64,000 bases of DNA from the NCBI GenBank assembly GCA_030681615.1, contig JAUXSA010000073.1, positions 1 through 64,000 of the forward strand, given 5' to 3'. Of the stretch, positions 1-64,000 are shown in pieces (position 1 is the first letter of the stretch; the number at the start of each line of letters is the position of its first letter). This DNA is from Bacteroidota bacterium (GTDB lineage: Bacteria > Bacteroidota > Bacteroidia > B-17B0 > Aurantibacillaceae). The translations under genes were made by a program, and so were the position numbers. The notes beneath the pieces are model-generated. The model searched no databases and was not told the DNA's origin. It saw only the letters and a program-made list of their open reading frames with translations.

Positions 1-1188
1 GATCTGCGCTTTGTTGGTGATAAAGGATTTATTATTTCAAGCGAGCGTGATGAATACAATCATTTATATTATTATGATATCAGCGGTAAATTAATTAATC
101 AAATTACTACCGGTCCTTGGGATGTTATGGAATTCAGCGGCTTTAACGAAGATACAAAAACACTTTATTATGTATCTACAGAGAATGGCGCCATTAACCG
201 TGATGTGTACAGCATTAAATTGAACGGGAAAGATAAAAAACGTTTATCAACCAAGCCCGGTTTTACAAATTTTGAATTTACACCCGGCTTTAAATATTAT
301 ATCTCAAGTCATAGTGATGCAAATACACCGCCGGTTTATGAATTGAATAGCATAGATGGAAAAACCGTAAAGTTATTGGAAGACAACAAGGGGTTAAAGG
401 GTACTATGAAAAATTACAATTTATCCACCAAACAATTTTTTAAATTTAAAACTTCTGAAGGTGTTGAATTAAATGGCTGGATGTTGAAACCACAAAATTT
501 TGATTCAACAAAAAAATATCCTGTATATATGTATGCTTATGGTGGCCCGGGTGCTAACGAAGTAAATAACTCTTGGGACGGTGTAGATTACTTTTGGCAC
601 AGTTTATTGAACCAAGAAGGTTATATGGTTGTTTGTGTTGATAACAGGGGTACACAAGGTCGTGGTCGCCAATTCAAACACAGTACTTATATGCAATTGG
701 GAAAATTAGAAACGATTGACCAGATTGAGGTTGCAAAACATTTAGGCAAATTATCTTTTGTAGATAAAACACGCATTGGTTTCCAGGGATGGAGCTATGG
801 TGGATATATGGCATCATTATTAATTTCTAAAGGTGGCGACATTTTTAAAACATCAATTGCAGTTGCACCTGTTACTAACTGGAAATATTACGATAATATT
901 TACACCGAGCGTTTTTTACGCAAACCACAGGATAATAAAAGTGGTTATGAAGATAATTCGCCTACTAATTTTGTGAAAGGTATCAAAGGAAAATTCTTAT
1001 TGATACACGGCAGCGCTGACGATAACGTGCATTTACAGAACAGTATGGAATTAGCGAATGCGCTGGTAGAAAATAATATTCCTTTTGATTTTATGCTTTA
1101 CCCAAATAAAAGCCATGGCATTAGCGGTGGTTACACACGCTTACACATTTTTTCGAAAATGTTGAAGTTTACAAAAGAAAATTTATAA
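1..1188 (+). CDS. S9 family peptidase (dipeptidyl peptidase IV-like), 5' truncated
   Basis: The reading frame is open from base 1, so the N-terminal part lies outside the window; 395 codons remain. The C-terminal alpha/beta-hydrolase half is complete. It has the nucleophile motif GWSYGGYMAS (Ser codon at 793-795), an Asp in GSADDNVH (near 1018) and a catalytic His in KSHGISGG (near 1120), the S9 Ser-Asp-His order. The upstream part (DLRFVGDKGF, YYYDISGK) looks like the last blades of the DPP-IV beta-propeller. Known members cleave X-Pro dipeptides from peptides, usually in the periplasm or at the outer membrane; the localisation signal cannot be seen here. The next gene starts one base after the stop, so the two are probably cotranscribed. 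Confidence 0.93.
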   Translation, partial: DLRFVGDKGFIISSERDEYNHLYYYDISGKLINQITTGPWDVMEFSGFNEDTKTLYYVSTENGAINRDVYSIKLNGKDKKRLSTKPGFTNFEFTPGFKYYISSHSDANTPPVYELNSIDGKTVKLLEDNKGLKGTMKNYNLSTKQFFKFKTSEGVELNGWMLKPQNFDSTKKYPVYMYAYGGPGANEVNNSWDGVDYFWHSLLNQEGYMVVCVDNRGTQGRGRQFKHSTYMQLGKLETIDQIEVAKHLGKLSFVDKTRIGFQGWSYGGYMASLLISKGGDIFKTSIAVAPVTNWKYYDNIYTERFLRKPQDNKSGYEDNSPTNFVKGIKGKFLLIHGSADDNVHLQNSMELANALVENNIPFDFMLYPNKSHGISGGYTRLHIFSKMLKFTKENL

Positions 1189-1189
1189 T

Positions 1190-1885
1190 ATGTCTAAAAA
1201 ACGCCTGATAGTATTTACCGGTGCAGGAATAAGTGCAGAAAGCGGAATTAAAACATTTCGCGATTCAGGCGGGTTATGGGAGGAACATAAAATAGAAGAT
1301 GTGGCAACCCCGGAAGCGTGGGTAAAGAATAAGGAATTAGTTTTAGAATTTTACAATCAACGCCGTAAACAGGTAATTGCAGCTAAACCAAATGCAGCGC
1401 ATGACTTTATTGCCGAGTTGCAAAATAAATTTGATGTGCAGGTGATAACCCAAAATGTGGACGACCTGCATGAACGGGCCGGAAGTAAGAACGTAATGCA
1501 TCTGCATGGCGAAATAATGAAGGCAAGAAGTACCGCCGATCCGGCATTGGTTTACCCCCTAAAAAAACCAGATATTTTACTTGGCGATCTTTGCACAATG
1601 GGTTCGCAATTGCGCCCACACATTGTATGGTTTGGTGAAGATGTGCCACAAATGGAACAGGCTAATCTTATTGCTGAAAAAGCGGATCTGTTTGTTGTTG
1701 TAGGCACTTCATTAAATGTATATCCCGCGGCAGGCATAATAAATTTTGTAAATGTAGCTACACCAAAGTGGTTGGTAGATCCGGGAGAATTTAATTTAGA
1801 TTATATTAAACAGCTCAAGCACATTAAACAAACCGCTGTTAATGGTGTAAAAAGTTTAAAGGAAGAGTTACTTAAAAGTTTATAG
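1190..1885 (+). CDS. cobB: Sir2-family NAD-dependent protein deacylase, class III (CobB/SIRT5-like)
   Basis: This 231-residue sirtuin should remove acyl groups from lysines using NAD. It shows GAGISAESGI (residues 11-20) for NAD binding, TQNVDDLH (87-94) and the catalytic His106 in LHGE. Tyr55 and Arg58 in FYNQRR match the Y-x-x-R pair that lets class III sirtuins accept succinyl or malonyl lysine, so desuccinylation is likely. The four zinc-binding cysteines of E. coli CobB are missing: only Cys135 remains in the zinc-module region. The motif LRPHIVWFGE after it is intact. The start ATG lies one base after the peptidase stop. Confidence 0.93.
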   Translation: MSKKRLIVFTGAGISAESGIKTFRDSGGLWEEHKIEDVATPEAWVKNKELVLEFYNQRRKQVIAAKPNAAHDFIAELQNKFDVQVITQNVDDLHERAGSKNVMHLHGEIMKARSTADPALVYPLKKPDILLGDLCTMGSQLRPHIVWFGEDVPQMEQANLIAEKADLFVVVGTSLNVYPAAGIINFVNVATPKWLVDPGEFNLDYIKQLKHIKQTAVNGVKSLKEELLKSL

Positions 1886-1901
1886 GTGGGTTTGTATTGC
1901 C

Positions 1902-2135
1902 CTACGGACTCCTGATATAGTATTTTAGTAACGGGGCGCTATAAATTGGCTCCATCCTTATTAATTCATTATTCTTTGAATTATATATAGCCTCTACATG
2001 AAATTCGTAAATTTTGTAAATGCATATTTTTTTCCGTACACAAGATCTATTCACTAATAGCTCTCCATACTCCATTATCAATCTATTTTTAGCTCTTAAA
2101 CTGAATTGACAGAACTCTGACTTTGAAAGAATCAT
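1902..2135 (-). CDS. Small hypothetical protein (77 aa)
   Basis: An isolated small ORF fills an otherwise empty gap and starts with ATG at 2135. The pattern (RLIMEYGELL, a short beta-rich stretch, VEAIYNSKNNELIRMEPI, LLKYY) resembles a group of small Bacteroidota proteins of unknown function that I recognise only by style. There is no signal peptide, membrane segment or known catalytic motif. It ends 17 bases from the convergent sirtuin stop. It could be a chance ORF, but its composition looks protein-like. Confidence 0.5.
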   Translation of the reverse strand: MILSKSEFCQFSLRAKNRLIMEYGELLVNRSCVRKKICIYKIYEFHVEAIYNSKNNELIRMEPIYSAPLLKYYIRSP

Positions 2136-2240
2136 GTTTATTAATCTTTAAAACTGAGTAAGATCAATAAAGTTAAATCCCTACTCTTACATTAATTATT
2201 TACAATAAACCTCATTTTAAATGCTTTTACAGTTCAGCAT

Positions 2241-4715
2241 TTAATTATGTACGATCTCATTTTTTAATAGTATGTTCTGCTTATTTTGAAAAGTATTATA
2301 ACTTCCTAAGACCTCCAGATTATAATTTTCTTTTGTTTGCATGTAAGCATATGTTATTCGTGGTTTTGCGCCAAACATTCTTTTTTCACTATCTGCAGCA
2401 AAACCCATATACATTTTTTTACAATTTAAAGTCTTTGCTCTTTTTACAGCAGAATACATAGCCTGTTTGTAAACCCTGTATTCTGTATGATAACTATAAT
2501 CCAAACCTAATATCATGGGGACATAATTGTTATCAGCTATATAACAAAACATAACTGCAACCGGATTGTTTAAATTTTTAACGTCAAATTCCTGTTTTAA
2601 ACATAATGTTGTAATATCCCATTGTTTATGCGATACCATATTCTTAAAAACATTAAATGGTAAATTAAAAGTATTTAGTGTAAGACTATTGTTCTTTACA
2701 TTCAAATACATATTATAATACAGTTCAAGATCTGCCTCTGATGGGTCTGTAACAACTTTTATTTCGAATTTATTTTCATCCCGCAATACATAACGTTTCA
2801 CATCGTACCTTCCATTAGAAGATAAACGTTGTAAATAGCTTTCGGTGTTTTGCCAATCCATATTTTCTAAAACATAGCTATTGGGCATGTTTATTTTAAA
2901 ATAACCGTTATCAATAAAATAAGAGTCAACTTCGGCGTCTTCAGAAACAAAATCCCGTATTACAATATTGTTTGCATCATACTTTTCCTGTAATTGAGAA
3001 ATGTGCTTAAACAAAATTTGAAGGGCGCCTTTCCAATGATCTGAACTCTTATCTAAATATAAATGCTCTCCTTCTGTTAATAACGAACCGATTGAAACTA
3101 CTTTTGATGTTAAAAAATACGGATCATTTTTTCTTTCTTCTTCTATCTGTGCCGAAATTGAAGCATCTGAAAGCATATCGTCTTTCCATAAAGCTGTAGT
3201 TAAAAAAGTAGCCAAAACAACTTTGTGAGTCTCATCGCGCACAATTAAATAATCAAAATCCCAGTTCTCTTCCGCTTTTAAATTATTTGTGAATGAGGCT
3301 TCTAAAAAACACATTCCGTTCCAATCAAAAGAACCGTTATTTCCTAATAATTTATTCCATTCATTTTGGTCAATTTCAAGTATGCTCTTGTGTTTTTCTA
3401 CACTTAAACTTCCTGCGTTTAAAATAGAAGTCACTTGCTCTTCTATTTGTAAATCTGATGGAACTGGCAACTTAAATGCTGAATATACCTGGTTGATGGT
3501 GATCTCTTCTTCAGCCATGGCAATTGATAAATGATAAGCCATTCGTTCGATCATTTTTTCTATTTGAGAAAATGTATGCAAACAGGTTATGGTAAAACGT
3601 ATGCCGGTATTTTTCATTGGCACTGCCGGAAAAATTCCAAGATTTAAATAATACCCTTCGTTAAGCATTCTATGCACCATGTTGTATCCTAATTTTGGAA
3701 GGCTAACACCAATAAAAAAAACAGGTGCGGCAGAAGCAGAAATAATTGGCAGATTATATTTTTTGATCATTAACCTTGCAAACTGGATATTATCCTGCAA
3801 TGTATTTTGTAGATCAATGATCTCGTTACTTAAATGTATAGTTGCAGAAGCCAATGCTGCGCCTAATGCCGAAGGCTGCATTGGGCCAGATGTAATTAAA
3901 GGGCCGCCGCATGTTCTTACCTTACGCGCTAATTCTTTATCAGGAAAAACCAAAACAGCACCACCCGTTGCAAAAGCTTTGGCTAAAGAAACGGCTAAGA
4001 TCGCCCTTGGATGAAGAGGTCCAAAAGACATTACATAACCGCTTCCGTTAGGTCCAAAACAACTCATCCCATGTGCATCATCAACGTAAAGATTTAATTC
4101 TTTGTATTTATCCATTAAAGCATAAACTTCTTTTACAGGACAGGCATCTCCATACATAGAATAAATTCCATCTGCCATATACCAAATTCGTTCATATTTA
4201 TTTTTAAGCGCCTTTATTTTTTCTTCTAAAAGATCAAGTCGGTTATGTCTTACCAATTCAACATGAATACCTTTTGGTTTTAATAAATTGCAAGCGGTTT
4301 GTATAGAATTATGTGCCTGGTGATCGATAATTACTGCATCCTTTTCCGAAACCAAAACAGGTATTGCAGCAATATGGCCTAAAGTAGTTGTAGGTGAAAT
4401 AATAACTGATGCGTTAAATATTTTTTCAAACTTTTCTTCAAGATCTTTATATAATTTTATTGAAACATATGCTCTTGATTCTGAAAACTGTGTACCATAT
4501 TTTTGAATAGCATCAATTGCCCCTTCTTTAAGGCGTTTATCAAATTCCAGACCCAGATAACTGCACGAACCAAAATTAACAACATCTTTCCCTTTTAATT
4601 TTATAAGATTTCCCTCTAAAAATTCGTCTTCATTATTTAAATGGAGGATCCCTTTTTTAACTCCATCGGTTATTATCTGGTCAATTGTGTCGATAAACGA
4701 GTTGTTTTTTGCCAC
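2241..4715 (-). CDS. Alpha-oxoamine synthase fused to a GNAT-type acyltransferase domain
   Basis: The 824-residue protein joins two enzymes. Residues 1-400 form a PLP-dependent alpha-oxoamine synthase (the family of KBL, BioF and serine palmitoyltransferase). His135 lies in DHQAHNSIQT, Asp212 and His215 in YVDDAHGMSCFG, and the PLP lysine is Lys246 in SLAKAFATGG. Such enzymes condense an amino acid with an acyl-CoA. Residues from about 440 to 824 resemble GNAT/FemAB-like acyltransferases. The start is GTG: an in-frame stop lies just upstream and the next Met is residue 180, inside the enzyme. The gene is divergent from the STAS/kinase/regulator operon. Substrates are unknown. An N-acylated aminolipid product is an inference, based on bacterial sphingolipid pathways that use an oxoamine synthase and a GNAT-like acyltransferase. 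Confidence 0.88.
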   Translation of the reverse strand: MAKNNSFIDTIDQIITDGVKKGILHLNNEDEFLEGNLIKLKGKDVVNFGSCSYLGLEFDKRLKEGAIDAIQKYGTQFSESRAYVSIKLYKDLEEKFEKIFNASVIISPTTTLGHIAAIPVLVSEKDAVIIDHQAHNSIQTACNLLKPKGIHVELVRHNRLDLLEEKIKALKNKYERIWYMADGIYSMYGDACPVKEVYALMDKYKELNLYVDDAHGMSCFGPNGSGYVMSFGPLHPRAILAVSLAKAFATGGAVLVFPDKELARKVRTCGGPLITSGPMQPSALGAALASATIHLSNEIIDLQNTLQDNIQFARLMIKKYNLPIISASAAPVFFIGVSLPKLGYNMVHRMLNEGYYLNLGIFPAVPMKNTGIRFTITCLHTFSQIEKMIERMAYHLSIAMAEEEITINQVYSAFKLPVPSDLQIEEQVTSILNAGSLSVEKHKSILEIDQNEWNKLLGNNGSFDWNGMCFLEASFTNNLKAEENWDFDYLIVRDETHKVVLATFLTTALWKDDMLSDASISAQIEEERKNDPYFLTSKVVSIGSLLTEGEHLYLDKSSDHWKGALQILFKHISQLQEKYDANNIVIRDFVSEDAEVDSYFIDNGYFKINMPNSYVLENMDWQNTESYLQRLSSNGRYDVKRYVLRDENKFEIKVVTDPSEADLELYYNMYLNVKNNSLTLNTFNLPFNVFKNMVSHKQWDITTLCLKQEFDVKNLNNPVAVMFCYIADNNYVPMILGLDYSYHTEYRVYKQAMYSAVKRAKTLNCKKMYMGFAADSEKRMFGAKPRITYAYMQTKENYNLEVLGSYNTFQNKQNILLKNEIVHN

Positions 4716-4802
4716 GTACGTATCTTTAAAAAATTAAGTAATAGATAAAGGTTTAAAAAGAACAATTGCCTGTAAACCAAAACAAATTTGCTCATTTAAA
4801 AA

Positions 4803-4834
4803 TTGGACAACAACGTATAAAAAGCGTATTTTTG
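4803..4834 (+). promoter_or_regulatory. Promoter of the STAS-like / histidine kinase / regulator operon
   Basis: TTG at 4803-4805, a 21-nt spacer and TATTTTTG at 4827-4834 match the Bacteroidota -33/-7 consensus. A second -7-like box, TAAATTTG, lies at 4883-4890, 13 nt before the first ATG, but I see no -33 partner for it. Confidence 0.55.
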
Positions 4835-4843
4835 AAATATTAC

Positions 4844-4861
4844 CTACGTTTAAATACGTAG
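4844..4861. promoter_or_regulatory. Inverted repeat downstream of the promoter (candidate operator)
   Basis: Perfect 6-bp arms, ctacgt and acgtag, flank a 6-bp AT spacer. The element sits about 10 nt after the -7 box, around the expected transcription start, where a repressor or regulator could bind. It could instead form a weak 5'-leader hairpin. Confidence 0.35.
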
Positions 4862-4903
4862 TTTTTATTTAAATATGAACTGTAAATTTGAACATGCGAA
4901 AAA

Positions 4904-5284
4904 ATGAAAACGCTTGATACCCCTTACGCAAAATTTGAGATCGAAAACGATATTTTAATGATTGAATTTAAACCCGACCTGGAGATCACACTTGATGTAG
5001 CAAAAAAAATAGTTGCAGACAGAAAAATAATTTCTGCAGGCAAAGCGTACCCTGGCCTGGGCGATGTTCGTTTTGTTAAAAGTGCAACCAAAGAAGCAAG
5101 AGCTTTTTTTGAGCTGGAAGAATCGCAAAACGGTGTTTTAGCCGGAGCTATGCTTGTCGAATCGGTTTTTAGCACTTTTTTGGTGAACTTCTTTTTGAAA
5201 GTTACCAAACAAAAAATGCCATCAAAAATGTTTACCGATAAACAGAAAGCACTTAAATGGCTTGCTCAATTTAAATCTCAATAA
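4904..5284 (+). CDS. STAS/SpoIIAA-like domain protein
   Basis: This 126-residue cytoplasmic protein has no signal peptide. It has the alternating beta/alpha pattern of small STAS-like proteins of Bacteroidota: an N-terminal strand pair, ITLDVAKKIVADRKIISAGKAYPGLGDVRFVKSAT split by a turn, and a C-terminal helix with the ending KALKWLAQFK. I do not see a clear SpoIIAA phosphoserine motif. It is the first gene of an apparent operon, 12 nt before the histidine kinase start. That position suggests a partner or modulator of the two-component system, which is an inference. Confidence 0.7.
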   Translation: MKTLDTPYAKFEIENDILMIEFKPDLEITLDVAKKIVADRKIISAGKAYPGLGDVRFVKSATKEARAFFELEESQNGVLAGAMLVESVFSTFLVNFFLKVTKQKMPSKMFTDKQKALKWLAQFKSQ

Positions 5285-5296
5285 TTTTAATAAAAA

Positions 5297-6826
5297 TTGG
5301 ATCCCAGGTTCATAAAATTAAACAACTTACTTATAGAATATTCTTTAGGTAATTATGATGCTAAAATAAAATTATCAAAACAAAAAGACGCGATAGACGC
5401 TTTTATTTCGAGTGTTAATATGCTGGGCGAAGAGCTAAAATCTACTGCCGTATCGCGAAACCATTTTAATAATATATTTGATTCGGTTTCTGACACTGTT
5501 TTTGTACTTGACAAAAAAGGAGTTATTGAACTCGCAAACAAAAGTGTGTCAGATCATCTTGGCCTGCCCGATAGTACTATTTTTAATAAAAAGATCGATA
5601 ATTTTTTTACCTGCCTTAATAAAACATCCCTGTTCAATAAATTAAAAAAACAACTTCATGCAACAAGCAATGCCCGCAATAATGATGTATTGCTGGGCCT
5701 GATAAGGTCTAAACCAAACAGGATCATATCTTGCAGCATGTCTTTCCTGACCGATTCAAAAAAACAAAAAACAGGCTATATTTTAACTATAAGGGATGTT
5801 ACACAAATTAAAACATACGAAGAACAATTAATTTCTTCGGAAGAAAAATACCGGAATGTTTTTCAAAATTCAAGTGATTCGATATTTATTACCGATGATA
5901 CCGACTACCTGTCTGAATTGAATGGTGCGGGAATTGCACTTTTAAAAATAAAACCCAACAACATCAAAAACCATAAGATCTCTGATTTTATTTATAACCC
6001 TGTTGAGAAAAAACTTTTTTTTGACAAAATAAAAGGCAGAAATAATATTGTGGATTTTAAGACCAAACTTATTGATAATAATGGCGATATTATTGATTGT
6101 ATCATCTCCTCAAACAAAATAACCGATAACAGGAACCATTTTAAAGGTTATCAGGGGTTTATTAAGAATATAACAAAACAGGAAGAGGTTGATAATTTAA
6201 TTGTTCGCACAATTAACGATACGCAGGAAAAAGAAAGGATCAGGTTCTCTAAAGACATTCATGATAGTCTGGGACAACAGTTATCTGCCGTTAAATTTTA
6301 CATTGGCACGCTTCGTAACACTTACAATTTGCCAATAGAAAAGAAAAATGAGATCGTTGAAAAATCAAATGATGCTATTTTAGAAGTATTATCCGACTTA
6401 AGGAATATTTGTTTTAACTTAATGCCACAAACGCTTCAAAACGTAGGATTAAAGGCAGCAATAAACGAACTATGCAGAAAAATTGCAATTTCAGGTGAAC
6501 CGGAGTTTAAAATAATTATTAATGAAGATCAATTTTCGATAAGCAAAAATTTAGAATTTACTATCTTTAGGGTCGTTCAGGAGTTCATAAATAATTCGAT
6601 AACACATGGCAAACCCAGTAGAATAAGTATTAAAATTACTGGGGAAAAGAAAAAATTAATTATTAATTTAAAAGATAATGGCATTGGGTTTGATATAAAC
6701 AAAGCAAGAAAAGAAGGGATGGGCCTGCTTAACGTAAGATCGAGGGTTAAATCTTATAATGGAACAATAACGATAGCCAGTTTGCCTAATAAAGGCACTT
6801 CTTATTTGATAATTATTCCGCTATAA
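5297..6826 (+). CDS. PAS-domain sensor histidine kinase, NarX/DegS type (HisKA_3)
   Basis: This 509-residue kinase lacks membrane segments and so should sense a cytoplasmic signal. After a short N-terminal helical part come two PAS domains (about 55-175 and 185-300), then a HisKA_3 dimerisation domain with phospho-acceptor His322 in KDIHDSLGQQL. The ATPase domain has an N-box (EFINNSITHG), G1 (DNGIGFD) and G2 (GMGLLNVRSR). The start is TTG at 5297: a stop lies two codons upstream, and the sequence LLIEYSLGNYD right after it is typical of this kinase group, so a later ATG would cut conserved sequence. The response regulator follows 18 nt downstream and is the obvious partner. Confidence 0.92.
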   Translation: MDPRFIKLNNLLIEYSLGNYDAKIKLSKQKDAIDAFISSVNMLGEELKSTAVSRNHFNNIFDSVSDTVFVLDKKGVIELANKSVSDHLGLPDSTIFNKKIDNFFTCLNKTSLFNKLKKQLHATSNARNNDVLLGLIRSKPNRIISCSMSFLTDSKKQKTGYILTIRDVTQIKTYEEQLISSEEKYRNVFQNSSDSIFITDDTDYLSELNGAGIALLKIKPNNIKNHKISDFIYNPVEKKLFFDKIKGRNNIVDFKTKLIDNNGDIIDCIISSNKITDNRNHFKGYQGFIKNITKQEEVDNLIVRTINDTQEKERIRFSKDIHDSLGQQLSAVKFYIGTLRNTYNLPIEKKNEIVEKSNDAILEVLSDLRNICFNLMPQTLQNVGLKAAINELCRKIAISGEPEFKIIINEDQFSISKNLEFTIFRVVQEFINNSITHGKPSRISIKITGEKKKLIINLKDNGIGFDINKARKEGMGLLNVRSRVKSYNGTITIASLPNKGTSYLIIIPL

Positions 6827-6844
6827 ATTAATAGTATTAAAAAA

Positions 6845-7501
6845 ATGAAACGCCTAAGGATACTAATAATTGATGATCACCGCCTTGTAAGAGATGGCAT
6901 TAAAACCATGCTTGAGACCCAAAGCGAAAATTATGATTTTGATATTTCGGAAGCAGAAAGCGGCGAAGAAGCAGTTGCAATAATTAAGTATAAAGACTTT
7001 GATATAATACTTGTAGATTATCAATTGCCGGTAATGAATGGCGCTCAAACTGTTGCACAAATTCTATTCTTCAAACCCAAATCAAAAATACTTGCGATCT
7101 CCAATTATGATGAATACGCATACATTACTAATATGATAAAAGTGGGCGTTAAAGGATATGTGCTGAAAAACATTTCGCCAAACGAATTGATCAGGGCCAT
7201 TGAAACTATTTTGAATGGAAAAAAATACTACGCCAGTGATGTGTCAGAAAAGATAATCGATTCTGAAGAAAAAAAGGAAAACGAAAAAAATAATCCGCAT
7301 CTGAAAAAAGTACATGTTACCAAACGCCAGGTAGAAATTCTTAAATTAGTTGCAACCGGTATGACCAATGATGCTATTTCAAAAAAGCTAAATCTCTCTA
7401 AAAGAACTGTAGATACGCATAGACAAAACCTGTTATTAAAACTTGAAGTGCATAACACCGCTGCGCTTATTAAAAAAGCTACCGAACTGGCTATTTTATA
7501 A
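6845..7501 (+). CDS. NarL/FixJ-family response regulator
   Basis: This 218-residue transcription factor has an N-terminal receiver domain with acidic residues Asp10/Asp11 and phospho-acceptor Asp58 in ILVDYQLPVMNG, plus the conserved Lys in GYVLKNIS. The C-terminal LuxR-type helix-turn-helix covers about residues 150-215 (TKRQVEILKLVATGMTNDAI, then RTVDTHRQNL). It should be phosphorylated by the kinase encoded 18 nt upstream. Targets are unknown. The divergent oxoamine synthase gene and the inverted repeat at 4844-4861 are plausible nearby targets. Confidence 0.95.
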   Translation: MKRLRILIIDDHRLVRDGIKTMLETQSENYDFDISEAESGEEAVAIIKYKDFDIILVDYQLPVMNGAQTVAQILFFKPKSKILAISNYDEYAYITNMIKVGVKGYVLKNISPNELIRAIETILNGKKYYASDVSEKIIDSEEKKENEKNNPHLKKVHVTKRQVEILKLVATGMTNDAISKKLNLSKRTVDTHRQNLLLKLEVHNTAALIKKATELAIL

Positions 7502-7606
7502 TTCGTATAATTTATAACTTTCTTTCTTACCGCTTAAATTACGTGTTTTCACGTATTGTATTTTGTTTTGCTTTTAAATACTATTGTATTTCCCAAACAG
7601 TAGATC

Positions 7607-8020
7607 ATGAGACTTTTACCAGTTTTTTTGAAAAACAATATTTCGAACGAGTTCTATATTACAAACTTTGATTGTAAGAAAATAATTCCGCAACAACTTG
7701 TGTGCCGTGATGCAAGGGCTTTAGAAATTAACAGCTGTACTGTTTGTATTAACGACCTGCCTTTTCGCTTTGTAAAAGATAACCTCTCCAGTTTTTCTAC
7801 TTTTAATTTAGACAGGTTTCAAAGCAATTTTGTTTTTAAATCTCTAGAAGCATTATCAAATGTAAAATTCAAGCTCCGGATCCATTGCCAAAAAGAAGAT
7901 GAAGAAAAATATAAGGATATGATGTTCCACCTTCATTTTTCACTTGAAAAAGATGGTCTAACAAGGGCTTTTATAGACAAACATTTTAATTCGAATTCTT
8001 TTGGCACAAAAAATACTTAG
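7607..8020 (+). CDS. Hypothetical protein (137 aa)
   Basis: I do not recognise the family. The protein is soluble, with no signal peptide or membrane helix. Two Cys residues lie near residues 45-48 (NSCTVCIND), and the centre looks beta-rich (SNFVFKSLEALSNVKFKLRI). A distant PilZ-like fold is possible but I cannot support it. The gene lies 105 nt after the response regulator and ends just before a strong terminator. It could be a distal member of that operon or be independently expressed. Confidence 0.6.
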   Translation: MRLLPVFLKNNISNEFYITNFDCKKIIPQQLVCRDARALEINSCTVCINDLPFRFVKDNLSSFSTFNLDRFQSNFVFKSLEALSNVKFKLRIHCQKEDEEKYKDMMFHLHFSLEKDGLTRAFIDKHFNSNSFGTKNT

Positions 8021-8055
8021 GTTTTTGCTTTAATATTTTTTTATCTGAATCAATA

Positions 8056-8091
8056 AAAAAGCCACCAGATAGATCTATCTGGTGGCTTTTT
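8056..8091. terminator. Bidirectional intrinsic terminator (perfect palindrome)
   Basis: Bases 8061-8086 form a perfect 26-bp palindrome (two 13-nt arms starting gccaccagat), flanked by six A on the left and five T on the right. It gives a stem with a U-tract on either strand. It serves the upstream + gene and, being symmetric, could serve the small - strand ORF at 8129-8284. Confidence 0.9.
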
Positions 8092-8128
8092 ACATTTTTA
8101 CTCAAACAATAACCTTATAGCTTTAGGA

Positions 8129-8284
8129 TCATTTTCTACCTGGACATTTTTTACAACGATCGCCTTTTTTAAAATTTTTGCAGCAATCTTTTTTCTTTTT
8201 ACAACAATCTGCATAAACACTTAAAGGACAGTTATTCTGAAAAAATACAAGCGCTTTTGGCTTTTCTATGTTCTCTAAGTTCAT
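8129..8284 (-). CDS. Small cysteine-rich protein (51 aa), candidate
   Basis: A short ORF begins with ATG at 8284 and ends with TGA at 8129-8131. It has 51 codons. Its C-terminal half is dense in Cys and Lys: YADCCKKKKDCC, then GDRCKKCPGRK, giving seven Cys in all with one earlier. The pattern suggests a metal-binding or redox-linked peptide. There is no signal peptide. It fills the gap before the DAHP synthase, is divergent from it and ends 38 nt before the symmetric terminator, which supports transcription on this strand. The ORF is short and Lys-rich DNA can yield such codons by chance, so this remains a candidate. Confidence 0.4.
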   Translation of the reverse strand: MNLENIEKPKALVFFQNNCPLSVYADCCKKKKDCCKNFKKGDRCKKCPGRK

Positions 8285-8352
8285 ACAGTAAAACTAAATC
8301 AATCATTTTGTTTTTTAAATACCATAAAAAGGGTAATTTTCGGGTCTCAAAC

Positions 8353-9429
8353 ATGACAATTGCACCCTTACATAGCTGGTTACCCTCAACTACCCAACCC
8401 TTATTAATAGCCGGGCCTTGCGGCGCCGAGTCGCTTGAACAGCTTGTAAATACCGCAAAAGGACTAAAAGAAACCGGAAAAGTAGCTTTATTCCGTGCCG
8501 GCGTATGGAAACCCCGTACCCGCCCCAACGCCTTTGAAGGCAAAGGCGAAGAAGCTTTAAAATGGCTTGTGGAGGTAAAAAAAGAATTTGGCTTTAAAAT
8601 TACTGTAGAAGTAGCCAACGCCCAACATACCGAATTAGCTTTAAAATATGGGATCGACGTTTTATGGATCGGCGCCCGCACAACTGTTAACCCATTTAGC
8701 GTACAGGAAATTGCTGATGTTTTAAAAGGGGTGGATATGCCGGTTATGGTAAAAAACCCTATACATGCCGACTTGCAACTATGGGTTGGCGCTATTGAAC
8801 GGGTTAATAATAGTGGTATTACAAAATTAGCTGCCATTCACCGTGGTTTTTATGTGTACGGTAAAACAAAATATCGCAACAACCCAATGTGGCAATTGCC
8901 GATTGAATTACGGACCTTATTTCCTGAATTGCCAATTATTTGCGATCCAAGTCATATTAGCGGTAACCGCGAATTAATTTCTTCGGTGTCACAAAAAGCA
9001 TTAGATCTGGGTATGAATGGTTTAATGATAGAATCACATTTTAATCCTGCTATTGCATTGAGCGATGCAGAACAACAATTAACACCGGCGCAATTAAACG
9101 AAGTAATTTCAAAATTAATTTTACGTAAGCAAAGAAGTAATGATGATGCCGTTATTGATAAGCTGGCCGAACTGCGAAACATTATTGATGAAGTAGACGA
9201 AGAATTAATTAATGTTCTAAAAAAACGCACACAAATAATTGAAGAAATAGGCTCTTATAAAAAAGAACATCACATTACTATTTTTCAATTAGAGCGCTGG
9301 CAGGAAATTTTACGCACACGCGCACAGTTAGCAGAAAAATTAGGCGTCTCAAGAAATCACATAGAAAAAATTTGTCAGCTATTGCACGAAGAAAGTATTC
9401 GTATACAAAATAGTGTGATGAATAAATAA
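8353..9429 (+). CDS. Bifunctional DAHP synthase / chorismate mutase
   Basis: The enzyme joins the first step of the shikimate pathway (phosphoenolpyruvate plus erythrose 4-phosphate to DAHP) to the branch step chorismate to prephenate. With the ATG at 8353 it has 358 residues. The type I-beta synthase half shows GPCGAES (21-27), KPRTRPNAFEGKG, IGARTTVNPF and CDPSHISGNR. The C-terminal AroQ mutase (about 265-358) has LRNIIDEVDEELINVLKKR. The frame is open further upstream to 8257, but that extension is not conserved-looking and MTIAPLHSWLP is a typical start. The same fusion is known from Porphyromonas gingivalis, where the mutase domain mediates prephenate feedback; similar control is inferred. 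The 3' end converges with the receptor gene, one base apart. Confidence 0.93.
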   Translation: MTIAPLHSWLPSTTQPLLIAGPCGAESLEQLVNTAKGLKETGKVALFRAGVWKPRTRPNAFEGKGEEALKWLVEVKKEFGFKITVEVANAQHTELALKYGIDVLWIGARTTVNPFSVQEIADVLKGVDMPVMVKNPIHADLQLWVGAIERVNNSGITKLAAIHRGFYVYGKTKYRNNPMWQLPIELRTLFPELPIICDPSHISGNRELISSVSQKALDLGMNGLMIESHFNPAIALSDAEQQLTPAQLNEVISKLILRKQRSNDDAVIDKLAELRNIIDEVDEELINVLKKRTQIIEEIGSYKKEHHITIFQLERWQEILRTRAQLAEKLGVSRNHIEKICQLLHEESIRIQNSVMNK

Positions 9430-9430
9430 A

Positions 9431-11863
9431 TTAATGCGTTAGCCTTGCTTTTTCTTCATCGTTACTTTTTGTTTTACGCTGTTGTACTTTTATTTTACCA
9501 AAATTATAGCTTAATCCAACAGTAAATCTCCTTTGATCGAATGTAGAATATAGATCTGTATTCTGATTTTGAAATATAACTCTTGTACGAACCACGTTTG
9601 TATAAAAAATATCGTTTACACCAAAGGAAATATTTAGTTTGTCGTTAAAAAATGTTTTGCGAACCGCTAAATTGGCGCCCCATCGAGGATCATTATCATA
9701 AATCCCAACCATGCCTGGCGCATGTAAAAAAGCACTTTGCTCTAAGACCCATTTTTTTGGAAACACAAACCGATTATTTACATAAAGGTAAACCGGGAAA
9801 GAAGCGCCAGAATATGTAAGTCCATCGATGGTGCCAGAAAAAGAAACAAAATTAATCGATGAATTAAAATTAACTGCCCACCATTTTTTTATCTCTTTTT
9901 GAATAAAAAATGAATAGGTTCCGATATTAATATTACTGCTTTTAAGATTAGCCACTTTGTGAAGTGATTCTTTGGTAGAATCGTTTTGAACGGGGTAAAA
10001 GAATAAATTATCAGTGATCCTAAAATATGTCAGTGTGTTATAAATACTTCCTTTATATCCATGTGTAAATTCGATGGTATTACTGTATTCGGGCATTAAG
10101 TAAGGATTGCCAACTTGTGTAACCAAAAGATTTAAAAATACTTTGTAAGGATTGAATAAGTTGTATTGGGGGCGGTTTATCCTTCGGTTATAGGATAATT
10201 GAAAACTGTTTTTTTCGGATGGGTTATAATCAAAACTAATTACAGGAAATAACTGCAGATAGTTTCTACTGAATTTAACTTTACTCGTTTTACTTTCTCC
10301 GTTAACCGTTGTGTTCTCGGCGCGCAATCCAATTTGTATACTTAATTTATCTAATTGTTTTTGCAAATTAAGATATCCAGCATCAATTCTTTCGTTATAC
10401 GAAAAAACATTTGAAAAATTTGTATCCAGGGAATAAATACCTGTTTGATGATTTTTATTTTCGAAAATAAAATCGCTAAGCATCACCTGGTAATTTTCCT
10501 TTACACCCATTTCTAAATTCAGTGTTTTTGAAAGTTTCTTTTCAAGATCAAGCTTTGCCGAATACAAATTAAAATCAAGGGTATTATACGTTTTAAAGAT
10601 CTTGGGATCCAAAACTTCGTTTTCATCTTTATCCCGAAAGCGACTTTCTAAAAAACCTTTATACACATCAACGCTTTCAGTATAATCTGCAGAGAATTTT
10701 AGTTTTGTTCCCAGCGTATCAAACAAATGTTCGGCATTAATATTATAATTCCGGTAATACCAATCATTTGGTCTTACAGACCTAAACTCCAGCTTATCAT
10801 ATCCGGGACTATTATCACTCAAAAAATTATTGCCATTCCTGTAGGGTGTTGCATTTCCATTAGAACCGTCGATCCTAAATCCGATGGTGTTTTTCTTATT
10901 AATATAGAAGTCTGTTCCAACATTGTAAGATACGTTTTGATTGATAGCTCTTTCAACAGTTCTTTGATCGAATAAAGTGGTAACAGAATTATAAGTAATG
11001 TTCTTTTTATAAATACTGGTATATTGCATCTCGTCGTGACCAAAGTTTATGCTGCTAAAAAATGTTGCTGACTTACCTTTATAATTAAGAGAAAAACCAC
11101 CATCTTTATTTGCATAAAAACCCTGTTGGTAAGATACATTAGCACTACCACTAAAACCGGTGATCTTTGTTTTTTTGGTTTTAATGTTTATCATACCACC
11201 GGTTCCCGCAGCATCGTTCTTTACAGAAGGTGTTTTTAAGATCTCTATTTTGTCAACTGCAGAAGCATTCATACTTTTAAGAAGGTTGATCAATTGAGGG
11301 CCTGATATCTGCTGAATCCTGTCATCTATCAATATTTTAACACCATCTCTTCCAACAATAGAAATATTTTCACCATCTACAATTACACCGGGCATTTTTG
11401 AGAGCAGATCATAAACTGTATTTCCAACAGCTAATGGACTGCCATCTACATTAACCGTAATATTTCCATTTTTAAATTCAATTACTTTTTTTTGAACGGT
11501 GACAGATACTTCATTCAAATTAACCTCCTTGCTTCCAAGAATAATATCCGGAACAGAATAAGATACCACACTATCTAATTTAAAAACAGCGCTAAACGCA
11601 TCTTTATATCCAACCGAAACAGCTTTTACAAAATAATTTCCTGGTGTAATATTTTCAAAGGTATATTTCCCTTTATCATTGGTAAAAATGCCTTTTGCAG
11701 GCAAGCTATCTTTTGCTTTTAGTAAAGCAATAGTTGCAAACGGAACAGGAACATTGATCGAATCCACTATTTTGCCCGAAACAGTTTGTGCAAAAGATGC
11801 AGATGCAAATATGCTGCACAAAAAAAACAAAATAGACGTTCTTTTAAAACGCATGTACAACAT
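9431..11863 (-). CDS. TonB-dependent receptor / outer-membrane beta-barrel protein
   Basis: The 810-residue protein has a signal peptide (ILFFLCSIFASASFA, cleavage before QTVSG), an N-terminal carboxypeptidase-regulatory-like beta domain (about 25-110), a plug-like domain (about 130-230, DLLSKMPGVIVDGE and KNDAAGTGGMINI), and a long barrel ending in LSYNFGKIK with a charged tail. ATGs at 11863 and 11854 are both possible; the second gives the more typical signal peptide. It lacks the SusC length and no SusD gene is adjacent, so it is probably not a glycan-utilisation receptor. The ligand is unknown. No partner gene is evident: its neighbours are aromatic biosynthesis (convergent) and the TMTC-like operon. 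Confidence 0.88.
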   Translation of the reverse strand: MLYMRFKRTSILFFLCSIFASASFAQTVSGKIVDSINVPVPFATIALLKAKDSLPAKGIFTNDKGKYTFENITPGNYFVKAVSVGYKDAFSAVFKLDSVVSYSVPDIILGSKEVNLNEVSVTVQKKVIEFKNGNITVNVDGSPLAVGNTVYDLLSKMPGVIVDGENISIVGRDGVKILIDDRIQQISGPQLINLLKSMNASAVDKIEILKTPSVKNDAAGTGGMINIKTKKTKITGFSGSANVSYQQGFYANKDGGFSLNYKGKSATFFSSINFGHDEMQYTSIYKKNITYNSVTTLFDQRTVERAINQNVSYNVGTDFYINKKNTIGFRIDGSNGNATPYRNGNNFLSDNSPGYDKLEFRSVRPNDWYYRNYNINAEHLFDTLGTKLKFSADYTESVDVYKGFLESRFRDKDENEVLDPKIFKTYNTLDFNLYSAKLDLEKKLSKTLNLEMGVKENYQVMLSDFIFENKNHQTGIYSLDTNFSNVFSYNERIDAGYLNLQKQLDKLSIQIGLRAENTTVNGESKTSKVKFSRNYLQLFPVISFDYNPSEKNSFQLSYNRRINRPQYNLFNPYKVFLNLLVTQVGNPYLMPEYSNTIEFTHGYKGSIYNTLTYFRITDNLFFYPVQNDSTKESLHKVANLKSSNINIGTYSFFIQKEIKKWWAVNFNSSINFVSFSGTIDGLTYSGASFPVYLYVNNRFVFPKKWVLEQSAFLHAPGMVGIYDNDPRWGANLAVRKTFFNDKLNISFGVNDIFYTNVVRTRVIFQNQNTDLYSTFDQRRFTVGLSYNFGKIKVQQRKTKSNDEEKARLTH

Positions 11864-11981
11864 AAGCTCGGGATGGGGCTTTATAAAATTAATAAAACGT
11901 TCTTAAATTACTATATATACTCTTCCGGTTGCCCTGTATAACAATTTTTGGCTAAAAAGTTACACCAATGTTTTGAATTAT

Positions 11982-14276
11982 TTATTCAGGCAACGTTTTT
12001 AGCGCTTTTTCAGCAGCTTGATATCCGTGATCTAACCTCAATGTTTTTTCCCAACATTGTTTTGCTTTATCATAAGCTTTTAAATTATAATAAGCGCCTC
12101 CCAAACCATACCATGCATGAGGATCTTCAGGAACAACGATCGTACATAAATTATAAGCTACTGCAGATTCATGGATCTTACCAGCGTCAAAAGCTTCGGC
12201 TCCTCTGTTCTTTAATATAGCAGAGTAAACCCTGTAATAATTTTCCAGATAAGGATTGTTAGGATATAATCGCTCTGCCAGCTTCCAATAATATATGGCA
12301 TCTCTATCATTACCTAATTTAAAACTTGCTAATCCTAAATTTAAATAACCATTTACATAACGTGGATGCAACTCAACAGCGTGTTTTAAATACCCTATAC
12401 CTTTATTAAGCGCCGCCTCTCTTTTATCAGTATAACCACCTTGTTGCATTTCTTCGGTAGTGATCTTTAACATACCGTTATAATCATTAAATGTTGTCGG
12501 GTCTTCACCCGGCAAGGATATACCCGTGATCTCTTTAGTATCGGCCAGGTCTATCCAGCGCGCACCTGCATTACCTAAAACCAAAACAGAGTGGGGCGAA
12601 GTTTTTACATCTTGCAAAAATAAGGTCACATCATTTTTCCAATCCCAATTACGCTCCCAGGTTTTGCAACCACACAAAATTAAAATTATTAGTAACGAAC
12701 TCATCATTACTGTTCGTTTTGCAGTAAATGAAACAGATTGCAATTTTTCTAAACCTGTTAATGCCAACCAGGCAATAGCTATTGCTACACCTATAGAAGC
12801 GTGAAATAAAAAGCCCTCTCGCATAATGGCACCAACAGGAAAAATAAAATTGGTGACCAGAATTAAGAACGAAAAATAAGTTATAATAGCAAAACCTAAA
12901 ACGTGACGTTTAATGGCCAACCTAATTCCTAAAATTAAAAGGCCAAGATTTAATACTAAAGAAATGATGAAGCCAACATCTGTAAAACCGCTGTAGGGAA
13001 TTTGCGCATAAGAATAATCGCAGGTTAGTTTCGCCGGAAAAAAAGAAAGCACAAGATATTTTAACAATACAAAAACTTCTGAAGCAAATTTTTGTTCGCC
13101 GGTTGCTAATAAAAATGGATTATTTAAGAGTTCAGTATCAGGCAGGCCGGGTGATACATTAACAGAGGTTAAACGTAAGGTCATATATACCACTCCAAAG
13201 CCAAACAGGCCTAAACTTAGCATTCCTAAATTAGCCGCTTTTATTTTTTCTCTGTCAAAAATATAAAGCGCAAGTGGAACAAGACCTAAAAGCACAATGG
13301 CATATTCTTTAGACAACATAGCAAAGAAAAAAGAAAGGCCTGCAAATATGAGCGAACTGATTTTTTTAGAGTCGTTATATTTGAATGAGAACAAAAATGT
13401 AAGTGTAATAAATATCAGCGAAAAAATATCTTCGCGACCTTTTACATTAGCAACAATTTCGGTATGAACAGGGTGAATTAAAAATATAAGCGCAGCCAAA
13501 AAAGCCATGTCTTGCCTTTCTTTAAATATATATCTGCTAAACAACAAGTAAAGTAAAACGCAAGCCAAAATGTAGGTCCACATATTATTAAAGTGTCTTA
13601 AAAACGCGCCTTTTGTTTGACAATCAACTTCATTAAATACCCCATCCTGATTTAGGTCCTCAGACACATCGTTCTTAAAATTTTTATTTAGGTCCCAGCA
13701 GGTGTTGCACTCATTGAGTTGCGCCACATTATCTTTATTCAGGTCTATAAAATCATTGTATTCATAATTTGTTTCCAATAGTGCTGGATCAGTATTTCCA
13801 CCACCTGCCTTTTTTTTCCTTATCGATGCAGGAGACGCGTGTGAATCAGGTATTTCAATTTTATCGTTATCTAACTTACCATTCTTGTTTACATCTTCGG
13901 CAAACATGTAAAAGCCCGTTCTATACGTTCCTATTATTTCTTGCTCCAGCGCAAAACTTACAATAGCTAAAGGCCGGTACCTTCCACCCTGCAATTGGTC
14001 GGTAGCATTCATGCGCCTGTAAAAAGCGTCGTAAGCATCTTTAGTTAAAATATCTTTTATACCGGCAACACCTTTTAAAACATAATTATTTTGATGAATA
14101 ATAATTCCATCATCCAACGCATATTCGTTATATAAAGAGGTGCAATAAAAAATAATACCAACAAGCACTAAAACAAACAGTGGTTGTTTTTTATTGAAGA
14201 ATGGAAAATACTTAAATGTACTTTCTGGCTGATCAACAGGCAATTGTTCTTCGTTATTAATTTGTTCCGTTTCCAT
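11982..14276 (-). CDS. TMTC-like membrane glycosyltransferase with EF-hand-like loops and TPRs (paralog 1)
   Basis: This 764-residue polytopic protein resembles eukaryotic TMTC O-mannosyltransferases of the GT-C class. After the first membrane helix (about 32-50) comes an acidic pair Asp55-Asp56 in EYALDDGIIIHQN, then GRYRPLAIVSF (98-108) and HPVHTEIVANVKGREDIFSL, all TMTC-like. The first outer loop holds four EF-hand/dockerin-like Ca loops: DVNKNGKLDNDK (128-139), DLNKDNVAQLNE (178-189), DLNKNFKNDVSE (195-206) and DLNQDGVFNEVD (207-218), with Cys190, Cys193 and Cys219 close by. The C-terminus carries TPRs (about 625-764). The start overlaps the upstream gene by 20 nt, placing it in the ECF sigma operon. 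Glycosyltransferase activity is inferred. A paralog lies at 53287-55785. Confidence 0.8.
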   Translation of the reverse strand: METEQINNEEQLPVDQPESTFKYFPFFNKKQPLFVLVLVGIIFYCTSLYNEYALDDGIIIHQNNYVLKGVAGIKDILTKDAYDAFYRRMNATDQLQGGRYRPLAIVSFALEQEIIGTYRTGFYMFAEDVNKNGKLDNDKIEIPDSHASPASIRKKKAGGGNTDPALLETNYEYNDFIDLNKDNVAQLNECNTCWDLNKNFKNDVSEDLNQDGVFNEVDCQTKGAFLRHFNNMWTYILACVLLYLLFSRYIFKERQDMAFLAALIFLIHPVHTEIVANVKGREDIFSLIFITLTFLFSFKYNDSKKISSLIFAGLSFFFAMLSKEYAIVLLGLVPLALYIFDREKIKAANLGMLSLGLFGFGVVYMTLRLTSVNVSPGLPDTELLNNPFLLATGEQKFASEVFVLLKYLVLSFFPAKLTCDYSYAQIPYSGFTDVGFIISLVLNLGLLILGIRLAIKRHVLGFAIITYFSFLILVTNFIFPVGAIMREGFLFHASIGVAIAIAWLALTGLEKLQSVSFTAKRTVMMSSLLIILILCGCKTWERNWDWKNDVTLFLQDVKTSPHSVLVLGNAGARWIDLADTKEITGISLPGEDPTTFNDYNGMLKITTEEMQQGGYTDKREAALNKGIGYLKHAVELHPRYVNGYLNLGLASFKLGNDRDAIYYWKLAERLYPNNPYLENYYRVYSAILKNRGAEAFDAGKIHESAVAYNLCTIVVPEDPHAWYGLGGAYYNLKAYDKAKQCWEKTLRLDHGYQAAEKALKTLPE

Positions 14277-14643
14277 AAGTTTGTTTTTTGTTTAATCCAA
14301 ATGTGTAAATACTTGAAAGGACAGTAGAACTTTTTACAGACGCGATATTAGAAACGTACTCACTTACATGCGCTTCGTTCTTAGTACTTTTATCTTCTTT
14401 CGTAAAAAATAAAATAACACCACCAATAACTACAGTTGCAATTACCGCATGGTATAATTTTATTTTAAAATTAAGGAATGCCGCTACCAGCGAAAAGAAA
14501 TCTTCTATCTCTCCCCTATTTGCTTTTTTGCGGGCAAGGATCTTTTTTCTTGCTTCTGCAGAAAGTTCAGGCACTTTTAAATTCAGATCCTCAACCGACA
14601 TTTTATCGCTGAGAAAATCATCCAGTTCGTTCTTGTTTTCCAT
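14257..14643 (-). CDS. Probable membrane anti-sigma factor (128 aa)
   Basis: The protein has a charged cytoplasmic N-terminus (about 1-65), one membrane helix (about 66-83, AVIATVVIGGVILFF) and a short outer tail. That is the topology of ECF anti-sigma factors. It lies 5 nt after the ECF sigma gene and overlaps the TMTC-like gene by 20 nt. I see no zinc-binding HxxxCxxC motif, so it is not a ZAS-type factor. The role is inferred from position and topology. Confidence 0.65.
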   Translation of the reverse strand: MENKNELDDFLSDKMSVEDLNLKVPELSAEARKKILARKKANRGEIEDFFSLVAAFLNFKIKLYHAVIATVVIGGVILFFTKEDKSTKNEAHVSEYVSNIASVKSSTVLSSIYTFGLNKKQTYGNGTN

Positions 14644-14648
14644 GGTAA

Positions 14649-15239
14649 TTAATTTACAGGCTTAAATATTTTTAATTTTTCTTCGAGAACTTTTATTGTA
14701 TAATGTAATCTTGATTTTACGCTGCCTTCAGGGCAATTTTGGATCAGCGCAATTTCTGCTATCGTTTTTTCTTCCTGGTACTTTAAAATAAATGCTTCTT
14801 TTTTCTCTACCGAAAGTTCATTTAAAATTTCTTCCAGCATTTTTCTGAACATTGCTGCATCTATTTTACTTGCCGAGTTTAAAAAAGCCGCATCATTAAT
14901 ACTTTCGTTCATGTATCTGATTTCTTCTGCACTTTCTGAAACTATTTTCTTGTGCCGGTAATAATTTTTGCAACTATTAGAGGCTACTGAAAATATCCAT
15001 GTTTTAAAAGAACGGTTTTTGTCAAATTTTTGAGGCGCTTCTGCTATTTTTAAGAACAGGTCTTGCAAAGCATCTTCAGCAAGTTCCTTATCAAAATTCA
15101 ACATGCGTATAAAATAACCCAACAAACGTTTGCTGTACCGTTCATAGATCTCGTCAAAGGCCAATTCTTCACCGTTGCTCAAAAAGAACATTAATTCTTC
15201 ATCACTTAAGAGTGTGTACTTACCTGTTTGTTGTGGCAT
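14649..15239 (-). CDS. ECF-type RNA polymerase sigma factor
   Basis: This 196-residue sigma factor has region 2 (about 22-95, ERYSKRLLGYFIRML, DALQDLFLKI and RSFKTWIFSVASN) and region 4 (about 135-190, LSVEKKEAFILKYQEEKTIA and CPEGSVKSRLHYTIK). There is no region 3 or 1.1. Known ECF factors direct transcription of envelope-stress or uptake genes when released from a membrane anti-sigma factor. Here the operon order sigma, anti-sigma, TMTC-like protein suggests that the glycosyltransferase is part of the response. Self-regulation is likely but no clear promoter was found. Confidence 0.95.
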   Translation of the reverse strand: MPQQTGKYTLLSDEELMFFLSNGEELAFDEIYERYSKRLLGYFIRMLNFDKELAEDALQDLFLKIAEAPQKFDKNRSFKTWIFSVASNSCKNYYRHKKIVSESAEEIRYMNESINDAAFLNSASKIDAAMFRKMLEEILNELSVEKKEAFILKYQEEKTIAEIALIQNCPEGSVKSRLHYTIKVLEEKLKIFKPVN

Positions 15240-15380
15240 ACACCTTTACAAATTTTATGTGAGACCTCATTGACAACATTAATTTATCCCGCTTCTGATA
15301 ACCTGTACACGTGTAAAAAGCGAAAGTTCATTTAATTTTTTAAGTAAATTAAAATGTTTGCTAAAAAGAATGTTAAAAAC

Positions 15381-15404
15381 AAAAAAACCGGTCTTAACCG
15401 GTTT
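15381..15404 (-). terminator. Intrinsic terminator of the type IX cargo gene
   Basis: Arms AAACCGGT (15385-15392) and ACCGGTTT (15397-15404) enclose a 4-nt loop. Read on the - strand the stem is followed by a T-rich tract. It lies 29 nt beyond the stop of the gene at 15433-16983. Confidence 0.8.
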
Positions 15405-15432
15405 ATTAATTCGAAATTACAAGATAAAATAT

Positions 15433-16983
15433 CTATTCTTTCAAAAATTTCTTTTTTAATATTGTATTACCCGTTTTTATATTCAGGAAGTAAATGCCGG
15501 AAGAAAGTTCATTAACATTAATTTCAGAAGCAGAATAATACTTGCCTATCAATTTTCCGTTCACATCTATAATTTCGATTACATCAGCAATTAGATCATT
15601 ACTCAATTTTATTTTTAATTTATCCTGAGCAGGGTTAGGTGTGATGGAGATCTCATTACTCATCAAACTATTATCTTTTACATTCATAACCAAACAGAAA
15701 TTGAGGTTAATAGAAAATGTAATGGGAGTCACAGACGTTGTAAAATTATTTAATGTGAAGGAAGTAATAGGTTGTATTGCTGGGCTCACCGATGATTGAG
15801 TAAATGTAGGGCCCGCGTTACCACTACTACCAGTTATAGTATTTGAGCAAGAAAATGTTAAAGCAGAACTAAATTTTTGAATTGTTAGAGGATTGTTTGG
15901 AAAAGAATAACCTGAAACATCAAAATAATAACTGCCATTATATATTGAATGTGGAGCGTGTGAAGGAACAGCATAAAAAGAAGGTCCAATATTATAATTG
16001 TAAAGCATGGCGGTTTGAAAATTATTTCCAACCCCATTAGAATCTAACTTTAAAAAAGCACTTGTATATAAAACGTTTGAATTGTAAGTACCCGTTGCGT
16101 AAAACAGATCACCATTATTACTTTCGTTCACATAAAATGCAATTTGAGCAGGATTCATATAGGTATTTGAGATTCCTTTAAACCATTTCGTGTTTCCGCT
16201 TATATCAAATTTAGCCAATTGATTAAATGGAATACCAGTTGGAATCGAATACCCCTGAAGACGTGCATAAAAACTATTGGCAAATTTTGATCTTGTAAAT
16301 CCCCAGCTAAAACTATTGTAATTGCCGGTTAAATGATTTTTAACACCCGTAAAAGCATTGGTAATATCTGAAAATGAATATATACCAATGCCAGAACCTC
16401 CTGAAAGGGCAATAGTTCCGCCACCAGCTAATTTATATATGCCCGCAGAGTCGCAAATTATTGATAACCCTTCCAGTTGAGTACTTCCCATAACAGAATT
16501 AAAAACTTTTAATTTAAGTTCGTTACCAAGGGTATCAGTCTTAAGAAGAAAATTGTCTCCAGAAAGTAAAAGATTATTATTTCTATCCAGTAATAAGCTT
16601 ACCAAATTAAGCGTATATGAAGTTGAAGTTGTTCCTGATAAAATGGCATTTACTGTTTGAGTAGTTTTAACCCAATTAACACTGCCATTTGAATTCAACT
16701 TTCCGAAACTACTTGATGAACCATTTTTAGCAATAAAATACATGCTTCCTGTTTTTGAAAGTAATAAATTAGAAAAATTTAAACCCGAATAGGTTTTTGC
16801 CCAAATAGTATTAAAGTTTTTATCCGTTTTTACAAGCCTATTACCATGAAACATATAAATATTCGTATCTGCATCAACAGGGAACTCATTATTGTTAGCA
16901 GTTGAGGCGTTTAGATATGGCAAAATTTGCGCATAAAATGAACATGATAACAGCATTAATATTAAAATAGATATTTTTTTCAT
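15433..16983 (-). CDS. Type IX secretion cargo protein with type A C-terminal sorting domain
   Basis: The 516-residue secreted protein begins with a signal peptide (ISILILMLLSCSFYA). The centre resembles a repeat-type beta fold (NFNTIWAKTYSG, LLLSGDNFLLKTDTLGNELK), as in delta-60/beta-propeller-like proteins. The last 80 residues form a type A sorting domain: SITPNPAQDKLKIKLS, IIDVNGKLIGKYY, ELSSGIYFLNIKTG and a basic end KKKFLKE. Known proteins of this kind cross the outer membrane through the SprA translocon and are anchored or released. The biological role is unknown. It is monocistronic. Confidence 0.88.
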   Translation of the reverse strand: MKKISILILMLLSCSFYAQILPYLNASTANNNEFPVDADTNIYMFHGNRLVKTDKNFNTIWAKTYSGLNFSNLLLSKTGSMYFIAKNGSSSSFGKLNSNGSVNWVKTTQTVNAILSGTTSTSYTLNLVSLLLDRNNNLLLSGDNFLLKTDTLGNELKLKVFNSVMGSTQLEGLSIICDSAGIYKLAGGGTIALSGGSGIGIYSFSDITNAFTGVKNHLTGNYNSFSWGFTRSKFANSFYARLQGYSIPTGIPFNQLAKFDISGNTKWFKGISNTYMNPAQIAFYVNESNNGDLFYATGTYNSNVLYTSAFLKLDSNGVGNNFQTAMLYNYNIGPSFYAVPSHAPHSIYNGSYYFDVSGYSFPNNPLTIQKFSSALTFSCSNTITGSSGNAGPTFTQSSVSPAIQPITSFTLNNFTTSVTPITFSINLNFCLVMNVKDNSLMSNEISITPNPAQDKLKIKLSNDLIADVIEIIDVNGKLIGKYYSASEINVNELSSGIYFLNIKTGNTILKKKFLKE

Positions 16984-17096
16984 GGTAATATTTTACGATA
17001 AAAAATGTTGGTCACTTTAAAGTAAAAATAGTCAATTAATACGCTTTTATTAAATAAAAACTAATACATGGTGGTTTTTTGCAAATAAACGGTAGC

Positions 17097-17621
17097 TTAA
17101 ATATAAGATCTTGAAATTTCCCACAGCACAATACCAACAGTAACCGATATATTTAAAGAATGCTTGGTGCCTGCCTGCGGAATTTCGATAACAGCTTTGC
17201 ATGCATCAATTACTTCCTGATCTACACCATACACTTCATTACCAAACACAAGTGCCGTTTTTTCATCAGGTGTAAATTTATTTAGGGGAACGCTTTTGGT
17301 AGCTTGTTCAACAGCATAAATGCTGTAATTTTTTTGTTTTAGGGCATCAATTGCTTCAAGCGTCGTTTTAAAGTAAGACCATTTTACGGTAGATGTAGCA
17401 CCCAAGGCTGTTTTTTCTATTTCTTTATTGGGTGGTGTGCCGGTAACACCACATAGAACGATCTCTTCAATTAAAAAAGCATCAGCCGTTCTAAATGCCG
17501 AGCCAACGTTGTTCAGACTTCGCACATTATCCAGGATCACAACAACAGCCTGCTTTTCAGCGCTTTTAAAATCACTCACACTCATGCGATTCAGTTCCTC
17601 ATTCTTTAATTTTCGGCTCAT
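17097..17621 (-). CDS. TrmH/SpoU-family RNA 2'-O-methyltransferase
   Basis: This 174-residue protein is a short SpoU-type methyltransferase that uses S-adenosylmethionine to methylate ribose 2'-OH in tRNA or rRNA. Motif 1 is LDNVRSLNNVGSAFRTADAF (residues 31-50), motif 2 is ALVFGNEVYGV and motif 3 is HSLNISVTVGIVLWE, the parts of the SPOUT trefoil knot. There is no N-terminal substrate-binding extension, so the target RNA cannot be named. It is divergent from the MlaD gene. Confidence 0.93.
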   Translation of the reverse strand: MSRKLKNEELNRMSVSDFKSAEKQAVVVILDNVRSLNNVGSAFRTADAFLIEEIVLCGVTGTPPNKEIEKTALGATSTVKWSYFKTTLEAIDALKQKNYSIYAVEQATKSVPLNKFTPDEKTALVFGNEVYGVDQEVIDACKAVIEIPQAGTKHSLNISVTVGIVLWEISRSYI

Positions 17622-17683
17622 TTTACGCTGTTTTAATCAATAAAAATACCTATATTTATCCTTTAAAAATAGATACTTTTTTT

Positions 17684-18664
17684 GTGAAGATAAGTAAAGA
17701 ATTTAAAATAGGTATTGTAGTTCTATGTGCCATCGCAGCCTTTCTTTGGGGCATTAATTTTTTAAAGGGCACTAATCTTTTTTCGCACAAGTATTATTTG
17801 TACGCCGTTTATCCAAAAATTGACAATTTAATTCCCGCAAATCCATTATTAATTAACGGTTATAAGATCGGACAGGTAAATGAGATCTCTTTATTTCAGC
17901 AAGGCGGACAAAATAAGGTTTTGGTTAAATTTTTATTGACCGAAGACGTTAAGATCCCAAAAAATTCAATTGCTAAAGCTGTTAGCTCTGACCTTTTAGG
18001 ATCAAAAGCTGTAGAAATCATATACAGCAACGAAACAGAATTGGTAAAAAGCGGAGATACACTTATTGCGGCTGCAGAAGAAGGCTTTAAAGAATCATTA
18101 GATAAACGTATTGCGCCTATCCAGGCGAAAGCCGAAAATTTAATTAATAGCATGGATAGTGTAATGACTGTTGTGAGTTTAATTTTAAATACAAAAACGC
18201 GCGACAATCTAGAGAGATCTTTTGAGAGTGTTAGAAAAGCGATCTTAACCTTAGAACAAACAGCATACAAATTAGATGACCTTGTTGGTTCTGAAAAAAC
18301 AAAAATATCAAGTGTGCTTTCTAACTTAAACCAGATAACTTCTAATTTAAGTAAGAACGGACAAAAAATAGACGCGATTATTACTAACGTTAGCAGCATG
18401 ACAGATAGTTTAGCAAAAGCGCAATTAAAAGATGCTATTGCCAACGCAGATAAATCTATGAAGGAATTAAATATTATGCTGGCTAAAATTAACGAAGGAC
18501 AAGGAACTGCAGGTAAGTTGTTAAAGAACGATTCTTTATATAACAACTTAAATAAATCTTCAGAAGATCTTGATAAATTATTAAAAGACCTAAGGTTAAA
18601 TCCTGAACGTTATATTCACTTTTCTATTTTCGGAAGAAAATCCCGTAAACCAACAACTAATTAA
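17684..18664 (+). CDS. MlaD/MCE-family lipid-transport protein
   Basis: This 326-residue protein has an N-terminal membrane anchor (about 8-28, FKIGIVVLCAIAAFLWGINF), a single MCE domain (about 40-115, YAVYPKIDNLIPANPLLING and SKAVEIIYS) and a long helical, coiled-coil-like C-terminus. MCE proteins form the periplasmic part of phospholipid ABC transporters; the permease and ATPase genes are not next to it. The start is GTG at 17684, giving the usual MKISKEFKIG. The Fe-S gene starts 2 nt after its stop, so they are cotranscribed. Confidence 0.9.
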   Translation: MKISKEFKIGIVVLCAIAAFLWGINFLKGTNLFSHKYYLYAVYPKIDNLIPANPLLINGYKIGQVNEISLFQQGGQNKVLVKFLLTEDVKIPKNSIAKAVSSDLLGSKAVEIIYSNETELVKSGDTLIAAAEEGFKESLDKRIAPIQAKAENLINSMDSVMTVVSLILNTKTRDNLERSFESVRKAILTLEQTAYKLDDLVGSEKTKISSVLSNLNQITSNLSKNGQKIDAIITNVSSMTDSLAKAQLKDAIANADKSMKELNIMLAKINEGQGTAGKLLKNDSLYNNLNKSSEDLDKLLKDLRLNPERYIHFSIFGRKSRKPTTN

Positions 18665-18666
18665 AA

Positions 18667-19992
18667 ATGATAAGTTCGGTTATTTTTGCAATACTCTTGA
18701 TCGGCGCTTCTGGATTCTTTTTTATTAACGTTAAGAAGATAAGAAGGAACATTCTTTTAGGAAGAGATGTTTCTTTTACGGATAATAAAGGCGATCGTTT
18801 AAAAACAATGATCTTAGTTGCTTTTGGTCAGCAAAAAATGTTCTCAAGACCAATTCCTGCTATATTACATTTCTTTTTATATTCTGCTTTTATAATAACA
18901 CAAATAGAATTATTGGAAATTGTGTTTGACGGGATTGCAGGAAGTCATCGTGCTTTCAGAGCTTCGTTAGGAGGCTTTTACACATTTATGGTTAGCTTTA
19001 TTGAGATACTTTCTGTTCTTGCATTTATTGGAACTATTGCATTTTTAAGCAGAAGAAATTTATTAAAAGTGCCTCGTCTTGTAAAAAGCGAATTGAATGG
19101 TTGGCCAAAATTAGATGCTAACTTAATTTTAATTGGAGAGCTAACGCTGATCTGTTTTATTTTTATGATGAATGGTGCTGATGAAGTTTTGTATTCAAGA
19201 GGCTTGTCGCACGCTACTAACCTTGGCGATGGTTCATTAGGTTTATCTGTAAGTAAACATGTTGGCCCTTTATTATTTGGTGGCATGTCAGATAACAGTT
19301 TGCATATTATTGAACGCGTTGGCTGGTGGGGCCATATTTTAATGGTGTTTGGTTTTTTAAATTATTTACCGTTCTCAAAACACCTTCATATTGTTTTAGG
19401 TTTTCCGAACACCTATTTTTCTAATTTAAAACCTAAAGGTGAGTTCACAACGCTTGACGCTGTGACAGATGTAGTTGCTCCAAATTTTGATCCTGCTTAC
19501 GTTGCAAAAACAGATCCTAATAATCCGGTAAGGTTTGGTGTTAAAGATGTGCAGGACCTTAACTGGAAAAATTTAATGGACGCCTATAGTTGCACCGAAT
19601 GTGGAAGATGCACTTCTGCTTGTCCGCAAAATATTACAGGTAAAGCATTATCGCCTCGTAAAATTATGATGGATACCCGCGACAGGTTAGAGGAAGTTGG
19701 TAAAAATATTGATAAGAATAAAGGAACATTTGTTGATGACGGAAAATCGCTTATTGGTGATTATATTAAACATGAAGAGATCTGGGCTTGCAATACGTGT
19801 AATGCATGCGTGCAGGAATGTCCTGTAAATATTGATCCATTAGCAATCATTATTGAAATAAGAAGATATTTAGTGATGGAAGAAAGTAACACCCGTCCTG
19901 AATTAAATAGCATGTTCACTAATATTGAAAACAATGGCGCGCCTTGGCAATTCAGTCAGGCCGATAGAGCTAATTGGACAAACGAAAGTTAA
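18667..19992 (+). CDS. Membrane (Fe-S) protein, HdrC/GlpC-like with nitrate-reductase-gamma-like domain
   Basis: The 441-residue protein has an N-terminal membrane part with about five helices (residues 1-260) resembling the cytochrome-b-type gamma subunit, followed by a dicluster ferredoxin domain. The clusters are bound by CTECGRCTSACP (about 313-324) and CNTCNACVQECP (about 379-390). Such proteins pass electrons between a cytoplasmic partner and the quinone pool. The second Fe-S gene follows 9 nt downstream and probably encodes the partner. The electron donor is unknown. Confidence 0.9.
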   Translation: MISSVIFAILLIGASGFFFINVKKIRRNILLGRDVSFTDNKGDRLKTMILVAFGQQKMFSRPIPAILHFFLYSAFIITQIELLEIVFDGIAGSHRAFRASLGGFYTFMVSFIEILSVLAFIGTIAFLSRRNLLKVPRLVKSELNGWPKLDANLILIGELTLICFIFMMNGADEVLYSRGLSHATNLGDGSLGLSVSKHVGPLLFGGMSDNSLHIIERVGWWGHILMVFGFLNYLPFSKHLHIVLGFPNTYFSNLKPKGEFTTLDAVTDVVAPNFDPAYVAKTDPNNPVRFGVKDVQDLNWKNLMDAYSCTECGRCTSACPQNITGKALSPRKIMMDTRDRLEEVGKNIDKNKGTFVDDGKSLIGDYIKHEEIWACNTCNACVQECPVNIDPLAIIIEIRRYLVMEESNTRPELNSMFTNIENNGAPWQFSQADRANWTNES

Positions 19993-20001
19993 AAAACTAT
20001 T

Positions 20002-20790
20002 ATGGAGACAATAAAAGTTCCAACAATGGCAGAGATGATTGCTGCAGGCGAGACTCCTGAAATATTATTTTGGGTAGGTTGCAGCGGCAGTTTTGATGAT
20101 CGTGCAAAAAAAATAACCAAAGCAATTGTTCGTATTTTAGATCATGTAAAAATTAAATTTGCTATTCTAGGGTCAGAAGAAGGTTGTACGGGCGATCCTG
20201 CAAAACGCGCAGGAAATGAATTTTTATTTCAAATGCAGGCCATGCAAAACATAACCGTTATGAATGGTTATAGCGTAAAAAAAATTGTAACTGGCTGTCC
20301 ACATTGTTTTAATACCATTAAGAATGAATACCCTGCATTGGGGGGAAATTACGAAGTGGTACATCACACGCAATTAGTACAAGAGTTAATTAACCAGGGA
20401 AAATTAAAAGTGCAGGGTGGCGAATTTAAAGGCAAGAAAATTGTTTTTCACGATCCATGCTATTTAGGAAGAGGAAATAATGTTTACGAAGCCCCGCGCG
20501 AAATAATTGAGAAGTTAGATGTTGAGCTGGCCGAAATGAAGCGCAGCAAAGCAAAAGGATTATGCTGTGGCGCAGGTGGTGCACAAATGTTTAAAGAAGC
20601 TGAAAAAGGAACTAAAGAAGTAAATGTAGAGCGCGCGGAAGAAGCTTTAGCTTTAAATCCCGATGTTATAGCGGTGGGTTGTCCGTTTTGCAACACCATG
20701 ATGACCGATGGCGTAAAACATTTTAACAAGGAAGATAAAACCAAAGTACTGGATATTGCAGAATTAATAGCTACCGCCAATGATCTTTAA
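20002..20790 (+). CDS. Cysteine-rich (CCG) Fe-S protein, HdrB/GlpC-like
   Basis: This 262-residue soluble protein carries the Cys-rich motifs of the HdrB/LutA/GlpC class: WVGCSGSFD, GCPHCFNTIKNEYP, DPCYLGRGN, then LCCGAGGAQMFK and GCPFCNTMM. In known enzymes these bind a non-cubane Fe-S cluster and take part in electron transfer or disulfide chemistry. With the upstream membrane Fe-S protein it probably forms one oxidoreductase. Its end overlaps the start of the TPR lipoprotein gene by 11 nt. Confidence 0.9.
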   Translation: METIKVPTMAEMIAAGETPEILFWVGCSGSFDDRAKKITKAIVRILDHVKIKFAILGSEEGCTGDPAKRAGNEFLFQMQAMQNITVMNGYSVKKIVTGCPHCFNTIKNEYPALGGNYEVVHHTQLVQELINQGKLKVQGGEFKGKKIVFHDPCYLGRGNNVYEAPREIIEKLDVELAEMKRSKAKGLCCGAGGAQMFKEAEKGTKEVNVERAEEALALNPDVIAVGCPFCNTMMTDGVKHFNKEDKTKVLDIAELIATANDL

Positions 20791-21823
20791 TTTTAATAAG
20801 AGAATTTATTCTTTATTTTTTATTGCAACTATTTTGTTGTTTGCAGTTAATGCCTGTAAAAATAATCCAGAGCAAACAGAAACTGAAAATAAAACAGCCG
20901 ATAGTTTAAGCATTAAATTAAATTCTCCCGAATTAAAAGCAGTTAACGCCGAGTTATTAAAAGATGCCGGAAATCCTGATCTGTATAACAAGCGTGCTAC
21001 TATTTATATTGCTTTAAAACAATTAACAGAAGCTGTAAATGACGCCAAGCGCGCCATTAAAATGGACACTACCAAAGCAAATTATTACATGACATTGGTA
21101 GATGCCTATTACGCGCAAAACAATACACGTTTGTCAAAAGAACTTTTAGAAATAATTGAAAAAAAATTTCCTGATAATGTAGATGCTTTATTAAAACTTT
21201 CTGAATTGTATTATTTGGTAAGGCAATATCAAAAAGGAATTGATTACGTGAACAAAGCTTTAAAAATTAACGACAGGTTAGCAAAAGCCTATTATTTAAA
21301 AGGAAGTATTTACAGGGAAAGTGGAGATACTTCAAGAGCGATCTCTAGTTTAGAAACTGCCATTGAACAGGATAATAAATACGAGAACGCATTTATTGAT
21401 ATTGGCGTAATGTATGCAGCAAGAAAAAATCCAATTGCCTTAGAGTATTATAATAATGCATTAAAAATAAATCCGACAAACGAAAACACAGTTTACGCCC
21501 GCGCTAAATTATTACAGGACATTGGTAAAATAGATGAAGCTATTATTGAGTATAAAGCCATCTTAACTAAAAATAAAAATTGCGAAACTTGTTATTATAA
21601 TCTTGGTGCTATTTATCTGGAAATAAAAAAAGATAACAATACTGCCCTCGAGAATTTTACAAATGCAATAGCACTCAATCCAAATTCTGCGCCGGCTTAT
21701 TTTGCACGCGGCTATACTTATTCGAAGCTGAAAGACAAAGAAAGCGCAAAAGCAGATTATAATATGTGCTTAAAGATCCAACCTAACTTTGAGGCTGCGA
21801 TCCAGGCCCTAAACGAACTTTAG
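20780..21823 (+). CDS. TPR-repeat lipoprotein
   Basis: The 347-residue protein has a lipoprotein signal peptide (LLFAVNAC, lipid-linked Cys at residue 26), then tandem TPRs from about 60 to 345, for example AYYLKGSIYRESGDTSRAIS and APAYFARGYTYSKLKDKESA. It should be a periplasm-facing scaffold for protein contacts. Its start overlaps the Fe-S gene. The shared operon with MlaD and the Fe-S pair suggests cotranscription, but no functional link is known. Confidence 0.88.
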   Translation: MIFNFNKRIYSLFFIATILLFAVNACKNNPEQTETENKTADSLSIKLNSPELKAVNAELLKDAGNPDLYNKRATIYIALKQLTEAVNDAKRAIKMDTTKANYYMTLVDAYYAQNNTRLSKELLEIIEKKFPDNVDALLKLSELYYLVRQYQKGIDYVNKALKINDRLAKAYYLKGSIYRESGDTSRAISSLETAIEQDNKYENAFIDIGVMYAARKNPIALEYYNNALKINPTNENTVYARAKLLQDIGKIDEAIIEYKAILTKNKNCETCYYNLGAIYLEIKKDNNTALENFTNAIALNPNSAPAYFARGYTYSKLKDKESAKADYNMCLKIQPNFEAAIQALNEL

Positions 21824-21928
21824 GTCGTTTTCTCCTCATATTTTAGATTAAAGCCCTTTATTTGTTGACAAAAAAATTTTGCCTTAGGCTTTAAAATTTT
21901 ATATTTATAGGATATTCCAAAAAAATAA

Positions 21929-22960
21929 ATGAAGCTAGAGAAAAAAAATGTTGGTATTGCTTTACAAGGTGGGGGCGCTCATGGCGCTTTTACGTGGGGG
22001 GTTTTAGACAGGCTCCTTGAAGAAGATAATCTTGTTGCTGAAGCTATGTGCGGAACAAGTGCAGGCGCAGTAAATGCTGTAACATGTGCTTACGGCTTGC
22101 ATATTGGCGGGCCTACAAAAGCAAAAGAATTATTGGAAGCAATGTGGAAGAAAATTGCGCTGAGTGGTAGTTTTTTATTTAAGCCAGGCATGATGGATAA
22201 AACCTATGGGAGTGGTGATATTTATAACAGCACCGGTTACATGATGTTTAACGCTATTACACAAGTTCTGTCGCCCTACAATTTTAATCCTTTTAATTAC
22301 AACCCGCTTCGCGATATTTTAACCAATATTATTGACTTTGAAGAATTGCAACGTTATAATAAAAAGAAACTTTTTATTTGCGCTACCAATGTAAAAACAA
22401 ATAAAGCAAAAATATTCTCCAATAAAGAAATCACAGTTGATGCAGTAATGGCTTCGGCCTGTTTGCCATTTTTATTTCAGGCAGTTGAAATAGAAGGACA
22501 ATTTTATTGGGATGGTGGTTATATGGGAAATCCTCCTATCTTCCCTATCATCACTAATACAAATTTGCATGATATTGTTTTAGTAAAGATCAACTCCATA
22601 AATATTAATTCGGTGCCAACCACTGCAAGAGATATTGCCGATAGGGTAAACGAGATCTCTTTTAACAGTAGTTTAATAAATGAAATGAAATTAATTCACT
22701 ACCGTAATGAATTGATAAGGAACGGTATCTTAAAATCGGATGATAAAATTAACCGTGAGATCTTTGTACATACCATTAGCGGATACGATGCATTAAGCCA
22801 GCTAAGTTATAGCAGCAAGATGAATACATCCTGGGAGTTTTTATTGAACCTGAAGAACAGGGGAAGAGAAATTGCAGAAAAATGGCTTCTCACCGATTAC
22901 AAAGAAGTTGGTTTAAAATCCACTTTTGATGTAGAAGAGCATTTTTTTGATAAGTTTTAA
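21929..22960 (+). CDS. Patatin-like phospholipase
   Basis: This 343-residue protein has the patatin catalytic dyad: oxyanion motif GGGAHG (14-19), nucleophile Ser44 in GTSAG and Asp195 in DGGY. It lacks a signal peptide, so it is cytoplasmic or membrane-associated. Known members hydrolyse acyl esters of phospholipids. It stands alone, 105 nt after the TPR lipoprotein gene, and no promoter is clear. Confidence 0.93.
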   Translation: MKLEKKNVGIALQGGGAHGAFTWGVLDRLLEEDNLVAEAMCGTSAGAVNAVTCAYGLHIGGPTKAKELLEAMWKKIALSGSFLFKPGMMDKTYGSGDIYNSTGYMMFNAITQVLSPYNFNPFNYNPLRDILTNIIDFEELQRYNKKKLFICATNVKTNKAKIFSNKEITVDAVMASACLPFLFQAVEIEGQFYWDGGYMGNPPIFPIITNTNLHDIVLVKINSININSVPTTARDIADRVNEISFNSSLINEMKLIHYRNELIRNGILKSDDKINREIFVHTISGYDALSQLSYSSKMNTSWEFLLNLKNRGREIAEKWLLTDYKEVGLKSTFDVEEHFFDKF

Positions 22961-23103
22961 TGTGCCTGAACATCAGTAAACACGGGCTATTCTAAAATAA
23001 AATATCATTTAACTTTCTTTAAATTGTTTAAAGAGCAAGTTTACACAGGCTCTTCGCGAAATTTTATTAGTTTTACCCTAGGAATTTACGTTTTATAAGC
23101 CCG

Positions 23104-24990
23104 ATGCATTTTATTTTCCAACAGAAAAGATCATTTTATTCCCTACAAAAAATCTGGCTTTGCTTGTTTTGTTGCACGTACTTTTTTTCCGGTTCTCAAA
23201 CAGCATATTCAACCGATCCGACTTATCTCGCATTTAAAACGGAAAAGAATAACCTAATTTCCAATTATTATTTTACTTATCCCGATACAAGTATTAATAC
23301 ACTTCATAATTATTTTCCCCGCAATTTTTTAGGGAATGTTGGTTTACCTTCTCCAAACTACATACTCAATTTCGGCACCAACGATCTTGGTTTTAATTTT
23401 TGTCCTCCGGCTTACAAAAATGATGTGTATAATGATAACCAGGTAAATTATTATCGCACTAAAGGCCCCTACGCCAATCTTACTGGTATTACAGGCAGCA
23501 AAAAATTGCAGATCTTTAAAATGGTTTTTAGCCACACCTATAAAAGAGTTAATGTGACCTTAAAATTCAGCCGTTATACTTCGCAGGGTTTTTATCTTAA
23601 ACAACAAAGCTATACTAACAATTTTTATCTGTCCAGCAATTACACTACAAAAAAAGAACGTTTCGGTTATTATTTTTATATACTCAATAATGGAAATAAG
23701 AACAGGGAGAACGGGGGATTAAAAGCCGACAGTCTTACAGAAGCAACATTATTGCTGAACAAAGAACTTTTTCCTGTAAAATTAAACGGAGCCGCAAGAG
23801 ATAATCGCGAATTTAAAGCCATGTTCAATCCTTATTTTAAATTAAATAAAGCTCGCGACTCGTCTGTTAAACTAAATCATTTTATTCAGTTAAAATCGAG
23901 TTTCGCTGGTAGCAGTTATGAATACACCGATGATAATATTGCGACTGATAAATATTACATCATTATGTATTTAGACACTTTAAAGACCCGCGATAGTTCT
24001 CATGTAAGGAAAATTACCAATGAAATTAGTTACGCTGCCGTTACAACCAACTCTAATTTTGCACTTTCATTTGGGTACAAGAATGAAATAAACCAGGTAT
24101 GGCAAAAAGCTGATAGTTTATTTTATAATCATATTGCAACTGCAGACCTTGTTTTTAGAAAGCAATTTGCCAACGACGAAAGAGCAGTAAAAGATCAAAG
24201 ATCACTTCAATCGCATTTTAATTTTCAATACGTTTTTGAGGGTGCTAACAAAGGCAATTACAAAGCAGAAAGCAGATCGGTATTTCTTTTGAATGGAGGT
24301 AAGTCGCGTTATTTATATTTAAATTTATTGACGGAGAACCGTTCTGCAGATTATATTTATAATTATTGGGTTAGTAATCATTTCACATGGTTCAATAACG
24401 GTTATAAAGCACAACAACAAACACAAGCTAACTTAGGTTTTTCTTTCAACAAGAATTTTTTATTTGGTGTGTTCATTCAAAACATGAGTAACTATTTATA
24501 TTTTGATAATGTGGGTTTGCCCGGACAATATGCAAAACCATTAAGTAACCTTGGGTTTAATTTAAATTTTTCGAAGATATTTTTTAAACATTTAGGAACT
24601 TCGTTAGAATATCGTTTCCAGAATACTTCCAACACTTCTTATGTACGTCTTCCAAAAAATCAGGCAAGCGCCAAATTATTTTATACCGGGTTTCTTTTTA
24701 AAAATAATTTACAACTTCAAATAGGAAGTCAGTTACAGAGCTATGATTCATTTTATTCGTATGGTTATATGCCCTCTACACAAGCTTTTTATTTACAGGA
24801 GAATTTTAAAACAACAGCCTACCCTTTTGTAGATGCTTATATCAATGCAAGAATAAAACCCGTATCGTTTTTCTTTAAACTTGAAAATGCTTTGTATGGA
24901 CTTGCTGGAAAAAATTACGCCTTTACCCAGGGCTATTACCAAACAGACAGAGCATTCAGACTTGGTATCAGTTGGAGTTTTTTCGATTGA
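23104..24990 (+). CDS. Putative outer-membrane porin
   Basis: The 628-residue protein has a signal peptide (WLCLFCCTYFFSGSQTAYS) and then long alternating beta segments rich in aromatic residues, ending with FRLGISWSFFD, whose terminal Phe suits a barrel's last strand. It matches the putative porin group of Bacteroidota in length and style. The start ATG at 23104 is followed by a basic stretch. The 143 nt before it contains no other gene. The substrate is unknown. Confidence 0.75.
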   Translation: MHFIFQQKRSFYSLQKIWLCLFCCTYFFSGSQTAYSTDPTYLAFKTEKNNLISNYYFTYPDTSINTLHNYFPRNFLGNVGLPSPNYILNFGTNDLGFNFCPPAYKNDVYNDNQVNYYRTKGPYANLTGITGSKKLQIFKMVFSHTYKRVNVTLKFSRYTSQGFYLKQQSYTNNFYLSSNYTTKKERFGYYFYILNNGNKNRENGGLKADSLTEATLLLNKELFPVKLNGAARDNREFKAMFNPYFKLNKARDSSVKLNHFIQLKSSFAGSSYEYTDDNIATDKYYIIMYLDTLKTRDSSHVRKITNEISYAAVTTNSNFALSFGYKNEINQVWQKADSLFYNHIATADLVFRKQFANDERAVKDQRSLQSHFNFQYVFEGANKGNYKAESRSVFLLNGGKSRYLYLNLLTENRSADYIYNYWVSNHFTWFNNGYKAQQQTQANLGFSFNKNFLFGVFIQNMSNYLYFDNVGLPGQYAKPLSNLGFNLNFSKIFFKHLGTSLEYRFQNTSNTSYVRLPKNQASAKLFYTGFLFKNNLQLQIGSQLQSYDSFYSYGYMPSTQAFYLQENFKTTAYPFVDAYINARIKPVSFFFKLENALYGLAGKNYAFTQGYYQTDRAFRLGISWSFFD

Positions 24991-25074
24991 TGATTTAACC
25001 TCGGATATAAGCAAGACACAGAGAAAACACTAAGTTTTTTAATCCCGTAACGCAAAATTATGCTTTTTTAACGC

Positions 25075-25548
25075 TTACTCGTGATGGTATTTTTCACCTT
25101 TTAATATCGTAAAAGCACGGTATAGTTGCTCAACAAAAAAGAGACGTACCATTTGATGCGAGAAGGTCATTTGCGATAAGGAGATCTTTGAATTGGCGCG
25201 TTTATAGATCGTTTCACTAAAACCAAAAGGCCCGCCGATTAAGAATACCAGACGTTTTGTTGACGCATTTTGTTTTTGGGCAATGAGGTTTGAAAAAGCC
25301 ACAGAAGAATACTCTTTTCCCTGTTCATCCAATAAAATTAGCTGATCTTCTGGCAATATAGCTCCTAAAATAAGCTTGGCTTCTTCCTGCTTTTGCTCGC
25401 TATGACTACGCTGCCGTACTGCCTTTGGCACATTAATTGTAACCATATCAAATGCGCAGTAGTTCTTAAGCCGTTTAGTATATATTTCAATGCCCTCGGT
25501 TAAATAACTCTCCTGTGTTTTATCTATTTGAAGTAACAAGATCTTCAT
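25075..25548 (-). CDS. rlmH: 23S rRNA (pseudouridine1915-N3)-methyltransferase RlmH
   Basis: This 157-residue SPOUT enzyme methylates pseudouridine 1915 in helix 69 of 23S rRNA using S-adenosylmethionine. Diagnostic motifs are LLDEQGKEYSS, FLIGGPFGFS and the C-terminal SLSQMTFSHQMVRLFFVEQL followed by GEKYHHE. Length and end match the family. It is divergent from the DUF4783 gene. Confidence 0.96.
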   Translation of the reverse strand: MKILLLQIDKTQESYLTEGIEIYTKRLKNYCAFDMVTINVPKAVRQRSHSEQKQEEAKLILGAILPEDQLILLDEQGKEYSSVAFSNLIAQKQNASTKRLVFLIGGPFGFSETIYKRANSKISLSQMTFSHQMVRLFFVEQLYRAFTILKGEKYHHE

Positions 25549-25572
25549 TGGTTAAAAGTGCGAAAAAATTAT

Positions 25573-25580
25573 TAACTTTG
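25573..25580 (+). promoter_or_regulatory. -7 promoter box of the DUF4783-nadC operon
   Basis: TAACTTTG at 25573-25580 matches TAnnTTTG, with TTG at 25548-25550 and a 22-nt spacer. The ATG is 12 nt after the box, giving a very short leader. Confidence 0.5.
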
Positions 25581-25591
25581 TAATACATCAT

Positions 25592-25966
25592 ATGAAAATT
25601 GCGATAAATATCTTTTACCTGATCTTTACATTCTTTTTTGCTGGCGTTGAGCCGAGCGATGAAATTGTTGCGGCTTTAAAACAAGGAAAAACCGCAGATA
25701 TGGTAAAATACTTTGACGAAAAGGTTTCTATAAAGATCATTAACCAGGAAGATGTATTAAGTAAAGCACAGGCGGAAGCCAATTTGAAATTCTTTTTCGA
25801 AAAACATGCTGTTAAAACATTTTCATCAAGCCATATTAGCTCTGTAAATAACGGTGCACAATATATTACAGGTACATTAGAAACAAGCAGTGGTAAATTC
25901 AGGGTATCTATTTTATTAAGACGAAATTTAATTGCTCAATTTCGAATAGAGAACGATAATGACTGA
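25592..25966 (+). CDS. DUF4783-family protein
   Basis: The 124-residue protein has a hydrophobic N-terminus (INIFYLIFTFFFAGVEP) that is a likely export signal. A small NTF2-like alpha/beta domain follows: DEIVAALKQGKTADMVKYFD, then LKFFFEKHAVKTFS, and the sheet QYITGTLETSSGKFRVSILL. It matches DUF4783, a family usually beside nadC in Bacteroidota. The function is unknown. It overlaps the nadC start by 8 nt. Confidence 0.85.
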   Translation: MKIAINIFYLIFTFFFAGVEPSDEIVAALKQGKTADMVKYFDEKVSIKIINQEDVLSKAQAEANLKFFFEKHAVKTFSSSHISSVNNGAQYITGTLETSSGKFRVSILLRRNLIAQFRIENDND

Positions 25967-26828
25967 TTTCATCAAACTCCACCAAAAGCATTTTAATTTC
26001 AAACAATTTATTATCAATTCTTTTACGGAAGATGTTGGTGATGGCGATCACACTTCCCTTTCTACAATTCCCAAGAACCATAAAGGTAAAATGCAGTTAC
26101 TTGTAAAAGAAGACGGCATTATTGCAGGAATTACGGCTGCAGAAAAGATCTTTAAACAGGTTGACAAAAATTTCAAGTTAAAGATCTATATTAAAGACGG
26201 TGCTAAAGTAAAAAAAGGCGACGTTGCATTTGTTATTGAAGGCAACACTCAAAAATTATTAACTACAGAGCGTCTTGTATTAAATATTATGCAGCGCATG
26301 AGCGGCATAGCAACTAAAACAAATCATTTACAAAATTTATGCAACGGCACAAAAGCCTTAGTAATAGACACGCGCAAAACAACACCCGGTTTTCGTTTTT
26401 TCGAAAAATGGGCAGTTGTACTTGGTGGAGGTGCTAATCATCGTTACGGGCTATTTGATATGATCTTAATAAAAGACAATCATGTTGATTTTGCCGGGGG
26501 AATTATTGAAGCTATTGACGCGGCGAATTCTTACTTAAAAAAGAATAAAAAGAAACTGGCTATTGAAGTTGAAACACGGACTTTGGAAGATGTAAAAAAA
26601 GTTTTGAAGCATGGGGGCGTGCAGCGCATTATGTTAGATAATTATACACCACAGCAAACTTTAGAAGCTGTAAAACTTATTAATGGGAAATTTGAAGTAG
26701 AATCGTCGGGTGGTATTACTGAAAGTAATATTGCCTCTTATGCTAAATGTGGGGTTGATTATATTTCTATTGGTGCTTTAACACACCATATTAAAAGCCT
26801 TGACTTAAGCCTGAAGGCAATCAAGTAA
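25959..26828 (+). CDS. nadC: Nicotinate-nucleotide pyrophosphorylase (carboxylating)
   Basis: This 289-residue enzyme makes nicotinate mononucleotide from quinolinate and PRPP in de novo NAD synthesis. It shows the N-terminal EDVGDGDHTSL, the phosphate-binding region DTRKTTPGFRFFEKWAV, HRYGLFDMILIKDNH and the C-terminal VESSGGITESN and YISIGALTH. Length is normal. nadA and nadB are not in the window. It is coupled to the DUF4783 gene by overlap. Confidence 0.96.
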   Translation: MTDFIKLHQKHFNFKQFIINSFTEDVGDGDHTSLSTIPKNHKGKMQLLVKEDGIIAGITAAEKIFKQVDKNFKLKIYIKDGAKVKKGDVAFVIEGNTQKLLTTERLVLNIMQRMSGIATKTNHLQNLCNGTKALVIDTRKTTPGFRFFEKWAVVLGGGANHRYGLFDMILIKDNHVDFAGGIIEAIDAANSYLKKNKKKLAIEVETRTLEDVKKVLKHGGVQRIMLDNYTPQQTLEAVKLINGKFEVESSGGITESNIASYAKCGVDYISIGALTHHIKSLDLSLKAIK

Positions 26829-26904
26829 TTAATATATTTACTTATCCATAAGTTAAATAGACTTATGATTTTTATTAGTAATTTTATTCCCAAATCTAAA
26901 CAAT

Positions 26905-27297
26905 ATGTATAAAGCCATTTTAGAAGTAGACGGAAAAGTATATTCTTTATCAAGCATAAACATTAATACATATAACCGAGGATCAGGTTATGATCCAAAT
27001 CCTAACGACCAAACGCTCGTATTCCAGATCAGAACCACTAAAATGGATCAATTCATCTGGAACTGGATCAGCAGCCCTGACATTGCAAAAAAGAATGGCA
27101 AAATAAAATTTATTGACCTGGATGAAAACGTGGTAGTAAAAACCATTATTTTTGAAAATGGTTTTAGTAGTGCGTATAATATGAACTTTTATCAGAATAG
27201 TGATAGCAATGATACCAGTATCACATTATCCGCTTCAAAAATTACTATTCAGGTAGGCACAATATCCCCCACAACTCCTGGAGCAACAAAAGATTAA
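26905..27297 (+). CDS. TssD/Hcp-like type VI tube protein, orphan
   Basis: The 130-residue protein resembles Bacteroidota TssD (Hcp) tube proteins: MYKAILEVDGKVYSL at the N-terminus, VFQIRTTKMDQFIWNW, KNGKIKFIDLDENVVVKTI, FENGFSSAYNMNFY and the closing ITLSASKITIQVG. TssD forms hexameric rings in T6SSiii, and related proteins form the tube in contractile particles. No sheath, baseplate, TssB/C or ClpV gene is near. The C-terminal tail SPTTPGATKD is low-complexity. It overlaps the convergent DUF1801 gene by 4 nt. It could be a domesticated tube protein or an exported effector. Confidence 0.7.
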   Translation: MYKAILEVDGKVYSLSSININTYNRGSGYDPNPNDQTLVFQIRTTKMDQFIWNWISSPDIAKKNGKIKFIDLDENVVVKTIIFENGFSSAYNMNFYQNSDSNDTSITLSASKITIQVGTISPTTPGATKD

Positions 27298-27641
27298 TTA
27301 TGAAGTTTACAGGCTTCTTTTAAGATCGCTTTTAAACTTTTTACATCAATATCCCTTTCCGGATCTATATAAATTCTTTTTTGTTTTTTCCTTCCTTCGC
27401 TTATCAATATAGAATGATCTATCAGGTATCCATTTACAAAAGCAATATAAATTATTTTTGTTTTGGGATCATAAGAAATAAACGCCAGCCATTTTAAATT
27501 GTAATAATAAAAGGGAGTATTAAATTTTCTACTTTCAGTTATTTTATCAGAATGATCTAAAATAAATTTTCGTAAAAATAACAAGCAGCTTTTATGCGGT
27601 TCATCAAGCGAGTAAAAGTAATTATCTATTTGTTCCTGCAT
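27294..27641 (-). CDS. DUF1801-family protein, copy 1
   Basis: The 115-residue cytoplasmic protein fits DUF1801 (YdhG-like): DEPHKSCLLFLRKFILDHSD, KFNTPFYYYNLKWLAFISYD, IYIAFVNGYLIDHS and the end DIDVKSLKAILKEACK. The function of the family is unknown. It is the downstream member of a tandem pair (72 nt gap), and the two share length and motif order, which points to a local duplication. Confidence 0.82.
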   Translation of the reverse strand: MQEQIDNYFYSLDEPHKSCLLFLRKFILDHSDKITESRKFNTPFYYYNLKWLAFISYDPKTKIIYIAFVNGYLIDHSILISEGRKKQKRIYIDPERDIDVKSLKAILKEACKLHN

Positions 27642-27713
27642 TTTTAAAAGTTTGAGTTAAAAATGTTTGCTTACTAAGAAACCCCCGTTAAAAGTTTTGA
27701 TAAGAAGTAAAAA

Positions 27714-28058
27714 TTAATAAAGTTTTATGGCCAGGTTTAAGATCTCATTCAGGTTTTTTATATCTATATCCTTATTTGGATCAATATAAAATACCCTGAT
27801 CTGCTTTCTTCCTTCAGCAACAAGTTTTTTATGATTTATTTTATTACCGTCAACAAAACCAATATAGAGTGCTCTGCTTTTTTTACTGATAGAAAAATAA
27901 CAAAACAATTTTTTCTTATAGGTGAAGAAGGCTGTAGTATATTTCCACTGCTCTTTGATCTGAGGGGAGTAGCTCAACAAAAAATTCCTTAGAAATAAAA
28001 GACAACTCTGCTGCGGTTCGGCTTGCGAAAAATAATAATTATCAAGATAATTTAGCAT
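27714..28058 (-). CDS. DUF1801-family protein, copy 2
   Basis: This 114-residue paralog of the gene at 27294-27641 has AEPQQSCLLFLRNFLLSYSP, EQWKYTTAFFTYKKKLFCYF, LYIGFVDGNKINHK and DIDIKNLNEILNLAIK. Its start overlaps the glycosyltransferase 3' end by 17 nt, so it is translationally coupled to it. The function is unknown. Confidence 0.82.
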   Translation of the reverse strand: MLNYLDNYYFSQAEPQQSCLLFLRNFLLSYSPQIKEQWKYTTAFFTYKKKLFCYFSISKKSRALYIGFVDGNKINHKKLVAEGRKQIRVFYIDPNKDIDIKNLNEILNLAIKLY

Positions 28059-29127
28059 TTTTAAAAACCTCTAAGTAAGAATGTTTATGGGCTTTTACAC
28101 AATAGTTTTTTATCACGGTCTCCCTGCCTTTGTTACCAACTTCAATTCTTAAAGTTTCGTTCTCGATCAAATCCGACAGAACAGTAAACCATTCTTCATC
28201 TGTACTTACTAAAAAGCCATTCTCACCATTTTGTATAATGTCTTTATTTACGCCTACCGCACTCATTACAGCCGGCACAGCACAGGCCATATACGAAAGG
28301 CCTTTTAAGCCACATTTACCATTTGCCCATTCATCATCAGGTAAAGGCATCAAACCAATATCCAACGAGTTTAATTCGTTTACCTCTGTATTTTCTTTCC
28401 ACTCTATTGCCTCTACATTTAAAATTTCGTGTTTATAATACTTGTCGCCAATAACCTTAAATTTTAATTTATTCCTGTATTTTTCCTGGAGCTTAATAAG
28501 AACAGGAACTAATAATTCAAAATGTTTTATAGTACTAATACTTCCACTCCAGCCTATCGTAATTAGTTTTTTATTGCGATGTTCTGTTTTGGGTACGTGC
28601 CAATCTGAATTTACTGTGGTTGGAATAACAACAACGTTATTATTATAAGGCTTTGCTTTCTCTGCCAAATAAGCGTTTCCTGCAATCACACAATGTGCGG
28701 ATGCTACATTCGTATAAAATTTTTCTGGTTTTTTTATCCATTCCCATTTTTTATTTCCGGGGCTGGTATCTGCTAGCCAAATGCTATCATCAAAATCAAA
28801 AATAACATAGGCGCCAGAACGAAATGCTTTTTTTTCAAAATAAGAACTCCCTAAAAAAGAGGTCTCTCTTTGAATAAAAATAATATCGTATTTTTTAAAT
28901 TGAAAAGAATCTTTTAAACGAATAAAAAAAGATTTAACTAAAATGAAAACTTTTGCTAAAAAATTTCCTTTTGTGTAAAATAATTCATCATCTTTTTGGC
29001 TGAGTAAATAAGAAAATTTAAATCTAAAACCATTCTCTTCCAAAAAAGGCAAATATTGCTCGAACCTGTAACGTTGACTGGGCGAACGTTTAGGCCTGTG
29101 GGCACATAATATTAAAACTGTGGCCAT
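28042..29127 (-). CDS. Glycosyltransferase family 4-like protein
   Basis: This 361-residue protein has the GT-B fold pattern: N-terminal LILCAHRPKRSPSQRYRFEQY, a central TIGWSGSISTIKHFELL and the C-terminal IGLMPLPDDEWANGKCGLKG, including a Lys/Gly donor-binding stretch and then AVPAVMSAVGVNKDIIQNGENGF split across the family motif. It should transfer an activated sugar, probably in surface glycan synthesis. No other polysaccharide gene is adjacent. The downstream DUF1801 pair is coupled to it. Confidence 0.88.
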   Translation of the reverse strand: MATVLILCAHRPKRSPSQRYRFEQYLPFLEENGFRFKFSYLLSQKDDELFYTKGNFLAKVFILVKSFFIRLKDSFQFKKYDIIFIQRETSFLGSSYFEKKAFRSGAYVIFDFDDSIWLADTSPGNKKWEWIKKPEKFYTNVASAHCVIAGNAYLAEKAKPYNNNVVVIPTTVNSDWHVPKTEHRNKKLITIGWSGSISTIKHFELLVPVLIKLQEKYRNKLKFKVIGDKYYKHEILNVEAIEWKENTEVNELNSLDIGLMPLPDDEWANGKCGLKGLSYMACAVPAVMSAVGVNKDIIQNGENGFLVSTDEEWFTVLSDLIENETLRIEVGNKGRETVIKNYCVKAHKHSYLEVFKNAKLS

Positions 29128-29154
29128 TACCTAAAATAAATATTTAAAAAAATA

Positions 29155-29184
29155 AAAGCACTCCAAAACAGAACGGAGTGCTTT
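29155..29184 (-). terminator. Intrinsic terminator of the AAA+ gene
   Basis: A 10-bp stem (aaagcactcc with ggagtgcttt) encloses a 10-nt loop. On the - strand it is followed by a T-rich tract, 30 nt past the stop of the AAA+ gene. Confidence 0.8.
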
Positions 29185-29213
29185 ATAAAAAACTTTACCT
29201 GCGATGTGTACAT

Positions 29214-31838
29214 TTAGCTTCCGAATTTAAAGCCTAATGTTTGCCTGTTTCCAGAAGCCTGAGTTTGCAAATGTTTAACGTCATCAAAAATTAACTCTGT
29301 AAGATGTTCTTTCTTACGCTGATCGCTTGGCATAGAAGCTAAACGTAAATTTTGTTTCATTACTACATCGCCAACTATTTGTCTTGCAGTTCTGGCATTA
29401 CCAAAAAATTTATCGCGTGTTTCGTAAATATTAGTTAAGTAAGATCTTAAATGCGCTTCCGCTTCAGGATTTGCAGTTAAACTTTCTTTTTGCAATAAAT
29501 TTTTTGTGATCACCCATAATTGTTCTGCCTGGTAATCTTCAAAAACAAACGTTTTATCAAAACGTGATTTAAAACCTGGGTTACTTTCAATGAACATGTG
29601 CATGTTTTCAGGATAACCTGCAACGATGATACCAAATTTACCGCGCTGATCTTCCATACGTTTTAAAATTACCTGGATAGCTTCCTGTCCGAAATCGTTT
29701 CCACCATGGCCGGCTAAACCATAAGCTTCATCAATAAATAAAATTCCACCCATGGCATCTTCAATAACGGCCGCAGTTTTTGTAGCTGTTTGTCCAACAT
29801 AACCCGCCACTAAACCTTCTCTATCAACTTCAACTACGTGGCCGCGCTCTATCACACCTAAGGCTTTGTAAATTTTTGCCATAATACGTGCTAATGTTGT
29901 TTTACCTGTACCGGGGTTACCTGAGAAAACAGAGTGAAGCGAGAATTTATTTACAACATCTTTACCCGTTTCGTTATAAAAGCGAATTAATTTTACCAAT
30001 TCATGGATATCCTGTTTTATTTTATCCATGCCAACTAGTTCATTAAGCTCAGCCAAAGCATCGTTTAATTGTTTATCATTTACAATTAATTTCAATTTCT
30101 TTTTCTGTTCTGTAACAAAAACATCTTCAAGATCTGCCAATGAAATAGTTGAAAGATCTTCTTTTGAAAGATTTGCAAGGTCTGTTGATTTCATTAAACG
30201 TAAACCCATATTTTGTTTCGCTTCTTCAACAATTGCGTTCACAAAACGGGCGTTACCAAAATGTTCATCACGTTTACGGTATGCTTCTATTAATTGCTCT
30301 TTTAAATAATTATCTGCATCTGCCGAAAAAGTAATTTGTTTTTGTCCTGATGAATACACTGCAATAGCATGTAACTCTTCAGGCAAATAATCATCAAAGT
30401 GAAAATATTCTGTAAAGCGCGATTTTAATCCCGGATTACTTTCTATAAAACTCTTAATTTGTTTTGGATAACCGGCGCCAATAATGGCAATATCTCCAGG
30501 CCCATCACTCATTTCTTTTAAGAGCATTTCAATAACTTCTTTACCAAAATCTTTGCTATCATCATCCGACCGCGCTAAAGAATAGGCTTCATCAATAAAT
30601 AAAATACCGCCACGGGCACTATCTATCATCTTTTTTGTTTTTGGCGCTGTTTGTCCAATGTACTCTCCCACCAAAGCGGCGCGGTCTACTTCCACAACAT
30701 GGCCTTTGCTTAACAAGCCCATTTTATTGTAGATCTTTCCTAACATTTTTACAACCGTTGTTTTTCCAGTTCCCGGATTACCCGTAAAAATACTGTGAAG
30801 GGCAATTTTTGAAGAATCATCAAAACCTTTTTCTTTACGCAATTTTGTAAAATTTAAATAGGTGATATTCTCGCGAATTGATTTTTTTACATTGTCTAAT
30901 CCAATCAATGCATCCAGTTCCGTTAGCAATTCTTCCAATGTTTTTTCAGATGCACCCTCGTTATTATTTGGATTTTGACTGGCACTTGAATTACCGGCTG
31001 TTAACGTTTGCTCAATGGTCTTTAATAACGGCGTTTCGCCTTCTTCGGCAACATTGGCACAATTAAAAGTAGTAGCACCAATTAATACATCGTTAAAAAC
31101 AACTTCCACTAAATACTTGTCATCGGTCCAAATGCCCGGTGTATCACTACCCCATGCTTTTTCAAAAGTGTAGGTGTAATCCAGTTTATTGGCATCTACA
31201 TACCCTGTTTGCACTACCGACGCTTTTGGCTGACCTGAGTCGTCGTAAAAATTCACAAACAATTCATAATGATAATCAAGCGCCGTAATATTTTTAAATT
31301 TAACCTCGGCCCAAACATATTTTGTATCGTTCTTACTAAATGTTTTAAGGTACTTGCGGTTACGTTCCTGCCAACCATCGTGGTGACTATTATATAATTT
31401 AATATGTTCAATTTCAAGATAAGGATTTGCGTGAATGGTAACTTCACCAACATCATTTATATGAAATAGTTTTTCCCCAATAAAAACATCATCAATATAG
31501 GCTTGCCATAAATAGCTGCCTTTGGTCCAAAAAGTTCCTTTAGCTTCAACACCCCAACCATCACGTAAATAAAAAATGTTCTCATCTTTTTTTACATTAA
31601 TAGATAATTCACGATTACATATTTCTTTTTTACCAATGTTCTCAACGCATTTAAGATTTACTTTAGCTGTCCAATCTTCTTCATCAAACAGTTTATTAAA
31701 AATTGCCAATTCAACTCTTACATAATCTATTTCAGCTTTATCTAAAGTTGTGCGGTAACGTTTTTGGTTGTTAACCATCCATTCATTATTGCAGAATGTA
31801 AGCAGGCTCTTAAACTTATATCTTTTCTCCATTATCAA
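29214..31838 (-). CDS. Tandem AAA+ ATPase of CbxX/CfxQ/EccA type with duplicated N-terminal domain
   Basis: The 874-residue cytoplasmic protein has two AAA+ modules of the CbxX/CfxQ type: Walker A GNPGTGKTT near residues 352 and 641, Walker B GGILFIDEAY near 413 and 701, each with a C-terminal helical lid. Known relatives are Rubisco activase CbxX, SpoVK and EccA of type VII secretion. Residues about 14-270 carry a duplicated beta-rich unit: the first ends near WTKGSYLWQAYIDDVFIGE and the second near WTDDKYLVEVVFNDVLIGA. These may bind the client. A low-complexity linker follows (NSSASQNPNNNEG). The client is unknown. ATGs at 31838 and 31832 are both possible. It is monocistronic. Confidence 0.85.
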   Translation of the reverse strand: MIMEKRYKFKSLLTFCNNEWMVNNQKRYRTTLDKAEIDYVRVELAIFNKLFDEEDWTAKVNLKCVENIGKKEICNRELSINVKKDENIFYLRDGWGVEAKGTFWTKGSYLWQAYIDDVFIGEKLFHINDVGEVTIHANPYLEIEHIKLYNSHHDGWQERNRKYLKTFSKNDTKYVWAEVKFKNITALDYHYELFVNFYDDSGQPKASVVQTGYVDANKLDYTYTFEKAWGSDTPGIWTDDKYLVEVVFNDVLIGATTFNCANVAEEGETPLLKTIEQTLTAGNSSASQNPNNNEGASEKTLEELLTELDALIGLDNVKKSIRENITYLNFTKLRKEKGFDDSSKIALHSIFTGNPGTGKTTVVKMLGKIYNKMGLLSKGHVVEVDRAALVGEYIGQTAPKTKKMIDSARGGILFIDEAYSLARSDDDSKDFGKEVIEMLLKEMSDGPGDIAIIGAGYPKQIKSFIESNPGLKSRFTEYFHFDDYLPEELHAIAVYSSGQKQITFSADADNYLKEQLIEAYRKRDEHFGNARFVNAIVEEAKQNMGLRLMKSTDLANLSKEDLSTISLADLEDVFVTEQKKKLKLIVNDKQLNDALAELNELVGMDKIKQDIHELVKLIRFYNETGKDVVNKFSLHSVFSGNPGTGKTTLARIMAKIYKALGVIERGHVVEVDREGLVAGYVGQTATKTAAVIEDAMGGILFIDEAYGLAGHGGNDFGQEAIQVILKRMEDQRGKFGIIVAGYPENMHMFIESNPGFKSRFDKTFVFEDYQAEQLWVITKNLLQKESLTANPEAEAHLRSYLTNIYETRDKFFGNARTARQIVGDVVMKQNLRLASMPSDQRKKEHLTELIFDDVKHLQTQASGNRQTLGFKFGS

Positions 31839-31903
31839 AAAATTTATCTACTAAAAATAAAGAAACTAATTAAAAAAAGGAAATTATTTGCGCTTTTTTT
31901 GAG

Positions 31904-31935
31904 TTTGGGCTTTAACGTTTAAAGACTTATTTTTG
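31904..31935 (+). promoter_or_regulatory. Promoter of the MarC gene
   Basis: TTTG at 31904-31907, a 20-nt spacer and TATTTTTG at 31928-31935 match the Bacteroidota consensus fully. The MarC ATG lies only 6 nt after the -7 box, so the transcript is leaderless or nearly so. Confidence 0.8.
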
Positions 31936-31941
31936 TTACTT

Positions 31942-32514
31942 ATGAACCTGGTTTTTGATATCGTAGAAATACTAAAGGTAACCACAGTATTGTTTGCCGT
32001 AATTGACGTAATCGGCTCAATACCAGTCATTATCAGTTTAAAACAAAAAACCGGCAGCATCGATCCGTTTAAAGCTTCTTGGGTTTCGCTCGCAATAATG
32101 GTTGTTTTTTTATTTATTGGTCAAAGTATTTTAAATATAATCGGAATTAAAGTAGAAGACTTTGCTATTGCGGGCTCTTTTGTACTATTTTTTATTGCGC
32201 TGGAAATGATCCTTGGTGTTAAAATTTATAAAGATGAAATACCGGCTACAGCATCAATTGTTCCATTAGCTTTTCCTTTAATTGCGGGGACGGGAACTTT
32301 AACAACATTGCTTTCAATACGGGCAGAATATAATTTACTCTCCATTATCATTGCCATTTTTATTAATGTGGTTATAGTTTATTTTGTTTTAAAATATATT
32401 AGTCTTTTAGAAAAATTATTGGGTGTTGGTGGTATTGCCATTCTTAAAAAAGTTTTTGGAATTGTGCTTTTAGCACTTGCCATAAAATTATTTAGAAAAT
32501 ACACAGGGCTATAG
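31942..32514 (+). CDS. MarC-family integral membrane protein
   Basis: The protein has 190 residues and about six membrane helices, as in MarC/SNARE-associated relatives: VDFA(I/G)AGSFVLFFIA-like helix, IPATASIVPLAFPLIAGTGT with the family's PLAFPLIAGTG motif, and a final helix ending in LFRKYTG. Its function is unknown; early links to multiple antibiotic resistance were not upheld. An in-frame TTG lies at 31933, but that codon is part of the promoter -7 box, so the ATG at 31942 is the likely start. Confidence 0.92.
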   Translation: MNLVFDIVEILKVTTVLFAVIDVIGSIPVIISLKQKTGSIDPFKASWVSLAIMVVFLFIGQSILNIIGIKVEDFAIAGSFVLFFIALEMILGVKIYKDEIPATASIVPLAFPLIAGTGTLTTLLSIRAEYNLLSIIIAIFINVVIVYFVLKYISLLEKLLGVGGIAILKKVFGIVLLALAIKLFRKYTGL

Positions 32515-32536
32515 TTTAAAATTAATAATTCATATT

Positions 32537-32908
32537 ATGTCAAGAGGATTAAGCACCATTTTATTATTGATAGCCTCAAATACATTTATGACCATTGCCT
32601 GGTACGGACATTTACGTTACAAGGATATTGGTTTTTTAAAGAACACGGGCATGATAACCGCCATTTTGCTTAGCTGGGGAATTGCTTTATTTGAATACAG
32701 CTTAATGGTGCCTGCAAATAAAATTGGAAGCTCTATTAACGGCGGACCTTTTAACATGTGGCAATTAAAACTGGTACAGGAAGTAGTTTCAATTTCTGTA
32801 TTTATAATTTTTACTTTGGTATTCTTTAAAACCGAAACATTAAAATGGAATCATTTAATTGGTTTTGTTTTTTTAATTGCCGCAGTTTATTTTTTCTTTA
32901 AGAAATAA
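32537..32908 (+). CDS. DUF486 / DMT-like small membrane protein
   Basis: The 123-residue protein has four predicted helices: LLLIASNTFMTIAWYGH, TAILLSWGIALFEYSLMVPA, VQEVVSISVFIIFTLVF and IGFVFLIAAVYFFF. It matches DUF486, related to the drug/metabolite transporter fold. The conserved pieces TFMTIAWYGHL and VPANKIGS are present. It follows MarC by 22 nt and is probably cotranscribed. No substrate is known. It ends next to the convergent DUF2461 gene with no gap. Confidence 0.88.
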   Translation: MSRGLSTILLLIASNTFMTIAWYGHLRYKDIGFLKNTGMITAILLSWGIALFEYSLMVPANKIGSSINGGPFNMWQLKLVQEVVSISVFIIFTLVFFKTETLKWNHLIGFVFLIAAVYFFFKK

Positions 32909-33568
32909 TTACTTCTCCGTCGCTTCTCTAAAATATTCTATAAAAGGATGCATGGCTTTAAAACCGGCAACAATTTCTTTGGCTGCATTTTTATCCATTA
33001 CCTGTTTGTTGGTGTAGGCGTGACTTACAATAAAATGTCTGTTACGTAAAAGATCTATTAATGGATGTTCTTTATCATACCCTTTTGGCGCTGTCTTTAA
33101 CGCGCCCTCATTATCCAAACCTTTAAAATATTTTTTGAAGGGTGCTGATTTAAGGATCTTTAATAAAGGTGCAGGGTTATAATCTATCTCTTGTCGTATT
33201 GCATTTAATGCATCCGGCTCCGGCATCCAGATGCCACCGGCAATAAAATTTGAATCGGGTTGTACATGAAAGTAATAGCCTGCACCCACAGCTTTTTTTC
33301 CACCGGGATTAATACTTGCACCCATATTATTTTTGTACGGCGTTTTATCTTTGCTAAAACGAACGTCTTTGTAAATTCTAAACGTACAATCCTTGGCCTT
33401 CATATCAGGAGAGATCTTTTTATCGAATTTGGCAACGCCATTAATTATTTGTTGCACAAAAACCTCGAAATCTTCTTTTGCTTTAATATAGGTATTCTTG
33501 TTCTTCTCAAACCAATCGCGGTTGTTATTGGCTTCTAATTTTTTTAAAAATGAAAAAACAGTTTCCAT
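32909..33568 (-). CDS. DUF2461 (TIGR02453)-family protein
   Basis: This 219-residue soluble protein starts with FLKKLEANNNRDWFEKNK and contains FRIYKDVRFSKDKTPYKNN and YYFHVQPDSNFIAGGIWMP, all typical of TIGR02453. The function is unknown. The gene lies 12 nt after the AI-2E-type permease gene and is probably cotranscribed with it. Confidence 0.92.
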   Translation of the reverse strand: METVFSFLKKLEANNNRDWFEKNKNTYIKAKEDFEVFVQQIINGVAKFDKKISPDMKAKDCTFRIYKDVRFSKDKTPYKNNMGASINPGGKKAVGAGYYFHVQPDSNFIAGGIWMPEPDALNAIRQEIDYNPAPLLKILKSAPFKKYFKGLDNEGALKTAPKGYDKEHPLIDLLRNRHFIVSHAYTNKQVMDKNAAKEIVAGFKAMHPFIEYFREATEK

Positions 33569-33580
33569 AGTTTATATTTT

Positions 33581-34669
33581 TTATTCTGTTATGTTTTCTG
33601 AAATTTTTCTAAAGAATTTGAGGTGACTTAAAAACTCAGATGCAATGATACGAATGATGGTGTAAACAGGTAAAGCAATAACCATTCCAAAGATTCCGCC
33701 TAAAGTGCCAGCCATAAGTGTTACAATAAAGATCTCGAGCGGGTGCGCTTTTACTGAATTTGAAAAAAGGAAAGGTTGAATGATAAATCCATCCACTAAA
33801 TTTATTGTAAGCAGGGTAAAAAAGATAGTATTAATGGTAGAGCCTATTAACTCATAACTACCGGTACTGATACAAGAACTTACGCCCAATATTATTGCAA
33901 TGACCATAGTGATGGCAGAACCTATATAAGGTATAACATTTAATATTCCTGCGCAAAAAGCGATGATAAGCGCATTCTTAATTCCAAAAATAGTAAGGAA
34001 TAAAAAAACCGCACCACCAACAATGAACATATCAATAAATAAGCTCACAAAATATTTGCTCAACATTTTTTTAGACATTTTTAAAACCTCACGCATTTCT
34101 TTTTCAACGCCAAGTGGTGTAATAGTGAGCAAACTATTCTTAACTATTCTTTCGTCCTTTAATAAAAAGAAAGTGATGAATAAGGTGCATAACATGCCAC
34201 CAAAAATTGTTCCAAAATATTGAAAGGTATTATTTAGCACCATACTAATGTTTTTTGTATTTACATATTCAGATACCTGAGTTGAAAGATTTTGTTTAAG
34301 ATCTTCTTCATTTCCTAATTTTAATAACATGGCCTTTATACCGGGAAATTGCGCCAGGATATTATGAAATACATCATAAAAATTAAGTTCCGCCAAAAAA
34401 TTTATTTCTGCAGCAAGTGGCGGAATAATAAGAAAGAACAAACCAAAAAGTACAAAAACTATTAATAATATAGTTATTAAAGCGGCAACCGCATCGGGCA
34501 TATGCCTTTTTCCAAATTTGATCCTTTCAAGTTTATAAGTAACAGGATAACCAACTAAAAATAAGACCAGTGATATAGCAATATAAATAACTATCTTAAA
34601 AAATAAAACCGCGAAAGCAACAATAGCCAAAAGACCAATAATGCGCCAGATATTTATTTTTAAAGGCAT
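33581..34669 (-). CDS. AI-2E-family permease
   Basis: This 362-residue protein has about eight membrane helices and an extracytoplasmic middle part. Family motifs include LFLVGYPVTYKLERI, the helix following LLTITPLGVEKEMREVLKM, and the C-terminal IIQPFLFSNSVKAHPLEIFI and GGIFGMVIALPVYTII. The family name does not fix the substrate; relatives include ion antiporters. It is divergent from the GWxTD gene. Confidence 0.93.
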   Translation of the reverse strand: MPLKINIWRIIGLLAIVAFAVLFFKIVIYIAISLVLFLVGYPVTYKLERIKFGKRHMPDAVAALITILLIVFVLFGLFFLIIPPLAAEINFLAELNFYDVFHNILAQFPGIKAMLLKLGNEEDLKQNLSTQVSEYVNTKNISMVLNNTFQYFGTIFGGMLCTLFITFFLLKDERIVKNSLLTITPLGVEKEMREVLKMSKKMLSKYFVSLFIDMFIVGGAVFLFLTIFGIKNALIIAFCAGILNVIPYIGSAITMVIAIILGVSSCISTGSYELIGSTINTIFFTLLTINLVDGFIIQPFLFSNSVKAHPLEIFIVTLMAGTLGGIFGMVIALPVYTIIRIIASEFLSHLKFFRKISENITE

Positions 34670-34694
34670 GTAAACAAAGATAGTTTTAATTGGT

Positions 34695-34702
34695 TAACTT
34701 TG
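34695..34702 (+). promoter_or_regulatory. -7 promoter box of the GWxTD gene
   Basis: TAACTTTG at 34695-34702 matches TAnnTTTG, five bases before a GTG at 34708. No clear -33 element is visible. Confidence 0.4.
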
Positions 34703-34707
34703 GAAGA

Positions 34708-35985
34708 GTGGAAAAATTAATCCCTAAAATAGTAACTATTTTTATCATTTTTTTGGTTGTGGGCTGCATCACCAGAAAACCATTTGTTACCAAACCAACC
34801 AAAAGCCTGGTTAACCCAGATAGTGAATTACTGGAGGTAAACGCCATTGCCTATCATTTAAACGATAGTGTAACTATTGGTTATTTAGAAATAAAGAATG
34901 AAAATTTAATTTACAAACGGCCTGACACTACATCTGCGTTTTATGCCGACCTGCGCGTGTCTTATAAACTTTTACCTGAACCTAATTCAAGAAAGATAAT
35001 AGACAGCAGCTCTTACCGTATTATTGACAGGGCAAATGAGCAGGTTGAAATTAAGTCGCTGGTATCCAAATTTAATTTGAAAGCAAAAAACAATGCCAAT
35101 TACTATTTAGATATACAGGTATTTGATCTTAATAAAAGAATAAAATACACCAAAGGATTAAACATTTATAAAAAAAATAATTTTTCAGAGCAAAATTTTT
35201 TGATCACTTATAACGATATTATTTCTTTTAAAACGCATTTTTTAAAGAACGAAACGGTTGTAGTACGGTTTTCTAACCCAGCCATTAACCAGATAACGGT
35301 AAACTGTTTCTTTAAAGAGTTTGGCCCTGCCCTTCCTCCTTTTTCTACTAAAACAATTGATGAATTTAAATACAAACCCGACAGTGTTTTTAAAATGGAC
35401 CTCAGCACAAATCAATTCCAGTTAACCATGCCGAGTAATGGCTTCTTGCATGTTATACCCGGCCAGGACATAAATGAAGGCGTAACATTGTATACTTACG
35501 ACAAAACTTTTCCGGGTGTAAGTAATAGTGAAGAAATGATAAATTGCACACGTTATTTAATGAGTAAAGATGAGTTTGATTCTTGTAAAACAGCTATTGA
35601 TAAAAAAATTGCCATTGATAATTTTTGGATAAGCATTGCAGGAAGTAAAGAGCGTGCTAAAGAACTATTAAAACGTTATTACGGTCGTGTAAAAGAAGCC
35701 AATAAATATTATACCAGTTACACGCAAGGCTGGAAAACCGATAGAGGCATGATATTTATAGTTTTTGGCGCACCAACAAATATTTACAGAAGCAGTAAAG
35801 GCGAAACCTGGGTGTATGGCATAGAAACAAATCCAAATGCTACACGTTTTGTATTTAATAAAACGCAAAACCCATTTAGCGATAATGATTATGTTTTAGA
35901 ACGTTCTCAGTTTTTTAAAGAGCCATATTATACAGCCGTAGATTTTTGGCGACAAGGCCATGTGTATATAAATAATGGTAGATAA
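34708..35985 (+). CDS. GWxTD-domain lipoprotein
   Basis: Counted from GTG at 34708 the protein has 425 residues with a lipoprotein signal (IFIIFLVVGC). The C-terminal domain has the family's naming motif as GWKTDRGMIFIVFGAPT, followed by ETWVYG and a final YTAVDFWRQGHVY. GWxTD proteins occur in Bacteroidota and related phyla with no known function. The frame opens at a TTG (34690), but the -7 box overlaps that region and the GTG start gives a normal signal peptide. It converges with rnhA, one base apart. Confidence 0.88.
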   Translation: MEKLIPKIVTIFIIFLVVGCITRKPFVTKPTKSLVNPDSELLEVNAIAYHLNDSVTIGYLEIKNENLIYKRPDTTSAFYADLRVSYKLLPEPNSRKIIDSSSYRIIDRANEQVEIKSLVSKFNLKAKNNANYYLDIQVFDLNKRIKYTKGLNIYKKNNFSEQNFLITYNDIISFKTHFLKNETVVVRFSNPAINQITVNCFFKEFGPALPPFSTKTIDEFKYKPDSVFKMDLSTNQFQLTMPSNGFLHVIPGQDINEGVTLYTYDKTFPGVSNSEEMINCTRYLMSKDEFDSCKTAIDKKIAIDNFWISIAGSKERAKELLKRYYGRVKEANKYYTSYTQGWKTDRGMIFIVFGAPTNIYRSSKGETWVYGIETNPNATRFVFNKTQNPFSDNDYVLERSQFFKEPYYTAVDFWRQGHVYINNGR

Positions 35986-35986
35986 A

Positions 35987-36469
35987 TTATTCCTCTAACA
36001 AACCACCCTTTTTAATCAGTTCATACCCTTCATCTTTTGGTAAGTTTGGTAATTTGGAAGCTGCAACGGCTAATTCATCACATCGGTTATTTTCTACATT
36101 GGTGGCATGGCCTTTTACCCAAATAAATTGGTGTTTTTGGGCATCATAGATCTTTAAAAATCGCTGCCATAGGTCGACATTGGCTTTATTTTTAAAACCT
36201 GTTTTACGCCAACCAAATACCCACTTTAAATTAATAGAATCCACTACATATTTGCTGTCGGAGTATACCTTAACGGGCAGATCGTTGCTTGTAACGCTCT
36301 CTAAGCCTACAATTACGGCCAATAATTCCATACGGTTATTGGTGGTTTATTTAAAGCCCCCACTAATTTCCTTGCGGTGGTGTTTAAATTTTAAAACCAC
36401 GCCAAAACCGCCAGGACCGGGGTTTCCGCTGGCTGCACCATCGGTATATAATTCAATAAAAGTTTCCAA
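35987..36469 (-). pseudogene. rnhA: Ribonuclease HI gene interrupted by one in-frame stop codon
   Basis: Read from a TTG at 36469, the frame gives [20 protein letters not shown] with the first catalytic Asp, then EISGGFK, a TAA at 36347-36349, and continues in the same frame as TTNNRMELLAVI with the catalytic Glu. After it come YSDSKYV (third acid), WVKGHATNVENNRCDELA (His and fourth acid). In relatives a Leu stands at the stop, so TTA to TAA would explain it. Without the stop the protein has 160 codons, the normal length. The ORF after the stop (from ATG at 36331) lacks the first catalytic Asp and one strand, so it should be inactive. This is either true decay or a sequence error. Confidence 0.85.
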
Positions 36470-36592
36470 TTCAGGGTTTAAGTTAGCCTTTTTAAGGCCA
36501 ATATTAAGTTTAAATTATTAAATATTTTAGGTGGATGTTTTATTGGTAAAATGCAAATTAGTAGGTATATTCGTATTTCTAAAATCAAAAAT

Positions 36593-37483
36593 ATGTCAGT
36601 ATTAGTAAATAAAAATTCGAAGGTGATCGTACAGGGTTTTACCGGTGGAGAAGGAACTTTTCACGCAACCCAAATGATAGAGTATGGAACTAACGTTGTT
36701 GGTGGTGTTACTCCGGGTAAAGGTGGAACTATACATTTAGACCGTCCGGTTTTTAATACTGTTTCAGAAGCGGTTCAAAAAGTGAACGCTGATGTATCTA
36801 TCATTTTTGTGCCGGCTGCTTTTGCTGCCGATGCTATTATGGAGTCTGCCGATGCGGGCATTAAAGTTATTGTGTGTATTACAGAAGGCATTCCTGTTAA
36901 GGATATGATCCTTGTGAAAGAATATTTAAAAGGAAAGGCTTGTCGTTTAATTGGCCCTAATTGCCCTGGGGTTATTACGGCGGGCGAAGCAAAGGTTGGT
37001 ATCATGCCGGGTTTTGTATTTAAAAAAGGTAAAATTGGAATTATTTCTAAAAGCGGAACTTTAACTTATGAAGCTGCTGATCAAATTGTAAAAGCAGGAA
37101 TGGGAATTACAACAGCTATTGGTATTGGTGGCGACCCAATTATTGGAACACCAACTAAAGATGCTGTTGAATTATTAATGAACGATCCTGAGACCGAAGC
37201 TATTGTAATGATTGGTGAAATTGGCGGAAATTACGAAGCAGAAGCTGCACGTTGGATAAAAGCTAACGGAAATAAAAAACCTGTTGTAGGTTTTATTGCA
37301 GGACAAACTGCGCCAAAAGGCCGTACTATGGGACATGCCGGTGCAATTGTTGGAGGTGCTGAAGATACAGCTCAGGCAAAAATGAAAATTTTACGCGAGT
37401 GCGGAATTTTTGTTTGCGAAAGTCCTGCAGAAATTGGCAAAACAATGGCGGCCGTTTTAAAAGGCGAAAAAGTTACAGCTTAA
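36593..37483 (+). CDS. sucD: Succinyl-CoA ligase, alpha subunit
   Basis: This 296-residue subunit of the citric-acid-cycle enzyme binds CoA and carries the phosphohistidine that forms ATP or GTP. Motifs are [20 protein letters not shown] (CoA domain), [17 protein letters not shown] and His248 in [11 protein letters not shown]. The frame is open to 36551, but [15 protein letters not shown] is the standard start. The beta subunit sucC is not in the window, so the two subunit genes are separate. A strong terminator follows. Confidence 0.97.
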
Positions 37484-37502
37484 TTTATTTTTTTATAAAA
37501 TT

Positions 37503-37535
37503 AAAAAGCCGCGTTCAAATTGAATGCGGTTTTTT
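37503..37535 (+). terminator. Intrinsic terminator after sucD
   Basis: Stem arms around ccgcgttcaa and ttgaatgcgg, with one G-U pair, are flanked by A5 on the left and T6 on the right. It starts 19 nt past the sucD stop. Confidence 0.85.
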
Positions 37536-37559
37536 AATTTTCATTTGTTTGGTAAATTA

Positions 37560-37707
37560 TTTCGTCCCTACGGGACTTCATCTATCTCATTATTATTCTA
37601 CCATATTCGATCCCTAACGGGATCACGAAACATTTTAATTTAAAAAAAATCAATTGAAGAAATAGAATGACTCAATTTTGAAATTTTTCTGTCCCGTAGG
37701 GACGAAA
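37560..37707. repeat. REP-like inverted repeat cluster with GTCCCTACGGGAC cores
   Basis: A 17-nt unit tttcgtccctacgggac at 37560-37576 recurs inverted at 37691-37707. A related core gatccctaacgggatc lies between at 37609-37624. Each core is a near-palindrome. The three hairpins lie between sucD and the VanZ gene. Similar elements are widely dispersed in Bacteroidota intergenic DNA. Confidence 0.75.
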
Positions 37708-37709
37708 CA

Positions 37710-38105
37710 TTAAACCGCTGCGGCGTTTGCGAAAATATTTTTTAGTTTTTTAAAAAAGAGAGTTGCAACTATACATCCAAAAGAATTGGCAACAAAATCC
37801 TGCCAATCGGCGCTGCGGTTACTAAAACACTTTGCCTGCATTAATTCCAATAACCCGCCATACAAAACGCACACTAAAAAATAAATGATCATGTATTGTT
37901 TTGGCTGCTTGCGTTTAATTACAACGAGAAATAATAAACTGCTTAAAATAAAGAACATGGTGGCATGTACCCATTTGTCAAAACTCAATAACTCTAACCA
38001 ATTTACGCTTGGTATAAAATGGCCAGGCGTGGCACATAAAGCAAAGATGATAGCGGCCCATATTATTGAGAATACTAAACTATTTTTATAAATAAGTTGT
38101 TTCAA
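37710..38105 (-). CDS. VanZ-family membrane protein
   Basis: The 131-residue protein has four helices and fits the VanZ-like family: FALCATPGHFIPS, FDKWVHATMFFILSSLLFL with the conserved Lys-x-x-H, and SADWQDFVANSFGCIVATLF with the conserved Asp-x-x-x-N-x-x-G. The role is uncertain. It lies downstream of gcvH on the same strand, separated by a repeat and a terminator. Confidence 0.88.
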   Translation of the reverse strand: MKQLIYKNSLVFSIIWAAIIFALCATPGHFIPSVNWLELLSFDKWVHATMFFILSSLLFLVVIKRKQPKQYMIIYFLVCVLYGGLLELMQAKCFSNRSADWQDFVANSFGCIVATLFFKKLKNIFANAAAV

Positions 38106-38131
38106 AAAATTTCTTTCATCTTATAATTAAC

Positions 38132-38224
38132 TGTCACCTCGAGTTCCGCAGCGTAAGCGAAGGAGTATCGAGAGGCGATCTATTTGTTCTCGATACGCTC
38201 CTAATGTCGCTACTCGAACTGACA
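38132..38224. repeat. Intergenic inverted repeat (about 45-nt arms)
   Basis: The left arm begins tgtcacctcgagttccgc and includes aggagtatcgaga; the right arm read on the other strand begins tgtcagttcgagtagcg and includes aggagcgtatcgaga. The arms match imperfectly and can form a long hairpin. The composition differs from neighbours. It lies between VanZ and the gcvH terminator and looks like a dispersed non-autonomous element. Confidence 0.75.
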
Positions 38225-38241
38225 TAGATCTTGTTAAACAA

Positions 38242-38274
38242 AAAACCCTTTCGAGTTAAACTGGAAAGGGTTTT
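38242..38274 (-). terminator. Intrinsic terminator of gcvH
   Basis: An 11-bp stem (aaaaccctttc with gaaagggtttt) encloses an 11-nt loop and is followed on the - strand by a T-tract. It lies 19 nt past the gcvH stop. Confidence 0.85.
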
Positions 38275-38292
38275 AAATTTATAACGCTAAAA

Positions 38293-38673
38293 CTATGCGC
38301 CTATTAATTTTTTATAATCTTCAACGCTTAATAATTCGTTTACTTCGGCAGGGTTAGTGAATTTAATTTTTATCATCCAGCCTTTTCCATAAGGATCGCT
38401 GTTCACGCTTTCAGGTGCAGAATCAATATCCTTGTTAACTTCCAAAACTTCGCCGGTTAATGGCATAAAAAGATCACTTACTGTTTTTACAGCTTCCACT
38501 GTTCCAAAAACTGCTTCTTTATCTACAGTCTCGCCAATAGTATTTACATCTACATAAACAATATCACCTAACTCGCGTTGAGCGAAATCTGTAATTCCTA
38601 TTGTAGCTTCGCTACCGCTTATTTTTACCCACTCGTGGTCTTTTGTGTATTTTACGTCTGCTGGAAAATTCAT
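38293..38673 (-). CDS. gcvH: Glycine cleavage system H protein
   Basis: This 126-residue protein carries the lipoyl arm that moves the aminomethyl group between P, T and L proteins. The lipoylated Lys is Lys63 in [11 protein letters not shown]. The start [21 protein letters not shown] and the end [15 protein letters not shown] are typical. The gcvP and gcvT genes are not in the window. Confidence 0.97.
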
Positions 38674-38691
38674 GTTTATTTTTTTGAATTA

Positions 38692-38721
38692 CAAATGTAA
38701 TTGTTTGTTTGAATTATCAAA
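38692..38721 (-). promoter_or_regulatory. Promoter of gcvH
   Basis: On the - strand, TTTG (38721-38718), an 18-nt spacer and TACATTTG (38699-38692) precede the gcvH ATG by 18 nt. The match to the Bacteroidota consensus is good. Confidence 0.65.
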
Positions 38722-38758
38722 TACTTTTTTTCCTAAAGTTGATATTTATTGCCATACT

Positions 38759-41700
38759 TTATTGGAAGTTGATCCTTAAGCTAAAGCCACCGGTGGCATT
38801 GGCTGTTGGGAAGGAAGCCGATGTTTGAGGCTTGGTCTTTATCCAATCGTAAAAGAGCCTTAAATTAATGTTTTGTGTTAATTGGTAATCGGCTGATGAA
38901 CGCAGGGTTATAATGTCTGTTCCCCCAGTTGGAATACTTATACCATCAGATACCCTGCGGATAATTGAAAGGTTCTTACGGTAACTTACGTCTACCTTGA
39001 CCAATAAATTACTTTCTAAAACCTTACCCTGGATCTGAAGGCCTTTAATTTTTAATTTAGGATACATATAACCTAAACCCACAATATATTCCTGGCCTTT
39101 TGTTTCAATAATTTGCGGACCGGTAATATTTAAACTGGTTGTTTTATCGCGTTTGGTTTCCACATTCGCACTCCAGCCTTGTTTCACAAACTGGAAATCG
39201 AATTTAATAAGTGGTGCAAAAGCCTCGGTAATTGTTATGGCATTAATATTATAATAAGGCACAAAGTTAGAGCTCAATTGTGTTGTACCTGTTGCAACTG
39301 CTATCGGGGCCCTTTCGGTTTGCGACATTCCATCAACATTAAATAAGATATTATTGGTGTAGCCGGCAATATTATACGTGCTTCTGTAACCATGACGAAC
39401 GGTGATACTACGGAAGGTCTTCTTAAATACAGATAGTTTTCCTAAACCATCCCAGTTAATTGTAAAGTTTGGCAATGGCACAGTTGGAAAAATATTTGTG
39501 GTCTTATAATTTTTAATATTTCTTCCTGTGTAAGTTCTGTAAAAAGCGCCCATCAGAACGTCCTGCTGGTTGTTCTGATAACCATCCACATAACTTTCAG
39601 TATTACCCTGTAAATTCGTATAGGTATAAGAGCCTGTAGAGTTTGGGTTAGCCTGACCTAATTCATTAGCCACATTTCTTCTTTCCAATAAAAATTCATC
39701 AAACAAACTCGAGTTAACACCTGTGCCTTTATCCTTAAAGCCACGGAAGAATGTAAATGTTGAAATGTTAAAGTTACCGGTTTCGTTTCTGCTCACATCA
39801 AATAAATATCCATTATTTTCCTGAGCCCTAGGATTTGTTGGATCATAGAGCATATATTCACTTGTGCTTTTTGATTTGGTATAACTTCCATTTAACTCAA
39901 TTTTTAAACTTCCATGTGGCTCAACACTTGACCGGTATGTATAAGATGTGTTTTTGGTTTGTATGTAAGGCGTTGTTTGCTGTGGTAATTTTGATAACCA
40001 ATTATTGGCCGCACTATTCTGTCTGATTTTAGGATCATGCAAACCTGTAGTAAATAAAAATCCGGGTGCCTGGCTCGCGCCAAAATCCATACCCATGTAC
40101 TGAGAGCTTGGTAAAAAATTTGGTAATGCCTGACCGTTTTGTTCCTGGAAGCTAACGGAAATGTTTTTGATCATCATAATACCTCTTGCCAAAAACTCAC
40201 CTAGGTCTTTAAAATTACTTTCTTTTTCTTTCTTTTTAAGCGAATCGCCAGCGGCTACAACAGTACTTGTGCTTGCAGCGCCCTTACCGGGTTTAGCAAT
40301 ATCTGGTGTTTTTTTCGAATTTGTATTTAAACGTTTAAAATAAGGGATCTTATTATACAATTGTATCAGGTTAAAGTTACCGGTAATATTATGTGTATTG
40401 GTATTTTGAATGGTATTACCAATACTATCGTTTGCTGCAAAAGGCCGGCGCATCCAGGTATAGGTTCCGCCATATTTATAAGTAACAGTTGTAAAATCTA
40501 AAAGCGGGATTTTATTTAATGGAACGTTCACATTCACATTCATTTGCTGACGGTATGATACGTTCTCTCCAAATTTTCCCACAAGGTTATTTGTAGCCGT
40601 ATCTATTTTACCATTCATGAAAGTATTTATTATATCATCGCGGTGGCCTTTATCCTCCTTAAACACCTCTCCATATTGCTCTAAGATACGGCCTTCATTA
40701 TTTGCTGTAAAGTCAAATTTAATTGCTTTACTAAGGTCCCAACGCAAATTATAGGCGCGATTAATAAGGAAATTCTTGTTTACTAAAGTTGGGTTCTCAA
40801 AGACCGTAGAGCCTGCATAAAAACTAGTGATATCTCTATTTTTAAGTGCTGCGTAAGTTCTGTTCAGATCAACAGAGGTTCCAAAACTATTTGGCAACAA
40901 TTGTAAATTAAAATCTTTTATTAACGCAAACCATTTGTTTTGAAAGACCTTCATTTTACTAAATGGTTTGATGGTAAATGGATTTGCTAAATTAAAAGCA
41001 TATTGCAAGTTACCACGGTACTGCCTGGTAAGATTATATTCAACATTTATGCTGCGTTTAAATAATTCTGTATACGCATAGGTTGTGGAAAAATTACTTA
41101 TATCCCATGGCATTGGCTTAGCGCCTTTACGTTTAAAGCCATCTATTCTAACATTGGTCATGTTAAATCCTTTTCGCTCGGTAAAATCTAAAACCTGTTT
41201 TTTAATTTCAGATTTTTGTTCATCACTTATGTATTCGCTGTTGTTAAAGTCATCCATTTTCACATCCGGATCAATTGGATTAAATAACGGCGTTACAATT
41301 GTTTGCCCGTAATTATAAAACAGAGGTAAAGTTATTTTCCATTTATTTGGAAAGAATTTTCCGGCATTGATAGAGCTGCTCATATCCCAGTTAAAATTAG
41401 TTTCCCTGCTCCGTTCATTTATTTTTTGTTCAACCCCACCCCAAAAAGGTGTTTTGTATGTACCCGCTAACGATACCATACCAAGGTCGGCCAGCTTGGC
41501 TTGGACCTGACCGGTAGTTGCCCAACCACCTTTATTAATGAATTCGGTTAAACGTAATTCATTCACCCACACCTCAACACAATGCGCTAAATTATCGGTG
41601 CCCTTTGCATTTCTTACACCAACCATTACACTTTTTATGGTACCTAAATTTGGATTACCTACTACAGAAATTTTATAACCACCAAAATCTTTTGTGAAGG

Positions 41701-44700
41701 GTTCTGACAATTGGTTTAAATTACTAAAGTAACCCAGCTTTTCATTTCTTAAACGTTTTACTTCACTAATGTCGCTAAACTTAAAATTAATTTCATTCTC
41801 AGCAGGCCAAACAATATAACGGTCGTCAACATTATTAGGATCGTAAACACCTTTAGGCGTAATTTTTAAAGGCACTTCGTACTCATAAAAATTATTATTG
41901 TAATCGGTACCAACCCTGAAGAATAATGTAAGGTCTCCATCATTCAACGGAATGTCATTTAATCTTTCGGCATGCACGTTCATTTTAATATTGTTAAACA
42001 TACGTGTATCAAGATCAACATTTTTAAATACAGCCCTGCTATCGCCATCTTTTAAATTACAAACACGCATTTGTAATGCCTGCTCATTTTGTAAAACCAA
42101 ATTAGTGGTTTGTACATTTTGTTGTTGTTGAATATCGGGAGGTAAAACATAATTTACCGGTACCTTGTTACCATTCTCCTGCAAACTAACTGCAGAAACG
42201 TCGAAGGTGGTAGAATTGTCATCGTTTGCAATATACTCACCGGTTTGTTTAAGATCGTAAGCGTAACGTCTCCAATCTGCACGAACTAATTCAAAACGCG
42301 CTAAACGCACTAACACCGGTCTGTCAAAACCTTTCATATAAACACGCATAAAACGAATGGAGTTAAAACCTTCTATACCACCAACCACTGATTCGAATTG
42401 AGAAATAGGAATTTTAAACTGGTACCATTTTACACTTTTATTTATGCCTCCAAAATCGGCAGTACCTGTAAATTGATCCACAATAAAATTTGTTCCAACC
42501 GATGCAGGATTAATATCGTTTGGAGAAATTTTTACGTGGTACTGGTAATAATTTTCTGTTTCGCTTAGTGTATTATCTTTATTTACATCTTCAATATTTG
42601 GTATTGTTGATGCTGATGTATTATACCCTTCACTATTTAAACCTTTGTATTGTGCTTCTGTTGGGGAATTGCCTTCAGCATTATTGTATTTAGAATAACG
42701 TTTTAAAGTATTTGATTGATCGCCATCATAATCATCTCCTCTAAAATGATGGAATTTATCTGTTGATGGATCATTATTGAATGCATCTTTAACAGACTGA
42801 TTAAAAGGCCCAGCGTTCATATCTGCAATGGCACTTCTAAAGCGGTAGCGCTCATAATTATCACTTAAACCATCATAACCAACGTCCTGAAACTCGCGGT
42901 CAGCCTCGTCCTGCGAAAATGCATTAACGGTTGGCGGAATTAGCGGAATGTTTGCAACATTATTAGAATCGATCGGCAAGTTCTTTGAAAAATCTGATAC
43001 GCCCGGAATACCGTTTTCATAAACCATCCTGCCGTCTTTTACAATATCTTCAGAAATATTTCCAATGTTGATATACATATCACCCGATGGTAATTTTGTT
43101 TTATCAAAACGCGAATCGGTAGCTGCATCGTAATCGTCGTTAAAAGGATCCATCATCCAAAACTGGATATATTCTATATTGGCTGCCTGAAAATCATTGG
43201 TCTCTAACCTGCGCATAATACCACCCCATCGGTTTTGCGGGTTCTTTAAGCTACCGTCTGTATTAATACCTGCCGAAACAGGAGTTGGATTAACATCATA
43301 ATTATAAGGGCCGCGTTCGCTCGGATAAAAACCAAGATCTAACACTGGTAATACAACCTGCTGACCGTTAGGAGGTGTTTTGCCTGGAAATAATTCGGTC
43401 TCAAAAACCTGGCGCCACATATTATTTGAAAACAATTGGTTATTATAATAGCTTGGTGTGGTACCACTTTGAGAACGTGTGAACATGGCATCAATACTAT
43501 ACCAGTTAAACTGCGCACGGTTCAGGCCGGTAGATGTTGTATTTGATGTAACCGACTCTGGGAATAAGCTTGTTATACCCTGCGGTATACTCGCCAGATA
43601 CCAACCCTGCGGATTTCTAACATCTATCAATGAAATGGACCCTTCAAAATCATCAATATAAGAGTTACCACTTTTACCAATTGCTTTTGCATTACCCGGA
43701 AATAATTTTGCAATTTCTCCCCGTGTAGAAATTGTACTCATTTCTTTTGTGCTGTAAAATGGCAGCTTATCTAACATACGTGTTAAAAAAGGTGCATCTG
43801 TTTTATAGGTAAAATCAAGGCCTGCTACTATATTACTTACAGGCTCATCGCCAATACTTACTTTTTGTGTGATAGGCCTTTCGTTAAAACGCAATATGGT
43901 ACTTCCCAAAGTTAAATTTCTTCCGGCCTTATAATCTAAACGCGTACCCATTAAACTTTTTTGCTGCACATTAAAAAGAGAATTACTCTCCAACGACACT
44001 TTTACCTGCGCACCTGAATTTAAAATTCCCTCGTTAATGATCTTCACGCGACCTAAAGTATAATCAACTGTATAGTCAGTATTTTCAACCAACGCTACAC
44101 CGTTTGCAGTAACCACCACCGCACCCTGTGGAATGTTTAATGCATTCAAAGCGATCTCAGAGCCTGAAGAAGACTTGTAAGTTCCTTTTATTTTGTAACG
44201 GTTCTTGTTTTGAATAAATGATGCAGCAGTTTTTGTAGAGTCATACAACTCTGTAAAAATATATTTATTGGCTGTAGGAAAATCGTTGAACTGATCGAAT
44301 TTTTTGGCAAGGCTTCGTCCGAAAGGCTCTACGGTTGGAAAATACACGCGGCCATTGGTTGCAAGAATAGTATAGCCCGGAATAAAATCAAAAACACCAT
44401 CTGAGACTTTATCACCATTAACGCTTAATCTATCGCAATTTAAAACACGAAGTAATTGTTGACCATTAATAGCACCAAATGGAAGGTAAGGAACATCAAC
44501 ACCTGTTTCGATATTATTATAGAAAATATCTAATTTAAAATCCTGTGGATTTAAATTGTAAGCACCTAACGCATAAACGTTCTTCATCATTAACTTCCAC
44601 ATAGGATGTTTAACGCTAACGTTGTTACTTTTTAATAATTTACAGATCAATAAAGCACTGTTATCAGGAACCTGGTCGCTGAACTCACCAACCTGGTAGG

Positions 44701-46228
44701 TTTTACCACCGTAAGTATATTGATATGAAACCGCTAAAGATTGTTCGTTACTTAATTGTTGATTCAATGAAATAAATCCTGTACGTGGATTGAAAAAATA
44801 TTCTGTTTGATTTAATCTACGCGCATTTTGAATAACGTTATAATCGCGAGAAGCATCCATGTAAGCTGATCCTGAATTATAAGGGTTGGTTGCAAAAGAA
44901 GTAGTTGGCAAAGCAGAAACACTACTTAAAAGCCTGTCCTTTAAAATACCATTATTAGTATTCGTCATAATAGCATATAAGCTGTTAGCGTCGTTCTCCG
45001 GAATTATATCCGCATTATCTGTAATTGCTAAACTTATTGGAGAAACTGAACCATAGTATGCTGAAAGTGGTCTAAAAACATTTGCCGAGTCTTCACCAAG
45101 ATCTTCAAAAGCAACTACGTTACGTGTTTGCTCTGCGGTACCATTAATATTTAAAACATAAACCTCCACTTTTGTAATTACAATGGGTGTATTAACTACC
45201 GGCAACGTACTCATCCAGGCATCATAATTATCTTTAAAATAATGGCCTAAGAAATAATGTTTATTTTGTTCGTAGTTATCGCCATTCAATTGGAAATTTT
45301 GCGTTTGCGCACCACCCTGAACCGTTACCTCTTGTTTTTTACCACGTTGTTGCGAAAAAACAGTTGTTGCAGTTAATTTACCAAATTGCAATTGTGTTTT
45401 TAAACCAAATAAAGTTTGGCTACCCGAAATTAATGTGCTGTTTAATGGAAGTGTTACGTTACCTGCTTCAATTTTTTTAATGATCTCGTCTTCGTAACCG
45501 GTATAGTCTAATTTAACCTGATTTTCCCAGTCGAATGATGCTTCGGTATTATAATTGGTTGTTACTTTTAATTTATCGCCAATTTTACCAATAAGGTTTA
45601 ACTGGATACGCATATTAAAATCGAAGTTGGTAATTTTTTGTTGTTTTTGCGGAATAGCAGGATTGAAATTTTTATTTCTGTTCAATCCAAAAATTAATTC
45701 GGCAGTACCGGTTGGTTTTATATCTACTGTATTACCACCAAAAATACGGTCGAACAACTCGCTGTTAACCTGTAATTTAGGGATCATTCCTTTACGTGGT
45801 TTCTCATTAAGATCATCTGCAGCCACTCTCGAGCGCCAATAATCACGCATTGATTTTTTGAATTGGTAATCCTGGTACTCCTTCATGCTCATGTAAGTTT
45901 CAGGACGGTAATCCATATCACCGATCTTTTGCTTTACATCATACGTTCCGGTCTTTGGATTGTACTCCACTTCACTTTTTATATTCTCAGGATTTTCTAA
46001 ATACAATTTTGACTTTGGATCGTACAAAGGGGGTTTACCATTGTTGTCTTTAAAATCATAATTTAAGTCCGTTTCAGGTGTATCAATTGGAAGGACATTT
46101 TTTGATGGTAAATGATCAAATACATCAGAGCTTACAATTTTATTGGAATTAGATTTTGTAACAACCGCTAACAAACAAGCTGTTGCGCTGGTTACTACTA
46201 CAAAATTTATTAGTCCGCTTGCTCTCAC
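38759..46228 (-). CDS. sprA: SprA, outer-membrane translocon of the type IX secretion system
   Basis: The 2489-residue protein is the giant barrel that forms the type IX pore. It begins with a hydrophobic signal (FVVVTSATACLLAVVTKS). Family regions include AELIFGLNRNKNFNPAIP, FDFNMRIQLNLIGKIGDKLK, GLKTQLQFGKLTATTVFSQQ, LARFELVRADWRRYAYDL and the ending FSLRINFQ. Length and motifs match Flavobacterium SprA and P. gingivalis Sov. Other type IX genes are not in the window, but two cargo genes are. The start is GTG at 46228, 13 nt after ruvA. Confidence 0.96.
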   Translation of the reverse strand: MRASGLINFVVVTSATACLLAVVTKSNSNKIVSSDVFDHLPSKNVLPIDTPETDLNYDFKDNNGKPPLYDPKSKLYLENPENIKSEVEYNPKTGTYDVKQKIGDMDYRPETYMSMKEYQDYQFKKSMRDYWRSRVAADDLNEKPRKGMIPKLQVNSELFDRIFGGNTVDIKPTGTAELIFGLNRNKNFNPAIPQKQQKITNFDFNMRIQLNLIGKIGDKLKVTTNYNTEASFDWENQVKLDYTGYEDEIIKKIEAGNVTLPLNSTLISGSQTLFGLKTQLQFGKLTATTVFSQQRGKKQEVTVQGGAQTQNFQLNGDNYEQNKHYFLGHYFKDNYDAWMSTLPVVNTPIVITKVEVYVLNINGTAEQTRNVVAFEDLGEDSANVFRPLSAYYGSVSPISLAITDNADIIPENDANSLYAIMTNTNNGILKDRLLSSVSALPTTSFATNPYNSGSAYMDASRDYNVIQNARRLNQTEYFFNPRTGFISLNQQLSNEQSLAVSYQYTYGGKTYQVGEFSDQVPDNSALLICKLLKSNNVSVKHPMWKLMMKNVYALGAYNLNPQDFKLDIFYNNIETGVDVPYLPFGAINGQQLLRVLNCDRLSVNGDKVSDGVFDFIPGYTILATNGRVYFPTVEPFGRSLAKKFDQFNDFPTANKYIFTELYDSTKTAASFIQNKNRYKIKGTYKSSSGSEIALNALNIPQGAVVVTANGVALVENTDYTVDYTLGRVKIINEGILNSGAQVKVSLESNSLFNVQQKSLMGTRLDYKAGRNLTLGSTILRFNERPITQKVSIGDEPVSNIVAGLDFTYKTDAPFLTRMLDKLPFYSTKEMSTISTRGEIAKLFPGNAKAIGKSGNSYIDDFEGSISLIDVRNPQGWYLASIPQGITSLFPESVTSNTTSTGLNRAQFNWYSIDAMFTRSQSGTTPSYYNNQLFSNNMWRQVFETELFPGKTPPNGQQVVLPVLDLGFYPSERGPYNYDVNPTPVSAGINTDGSLKNPQNRWGGIMRRLETNDFQAANIEYIQFWMMDPFNDDYDAATDSRFDKTKLPSGDMYINIGNISEDIVKDGRMVYENGIPGVSDFSKNLPIDSNNVANIPLIPPTVNAFSQDEADREFQDVGYDGLSDNYERYRFRSAIADMNAGPFNQSVKDAFNNDPSTDKFHHFRGDDYDGDQSNTLKRYSKYNNAEGNSPTEAQYKGLNSEGYNTSASTIPNIEDVNKDNTLSETENYYQYHVKISPNDINPASVGTNFIVDQFTGTADFGGINKSVKWYQFKIPISQFESVVGGIEGFNSIRFMRVYMKGFDRPVLVRLARFELVRADWRRYAYDLKQTGEYIANDDNSTTFDVSAVSLQENGNKVPVNYVLPPDIQQQQNVQTTNLVLQNEQALQMRVCNLKDGDSRAVFKNVDLDTRMFNNIKMNVHAERLNDIPLNDGDLTLFFRVGTDYNNNFYEYEVPLKITPKGVYDPNNVDDRYIVWPAENEINFKFSDISEVKRLRNEKLGYFSNLNQLSEPFTKDFGGYKISVVGNPNLGTIKSVMVGVRNAKGTDNLAHCVEVWVNELRLTEFINKGGWATTGQVQAKLADLGMVSLAGTYKTPFWGGVEQKINERSRETNFNWDMSSSINAGKFFPNKWKITLPLFYNYGQTIVTPLFNPIDPDVKMDDFNNSEYISDEQKSEIKKQVLDFTERKGFNMTNVRIDGFKRKGAKPMPWDISNFSTTYAYTELFKRSINVEYNLTRQYRGNLQYAFNLANPFTIKPFSKMKVFQNKWFALIKDFNLQLLPNSFGTSVDLNRTYAALKNRDITSFYAGSTVFENPTLVNKNFLINRAYNLRWDLSKAIKFDFTANNEGRILEQYGEVFKEDKGHRDDIINTFMNGKIDTATNNLVGKFGENVSYRQQMNVNVNVPLNKIPLLDFTTVTYKYGGTYTWMRRPFAANDSIGNTIQNTNTHNITGNFNLIQLYNKIPYFKRLNTNSKKTPDIAKPGKGAASTSTVVAAGDSLKKKEKESNFKDLGEFLARGIMMIKNISVSFQEQNGQALPNFLPSSQYMGMDFGASQAPGFLFTTGLHDPKIRQNSAANNWLSKLPQQTTPYIQTKNTSYTYRSSVEPHGSLKIELNGSYTKSKSTSEYMLYDPTNPRAQENNGYLFDVSRNETGNFNISTFTFFRGFKDKGTGVNSSLFDEFLLERRNVANELGQANPNSTGSYTYTNLQGNTESYVDGYQNNQQDVLMGAFYRTYTGRNIKNYKTTNIFPTVPLPNFTINWDGLGKLSVFKKTFRSITVRHGYRSTYNIAGYTNNILFNVDGMSQTERAPIAVATGTTQLSSNFVPYYNINAITITEAFAPLIKFDFQFVKQGWSANVETKRDKTTSLNITGPQIIETKGQEYIVGLGYMYPKLKIKGLQIQGKVLESNLLVKVDVSYRKNLSIIRRVSDGISIPTGGTDIITLRSSADYQLTQNINLRLFYDWIKTKPQTSASFPTANATGGFSLRINFQ

Positions 46229-46240
46229 GAAAAGATGTAC

Positions 46241-46840
46241 CTAAAAGTTTTTTAATGCTGATTTAATTAATATTTCCACATTATCGGTACCTATGCCCTG
46301 CTGTTTTATTGCTTTTTCAAGCGCTTTTTCGGCTGAGACCTTAGGAAAACCTAACGTAACCAGAGCCAATAACGCCTCGTCTTTATTTTTATTGTACGAG
46401 GTTGTTAAAATCTGCGAAATACCTCCTTCATGTTTACCCATCTTACCTTTGAGGTCAACAACAATGCGTTGCGCAGTCTTATCTCCAATTCCTTTTATAC
46501 TTTTTAGCATTGCTACATTTGCTGTATTAATAGCGCCGGCAATTTCTGCCGGAGAAAGACTGGAAAGCATTAGCAGCGCGCTTCCACCGCCTACACCACT
46601 AACTGAAATAAGTTTTCTGAATAATTCGCGCTCATCTTCTTCGGCAAAACCATAAAAACGGGGATTATCGTCGCGCACATACACGCTTTCTATAAACAAT
46701 TGAGCCTCTGTTTGTTGGCTCAATTTTGAATATGTATTTAAGGAAACTAAAAGGCCATAACCAACCCCGTTTGCCTCAATAATAATATGAGCCGGGTTCC
46801 TGTACGTAATCTGTCCTTTTACATAATTTATTAACGACAT
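46241..46840 (-). CDS. ruvA: Holliday junction DNA helicase subunit RuvA
   Basis: This 199-residue protein has the RuvA N-terminal domain (VKGQITYRNPAHIIIEANGV), two helix-hairpin-helix motifs (LFRKLISVSGVGGGSALLML and LKSIKGIGDKTAQRIVVDLK) and a C-terminal RuvB-binding domain (EALLALVTLGFPKVSAEKAL). With RuvB it drives branch migration. It lies between maeB and sprA. Confidence 0.97.
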   Translation of the reverse strand: MSLINYVKGQITYRNPAHIIIEANGVGYGLLVSLNTYSKLSQQTEAQLFIESVYVRDDNPRFYGFAEEDERELFRKLISVSGVGGGSALLMLSSLSPAEIAGAINTANVAMLKSIKGIGDKTAQRIVVDLKGKMGKHEGGISQILTTSYNKNKDEALLALVTLGFPKVSAEKALEKAIKQQGIGTDNVEILIKSALKNF

Positions 46841-46937
46841 AGCTTTTTACACGTAGATTTTATAGTTTTTCATTTGTCGTGTGGAATAGGTCATGCATTT
46901 TATTTTTGATGGTATTTTTTGGCGCATGACTATTTCT

Positions 46938-49208
46938 TTACTTTCTTTTTTGAGCGTCAACCACAGCTATAACTATCATATTTACTATTTCGCGCACGCT
47001 GCTTCCTAACTGCAATACATGCACAGGCTTGTTCAATCCCATTAGTACCGGACCAATTGCTTCGGCACCACCTAACTCCTGCAATAATTTATAAGCAATA
47101 TTTCCGGATGCAAGGTTGGGAAAAATAAACGTGTTTACATCTTTATCTACCAAATGACTGAACGGAAATTGTTCTTTTAATAAATTATTATTTACCGCAA
47201 AGTTGGCCTGGATATCGCCATCTACAATTAAACCCGGATAATTTTTATGTAAAATACTTGCTGCATCACTTACTTTTTTTGGCGTTTCTCCTTCTGCAGA
47301 ACCAAAATTTGTGTACGACAATAAGGCGATACGCGGAATGATATTGAATTGTTTTACTGTATTGGCAGTAAGTATAGCAATGTCTGCAAGTTCTTGTGCT
47401 GTAGGGTTTGCATTCATTGTTGTGTCGGCAAAAAAGTAAGGCCCGCGCTTTGTTACCATCATGTACAGTCCGGCAACACGACTAACACCAGGCTGTACAC
47501 CAATAATTTCCAAAGCTGGTTTAATTGGTGTGCCATATTTTTTTGTTAGGCCTGAGATCATGGCATCTGCCAAACCAAGTTCAACCATCATGGCGCCAAA
47601 ATAATTACGATCGCGCATTAATTTACGTGCATCGTATTGTGTTAAACCTCTACGTTGACGCTTGCGCCAAAGTAAATCACCAAACTCGATGCGTTTATCT
47701 TCTTCCGAATGCAACCATGGGTCGATAATCGGTGTATCACCAAGATCCAGTTGGTATTCTTCAATTAATTTATCAATTTTTTCTTTATTGCCTAATAATA
47801 TTGGTTTAGCGATACCTTCGTCGCGCGCCACCTGTGCGGCTTTGAGCACTTTGTAATTATCTGCTTCGGTAAACACCACACGCTTAGGGTTGCTTTTAGC
47901 TTTGTTTGCTAAACTACGCATCAGCTTATTATCTTTTCCTAAACGGTTATCTAATTCAGCACGGTAAGCTTCCCAATCGGATATAGTTTTTTGTGCCACA
48001 CCGCTATCAATTGCAGCTTTTGCAACTGCAGAAGATACGGTGGAAATTAAACGGCTATCAATTGGTTTTGGAATAATATAATCGGCACCAAAACTTAAAT
48101 TCTTTGAACCGTAAGCAAGGTTAACATAATCGGGAACGGGTTCTTTTGCAAGAGATGCAATAGCAAGCGACGCGGCCAGTTTCATTTCTTCGTTAATGGT
48201 TGTAGCACGCACATCCATCGCTCCACGGAAAATAAATGGAAAGCCTAAAACGTTATTAACCTGGTTAGGATGATCGCTGCGGCCAGTTGCAACGATAATA
48301 TCTTTTCTTGCAGCCATGGCATCATCGTAAGAAATTTCAGGAGTTGGATTTGCTAAAGCAAACACAATACAATTTTTTGCCATACTCTTTACCATATCCT
48401 GGTTAAGAATATTTCCTTTTGACAGACCAACAAACACATCGGCACCTTTAATAGCTTCGGCCAATGTATTTATCTTGGTATTTTCAGAAGCAAAGAATGA
48501 TTTATATTGATCAAGATCGGTTCTTCCTTTGTGAATAACACCCTTGCTATCAAGCATTATAATATTTTCTTTTTTTACACCAACAGCAATATACATTTTT
48601 GCACATGAATTAGCAGAAGCGCCGGCACCATTGATAACCAGCTTAATGTCCTTCATTTTTTTATTGGAGATCTCAACAGCATTTAAGAGGCCGGCAGCAC
48701 TAATAATGGCCGTTCCGTGCTGATCATCATGCATTAAAGGGATATTTAAAACTTCCTTTAAGCGACGCTCAATTTCAAAACATTCCGGGGCTTTTATATC
48801 CTCCAGATTGATGCCGCCAAACGTAACTGCAATATTTTTTACAGTATTTACAAATTCATCAATGTTTTTTGTATCAACCTCAATATCAAACACATCTATG
48901 TCCGCAAAGATCTTAAACAATAAGCCTTTTCCTTCCATTACCGGCTTTGAAGCAAGCGCGCCAATATCACCCAAGCCAAGTACAGCGGTACCATTAGAAA
49001 TAACTGCTACAAGGTTACCTTTTGCTGTGTATTTGTAAGCATCTTCAGGATTTTTTTCGATCTCCAGACATGGCTCTGCAACTCCCGGAGAGTACGCCAA
49101 TGTAAGGTCGCGTTGGGTACTGTAAGGTTTAGTTGGAATCACCTCAATTTTGCCTGGACGGCCCTGAGAGTGGTAATCTAAAGCATCTTCTTTTCTAAAT
49201 TTTGCCAT
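46938..49208 (-). CDS. maeB: NADP-dependent malic enzyme with phosphotransacetylase-like domain
   Basis: The 756-residue protein joins a malic enzyme (about 1-430, with DDQHGTAII, the NADP-binding INGAGASANSCAKM and LANPTPEISYDDA) to a phosphate-acetyltransferase-like C-terminal domain (about 440-756, with RVVFTEADNYKVLKAAQ and the late VLMGLNKPVHVLQLGSSVRE). It converts malate to pyruvate, making NADPH. In E. coli MaeB the second domain is regulatory and lacks transacetylase activity; the same is expected here. Its start lies 52 nt from a possible -7-like box TATCTTCG on the - strand. Confidence 0.96.
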   Translation of the reverse strand: MAKFRKEDALDYHSQGRPGKIEVIPTKPYSTQRDLTLAYSPGVAEPCLEIEKNPEDAYKYTAKGNLVAVISNGTAVLGLGDIGALASKPVMEGKGLLFKIFADIDVFDIEVDTKNIDEFVNTVKNIAVTFGGINLEDIKAPECFEIERRLKEVLNIPLMHDDQHGTAIISAAGLLNAVEISNKKMKDIKLVINGAGASANSCAKMYIAVGVKKENIIMLDSKGVIHKGRTDLDQYKSFFASENTKINTLAEAIKGADVFVGLSKGNILNQDMVKSMAKNCIVFALANPTPEISYDDAMAARKDIIVATGRSDHPNQVNNVLGFPFIFRGAMDVRATTINEEMKLAASLAIASLAKEPVPDYVNLAYGSKNLSFGADYIIPKPIDSRLISTVSSAVAKAAIDSGVAQKTISDWEAYRAELDNRLGKDNKLMRSLANKAKSNPKRVVFTEADNYKVLKAAQVARDEGIAKPILLGNKEKIDKLIEEYQLDLGDTPIIDPWLHSEEDKRIEFGDLLWRKRQRRGLTQYDARKLMRDRNYFGAMMVELGLADAMISGLTKKYGTPIKPALEIIGVQPGVSRVAGLYMMVTKRGPYFFADTTMNANPTAQELADIAILTANTVKQFNIIPRIALLSYTNFGSAEGETPKKVSDAASILHKNYPGLIVDGDIQANFAVNNNLLKEQFPFSHLVDKDVNTFIFPNLASGNIAYKLLQELGGAEAIGPVLMGLNKPVHVLQLGSSVREIVNMIVIAVVDAQKRK

Positions 49209-49264
49209 AAATTTTTTTGTTAAGGATGACGAAGATACTAATAATATTTAACCTAAAGAACAAT

Positions 49265-49286
49265 GAAAAAACCCTTTAAAAAGGGT
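49265..49286 (-). terminator. Weak intrinsic terminator after the zinc-ribbon gene
   Basis: A short hairpin with 7-nt arms (accctttaa and aagggt) is followed on the - strand by six T. It lies about 90 nt past the stop at 49379, on the side leading to maeB. Confidence 0.55.
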
Positions 49287-49341
49287 AAAATCCGGCGTTT
49301 TTTTACTATAGAAAATCAATAAATTTTTAAGATAAATTCAA

Positions 49342-49369
49342 TCCCCCTAACCCACTTCTCCAAGGGGGA
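49342..49369. repeat. Small G/C-rich hairpin repeat (tccccct / aggggga)
   Basis: Arms tccccct and aggggga enclose a 14-nt loop that reads aacccacttctcca. This matches a short palindromic element common between genes in Bacteroidota. Here it lies between the zinc-ribbon gene and its terminator. Confidence 0.5.
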
Positions 49370-49378
49370 ATAATTCGG

Positions 49379-49597
49379 CTATAGATACCGAAATTCTTTC
49401 CAGCTATGTTTACACTTTTCGCATTCGTAAACATCGTCTACTTCGGTGTGCATGAGGTGATAATTTTCGAGACTTCCTTCGATCAGGATCCTTTCTATCC
49501 AAAGCAATTCTTTATGTGCACACTTGGGGCAGTCACCTAAAACCCTCTCGTTCATGGCTTGTCGCTCAGGTATCCATCCTTCGTTTGGTTCGCTCAT
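49379..49597 (-). CDS. Small zinc-ribbon protein (72 aa)
   Basis: The protein has two Cys pairs, CPKC (near residues 23-26) and CEKC (near 59-62), spaced like a zinc ribbon, followed by the aromatic end HSWKEFRYL. It resembles small DNA- or RNA-binding zinc ribbons. It starts 5 nt after the histidine kinase stop and so is cotranscribed. The function is unknown. Confidence 0.7.
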   Translation of the reverse strand: MSEPNEGWIPERQAMNERVLGDCPKCAHKELLWIERILIEGSLENYHLMHTEVDDVYECEKCKHSWKEFRYL

Positions 49598-49601
49598 TGT
49601 C

Positions 49602-52600
49602 TTATGCTTTTAAAAATTGAAGATAAAAAACGGTGCCTTTATTTATATCTGATTCAAACCAAACTTTGCCATCAAAACCTTGCATAATATTTTTTACCAT
49701 TGCCAAACCTAGTCCGGAGCCCGTATTTTTAGTGGTAAAATTAGGAGTAAACAGTTTTTGTTTCAGATCGCTATCAATACCACAACCATTATCTTTAATG
49801 GAAATAATGGCTGTATCACCATTATCTTTTAATTCAATTTCAATTTTTGGATCTGCAATTTCTTCTAAAGCCTGAACTGCATTTTTAAGGATATTATTAA
49901 ATACACGCAGTGCCTGATCCTTATCTCCCAATACTAAAATTTCTTTCTCCAAAATATGATCTACGATGGAAATATTTTTGTGGTTCTCAAAAGTAAGAAC
50001 AGAAGTTTTAATAATTTCGGAAAGATTTATTGACTGTAAATTTGTTTTAGGGAATTTGGCAAAACTGCTAAACTCATTGGCAATATTAGCTAAGGAGTCT
50101 ATCTGTTCTATAATTCCTGCACTTGCTTTTTCAAATTTTTCTTTAAAATCATCCGGATTATTTTTCATTAAATGCTGCAGGTATTGCAAATTTAATTTCA
50201 TTGGTGTAAGTGGATTTTTAATTTCGTGCGCTACCTGTTTAGCCATTTCGCGCCACGCACTTTCGCGCTCACTTTGCGCTAAAAGGCTTGCACTTTCTTC
50301 TAACTTTAAAAGCATTTGATTGTACTCGCTCACTAATTTCCCAATCTCGTCGTTACTTTGCCATTTAATTTTTTCGTTCTGTTTGCCTAAAGTAATATTG
50401 GCAATTTGTTGTTTAATTAATTGCAATGGACGTGTGATATAACCCGCAAGTATTAAACCCGAAAGAATACTTATTACAAATAAAATTACATACACGTTTA
50501 TGAACGCACTTATGATACCCGAAAGCTCATTTACAAGATCGGCCTGCCTGGCGTAATAAGGTAAATTTACAAAACCAATTAATTGTTTTTTGGTGTCAAA
50601 CAAGGGCGTATAAAGCGATGAATAATTTAACTCTCCGGCTTTTTCATCTACACTTGTTGCCGATGTGCGGTTATGTTTTAGGTCTGCATATGCTTGCGGA
50701 TTGGCCAATGATGCGGCTAAACCAAGCTCATATAAACGCGGCTCGCTGGTATTAAATAATTTTCCTTCTTTGCTAAATAAACTTATATCGGTGCTAAATA
50801 AATGCGCATATTCTTTTAGTTTTAAATTCACCAATTCTTTTTGCGATGGATCAAAAATTTCGGAAGGTGTAAATTGTGTAGCCAATTCATTAATGATAGT
50901 TTGTGTTTTTTCCTGCAATTGTTTTACATTATCGGCTTTAAACTGGTTAGATACCAATGTCGCCGAAGTAAAGCCCACTGCGGAAATAGCGAGCAATAAT
51001 AAAACAATAATAATAGCCTGGATACGTCTTGTAAAAGATGAGGATTTAAATCTTTCGGTAAAAAATAAACCGTAAATAAAATAGCTGCAAAAACTTATAA
51101 AGGAGAAGAAAAGAAATAAATAAGAGTTATAAGTAAAATAATAATCGCCATTTTTTGTTCGTTGACTGATGACAATCTCTGTTTCTTCATCAGGGTTAAA
51201 GAAATAATGAATGTAATCAGTATTTGTTTTTGAAAGCGCTAAAGAATCGCTGTTAAAGTAAGGATAATTAAAATCGCCATAGCGGCTGGCTATTTGCCCC
51301 GAGCGGTATACAGCGTGGCTGAACTTTTTTAATTTATCGGGTTTTTGCTGTGATTGATCCAGCAAAAGATCGGGAAAACTTCCTAACTCTTCAAACTGTT
51401 TTGGTTCTAAGCGCACATAAAGATTTTTTGTGCTAAACGAAATTTTTCCGATGTAACGCGAGTTCTTTTTATGTTTTGCTATAAAAAAGAAGTTTGGCGA
51501 AACAGAGTCTGTTTCTGAATATTTTATCTGGTCTTCAAAAAAACCTTCATTTAAAAGTATTGGATCTTTTGGTGTTATTAAAGGTTTACAATCCTTATCA
51601 AACATAGATAATTCGACATTGTAACGATTAAAATAACCACCAAAATATTTTTGCTTTAATAATTGTTCAACTTCCTTTTCGCTGTTTGGCAAAAACTCGA
51701 TAAGCACTTTTAATTTTTCGTCATTAACTATCTTTTCGGGAACACTTGTAAACTCACTTTCAAGAATAGCATCTTTACGTTCACTTAAATTAAAAGACAA
51801 ATGTTTAAGGTCTTGTTTTTGATTTTGACTAATATAAAAATTAAAGAATACCGATGTAATAACCGACATGATAAGTATCTGCAAACCCAACCCTAATGAG
51901 TTTTTTGAAAGGTTTGTCTTTGCCAGAATAAACAAGGGTAAAGCAAAAATAAGTAGCCAGTAATATTCAAAAAGATTAGAATAACTAAATCCAATTTGAA
52001 TTACAAGGCAAGTTGCAAAGGTCAAAGCCGTGAAAACAAACAGATCTTTAATAATCTTTCCTGTAAAAAAAGTAGTGAGTTTATGTATAAGCACAAAAAC
52101 AGTTAAACAATAGCTTGTAAGTGCAAACAAAGCAATAAATGCCGGGAATTTTATGCTGAAAATACTTAAGAAATCGAAGTTAAGCGTTGAGTTACTTACC
52201 AAACTAATGATGGCATTATTGAACTGAACAACAACAAAACCAATTGCAAAACACAAGAATAAAACGCTTGCATAATTTAAATTTTTTGCGTTTGTTTTTT
52301 GGATCTTATAATTAAGGGCAACACTAATAAATAATAAAATAATGGCGTTAAATAAGATATCGCCCAGATAAGCATTTATAAGCGAATCGGCATTACCAAA
52401 CAATTGCACATCATACAAAACACTTCTGTAAAAAAAAGCCGGCCACTTTAACCAGATCATCAAGGCCCTGATAATAAGAATAGCTGTAAGCCAAATAATG
52501 GCCTGCAAACTTTTTGGTTTTTCTTTTATTATCCATAAAATTGATAGTAAAAAAACAACAAAGCCTAATAAAAATATCACAAAGCAAACACTGCTTATTG

Positions 52601-53183
52601 CGCTTGAATAATAAAATTGTTCATCACCTGAAAGGTAAAATAAAGGCTGGTTGTTAAGTGTTACGACATTTTCGGGCAGGCCGGCAGTGGCTAGTTCCAA
52701 CTCTTTTGGTATTCCGGTCCACTCACTAAAATTATTCTTTAAATAATTATTCTGGAGGTCGTACCTGGGTTTTATCAAACAAATAGCGAGCCCTAAACGT
52801 TCTTGTTTTTGTGTTTTAAAATATAAATAATTGCCCTGTTTTAATGTGGCAATTCCATACTCTTTAGTAAATAATTGTTTATCATAAGAAAAAGGGATTT
52901 GCGCATTGTTCCAATACTCAAGACTGTCGTTCCTTAAATAATACAGACCAATATTTTCTTCTTTAAAAAGCTTTTCAAATTCAACATGGCGTTTGCTTAT
53001 ACTATCATTTAACAATAGATCAAGGGCCTTTTTTGATACTTCGTGCTTTGTGTTAATTTTTTTACTTGCGTTTTGTGCGATATGGGCACTGGAAAATGAA
53101 AAATGATTGTTTAGTAAAATTGCGCCCAGCATCAAAAGACCGCTGACCATCAATAGGATGTAGTAAATTTTGCTTTTTTGCAT
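49602..53183 (-). CDS. Large multi-pass sensor histidine kinase with HAMP domain
   Basis: With ATG at 53183 the kinase has 1193 residues. The frame extends to a TTG at 53195, but the ATG gives a good membrane start (MQKSKIYYILLMVSGLLMLG). The sensor part contains many membrane helices (about 13 in all, clustered in residues 180-450), then a soluble stretch, two more helices and a HAMP region (about 900-955). Phospho-acceptor His986 lies in VAHEIKNPLTPMKLN, followed by the ATPase domain with NILKNAVQALEE, DNGCGID and GSGLGLAMVKNIMQGF. No response regulator is adjacent. It is divergent from the second TMTC-like gene, with start codons about 100 nt apart. Confidence 0.9.
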   Translation of the reverse strand: MQKSKIYYILLMVSGLLMLGAILLNNHFSFSSAHIAQNASKKINTKHEVSKKALDLLLNDSISKRHVEFEKLFKEENIGLYYLRNDSLEYWNNAQIPFSYDKQLFTKEYGIATLKQGNYLYFKTQKQERLGLAICLIKPRYDLQNNYLKNNFSEWTGIPKELELATAGLPENVVTLNNQPLFYLSGDEQFYYSSAISSVCFVIFLLGFVVFLLSILWIIKEKPKSLQAIIWLTAILIIRALMIWLKWPAFFYRSVLYDVQLFGNADSLINAYLGDILFNAIILLFISVALNYKIQKTNAKNLNYASVLFLCFAIGFVVVQFNNAIISLVSNSTLNFDFLSIFSIKFPAFIALFALTSYCLTVFVLIHKLTTFFTGKIIKDLFVFTALTFATCLVIQIGFSYSNLFEYYWLLIFALPLFILAKTNLSKNSLGLGLQILIMSVITSVFFNFYISQNQKQDLKHLSFNLSERKDAILESEFTSVPEKIVNDEKLKVLIEFLPNSEKEVEQLLKQKYFGGYFNRYNVELSMFDKDCKPLITPKDPILLNEGFFEDQIKYSETDSVSPNFFFIAKHKKNSRYIGKISFSTKNLYVRLEPKQFEELGSFPDLLLDQSQQKPDKLKKFSHAVYRSGQIASRYGDFNYPYFNSDSLALSKTNTDYIHYFFNPDEETEIVISQRTKNGDYYFTYNSYLFLFFSFISFCSYFIYGLFFTERFKSSSFTRRIQAIIIVLLLLAISAVGFTSATLVSNQFKADNVKQLQEKTQTIINELATQFTPSEIFDPSQKELVNLKLKEYAHLFSTDISLFSKEGKLFNTSEPRLYELGLAASLANPQAYADLKHNRTSATSVDEKAGELNYSSLYTPLFDTKKQLIGFVNLPYYARQADLVNELSGIISAFINVYVILFVISILSGLILAGYITRPLQLIKQQIANITLGKQNEKIKWQSNDEIGKLVSEYNQMLLKLEESASLLAQSERESAWREMAKQVAHEIKNPLTPMKLNLQYLQHLMKNNPDDFKEKFEKASAGIIEQIDSLANIANEFSSFAKFPKTNLQSINLSEIIKTSVLTFENHKNISIVDHILEKEILVLGDKDQALRVFNNILKNAVQALEEIADPKIEIELKDNGDTAIISIKDNGCGIDSDLKQKLFTPNFTTKNTGSGLGLAMVKNIMQGFDGKVWFESDINKGTVFYLQFLKA

Positions 53184-53256
53184 TAACCATAGCAAAATAG
53201 TAAAAAATCCTGTACCCTTAAAGGATTTTATATTTTTTTTGCAATCAATTTGCGTT

Positions 53257-53264
53257 TATATTTG
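53257..53264 (+). promoter_or_regulatory. -7 promoter box of the TMTC-like gene 2
   Basis: TATATTTG matches TAnnTTTG, 22 nt before the ATG at 53287. The upstream TTTG at 53238-53241 gives a 15-nt spacer, shorter than usual, so the -33 element is uncertain. Confidence 0.45.
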
Positions 53265-53286
53265 TATTTTGCAGATATTTTTAATT

Positions 53287-55785
53287 ATGGCACAACCAAC
53301 AAAGACGTTAAAACAACCGACTTTTCCTGAGTTATCTCAAACCTTTAAGTATTTTACTTTTTTAACCCATAAAATGGCCATGATCATTATTGGTGTGGTG
53401 GGTTTTACATTTTATATTACTTCAATAAATGGTGAGTATGCGTTAGATGATGGGATCATTATTCATCAAAACGATCACGTAATTAAAGGTGTTAGAGGTA
53501 TACAAGGTATTTTAACCAAAGATGCCTACGAAAGTTTTTATCGTAGAATGTGTGCTACCGATCAATTAGCCGGTGGTCGTTACCGTCCGCTTTCCGTAAT
53601 TAGTTTTGCTATTGAGCAAGAGTTTATGGGAGCCTATCGAACAGGTTTATATTTAAAAGTTGAGGACTCAAATAAGAACGGTGTATTAGATAAAGATCTT
53701 GTAAACTTTACGTCACCTTGCGGAAGACCAGAAACCAATTATGAGTATAACGATTTTGTGGATCTTAATGGTGATGGTATGGCTCAACAAAACGAGTGTT
53801 ACAATTGCTGGGATACCAACCAGAATTTTAAAAATGACTCGGATGAGGATCTAAATATTGACGGTGTGTTTAACGAGGTAGATTGCCAGGTATACAAAGC
53901 CAACGTTCGTCACTTCAATAACATTTGGACATTTGCTTTAGGTTGTGTTTTCCTTTACCTTGTTTTCTCTCGTTATTTTTTCCGTACCAATCAAGATCTT
54001 GCATTTTTAGCTGCGTTACTTTTTACAATGCACCCTATTCACTCCGAAGCAATTGCTAACGTAAAAAGTCGTGATGAGATCTTTTCTTTGATCTTTATTT
54101 CACTCACCTTCCTCTACTCCTTTAAGTACATGGAGACCAAGAAACCACTCGATCTTTTTTGGGCAGCATTCATGTTCTTACTCGCACTGCTTTCAAAAGA
54201 ATACGGTATCATGTTGTTGATACTTGTTCCACTGGCCGTTTACACATTTACCGAAAATGATTTTGATATTAAAACTTTCAGCAAAACAAAAGAATTTAAA
54301 CAAACCATTTTTATTGGTTTAACCTTTGTGGTTTGTGCATTTTTTATGCTCTATCTAAAACGTTCGTTTGACATGCATGCTCCTCCGGGTGCAAAACCAA
54401 TTAAATCATTCTGGGTGTTCCCTTTTATTTTTATTGGTGTTGGCATATTTATGCTAGGTGCAAATAAAAAGAACAACTTCCAGAAATTAATGGCCTGGTT
54501 CTATTTTGTGATGTTGTTCTATTTAGCAATGCGTTTAATGGCGGTAAAATTAAAGCCAGGTGTGCCAGATACTGAGATCTTAAATAATCCATACTTATTA
54601 GCAAATGGCGAGGAACGTTTCTGTACTAAAGCCTATGTATTATTTAAATATTTTATGCTGCAATGTTTCCCACATCCATTGTCTTCAGATTATTCATACA
54701 ATACAATTGAGTACCGTCATTTTACAAGCTGGGATTTTATTGCATCAATAATTCTTCATGTTGGAATTGTATGGACGGCCATTAAATACACCCTTAAAAA
54801 ACACATACTTGGTTTTGCCGCAATGACCTATATTGTATTTGCATTGTTAATTGGTAACGTGTTAATGGATATTGGTGCTACCATGGGTGAACGTTTGATC
54901 TTTCACTCAAACATTGGATTCTGTATTGCCGCTGCTTATTTAATATTAAAAGGCTTCGATAAAATTTCGGCTGTATCGGTAAACATAAGAAGGGTTGCAT
55001 TAATTGCTATTGTTTTAGTTGTTGGGTTCTTATTCGGCTGCAAAACATGGGAGCGTAATTATGACTGGAAGAATGACGTTACCTTATTCTTAAAAGACGT
55101 AAACACCATGCCTAACTCTGTGTTAGTTTTAGGAAATGCTGGTGCGCGTTGGGTTGATCTTGCAGATACAAAAGAAATTACCGGCATACAGGTTGTGGGT
55201 CAGGATTCTACACGTTATAACGATTACAACGGAACACTTCACATTAGTGATGAAGAAGTTAAACAAGGTGGTTACGCTTCTAAAAGAGATGCGGCTTTAT
55301 ACAAAGGTATTGGTTTCTTAAAACACGCTATTGAATTACATCCACGTTACGTGAATGGATATTTAAATTTAGGTTTGGCGTATTTTAAATTAAGGAAAGA
55401 TTTTGAAGCGCTTTACTATTGGAAAAATGCTGAGCGTTTATATCCTAACAATCCGTACTTAAGGAATTATTACATTGTTTATTATAACGATCTTAAGAAC
55501 CGTGGCGCTACAGCGTTTAATCGTGGAAGAATGGATTCTGCTGCTATTGCTTACAGAAAATGTACTATATTGGATCCTTACAATCCTGAAGGTTGGTATA
55601 ATTTAGGTGGTGCGTATTTTAACAGCCAAAGATATGTTAAGGCAAAAGAATGCTGGGATCGCGCTTTACAGTTAAATCCAAATTATCAGGAGGTTAAGAG
55701 AGTAATGCCGATGTTAACGCCTCAAATGTTAGGTCAGGCACCTGCCACAAGTGTAGTGCCGGCACAACCAATTAAAAATAATTAA
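53287..55785 (+). CDS. TMTC-like membrane glycosyltransferase with EF-hand-like loops and TPRs (paralog 2)
   Basis: Counted from ATG at 53287 the protein has 832 residues; an open frame extends to 53170, but that part reads as non-conserved and the -7 box lies inside it. It shares the layout of the protein at 11982-14276: Asp54-Asp55 in EYALDDGIIIHQN, GGRYRPLSVISF, HPIHSEAIANVKSRDEIFSL and C-terminal TPRs (about 690-810). The first loop holds DSNKNGVLDKDL (127-138), DLNGDGMAQQNE (159-170), DTNQNFKNDSDE (176-187) and DLNIDGVFNEVD (188-199), with Cys171, Cys174 and Cys200. It adds a C-terminal low-complexity tail. The cupin gene overlaps its stop by one base. Confidence 0.8.
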   Translation: MAQPTKTLKQPTFPELSQTFKYFTFLTHKMAMIIIGVVGFTFYITSINGEYALDDGIIIHQNDHVIKGVRGIQGILTKDAYESFYRRMCATDQLAGGRYRPLSVISFAIEQEFMGAYRTGLYLKVEDSNKNGVLDKDLVNFTSPCGRPETNYEYNDFVDLNGDGMAQQNECYNCWDTNQNFKNDSDEDLNIDGVFNEVDCQVYKANVRHFNNIWTFALGCVFLYLVFSRYFFRTNQDLAFLAALLFTMHPIHSEAIANVKSRDEIFSLIFISLTFLYSFKYMETKKPLDLFWAAFMFLLALLSKEYGIMLLILVPLAVYTFTENDFDIKTFSKTKEFKQTIFIGLTFVVCAFFMLYLKRSFDMHAPPGAKPIKSFWVFPFIFIGVGIFMLGANKKNNFQKLMAWFYFVMLFYLAMRLMAVKLKPGVPDTEILNNPYLLANGEERFCTKAYVLFKYFMLQCFPHPLSSDYSYNTIEYRHFTSWDFIASIILHVGIVWTAIKYTLKKHILGFAAMTYIVFALLIGNVLMDIGATMGERLIFHSNIGFCIAAAYLILKGFDKISAVSVNIRRVALIAIVLVVGFLFGCKTWERNYDWKNDVTLFLKDVNTMPNSVLVLGNAGARWVDLADTKEITGIQVVGQDSTRYNDYNGTLHISDEEVKQGGYASKRDAALYKGIGFLKHAIELHPRYVNGYLNLGLAYFKLRKDFEALYYWKNAERLYPNNPYLRNYYIVYYNDLKNRGATAFNRGRMDSAAIAYRKCTILDPYNPEGWYNLGGAYFNSQRYVKAKECWDRALQLNPNYQEVKRVMPMLTPQMLGQAPATSVVPAQPIKNN

Positions 55786-56186
55786 TGCGCTTTTGGTTTT
55801 TAATATTTTTAATAGCGTTAATACTTTCTGTCAGGTCGCAAACCGTTGTTAATGTAGATACATTAAAAGCACCGGCCAAAACAGATAACATTTATAATAA
55901 AGCATTATTTAATGATAGTTTGGTCAGCAGTTTTTGTATTGTAATTAAGAACGAAGTTAAACTTCATAAACATCAGTATCACAGCGAGCATGTTTATGTA
56001 ATTGAAGGCGAAGGACAAATGAAGTTAGGAAACCAGGAATTTAAAATTAAAAAGAACGATTTTATATTCATTCCAAAAAATACTGTTCATTCGGTTAAAA
56101 CAATAAGTAAAGAACCATTAAAAGTAATAAGTATGCAAGCGCCTTTTTTTGACGGCAAAGACAGAATTATTTTAGAAGAAAAATGA
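55785..56186 (+). CDS. Exported cupin-domain protein
   Basis: The 133-residue protein starts with a signal peptide (FLIFLIALILSVRSQ) and contains one cupin: HKHQYHSEHVYVIEGEGQMK, split over the motif 1 His/Glu residues, and IPKNTVHSVKTIS with the motif 2 His. A metal site is likely. The start shares one base with the TMTC stop (TAATG) and the stop overlaps the next gene by 4 nt (ATGA), so translation is coupled. The enzyme activity is unknown. Confidence 0.82.
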   Translation: MRFWFLIFLIALILSVRSQTVVNVDTLKAPAKTDNIYNKALFNDSLVSSFCIVIKNEVKLHKHQYHSEHVYVIEGEGQMKLGNQEFKIKKNDFIFIPKNTVHSVKTISKEPLKVISMQAPFFDGKDRIILEEK

Positions 56187-58261
56187 AAAAGATCTTAATA
56201 TTTACAGCTTTTATAGTTTCCGCATCACAATTATTTTCGCAGGTACTTTTTAGCAACAGTTTCGGGAATTTAAGTTTACAAACTTATACTACGGCATCCA
56301 GTTCTGTTCAATACACTACTGCCCCTTCTCTATTTAGTGTCATTAATGATGGTTTTAAAAATAATATTGGTTCGGCAACCAATCCAAATAAACCATTTGA
56401 TGTGCCGGCACTTAAAACCGAGGGATGGGCTGTCGTATACAATACAATTGAGAACGATACATTCTTAGTTAGCACCAGTTGGTTGGATACTTTAGTTACG
56501 GTAGATAGGTGGATAATAACTCCATCTATCACAAATATAACCGCCAACACAGTAATTACCTGGTTGGCCAAAAGCCCTGACGCCAATTACCCGGAAAGCT
56601 ATTTGTTATATGGTACCAATAAAACAGGAACACTCGTGCCACAGGATTTTACAATTGGCGATCAATTATTTACCACTAGCGCAGAGAATAGTACCTGGAC
56701 AAGAAGATCGGTAAGTCTTGGGGCTTTTGCAGGCCAAACTTTACGCTTTGCATTCAGAAATAATTCAAATAATAAATATCAATTATGGATTGATGATATT
56801 GAAGTTATTACCCTGGCAAATAATTTAGATGCTGCTGTTAAATCTATTGAAACAAAGAAGTATACACTTACCAATTCATCTGATACAGTTAAAGTTAACG
56901 TATCAAACTTAGGTTCAACAACAATAAACACTATTACATTAAATTATACTTTCGGCAACTCTTCTGTTAATACACAGGTATTCTCTTTTGCAAACGGATT
57001 AGCTTATAAACAAAATAATTTGTCTTTTTTTCCGCAACTTAACGGCGCCTCTACAGCCGGTAATTATAAATTAAAAGTATGGTTAAGCGCTAATTCTTTA
57101 AATACGAGTTTACAAGATCAAAATCAATTAAACGATACTGTTTTCACATATGTTACCGTGCAAAGTTCTGCTCCCAAAAAATCAGTTTTAGTAGAACAAT
57201 TCGTAAGTGCTTTTGATGGTGAATGTACAGACGCTATACAAAAAATATTAGCGCTTCAAAATGATTCAGTAATTGTTGTTAATGTTCACGATCTTGATTC
57301 ATTAAAAGAACCAAATTCAACAGGAATTATTTCAGCTTACAAAAAAAATACAGCTACTGCCATGTTCGATAGAAATTATTTCTCTGCCCCTGGAAGTGTT
57401 GCTGTTACCCGCCCCTATTATAATAATATGCTCGCAAAACAACTGCGCACAATTTCACCTGCAAGTGTAAGCATCATTAATAAAACTTATAATTCCCTTA
57501 CCAAACAATTATCCTTTACTGTAAAAGCCGATTTTATTGGAGATGTAAAAGGCGATCTCCGCCTGAATGCTTACCTTATAGAGAACCAGGTTCATGGCCC
57601 CTGGGGAGATACAACTGTAAATGGTTATAATCAATTGAACAATTATTATAATGTGCCATGGTCTCCATTTTATCAAATGGGATATTATTCATTCACCTAT
57701 TCCACAAATGTTTTAAACGGAGTTCAATTCCCTCACCAAAACACTTTGGTTCACTCTTTTGATGGATCATTTGGCAATGCAGGGTTAATTCCAACAACTG
57801 GTGGCACACAAAATCAATCGTACCAACAAACCTATACTTTAACTGTTCCTACACCAACAAACAACATCAATAAATTTAACTCCGATAATCTATATATTGT
57901 TGGCTTTTTAGCAGAATATAGTACCGACCAAAACAACCGCAATGTTTTAAATGTTGTAAAAGAAAAAATTACCGCAAATAATGAAACCTTGAACCTAAAA
58001 GAAAACATTTCAAAGGTTGATCTATCTGTTTATCCTAATCCTTCAAATGGGGTTATGTATATAACCAGCTCAAAAAACATCAATACCTATCAAATTAAAG
58101 TGATAGACCTTATGGGCAGATGTGTGCTTATTGAGAGTCTGGTACAGGTTGGAAATACCAGTATGGTGAATCTTTCGACACTCAATAATGGTATTTATTT
58201 CCTTCAAATCAGCTCTGAAAGCGGCAGTTTTGTTGAGAAAATTGTGATCCAAAAAAACTAA
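56183..58261 (+). CDS. Omp28-related type IX cargo protein with choice-of-anchor-like domain
   Basis: The 692-residue secreted protein has a signal peptide (ILIFTAFIVSASQLFSQ), a choice-of-anchor-J-like jelly roll (about 20-210, with LWIDDIEVITLAN), a beta domain (about 215-335), an Omp28-like region (about 337-600, KKSVLVEQFVSAFDGECTDA) and a type A sorting domain (about 615-692, DLSVYPNPSNGVMYIT and NNGIYFLQISSESG). It should be exported by the SprA system. The target is unknown. Its overlap with the cupin gene places it at the end of the TMTC2 operon. Confidence 0.85.
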   Translation: MKKILIFTAFIVSASQLFSQVLFSNSFGNLSLQTYTTASSSVQYTTAPSLFSVINDGFKNNIGSATNPNKPFDVPALKTEGWAVVYNTIENDTFLVSTSWLDTLVTVDRWIITPSITNITANTVITWLAKSPDANYPESYLLYGTNKTGTLVPQDFTIGDQLFTTSAENSTWTRRSVSLGAFAGQTLRFAFRNNSNNKYQLWIDDIEVITLANNLDAAVKSIETKKYTLTNSSDTVKVNVSNLGSTTINTITLNYTFGNSSVNTQVFSFANGLAYKQNNLSFFPQLNGASTAGNYKLKVWLSANSLNTSLQDQNQLNDTVFTYVTVQSSAPKKSVLVEQFVSAFDGECTDAIQKILALQNDSVIVVNVHDLDSLKEPNSTGIISAYKKNTATAMFDRNYFSAPGSVAVTRPYYNNMLAKQLRTISPASVSIINKTYNSLTKQLSFTVKADFIGDVKGDLRLNAYLIENQVHGPWGDTTVNGYNQLNNYYNVPWSPFYQMGYYSFTYSTNVLNGVQFPHQNTLVHSFDGSFGNAGLIPTTGGTQNQSYQQTYTLTVPTPTNNINKFNSDNLYIVGFLAEYSTDQNNRNVLNVVKEKITANNETLNLKENISKVDLSVYPNPSNGVMYITSSKNINTYQIKVIDLMGRCVLIESLVQVGNTSMVNLSTLNNGIYFLQISSESGSFVEKIVIQKN

Positions 58262-58268
58262 CCGAATT

Positions 58269-58300
58269 TTTGTGAGGTTTTAAAAAAAGCCCTATCTTTG
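58269..58300 (+). promoter_or_regulatory. Promoter of tRNA-Leu
   Basis: TTTG at 58269-58272, a 20-nt spacer and TATCTTTG at 58293-58300 match the Bacteroidota consensus closely. The tRNA begins 14 nt after the -7 box. Confidence 0.85.
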
Positions 58301-58313
58301 TGTTTCCTAAACT

Positions 58314-58394
58314 GCGGGTGTGGCGTAATGGCAGCCGCACCAGACTTAGGATCTGGCGCTGAAAGGCGTGGGGGTTCGAGTCCCTTCACCCGCA
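58314..58394 (+). tRNA. tRNA-Leu (anticodon UAG)
   Basis: The acceptor stem pairs GCGGGTG with CACCCGC, with discriminator A at 58394. The anticodon loop cttagga puts UAG at 58347-58349, reading CUA and related Leu codons. A long variable arm (gcgctgaaaggcgt) and the T-loop ttcgagt fit a class II tRNA. CCA is not encoded. Confidence 0.96.
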
Positions 58395-58401
58395 CATAAT
58401 T

Positions 58402-58426
58402 GCCCCGAAAATTTCGGGGCTTTTTT
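58402..58426 (+). terminator. Intrinsic terminator after tRNA-Leu
   Basis: Arms gccccga and tcggggc form a G/C-rich stem followed by six T. It begins 8 nt after the tRNA. Confidence 0.92.
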
Positions 58427-58509
58427 GTTGTCTTTTTTTCTAGCTTTAAGTTTAATAATAGCAAACCCTAAACTAATAGACATATTCTTATTTTCATTTA
58501 CTTTTTTTT

Positions 58510-58683
58510 GTAGGTGTTGGTCAAGCAACAGAACCCCACATTATAGTTTTGAGTATTGCGCAAGATGGCGACTATCCACATTTGGACTGCGAAAAAAATT
58601 TCGGGAACATGGCCTGGAAAAATGATTCCTTAAAACGATCGGTTGTTTCTTTGGCATTAATTGAAGAAGGTCAACAATTATAA
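58510..58683 (+). pseudogene. N-terminal fragment of an MBL-fold (PqqB-like) hydrolase
   Basis: From 58510 to the TAA at 58681 the frame gives PHIIVLSIAQDGDYPHLDC, then NFGNMAWKN and RSVVSLALIE. This resembles the N-terminus of PqqB-like metallo-hydrolases (VLGIAQDGGYPQ-type motif followed by a Leu-rich strand). The rest of the family's domain, with the metal-binding HxHxDH motif, is missing. Upstream, a stretch that looks like a signal peptide (IDIFLFSFTFF) sits in another frame, separated by an eight-T run, so a frameshift is likely. There is no start codon in the right frame. It looks like a decayed gene remnant between tRNA-Leu and uvrC. Confidence 0.55.
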
Positions 58684-58713
58684 GTTCTTCCCTAATTATA
58701 GCCTCTAATTTTA

Positions 58714-58721
58714 TACCTTTG
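58714..58721 (+). promoter_or_regulatory. -7 promoter box of uvrC
   Basis: TACCTTTG at 58714-58721 matches TAnnTTTG and lies four bases before the uvrC GTG. No clear -33 element is present. Confidence 0.4.
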
Positions 58722-58725
58722 AATT

Positions 58726-60540
58726 GTGTTAGAAGATTTTCCTGAACATATACGCTCACAAATAAAAAGTCTGCCCGATCTACCAGGAGTATATCAGTAT
58801 TTTGATGAGGATGAACTTTTATTATATGTTGGCAAGGCCAAGAATCTAAAAAAAAGGGTTTCATCTTATTTTGCAAAAGAACACGATAGCAGTCGTTTGC
58901 GAATGATGGTGAAAAAAATTCACAACATTAGAACGGTGAAAGTAAACTCCGAACTGGATGCTTTATTATTGGAAAATAACCTGATAAAAAATCTTAAGCC
59001 TAAGTACAATATTAATTTACGCGATGATAAAACATACCCCTGGATAATTTTAAAAAAAGAGCGCTTCCCGAGATTGTTTTATACCCGTCGGCAGGTAAAA
59101 GATGGTAGCGAGTATTTTGGTCCGTATGCTTCGGTAAAACTCATGCACACCTTGCTTGACCTTATACGACAAACATACCCTTTACGTACCTGCAGTTATG
59201 ACCTGAGTAAAGAAAACATTGATAAAGGAAAATTTCGGCCCTGCCTCGAATTTCATATTGGAAAATGTAAAGCGCCATGTGTGAATAAACAGGGGGAAGA
59301 AGAATACGATCAGAATATAAAAGAAATACGTCAAATTATTAAAGGTGATATTAATTTTGCCTTGCGTGACCTGAAAGATAAAATGCAGAAGGCGGCAGAA
59401 AAATATGATTTTGAGACTGCGGAAATTTTAAAGAATAAGATCGAGATCCTTAGCAATTATCAAAGTAAATCAACTATTGTTCATCCTTCTATTACAAATA
59501 CCGATGTTATAAATATTGTGAGTGATGAAAAAAGCGCTTATGTACATTATTTTAAAATAATAAACGGCGCCATTATTCACGCACAAACAATAGAACTAAA
59601 AAAGAAAATTGACGAAAGCGACGAAGACCTTTTGTTATTTGCAATAATCGAATTCAGGAATAGGTTTAATAGTTCAAGTAAAGAGATCCTGGTTCCTTTT
59701 ATTCCTGAAATAAAATTGCCGGAGTGCGAATACATCATTCCAAAGATCGGCGATAAAAAACAATTGCTTGATCTCTGCATGAGAAATGCAGTAGCATACA
59801 AACAAGAAAGAGAGAACCAGATCGCTTTAACAGACCCCGACAGGCATACCGAAAGGATCATGAATCAAATGATGAAAGATCTCAGGATGAAAGAACAGCC
59901 GCGGCGCATTGAAGGTTTTGATAACAGTAACATCCAGGGAGAATACGCTGTTAGTGCTATGCCCGTTTTTATAGATGGCAAACCTGCAAAAAAAGAATAC
60001 CGTCACTTTAATGTAAAAACTGTAGTTGGTGCCAATGATTTTGCTACCATGGAAGAAATTATTACCCGTCGTTACGCAAGAGTGTTGGAAGAGAATTTAC
60101 CAATGCCTCAATTAATTGTTATTGATGGCGGGAAGGGTCAACTTGGCGCAGCATACGAAAGTTTAAAAAAACTAGGTTTAATTGGTAAAGTAGCTATTAT
60201 TGGTATAGCCAAACGTTTAGAGGAAATTTATTTTCCGGACGATCCATTACCTTTGTATTTGGATAAACGTAGTGAAACATTAAAAATAATTCAGCAAATA
60301 AGAGATGAGGCTCATCGTTTTGGCATAACTCATCACCGAAATAAACGCAGTCGCGAAACTTTTAAAACAGAATTGAACGAGATAAAGGGCATTAGCGATA
60401 AAACCGCAGAAACACTTTTAATAGGCTTAAAGAGTGTAAAGAACATTAAAGAAGCAACATTGGAAGAATTAGAAAACCTGGTCGGTAAGTCAAAAGCCAA
60501 ACTTGTTTTTGCTCATTTTAGAAAAAATGACCCTGTATAA
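58726..60540 (+). CDS. uvrC: Excinuclease ABC subunit C (UvrC)
   Basis: This 604-residue nuclease makes both incisions in nucleotide excision repair. The N-terminal GIY-YIG domain has PGVYQYF (20-26) and LYVGKAKNLKKRV (33-45). A UvrB-binding part follows (FETAEILKNKIEIL), then the RNase H-like domain with FDNSNIQGEYAVSAMPVFID split after Gln, and C-terminal helix-hairpin-helix motifs (LNEIKGISDKTAETLLIGLK). The start is GTG at 58726, four bases after a -7-like box, so the transcript may be leaderless. Confidence 0.96.
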   Translation: MLEDFPEHIRSQIKSLPDLPGVYQYFDEDELLLYVGKAKNLKKRVSSYFAKEHDSSRLRMMVKKIHNIRTVKVNSELDALLLENNLIKNLKPKYNINLRDDKTYPWIILKKERFPRLFYTRRQVKDGSEYFGPYASVKLMHTLLDLIRQTYPLRTCSYDLSKENIDKGKFRPCLEFHIGKCKAPCVNKQGEEEYDQNIKEIRQIIKGDINFALRDLKDKMQKAAEKYDFETAEILKNKIEILSNYQSKSTIVHPSITNTDVINIVSDEKSAYVHYFKIINGAIIHAQTIELKKKIDESDEDLLLFAIIEFRNRFNSSSKEILVPFIPEIKLPECEYIIPKIGDKKQLLDLCMRNAVAYKQERENQIALTDPDRHTERIMNQMMKDLRMKEQPRRIEGFDNSNIQGEYAVSAMPVFIDGKPAKKEYRHFNVKTVVGANDFATMEEIITRRYARVLEENLPMPQLIVIDGGKGQLGAAYESLKKLGLIGKVAIIGIAKRLEEIYFPDDPLPLYLDKRSETLKIIQQIRDEAHRFGITHHRNKRSRETFKTELNEIKGISDKTAETLLIGLKSVKNIKEATLEELENLVGKSKAKLVFAHFRKNDPV

Positions 60541-60565
60541 AATAATTAAATGCTATTTTTAAAAA

Positions 60566-61657
60566 ATGAAAAAATGTATTTCAGCTTTATTTGTACTTAC
60601 TCTCAATTTTGTTCTTGGACAAAATAACGTCAGGGTATTTTCAGGTAATGGCGAATTATTTACAGTAAGTACTTTTGATTCTATCCAAAACAGGGTGCCG
60701 CAAACAAATGTCTTGATACAAAATATTTATGATGATACTTTACGTTTAAAGATTGAGTTTGAAGATAAAGCAAAATTTGAAACTACATTATTTCTTTTTG
60801 AAAAAGGCAAAACAACAAAAAATAAGGAGTTTAATTACAGAATAACTCGCGATCAAGATAAGATCAAATTAAACTATAATGGTTATTATGACGTGGTAAA
60901 ACTACCAAAACCGTTAGTGCCTGAAAAACCTATAATTGACACTACTTCCAAATACAAGAACACCCGTTTAGGTCATTTTTGTGAGCTAAAAGATAGCAAA
61001 CCTCTTTATTACAATAATATTCCAAAAGATGGTAATTGTATTACCGGGATGCCCGAAGAATACCTTAATTATACTAATTTATTAATGGTAAAAGCACAGG
61101 TGGAAGATGACAAATTTATTATTGCTGAGAATGTTTGCAGGAATAATTGTTTAACTATTGCACAGTTAAATTTTATATTAAAGTATATTGAATTTGAATT
61201 GGAGAAATTGAAATTAATTAAAATTGCCTATTTTAATTTAGCCGACATGAACAATAAAAAAGATCTTGAAAAAGCCTTTCGCTTCGAATCGTCGGTGGAG
61301 GAATTAAATAACTTTTTTAAAACAGCTATTGACCCAAAGACACTCGCCACTAAAAATTGCAAAACAGCATCTTCTTTCGAAGAAATAAAAAATTTTCAAA
61401 CTCAGTTAAGTGTATATACGAATGATGCACAGCGCTATGAAACATTTAAAAAATTATATGAACCATATTGTTATTCGAAAGATCAAATTGTAATTATTTT
61501 AAACACTTTTATTCATGATCGTGAAAAACTAGACGCTGCAAAAATGCTTTATTTTAGATGCTCAGAAAAAGATAATTTTTTACTGATCGGTGATGTATTT
61601 TCGTACAACGAAACGATAAGCGAGCTAAAAGATTTCGTTAGTAAACAAAAAGACTGA
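60566..61657 (+). CDS. DUF4476-domain exported protein with two repeats
   Basis: The 363-residue protein has a signal peptide (CISALFVLTLNFVLG before QNNVRV), a beta-rich N-terminal part and two DUF4476-like helical units. The first is CLTIAQLNFILKYIEFELEK with FRFESSVEELNNFF; the second is CYSKDQIVIILNTFIHDREK with FSYNETISELKDFV. The family is common in Bacteroidota with no known role. It starts 25 nt after uvrC. Confidence 0.82.
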   Translation: MKKCISALFVLTLNFVLGQNNVRVFSGNGELFTVSTFDSIQNRVPQTNVLIQNIYDDTLRLKIEFEDKAKFETTLFLFEKGKTTKNKEFNYRITRDQDKIKLNYNGYYDVVKLPKPLVPEKPIIDTTSKYKNTRLGHFCELKDSKPLYYNNIPKDGNCITGMPEEYLNYTNLLMVKAQVEDDKFIIAENVCRNNCLTIAQLNFILKYIEFELEKLKLIKIAYFNLADMNNKKDLEKAFRFESSVEELNNFFKTAIDPKTLATKNCKTASSFEEIKNFQTQLSVYTNDAQRYETFKKLYEPYCYSKDQIVIILNTFIHDREKLDAAKMLYFRCSEKDNFLLIGDVFSYNETISELKDFVSKQKD

Positions 61658-61706
61658 AAATTAGCTGTTTACCCCTATAAAATCAGCTATTTAACCCTTA
61701 AATAAC

Positions 61707-61737
61707 TTTGCAATATGGCGCTCTTTTTTTATATTTA
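61707..61737 (+). promoter_or_regulatory. Candidate promoter of the Wzt-like ABC gene
   Basis: TTTG at 61707-61710, a 19-nt spacer and TATATTTA at 61730-61737 (one mismatch to TAnnTTTG) lie five bases before the TTG start. The TTTG is itself the end of a full -7-like box TAACTTTG (61703-61710). Confidence 0.45.
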
Positions 61738-61742
61738 CGAGA

Positions 61743-62936
61743 TTGAAGCCAATTCTCGAAATAAAGGAAATTAGTAAAAAATTCCAGATCCAAAGTAATA
61801 CTGAGCCTTATTTAAGCTTAAGAGAAAATTTATTCTCATTTTTAAGACCAGGTTCAAAAAAAGAAGAATTCTGGGCGCTACAAAATATTAATTTTAATGT
61901 GGAGCAAGGTGATACTGTAGGAATAATTGGCAAAAATGGTGCCGGCAAATCTACCCTGCTAAAAATACTTTCAAAGATCACTCCACCTACTTCCGGAAAA
62001 ATTATTTGTCGCGGACGCATCGCCAGTTTATTGGAAGTTGGGACAGGATTTCATCCAGAACTCAGTGGCCGAGAAAATATTTTCATGAACGGCTCTATTT
62101 TAGGAATGCGCCGTGCAGAAATATTAAAGAATTTTGATGCCATTGTTGATTTTTCGGGAGTGGAAAAATTTTTAGACACCCCTTTAAAACATTATAGTAG
62201 TGGAATGCAATTACGTCTTGCTTTTGCCGTTGCTGCTTTTTTAGAAAACGAGATCTTGATCATTGATGAAGTTCTGGCTGTTGGTGATGCCGAATTCCAA
62301 AAAAAATGTATGGGCAAAATGAATGAAGTTAGTAAAAGCGGAAGAACCATTTTATTTGTAAGTCATAATATGAGCGCCATTGCGCAGCTATGCACGAAAT
62401 CTGTGCTTTTAATTGATGGAAAAGTGAAGCAAACAGGAAAAACGGAAGAGATAATCAGTGCATATGTAAATTTAACCAGCAGTAATAGTGAAGGTTTATT
62501 TCATCCTCAAAACCGATTTGGCGCTGGGAATGTTAAGGTTACCAACCTGGTTTTAAATAAAAGAGAGCTGCTTTCGGGTGAAAAAATGATACTCGAGTTT
62601 TCCTTATCTCAAAAGGTATCAATTAGTTCCGTATACCTTGATTTTAGGATCGATAACCACTTTGGCGAAAAATGTTTTTGGGTTAGCGACAAGTTATGGC
62701 AAAAACCCGATACAAAAGAAAAGATAGATAAGATCACTTACGAAATTCCAAGACTAAATTTAAATGTTGGTTTATTTAATATAACCTATTGCCTGTTTAT
62801 TAATAATGAGGTAGAAGACATGGTAGATAATTGTTTGGTATTTGATGTACTTGAAAATAATTTTTATCCAAACTGGAAATTTCCACCAAAAGAACAGGCA
62901 AACGTTTTAGCCGAATTTACAACACGTTATGAGTAA
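61743..62936 (+). CDS. Polysaccharide export ABC ATPase, Wzt-like
   Basis: This 397-residue ATPase has Walker A GKNGAGKS (63-70), the signature YSSGMQLRLAFA (about 152-163) and Walker B ILIIDE (about 172-177). The C-terminal domain (about 255-397, MILEFSLSQKVSISSVYLDF) resembles the Wzt domain that recognises O-antigen. With a permease (not in the window) it would export a lipid-linked surface polysaccharide. The start is TTG at 61743. The methyltransferase gene overlaps its end by 8 nt. Confidence 0.92.
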   Translation: MKPILEIKEISKKFQIQSNTEPYLSLRENLFSFLRPGSKKEEFWALQNINFNVEQGDTVGIIGKNGAGKSTLLKILSKITPPTSGKIICRGRIASLLEVGTGFHPELSGRENIFMNGSILGMRRAEILKNFDAIVDFSGVEKFLDTPLKHYSSGMQLRLAFAVAAFLENEILIIDEVLAVGDAEFQKKCMGKMNEVSKSGRTILFVSHNMSAIAQLCTKSVLLIDGKVKQTGKTEEIISAYVNLTSSNSEGLFHPQNRFGAGNVKVTNLVLNKRELLSGEKMILEFSLSQKVSISSVYLDFRIDNHFGEKCFWVSDKLWQKPDTKEKIDKITYEIPRLNLNVGLFNITYCLFINNEVEDMVDNCLVFDVLENNFYPNWKFPPKEQANVLAEFTTRYE

Positions 62937-63645
62937 ATTATCAAAATATATGGATCTGAAACTGACAAATTTTTTTGAGAGAGGTTTCAGAAAAAATAAA
63001 GACCAGATCTTACAAAAGACCATTTCGGCTTCTTCATATGATTATTTAATGAATAACCTTAGCGGCAACGTTGTTGTGCCGTATAACACCTGGAGCATAT
63101 CGCCGCAAGGTATGATGGTGATCATTAATCACATATTGATCAATGATGTAAAAACGATCGTTGAGTTTGGCACAGGTATAAGTACGGTTTTCTTAAATAA
63201 TTTATCCATTAAAAATAATCTTAACTTAAAAATAATTTCGATAGACCATGATGCTGAATGGCAAAAGGTAATAAAAGAAAAATATGGCGCTACTAATGTA
63301 GAATACATTCACTGCCCCATGACCACAAAATTGAAATTTAAAAAAGAAGATTTTTTTTGGTATGATCTTGAAGTATTAAAAACAATTGACAAACAAAAAA
63401 TAGATTTTATCATAGTTGACGGCCCGGTTGGCGCTAATAGTTTATACGAAAGAGCTGGTGCTTTCGAATTTTTAAAAGATGAGCTTCATCGAAATAATTT
63501 TAGTTGCTTTTTTGATGACACAGGAGATAGGCCATTAAAAGAAATAATGCTGCATTATTATCCAAATGCTAAGTTTTATCCAACATTTTCAATTGCCGGT
63601 TTGGGTAACAAATATGAATCCGAGCCTGTTATTTTTACGAAATAA
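62929..63645 (+). CDS. Class I SAM-dependent methyltransferase-like protein
   Basis: This 238-residue protein has the SAM-binding motif VEFGTGISTVFL (motif I) and IISIDHDAEW (motif II acidic end), then IIVDGPVGANS. It probably modifies a glycan or lipid intermediate in the polysaccharide pathway, but the substrate is unknown. It overlaps the ABC gene and is followed by asnB with two bases between. Confidence 0.78.
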   Translation: MSKLSKYMDLKLTNFFERGFRKNKDQILQKTISASSYDYLMNNLSGNVVVPYNTWSISPQGMMVIINHILINDVKTIVEFGTGISTVFLNNLSIKNNLNLKIISIDHDAEWQKVIKEKYGATNVEYIHCPMTTKLKFKKEDFFWYDLEVLKTIDKQKIDFIIVDGPVGANSLYERAGAFEFLKDELHRNNFSCFFDDTGDRPLKEIMLHYYPNAKFYPTFSIAGLGNKYESEPVIFTK

Positions 63646-63647
63646 AC

Positions 63648-64000
63648 ATGTGTGGAATTTTAGGATATACCGGTCATTTTGAAAAAGAGCAACTCAACAA
63701 GGGGCTTGAAAAAATAGCCCACCGTGGACCTGACGGACAAGGCGTTTTTTTTCATAATAGAACTGCTCTTGGCCATAGACGCTTATCCATTATAGATCTT
63801 TCTGATAACGCAAAACAACCTTTTGAGGTGTTGGACAGATTTGTTATTACATTTAACGGAGAAATTTACAATTACATTGAATTAAAAAAAGAACTCGAAA
63901 AAGAAGGTTTTATTTTTAAAAGTCAAAGCGATACGGAGGTTTTAATATATGCATATGTAAAATGGGGGAAAGATTTTGTAAATAAATTAAATGGCATGTG
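63648..64000 (+). CDS. asnB: Asparagine synthase (glutamine-hydrolysing), N-terminal part
   Basis: The gene starts at ATG 63648, two bases after the methyltransferase stop, and runs off the window after 117 codons. Nucleophile Cys2 (MCGILGY), HRGPDGQG, GHRRLSIIDLS and FNGEIYNYIEL define the class II glutaminase domain. In polysaccharide loci such enzymes often amidate sugar-acid residues; here that use is inferred from the neighbours. Confidence 0.95.
   Translation, partial: MCGILGYTGHFEKEQLNKGLEKIAHRGPDGQGVFFHNRTALGHRRLSIIDLSDNAKQPFEVLDRFVITFNGEIYNYIELKKELEKEGFIFKSQSDTEVLIYAYVKWGKDFVNKLNGM

Follow-up and report, generated by a model that had tools for sequence, protein, structure and literature searches.

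Eukaryotic TMTC1-4 are O-mannosyltransferases of the GT-C/PMT clan with C-terminal TPRs, for which seven sequence motifs (M1-M7) have been described (PMC7801869). Further GT-C enzymes are the oligosaccharyltransferase catalytic subunits STT3, AglB and PglB, which have a C-terminal domain of their own, and bacterial ArnT and fungal Pmt of the PMT_2 clan. Loops of the Dx[DN]xDG type, with the Asp/Asn ligand spacing of EF-hand, dockerin and thrombospondin type 3 loops, are not confined to EF-hands but bind Ca in many other settings, and 16 structural contexts are known (PMC3123361). A general O-glycosylation system has been described as phylum-wide in Bacteroidota, yet its oligosaccharyltransferase and ligase were still undiscovered in 2025 (PMC12871550).

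The window, the whole 64,000-nucleotide stretch of a Bacteroidota contig analysed here, encodes two TMTC-like GT-C enzymes that share a recurring putative Ca-loop module, one of them in a sigma factor operon, and these represent a genuine variant that is conserved and has not been catalogued so far. Gene A (11982..14276, reverse strand) encodes a membrane protein of 764 amino acids with an insert in outer loop 1 and C-terminal TPRs, and gene B (53287..55785, forward strand, from an ATG at 53287) encodes a paralogue of 832 amino acids; both open reading frames lie where the sequence-only reading had placed them, and the proteins share 50% identity across 820 alignment columns. PMT_2 (PF13231) exceeds its Pfam cut-off of 26.1 bits in A (31.1) and B (28.6), as do TPR_1/TPR_2 in both. 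The structure models (mean pLDDT 86.3 and pTM 0.86 for A; 85.2 and 0.84 for B) each show a multi-helix membrane domain followed by a TPR tail. The GT-C membrane domain of A covers residues 20-580 (12537..14219, reverse strand), and the TPR regions cover residues 618-760 of A (11997..12425, reverse strand) and 666-809 of B (55282..55713, forward strand), so that the C-terminal TPRs read from the sequence are borne out by Pfam and the models alike.

A sequence-profile search of the GT-C region found no PDB relatives at E 10, and Foldseek by itself ranked TPR proteins top; it was the second aligner, VIA-align, that gave the GT-C match. With it, the two models matched yeast STT3/OST (Z 20.0 and 20.2), PglB (17.5 and 16.9) and Pmt1-Pmt2 (17.8 and 18.3), and model A matched ArnT (16.9), over spans of 320-360 residues. 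Such Z values are higher than those usual for unrelated helical models. As modelled, A and B have the GT-C fold. The closest folds are those of STT3/AglB/PglB (Z about 16-20), although identity to them is 8-14% and A and B have a TPR tail in place of the oligosaccharyltransferase C-terminal domain. ArnT and Pmt share the fold and the PMT_2 assignment, but A and B differ from them in the Ca-loop insert and the TPR tail, and no MIR domain is among their Pfam matches.

The Asp pair of motif M1 (D55-D56 in A, 14109..14114, reverse strand; D54-D55 in B, 53446..53451, forward strand) is placed by the A and B sequences straight after TM1, as in GT-C enzymes, and is at least 90% conserved in 58 homologues. 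The motifs of A read ALDD, GRYRPLA, HPVHTE, GRED and SKEY; its M2-like Y-R-P (residues 100-102; 13971..13979, reverse strand) lies just ahead of a juxtamembrane helix (102-115). DD, YRP, R-x-D/E, K-E and D-Y are comparable with M1-M5 of TMTC1-4 (PMC7801869): DD is retained, M3 is R-E-D in A and R-D-E in B, and M5 is D-Y where TMTC has D-W; the Asp pair, YRP, R-x-D/E, SKE and D-Y are conserved in the family. The TMTC-type motifs first noticed thus stand for the Asp pair after helix 1 and HPVHTE, whereas R-P-L-S, also attributed to A, is the version of B, and A has RPLA. Unlike TMTC1-4, A and B carry the putative Ca-loop insert and lack the SHKS part of M2, the T/Q-xx-T part of M4 and the P-x-x-P of M6 (TM9), and TMTC_DUF1736 (PF08409) stays under its Pfam gathering cut-off of 27 bits (A 12.9, B 18.0). 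Since two defining features of TMTC, the DUF1736 match and P-x-x-P, are missing, the family is TMTC-like and not a TMTC member.

The paralogues differ at M7, before TM10, which is E-R-x-x-Y in TMTC. B has E-R-L-I-F, with E535-R536 (54889..54894, forward strand) providing the predicted lipid-phosphate Arg, and A has E-G-F-L-F, with the Arg lost at E487-G488 (12813..12818, reverse strand). Throughout the A clade (L036-L041, L045, L013/L172, L047/L170, L166-L169, L171), E-G, E-S, E-H or E-T replaces E-R, and A and B are therefore not equivalent paralogues. In TMTC models this Arg is part of the phosphate-binding motifs (PMC7801869), so that A may have become impaired or otherwise altered, whereas B looks complete.

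The insert of A occupies residues 117-223 (13608..13928, reverse strand), between helix 102-115 and TM2 (224-250), as delimited by alignment with insert-less orthologues and by the model. It contains extra loop 1 (D128-K139, DVNKNGKLDNDK; 13860..13895), extra loop 2 (D178-E189, DLNKDNVAQLNE; 13710..13745) and a module between two Cys (C193-C219, CWDLNKNFKNDVSEDLNQDGVFNEVDC; 13620..13700), all on the reverse strand, which we term the CWD module and which holds two back-to-back putative DxN Ca loops. The corresponding features of B, on the forward strand, are extra loop 1 (DSNKNGVLDKDL; 53665..53700), extra loop 2 (DLNGDGMAQQNE; 53761..53796) and the CWD module (C174-C200; 53806..53886). The four EF-like loops per protein that had been reported in the first outer loop are confirmed: D-x-N-x-[DN] loops begin at residues 128, 178, 195 and 207 of A and at 127, 159, 176 and 188 of B, and composition-preserving shuffles give 0.3 such loops by chance. 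The spacing said to be preserved is the same in A and B from loop 2 to loop 3 (17 residues) and from loop 3 to loop 4 (12 residues) but differs between loops 1 and 2 (50 vs 32). Similarly, three of the four insert Cys positions are common to both, but one is found in B only (A: 190, 193 and 219, an odd number; B: 145, 171, 174 and 200). No loop of A or B fits a strict PROSITE-type EF-hand pattern in our own rendering, and the profiles Dockerin_1 (E 0.55 and 2.6) and EF-hand_5 (E 7) remain well under cut-off, so membership of the EF-hand or dockerin families is rejected. The loops had been read as one arrangement; instead, they comprise a 27-residue core module and two loops of later origin, extra loops 1 and 2 occurring in the long form of the insert only.

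The core module reads C-W-D-x-N-x-N-x3-D-x2-E-D-x-N-x-D-G-x5-D-C, with the consensus CWD.NkN.knD.eEDlN.DGvFNEVDC in 50 distinct TMTC-type sequences and CWDlNGNGinDp.EDiN.DG.wdalDC in 22 distinct sequences from other proteins; the layout common to both kinds of host is C-W-D-x-N-x-[ND]-x3-D-x2-E-D-x-N-x-[DN]-x6-D-C. The DNA search pattern stopped at D-G, and the terminal D-C, which it did not include, is nonetheless present in the copies found. Of 295 genomes of the class, 23 contain the pattern, as do five viral contigs. Most of the 22 non-TMTC sequences belong to collagen-like Gly-X-Y proteins; the rest come from a single DUF6340 protein and from small proteins of no known family, and the copies in viral contigs are in collagen-like or other small proteins. 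In the collagen-like proteins the module interrupts and separates Gly-X-Y stretches, whereas in A and B it occupies the outer loop of an enzyme. No Pfam model covers the module, phage records gave no match, plasmids gave two weak Azospirillum matches only (E 0.7-0.9), and its PDB sequence relatives are limited to weak dockerin-type and protease matches (E at least 0.25). An open-access literature search, as weak evidence, found no report of the module or of a TMTC-type enzyme with EF-like loops. The module, as yet uncatalogued, is shared by extracytoplasmic proteins of Bacteroidota that are otherwise unrelated.

In the structure models, the two 12-residue loops of the module lie back to back between the two Cys with hardly any helix around them, unlike in an EF-hand. 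Binding of Ca by the module is plausible by analogy, since so many structural contexts are on record for Dx[DN]xDG loops. Its first loop may have weak affinity, as most TMTC-type copies have F, K or N instead of Gly at position 6.

The distribution of the insert suggests how it arose. It is absent from genes of families f21 and f7 (L086, L087), present in family f6 and part of family f1 in a short form, which is about 27 residues long and has two Cys, and present as the long form in the genus of the window. Insert-less genes, too, adjoin a histidine kinase gene related to the HisKA/HATPase gene that is the divergent neighbour of B (49602..53195, reverse strand), and this synteny shows that they are true orthologues. 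On a tree calculated after removal of the insert from the sequences, the states none, short and long require three changes, compared with 27.5 for shuffled labels, and from this distribution we conclude that loops 1 and 2 were added to an older module. Absence of the loops from close homologues, which was to count against the sequence-only reading, is found for loops 1 and 2 in the sister genus, but every member of the family f1 sample retains the two-loop module. L076/L077 may represent a second, separate enlargement.

Selection on the insert, which had been deduced from the resemblance of A and B, is evident within each set of orthologues. The pN/pS of the module is 0.09 among A orthologues and 0.105 among B orthologues, compared with 0.17 and 0.16 for the respective GT-C cores and 0.62 for the A linker. 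The module therefore evolves more slowly than the catalytic core in both paralogues.

The explanation that we favour, and to which we give an even chance of being right overall, is that A and B belong to the TMTC-like GT-C enzymes and carry a structural Ca/disulfide module, B being a transferase and A a diverged paralogue. Both would be inner-membrane glycosyltransferases, with the active site and the TPR tail facing the periplasm. The two DxN loops of the module probably bind one Ca2+ each, and the flanking Cys, paired here by sequence order, are probably disulfide-bonded; together, Ca and disulfide would stiffen the module into a rigid knuckle situated after the juxtamembrane helices and before TM2. 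This knuckle would most likely cap or dock the catalytic cavity on its acceptor side, and rigidify or extend the acceptor side of outer loop 1; it would stay Ca-loaded in the periplasm; two further loops would have enlarged it in the genus of the window. B probably takes a sugar from a polyprenyl-phosphate donor and attaches it to exported proteins that its TPRs hold, whereas A, with its lipid-phosphate Arg gone, would have altered or reduced activity in envelope control, under sigma factor control. The O-glycosyltransferase activity that had been proposed for both proteins is putative.

The control of A is suggested by its operon, in which an ECF sigma factor gene (14649..15239; Sigma70_r2 51.0 and Sigma70_r4_2 45.3 bits, both above cut-off) is followed by a gene for a protein of 128 amino acids with one TM segment by hydropathy (14257..14643), and then by A, all on the reverse strand. 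The small protein has no Pfam match, and its gene overlaps the start of A by 20 bases. This trio recurs in A orthologues and in the sister-genus loci L072, L074, L079 and L081 (the sequence of L080 ends before the sigma gene), as well as with B-derived duplicates in G001, G030 and G011 (L163-L165). The small protein occurs in 16 of 40 genomes of the genus, nearly always beside a TMTC-like gene, and by its position and topology it is a putative anti-sigma factor whose tail would be periplasmic. In that C-terminal tail, past residue 81, an S/T-rich motif SSTVL(S/A)S is conserved (e.g. SSTVLSS) and occurs twice in the sister genus; it is a candidate acceptor or signal.

The same operon, found at every A-clade locus whose upstream side is covered, also fits an alternative in which A is a pseudoenzyme and controls the small membrane protein and the ECF sigma factor through its GT-C and TPR body, which would act as receptor or scaffold. 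Loss of the M7 Arg in all A-clade genes seen is in line with this, as is the additional loss of SKE and R-x-D in L013/L172. However, A and most of its clade retain the Asp pair, YRP, SKE and R-E-D, the GT-C core of A is under purifying selection, and the Arg persists in the sigma-linked genes both in the sister genus and in G001/G030/G011. We regard this alternative as unlikely.

The sequence-only reading had described A and B as Ca-sensing, which would imply that the transferase, or in A the sigma pathway, is active or inactive depending on whether Ca occupies the loops in the periplasm. The four loops, the strong conservation of the module and the operon that A shares with a sigma factor and a small membrane protein are compatible with a sensor. 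Against it, the same module sits in collagen-like stalks as a passive-looking interruption, the sister-genus genes keep the sigma operon with the short form only, B has the same loops with no sigma gene adjacent, and the generally high Ca level outside the cytoplasm favours structural use (PMC3123361). Sensing thus appears rather unlikely. Since the module is found in collagen-like proteins and is absent from syntenic orthologues, a structural or docking role fits better than a sensor needed for catalysis, and the module is most likely a structural or docking knuckle. A more specific proposal, that A, having lost the Arg and carrying Ca-loop knuckles, is an envelope sensor that controls the sigma factor and perhaps binds or glycosylates the SSTVL(S/A)S tail of the small protein, seems to us quite improbable.

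The best structural matches of the family are oligosaccharyltransferase catalytic subunits, and the family might be proposed as the missing oligosaccharyltransferase or ligase of the general O-glycosylation system of Bacteroidota. This proposal is weakened by the absence of a match at E 1e-20 from 9 of 23 genomes of other families of the class, a distribution that looks too patchy for a phylum-wide system, and the annotated neighbours of A or B include no glycan-locus genes; we consider it very improbable. That the module recognises its counterpart in collagen-like surface proteins, pairing enzyme and substrate through the common 27-residue layout, is extremely improbable and was rejected, as the genome of the window has no CWD module besides those of A and B.

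These findings have wider implications. They define a small Cys-bracketed putative Ca-loop module whose hosts in Bacteroidota include a GT-C enzyme, collagen-like proteins and a DUF6340 protein, and the gain and enlargement of this module can be followed inside the outer loop of a glycosyltransferase. The tie between a TMTC-like enzyme and an ECF sigma operon provides a concrete handle on protein glycosylation in Bacteroidota.

Several further observations concern the surroundings of these genes and the other hosts of the module. A cupin-domain protein is encoded directly downstream of B (55785..56186, forward strand) and is often conserved there. Genes for proteins with type IX secretion C-terminal sorting domains adjoin the A operon (15433-16983, reverse strand) and the B and cupin genes (56183-58261, forward strand). 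The sigma-linked TMTC-like gene is followed, some 0.6-0.8 kb downstream, by another ECF sigma gene in L163 (582-1202), L165 (1358-1984) and L167 (186-809); this second sigma gene is divergent (24-27% identical). Gly-X-Y collagen-like proteins with one to several CWD modules are encoded at L099, L106, L112-L117, L119-L121, L124-L128, L129 and L133; in the DUF6340 protein (L118) the module is inserted within the span of the family profile, and the small proteins of unknown family in L131 and L132 are from IMG/VR viral contigs. In the genome of the window, two extra loose-pattern matches lie in what are, judging by sequence, FG-GAP-like repeats, and a third, distant TMTC-like gene (L092, C199) has no insert.
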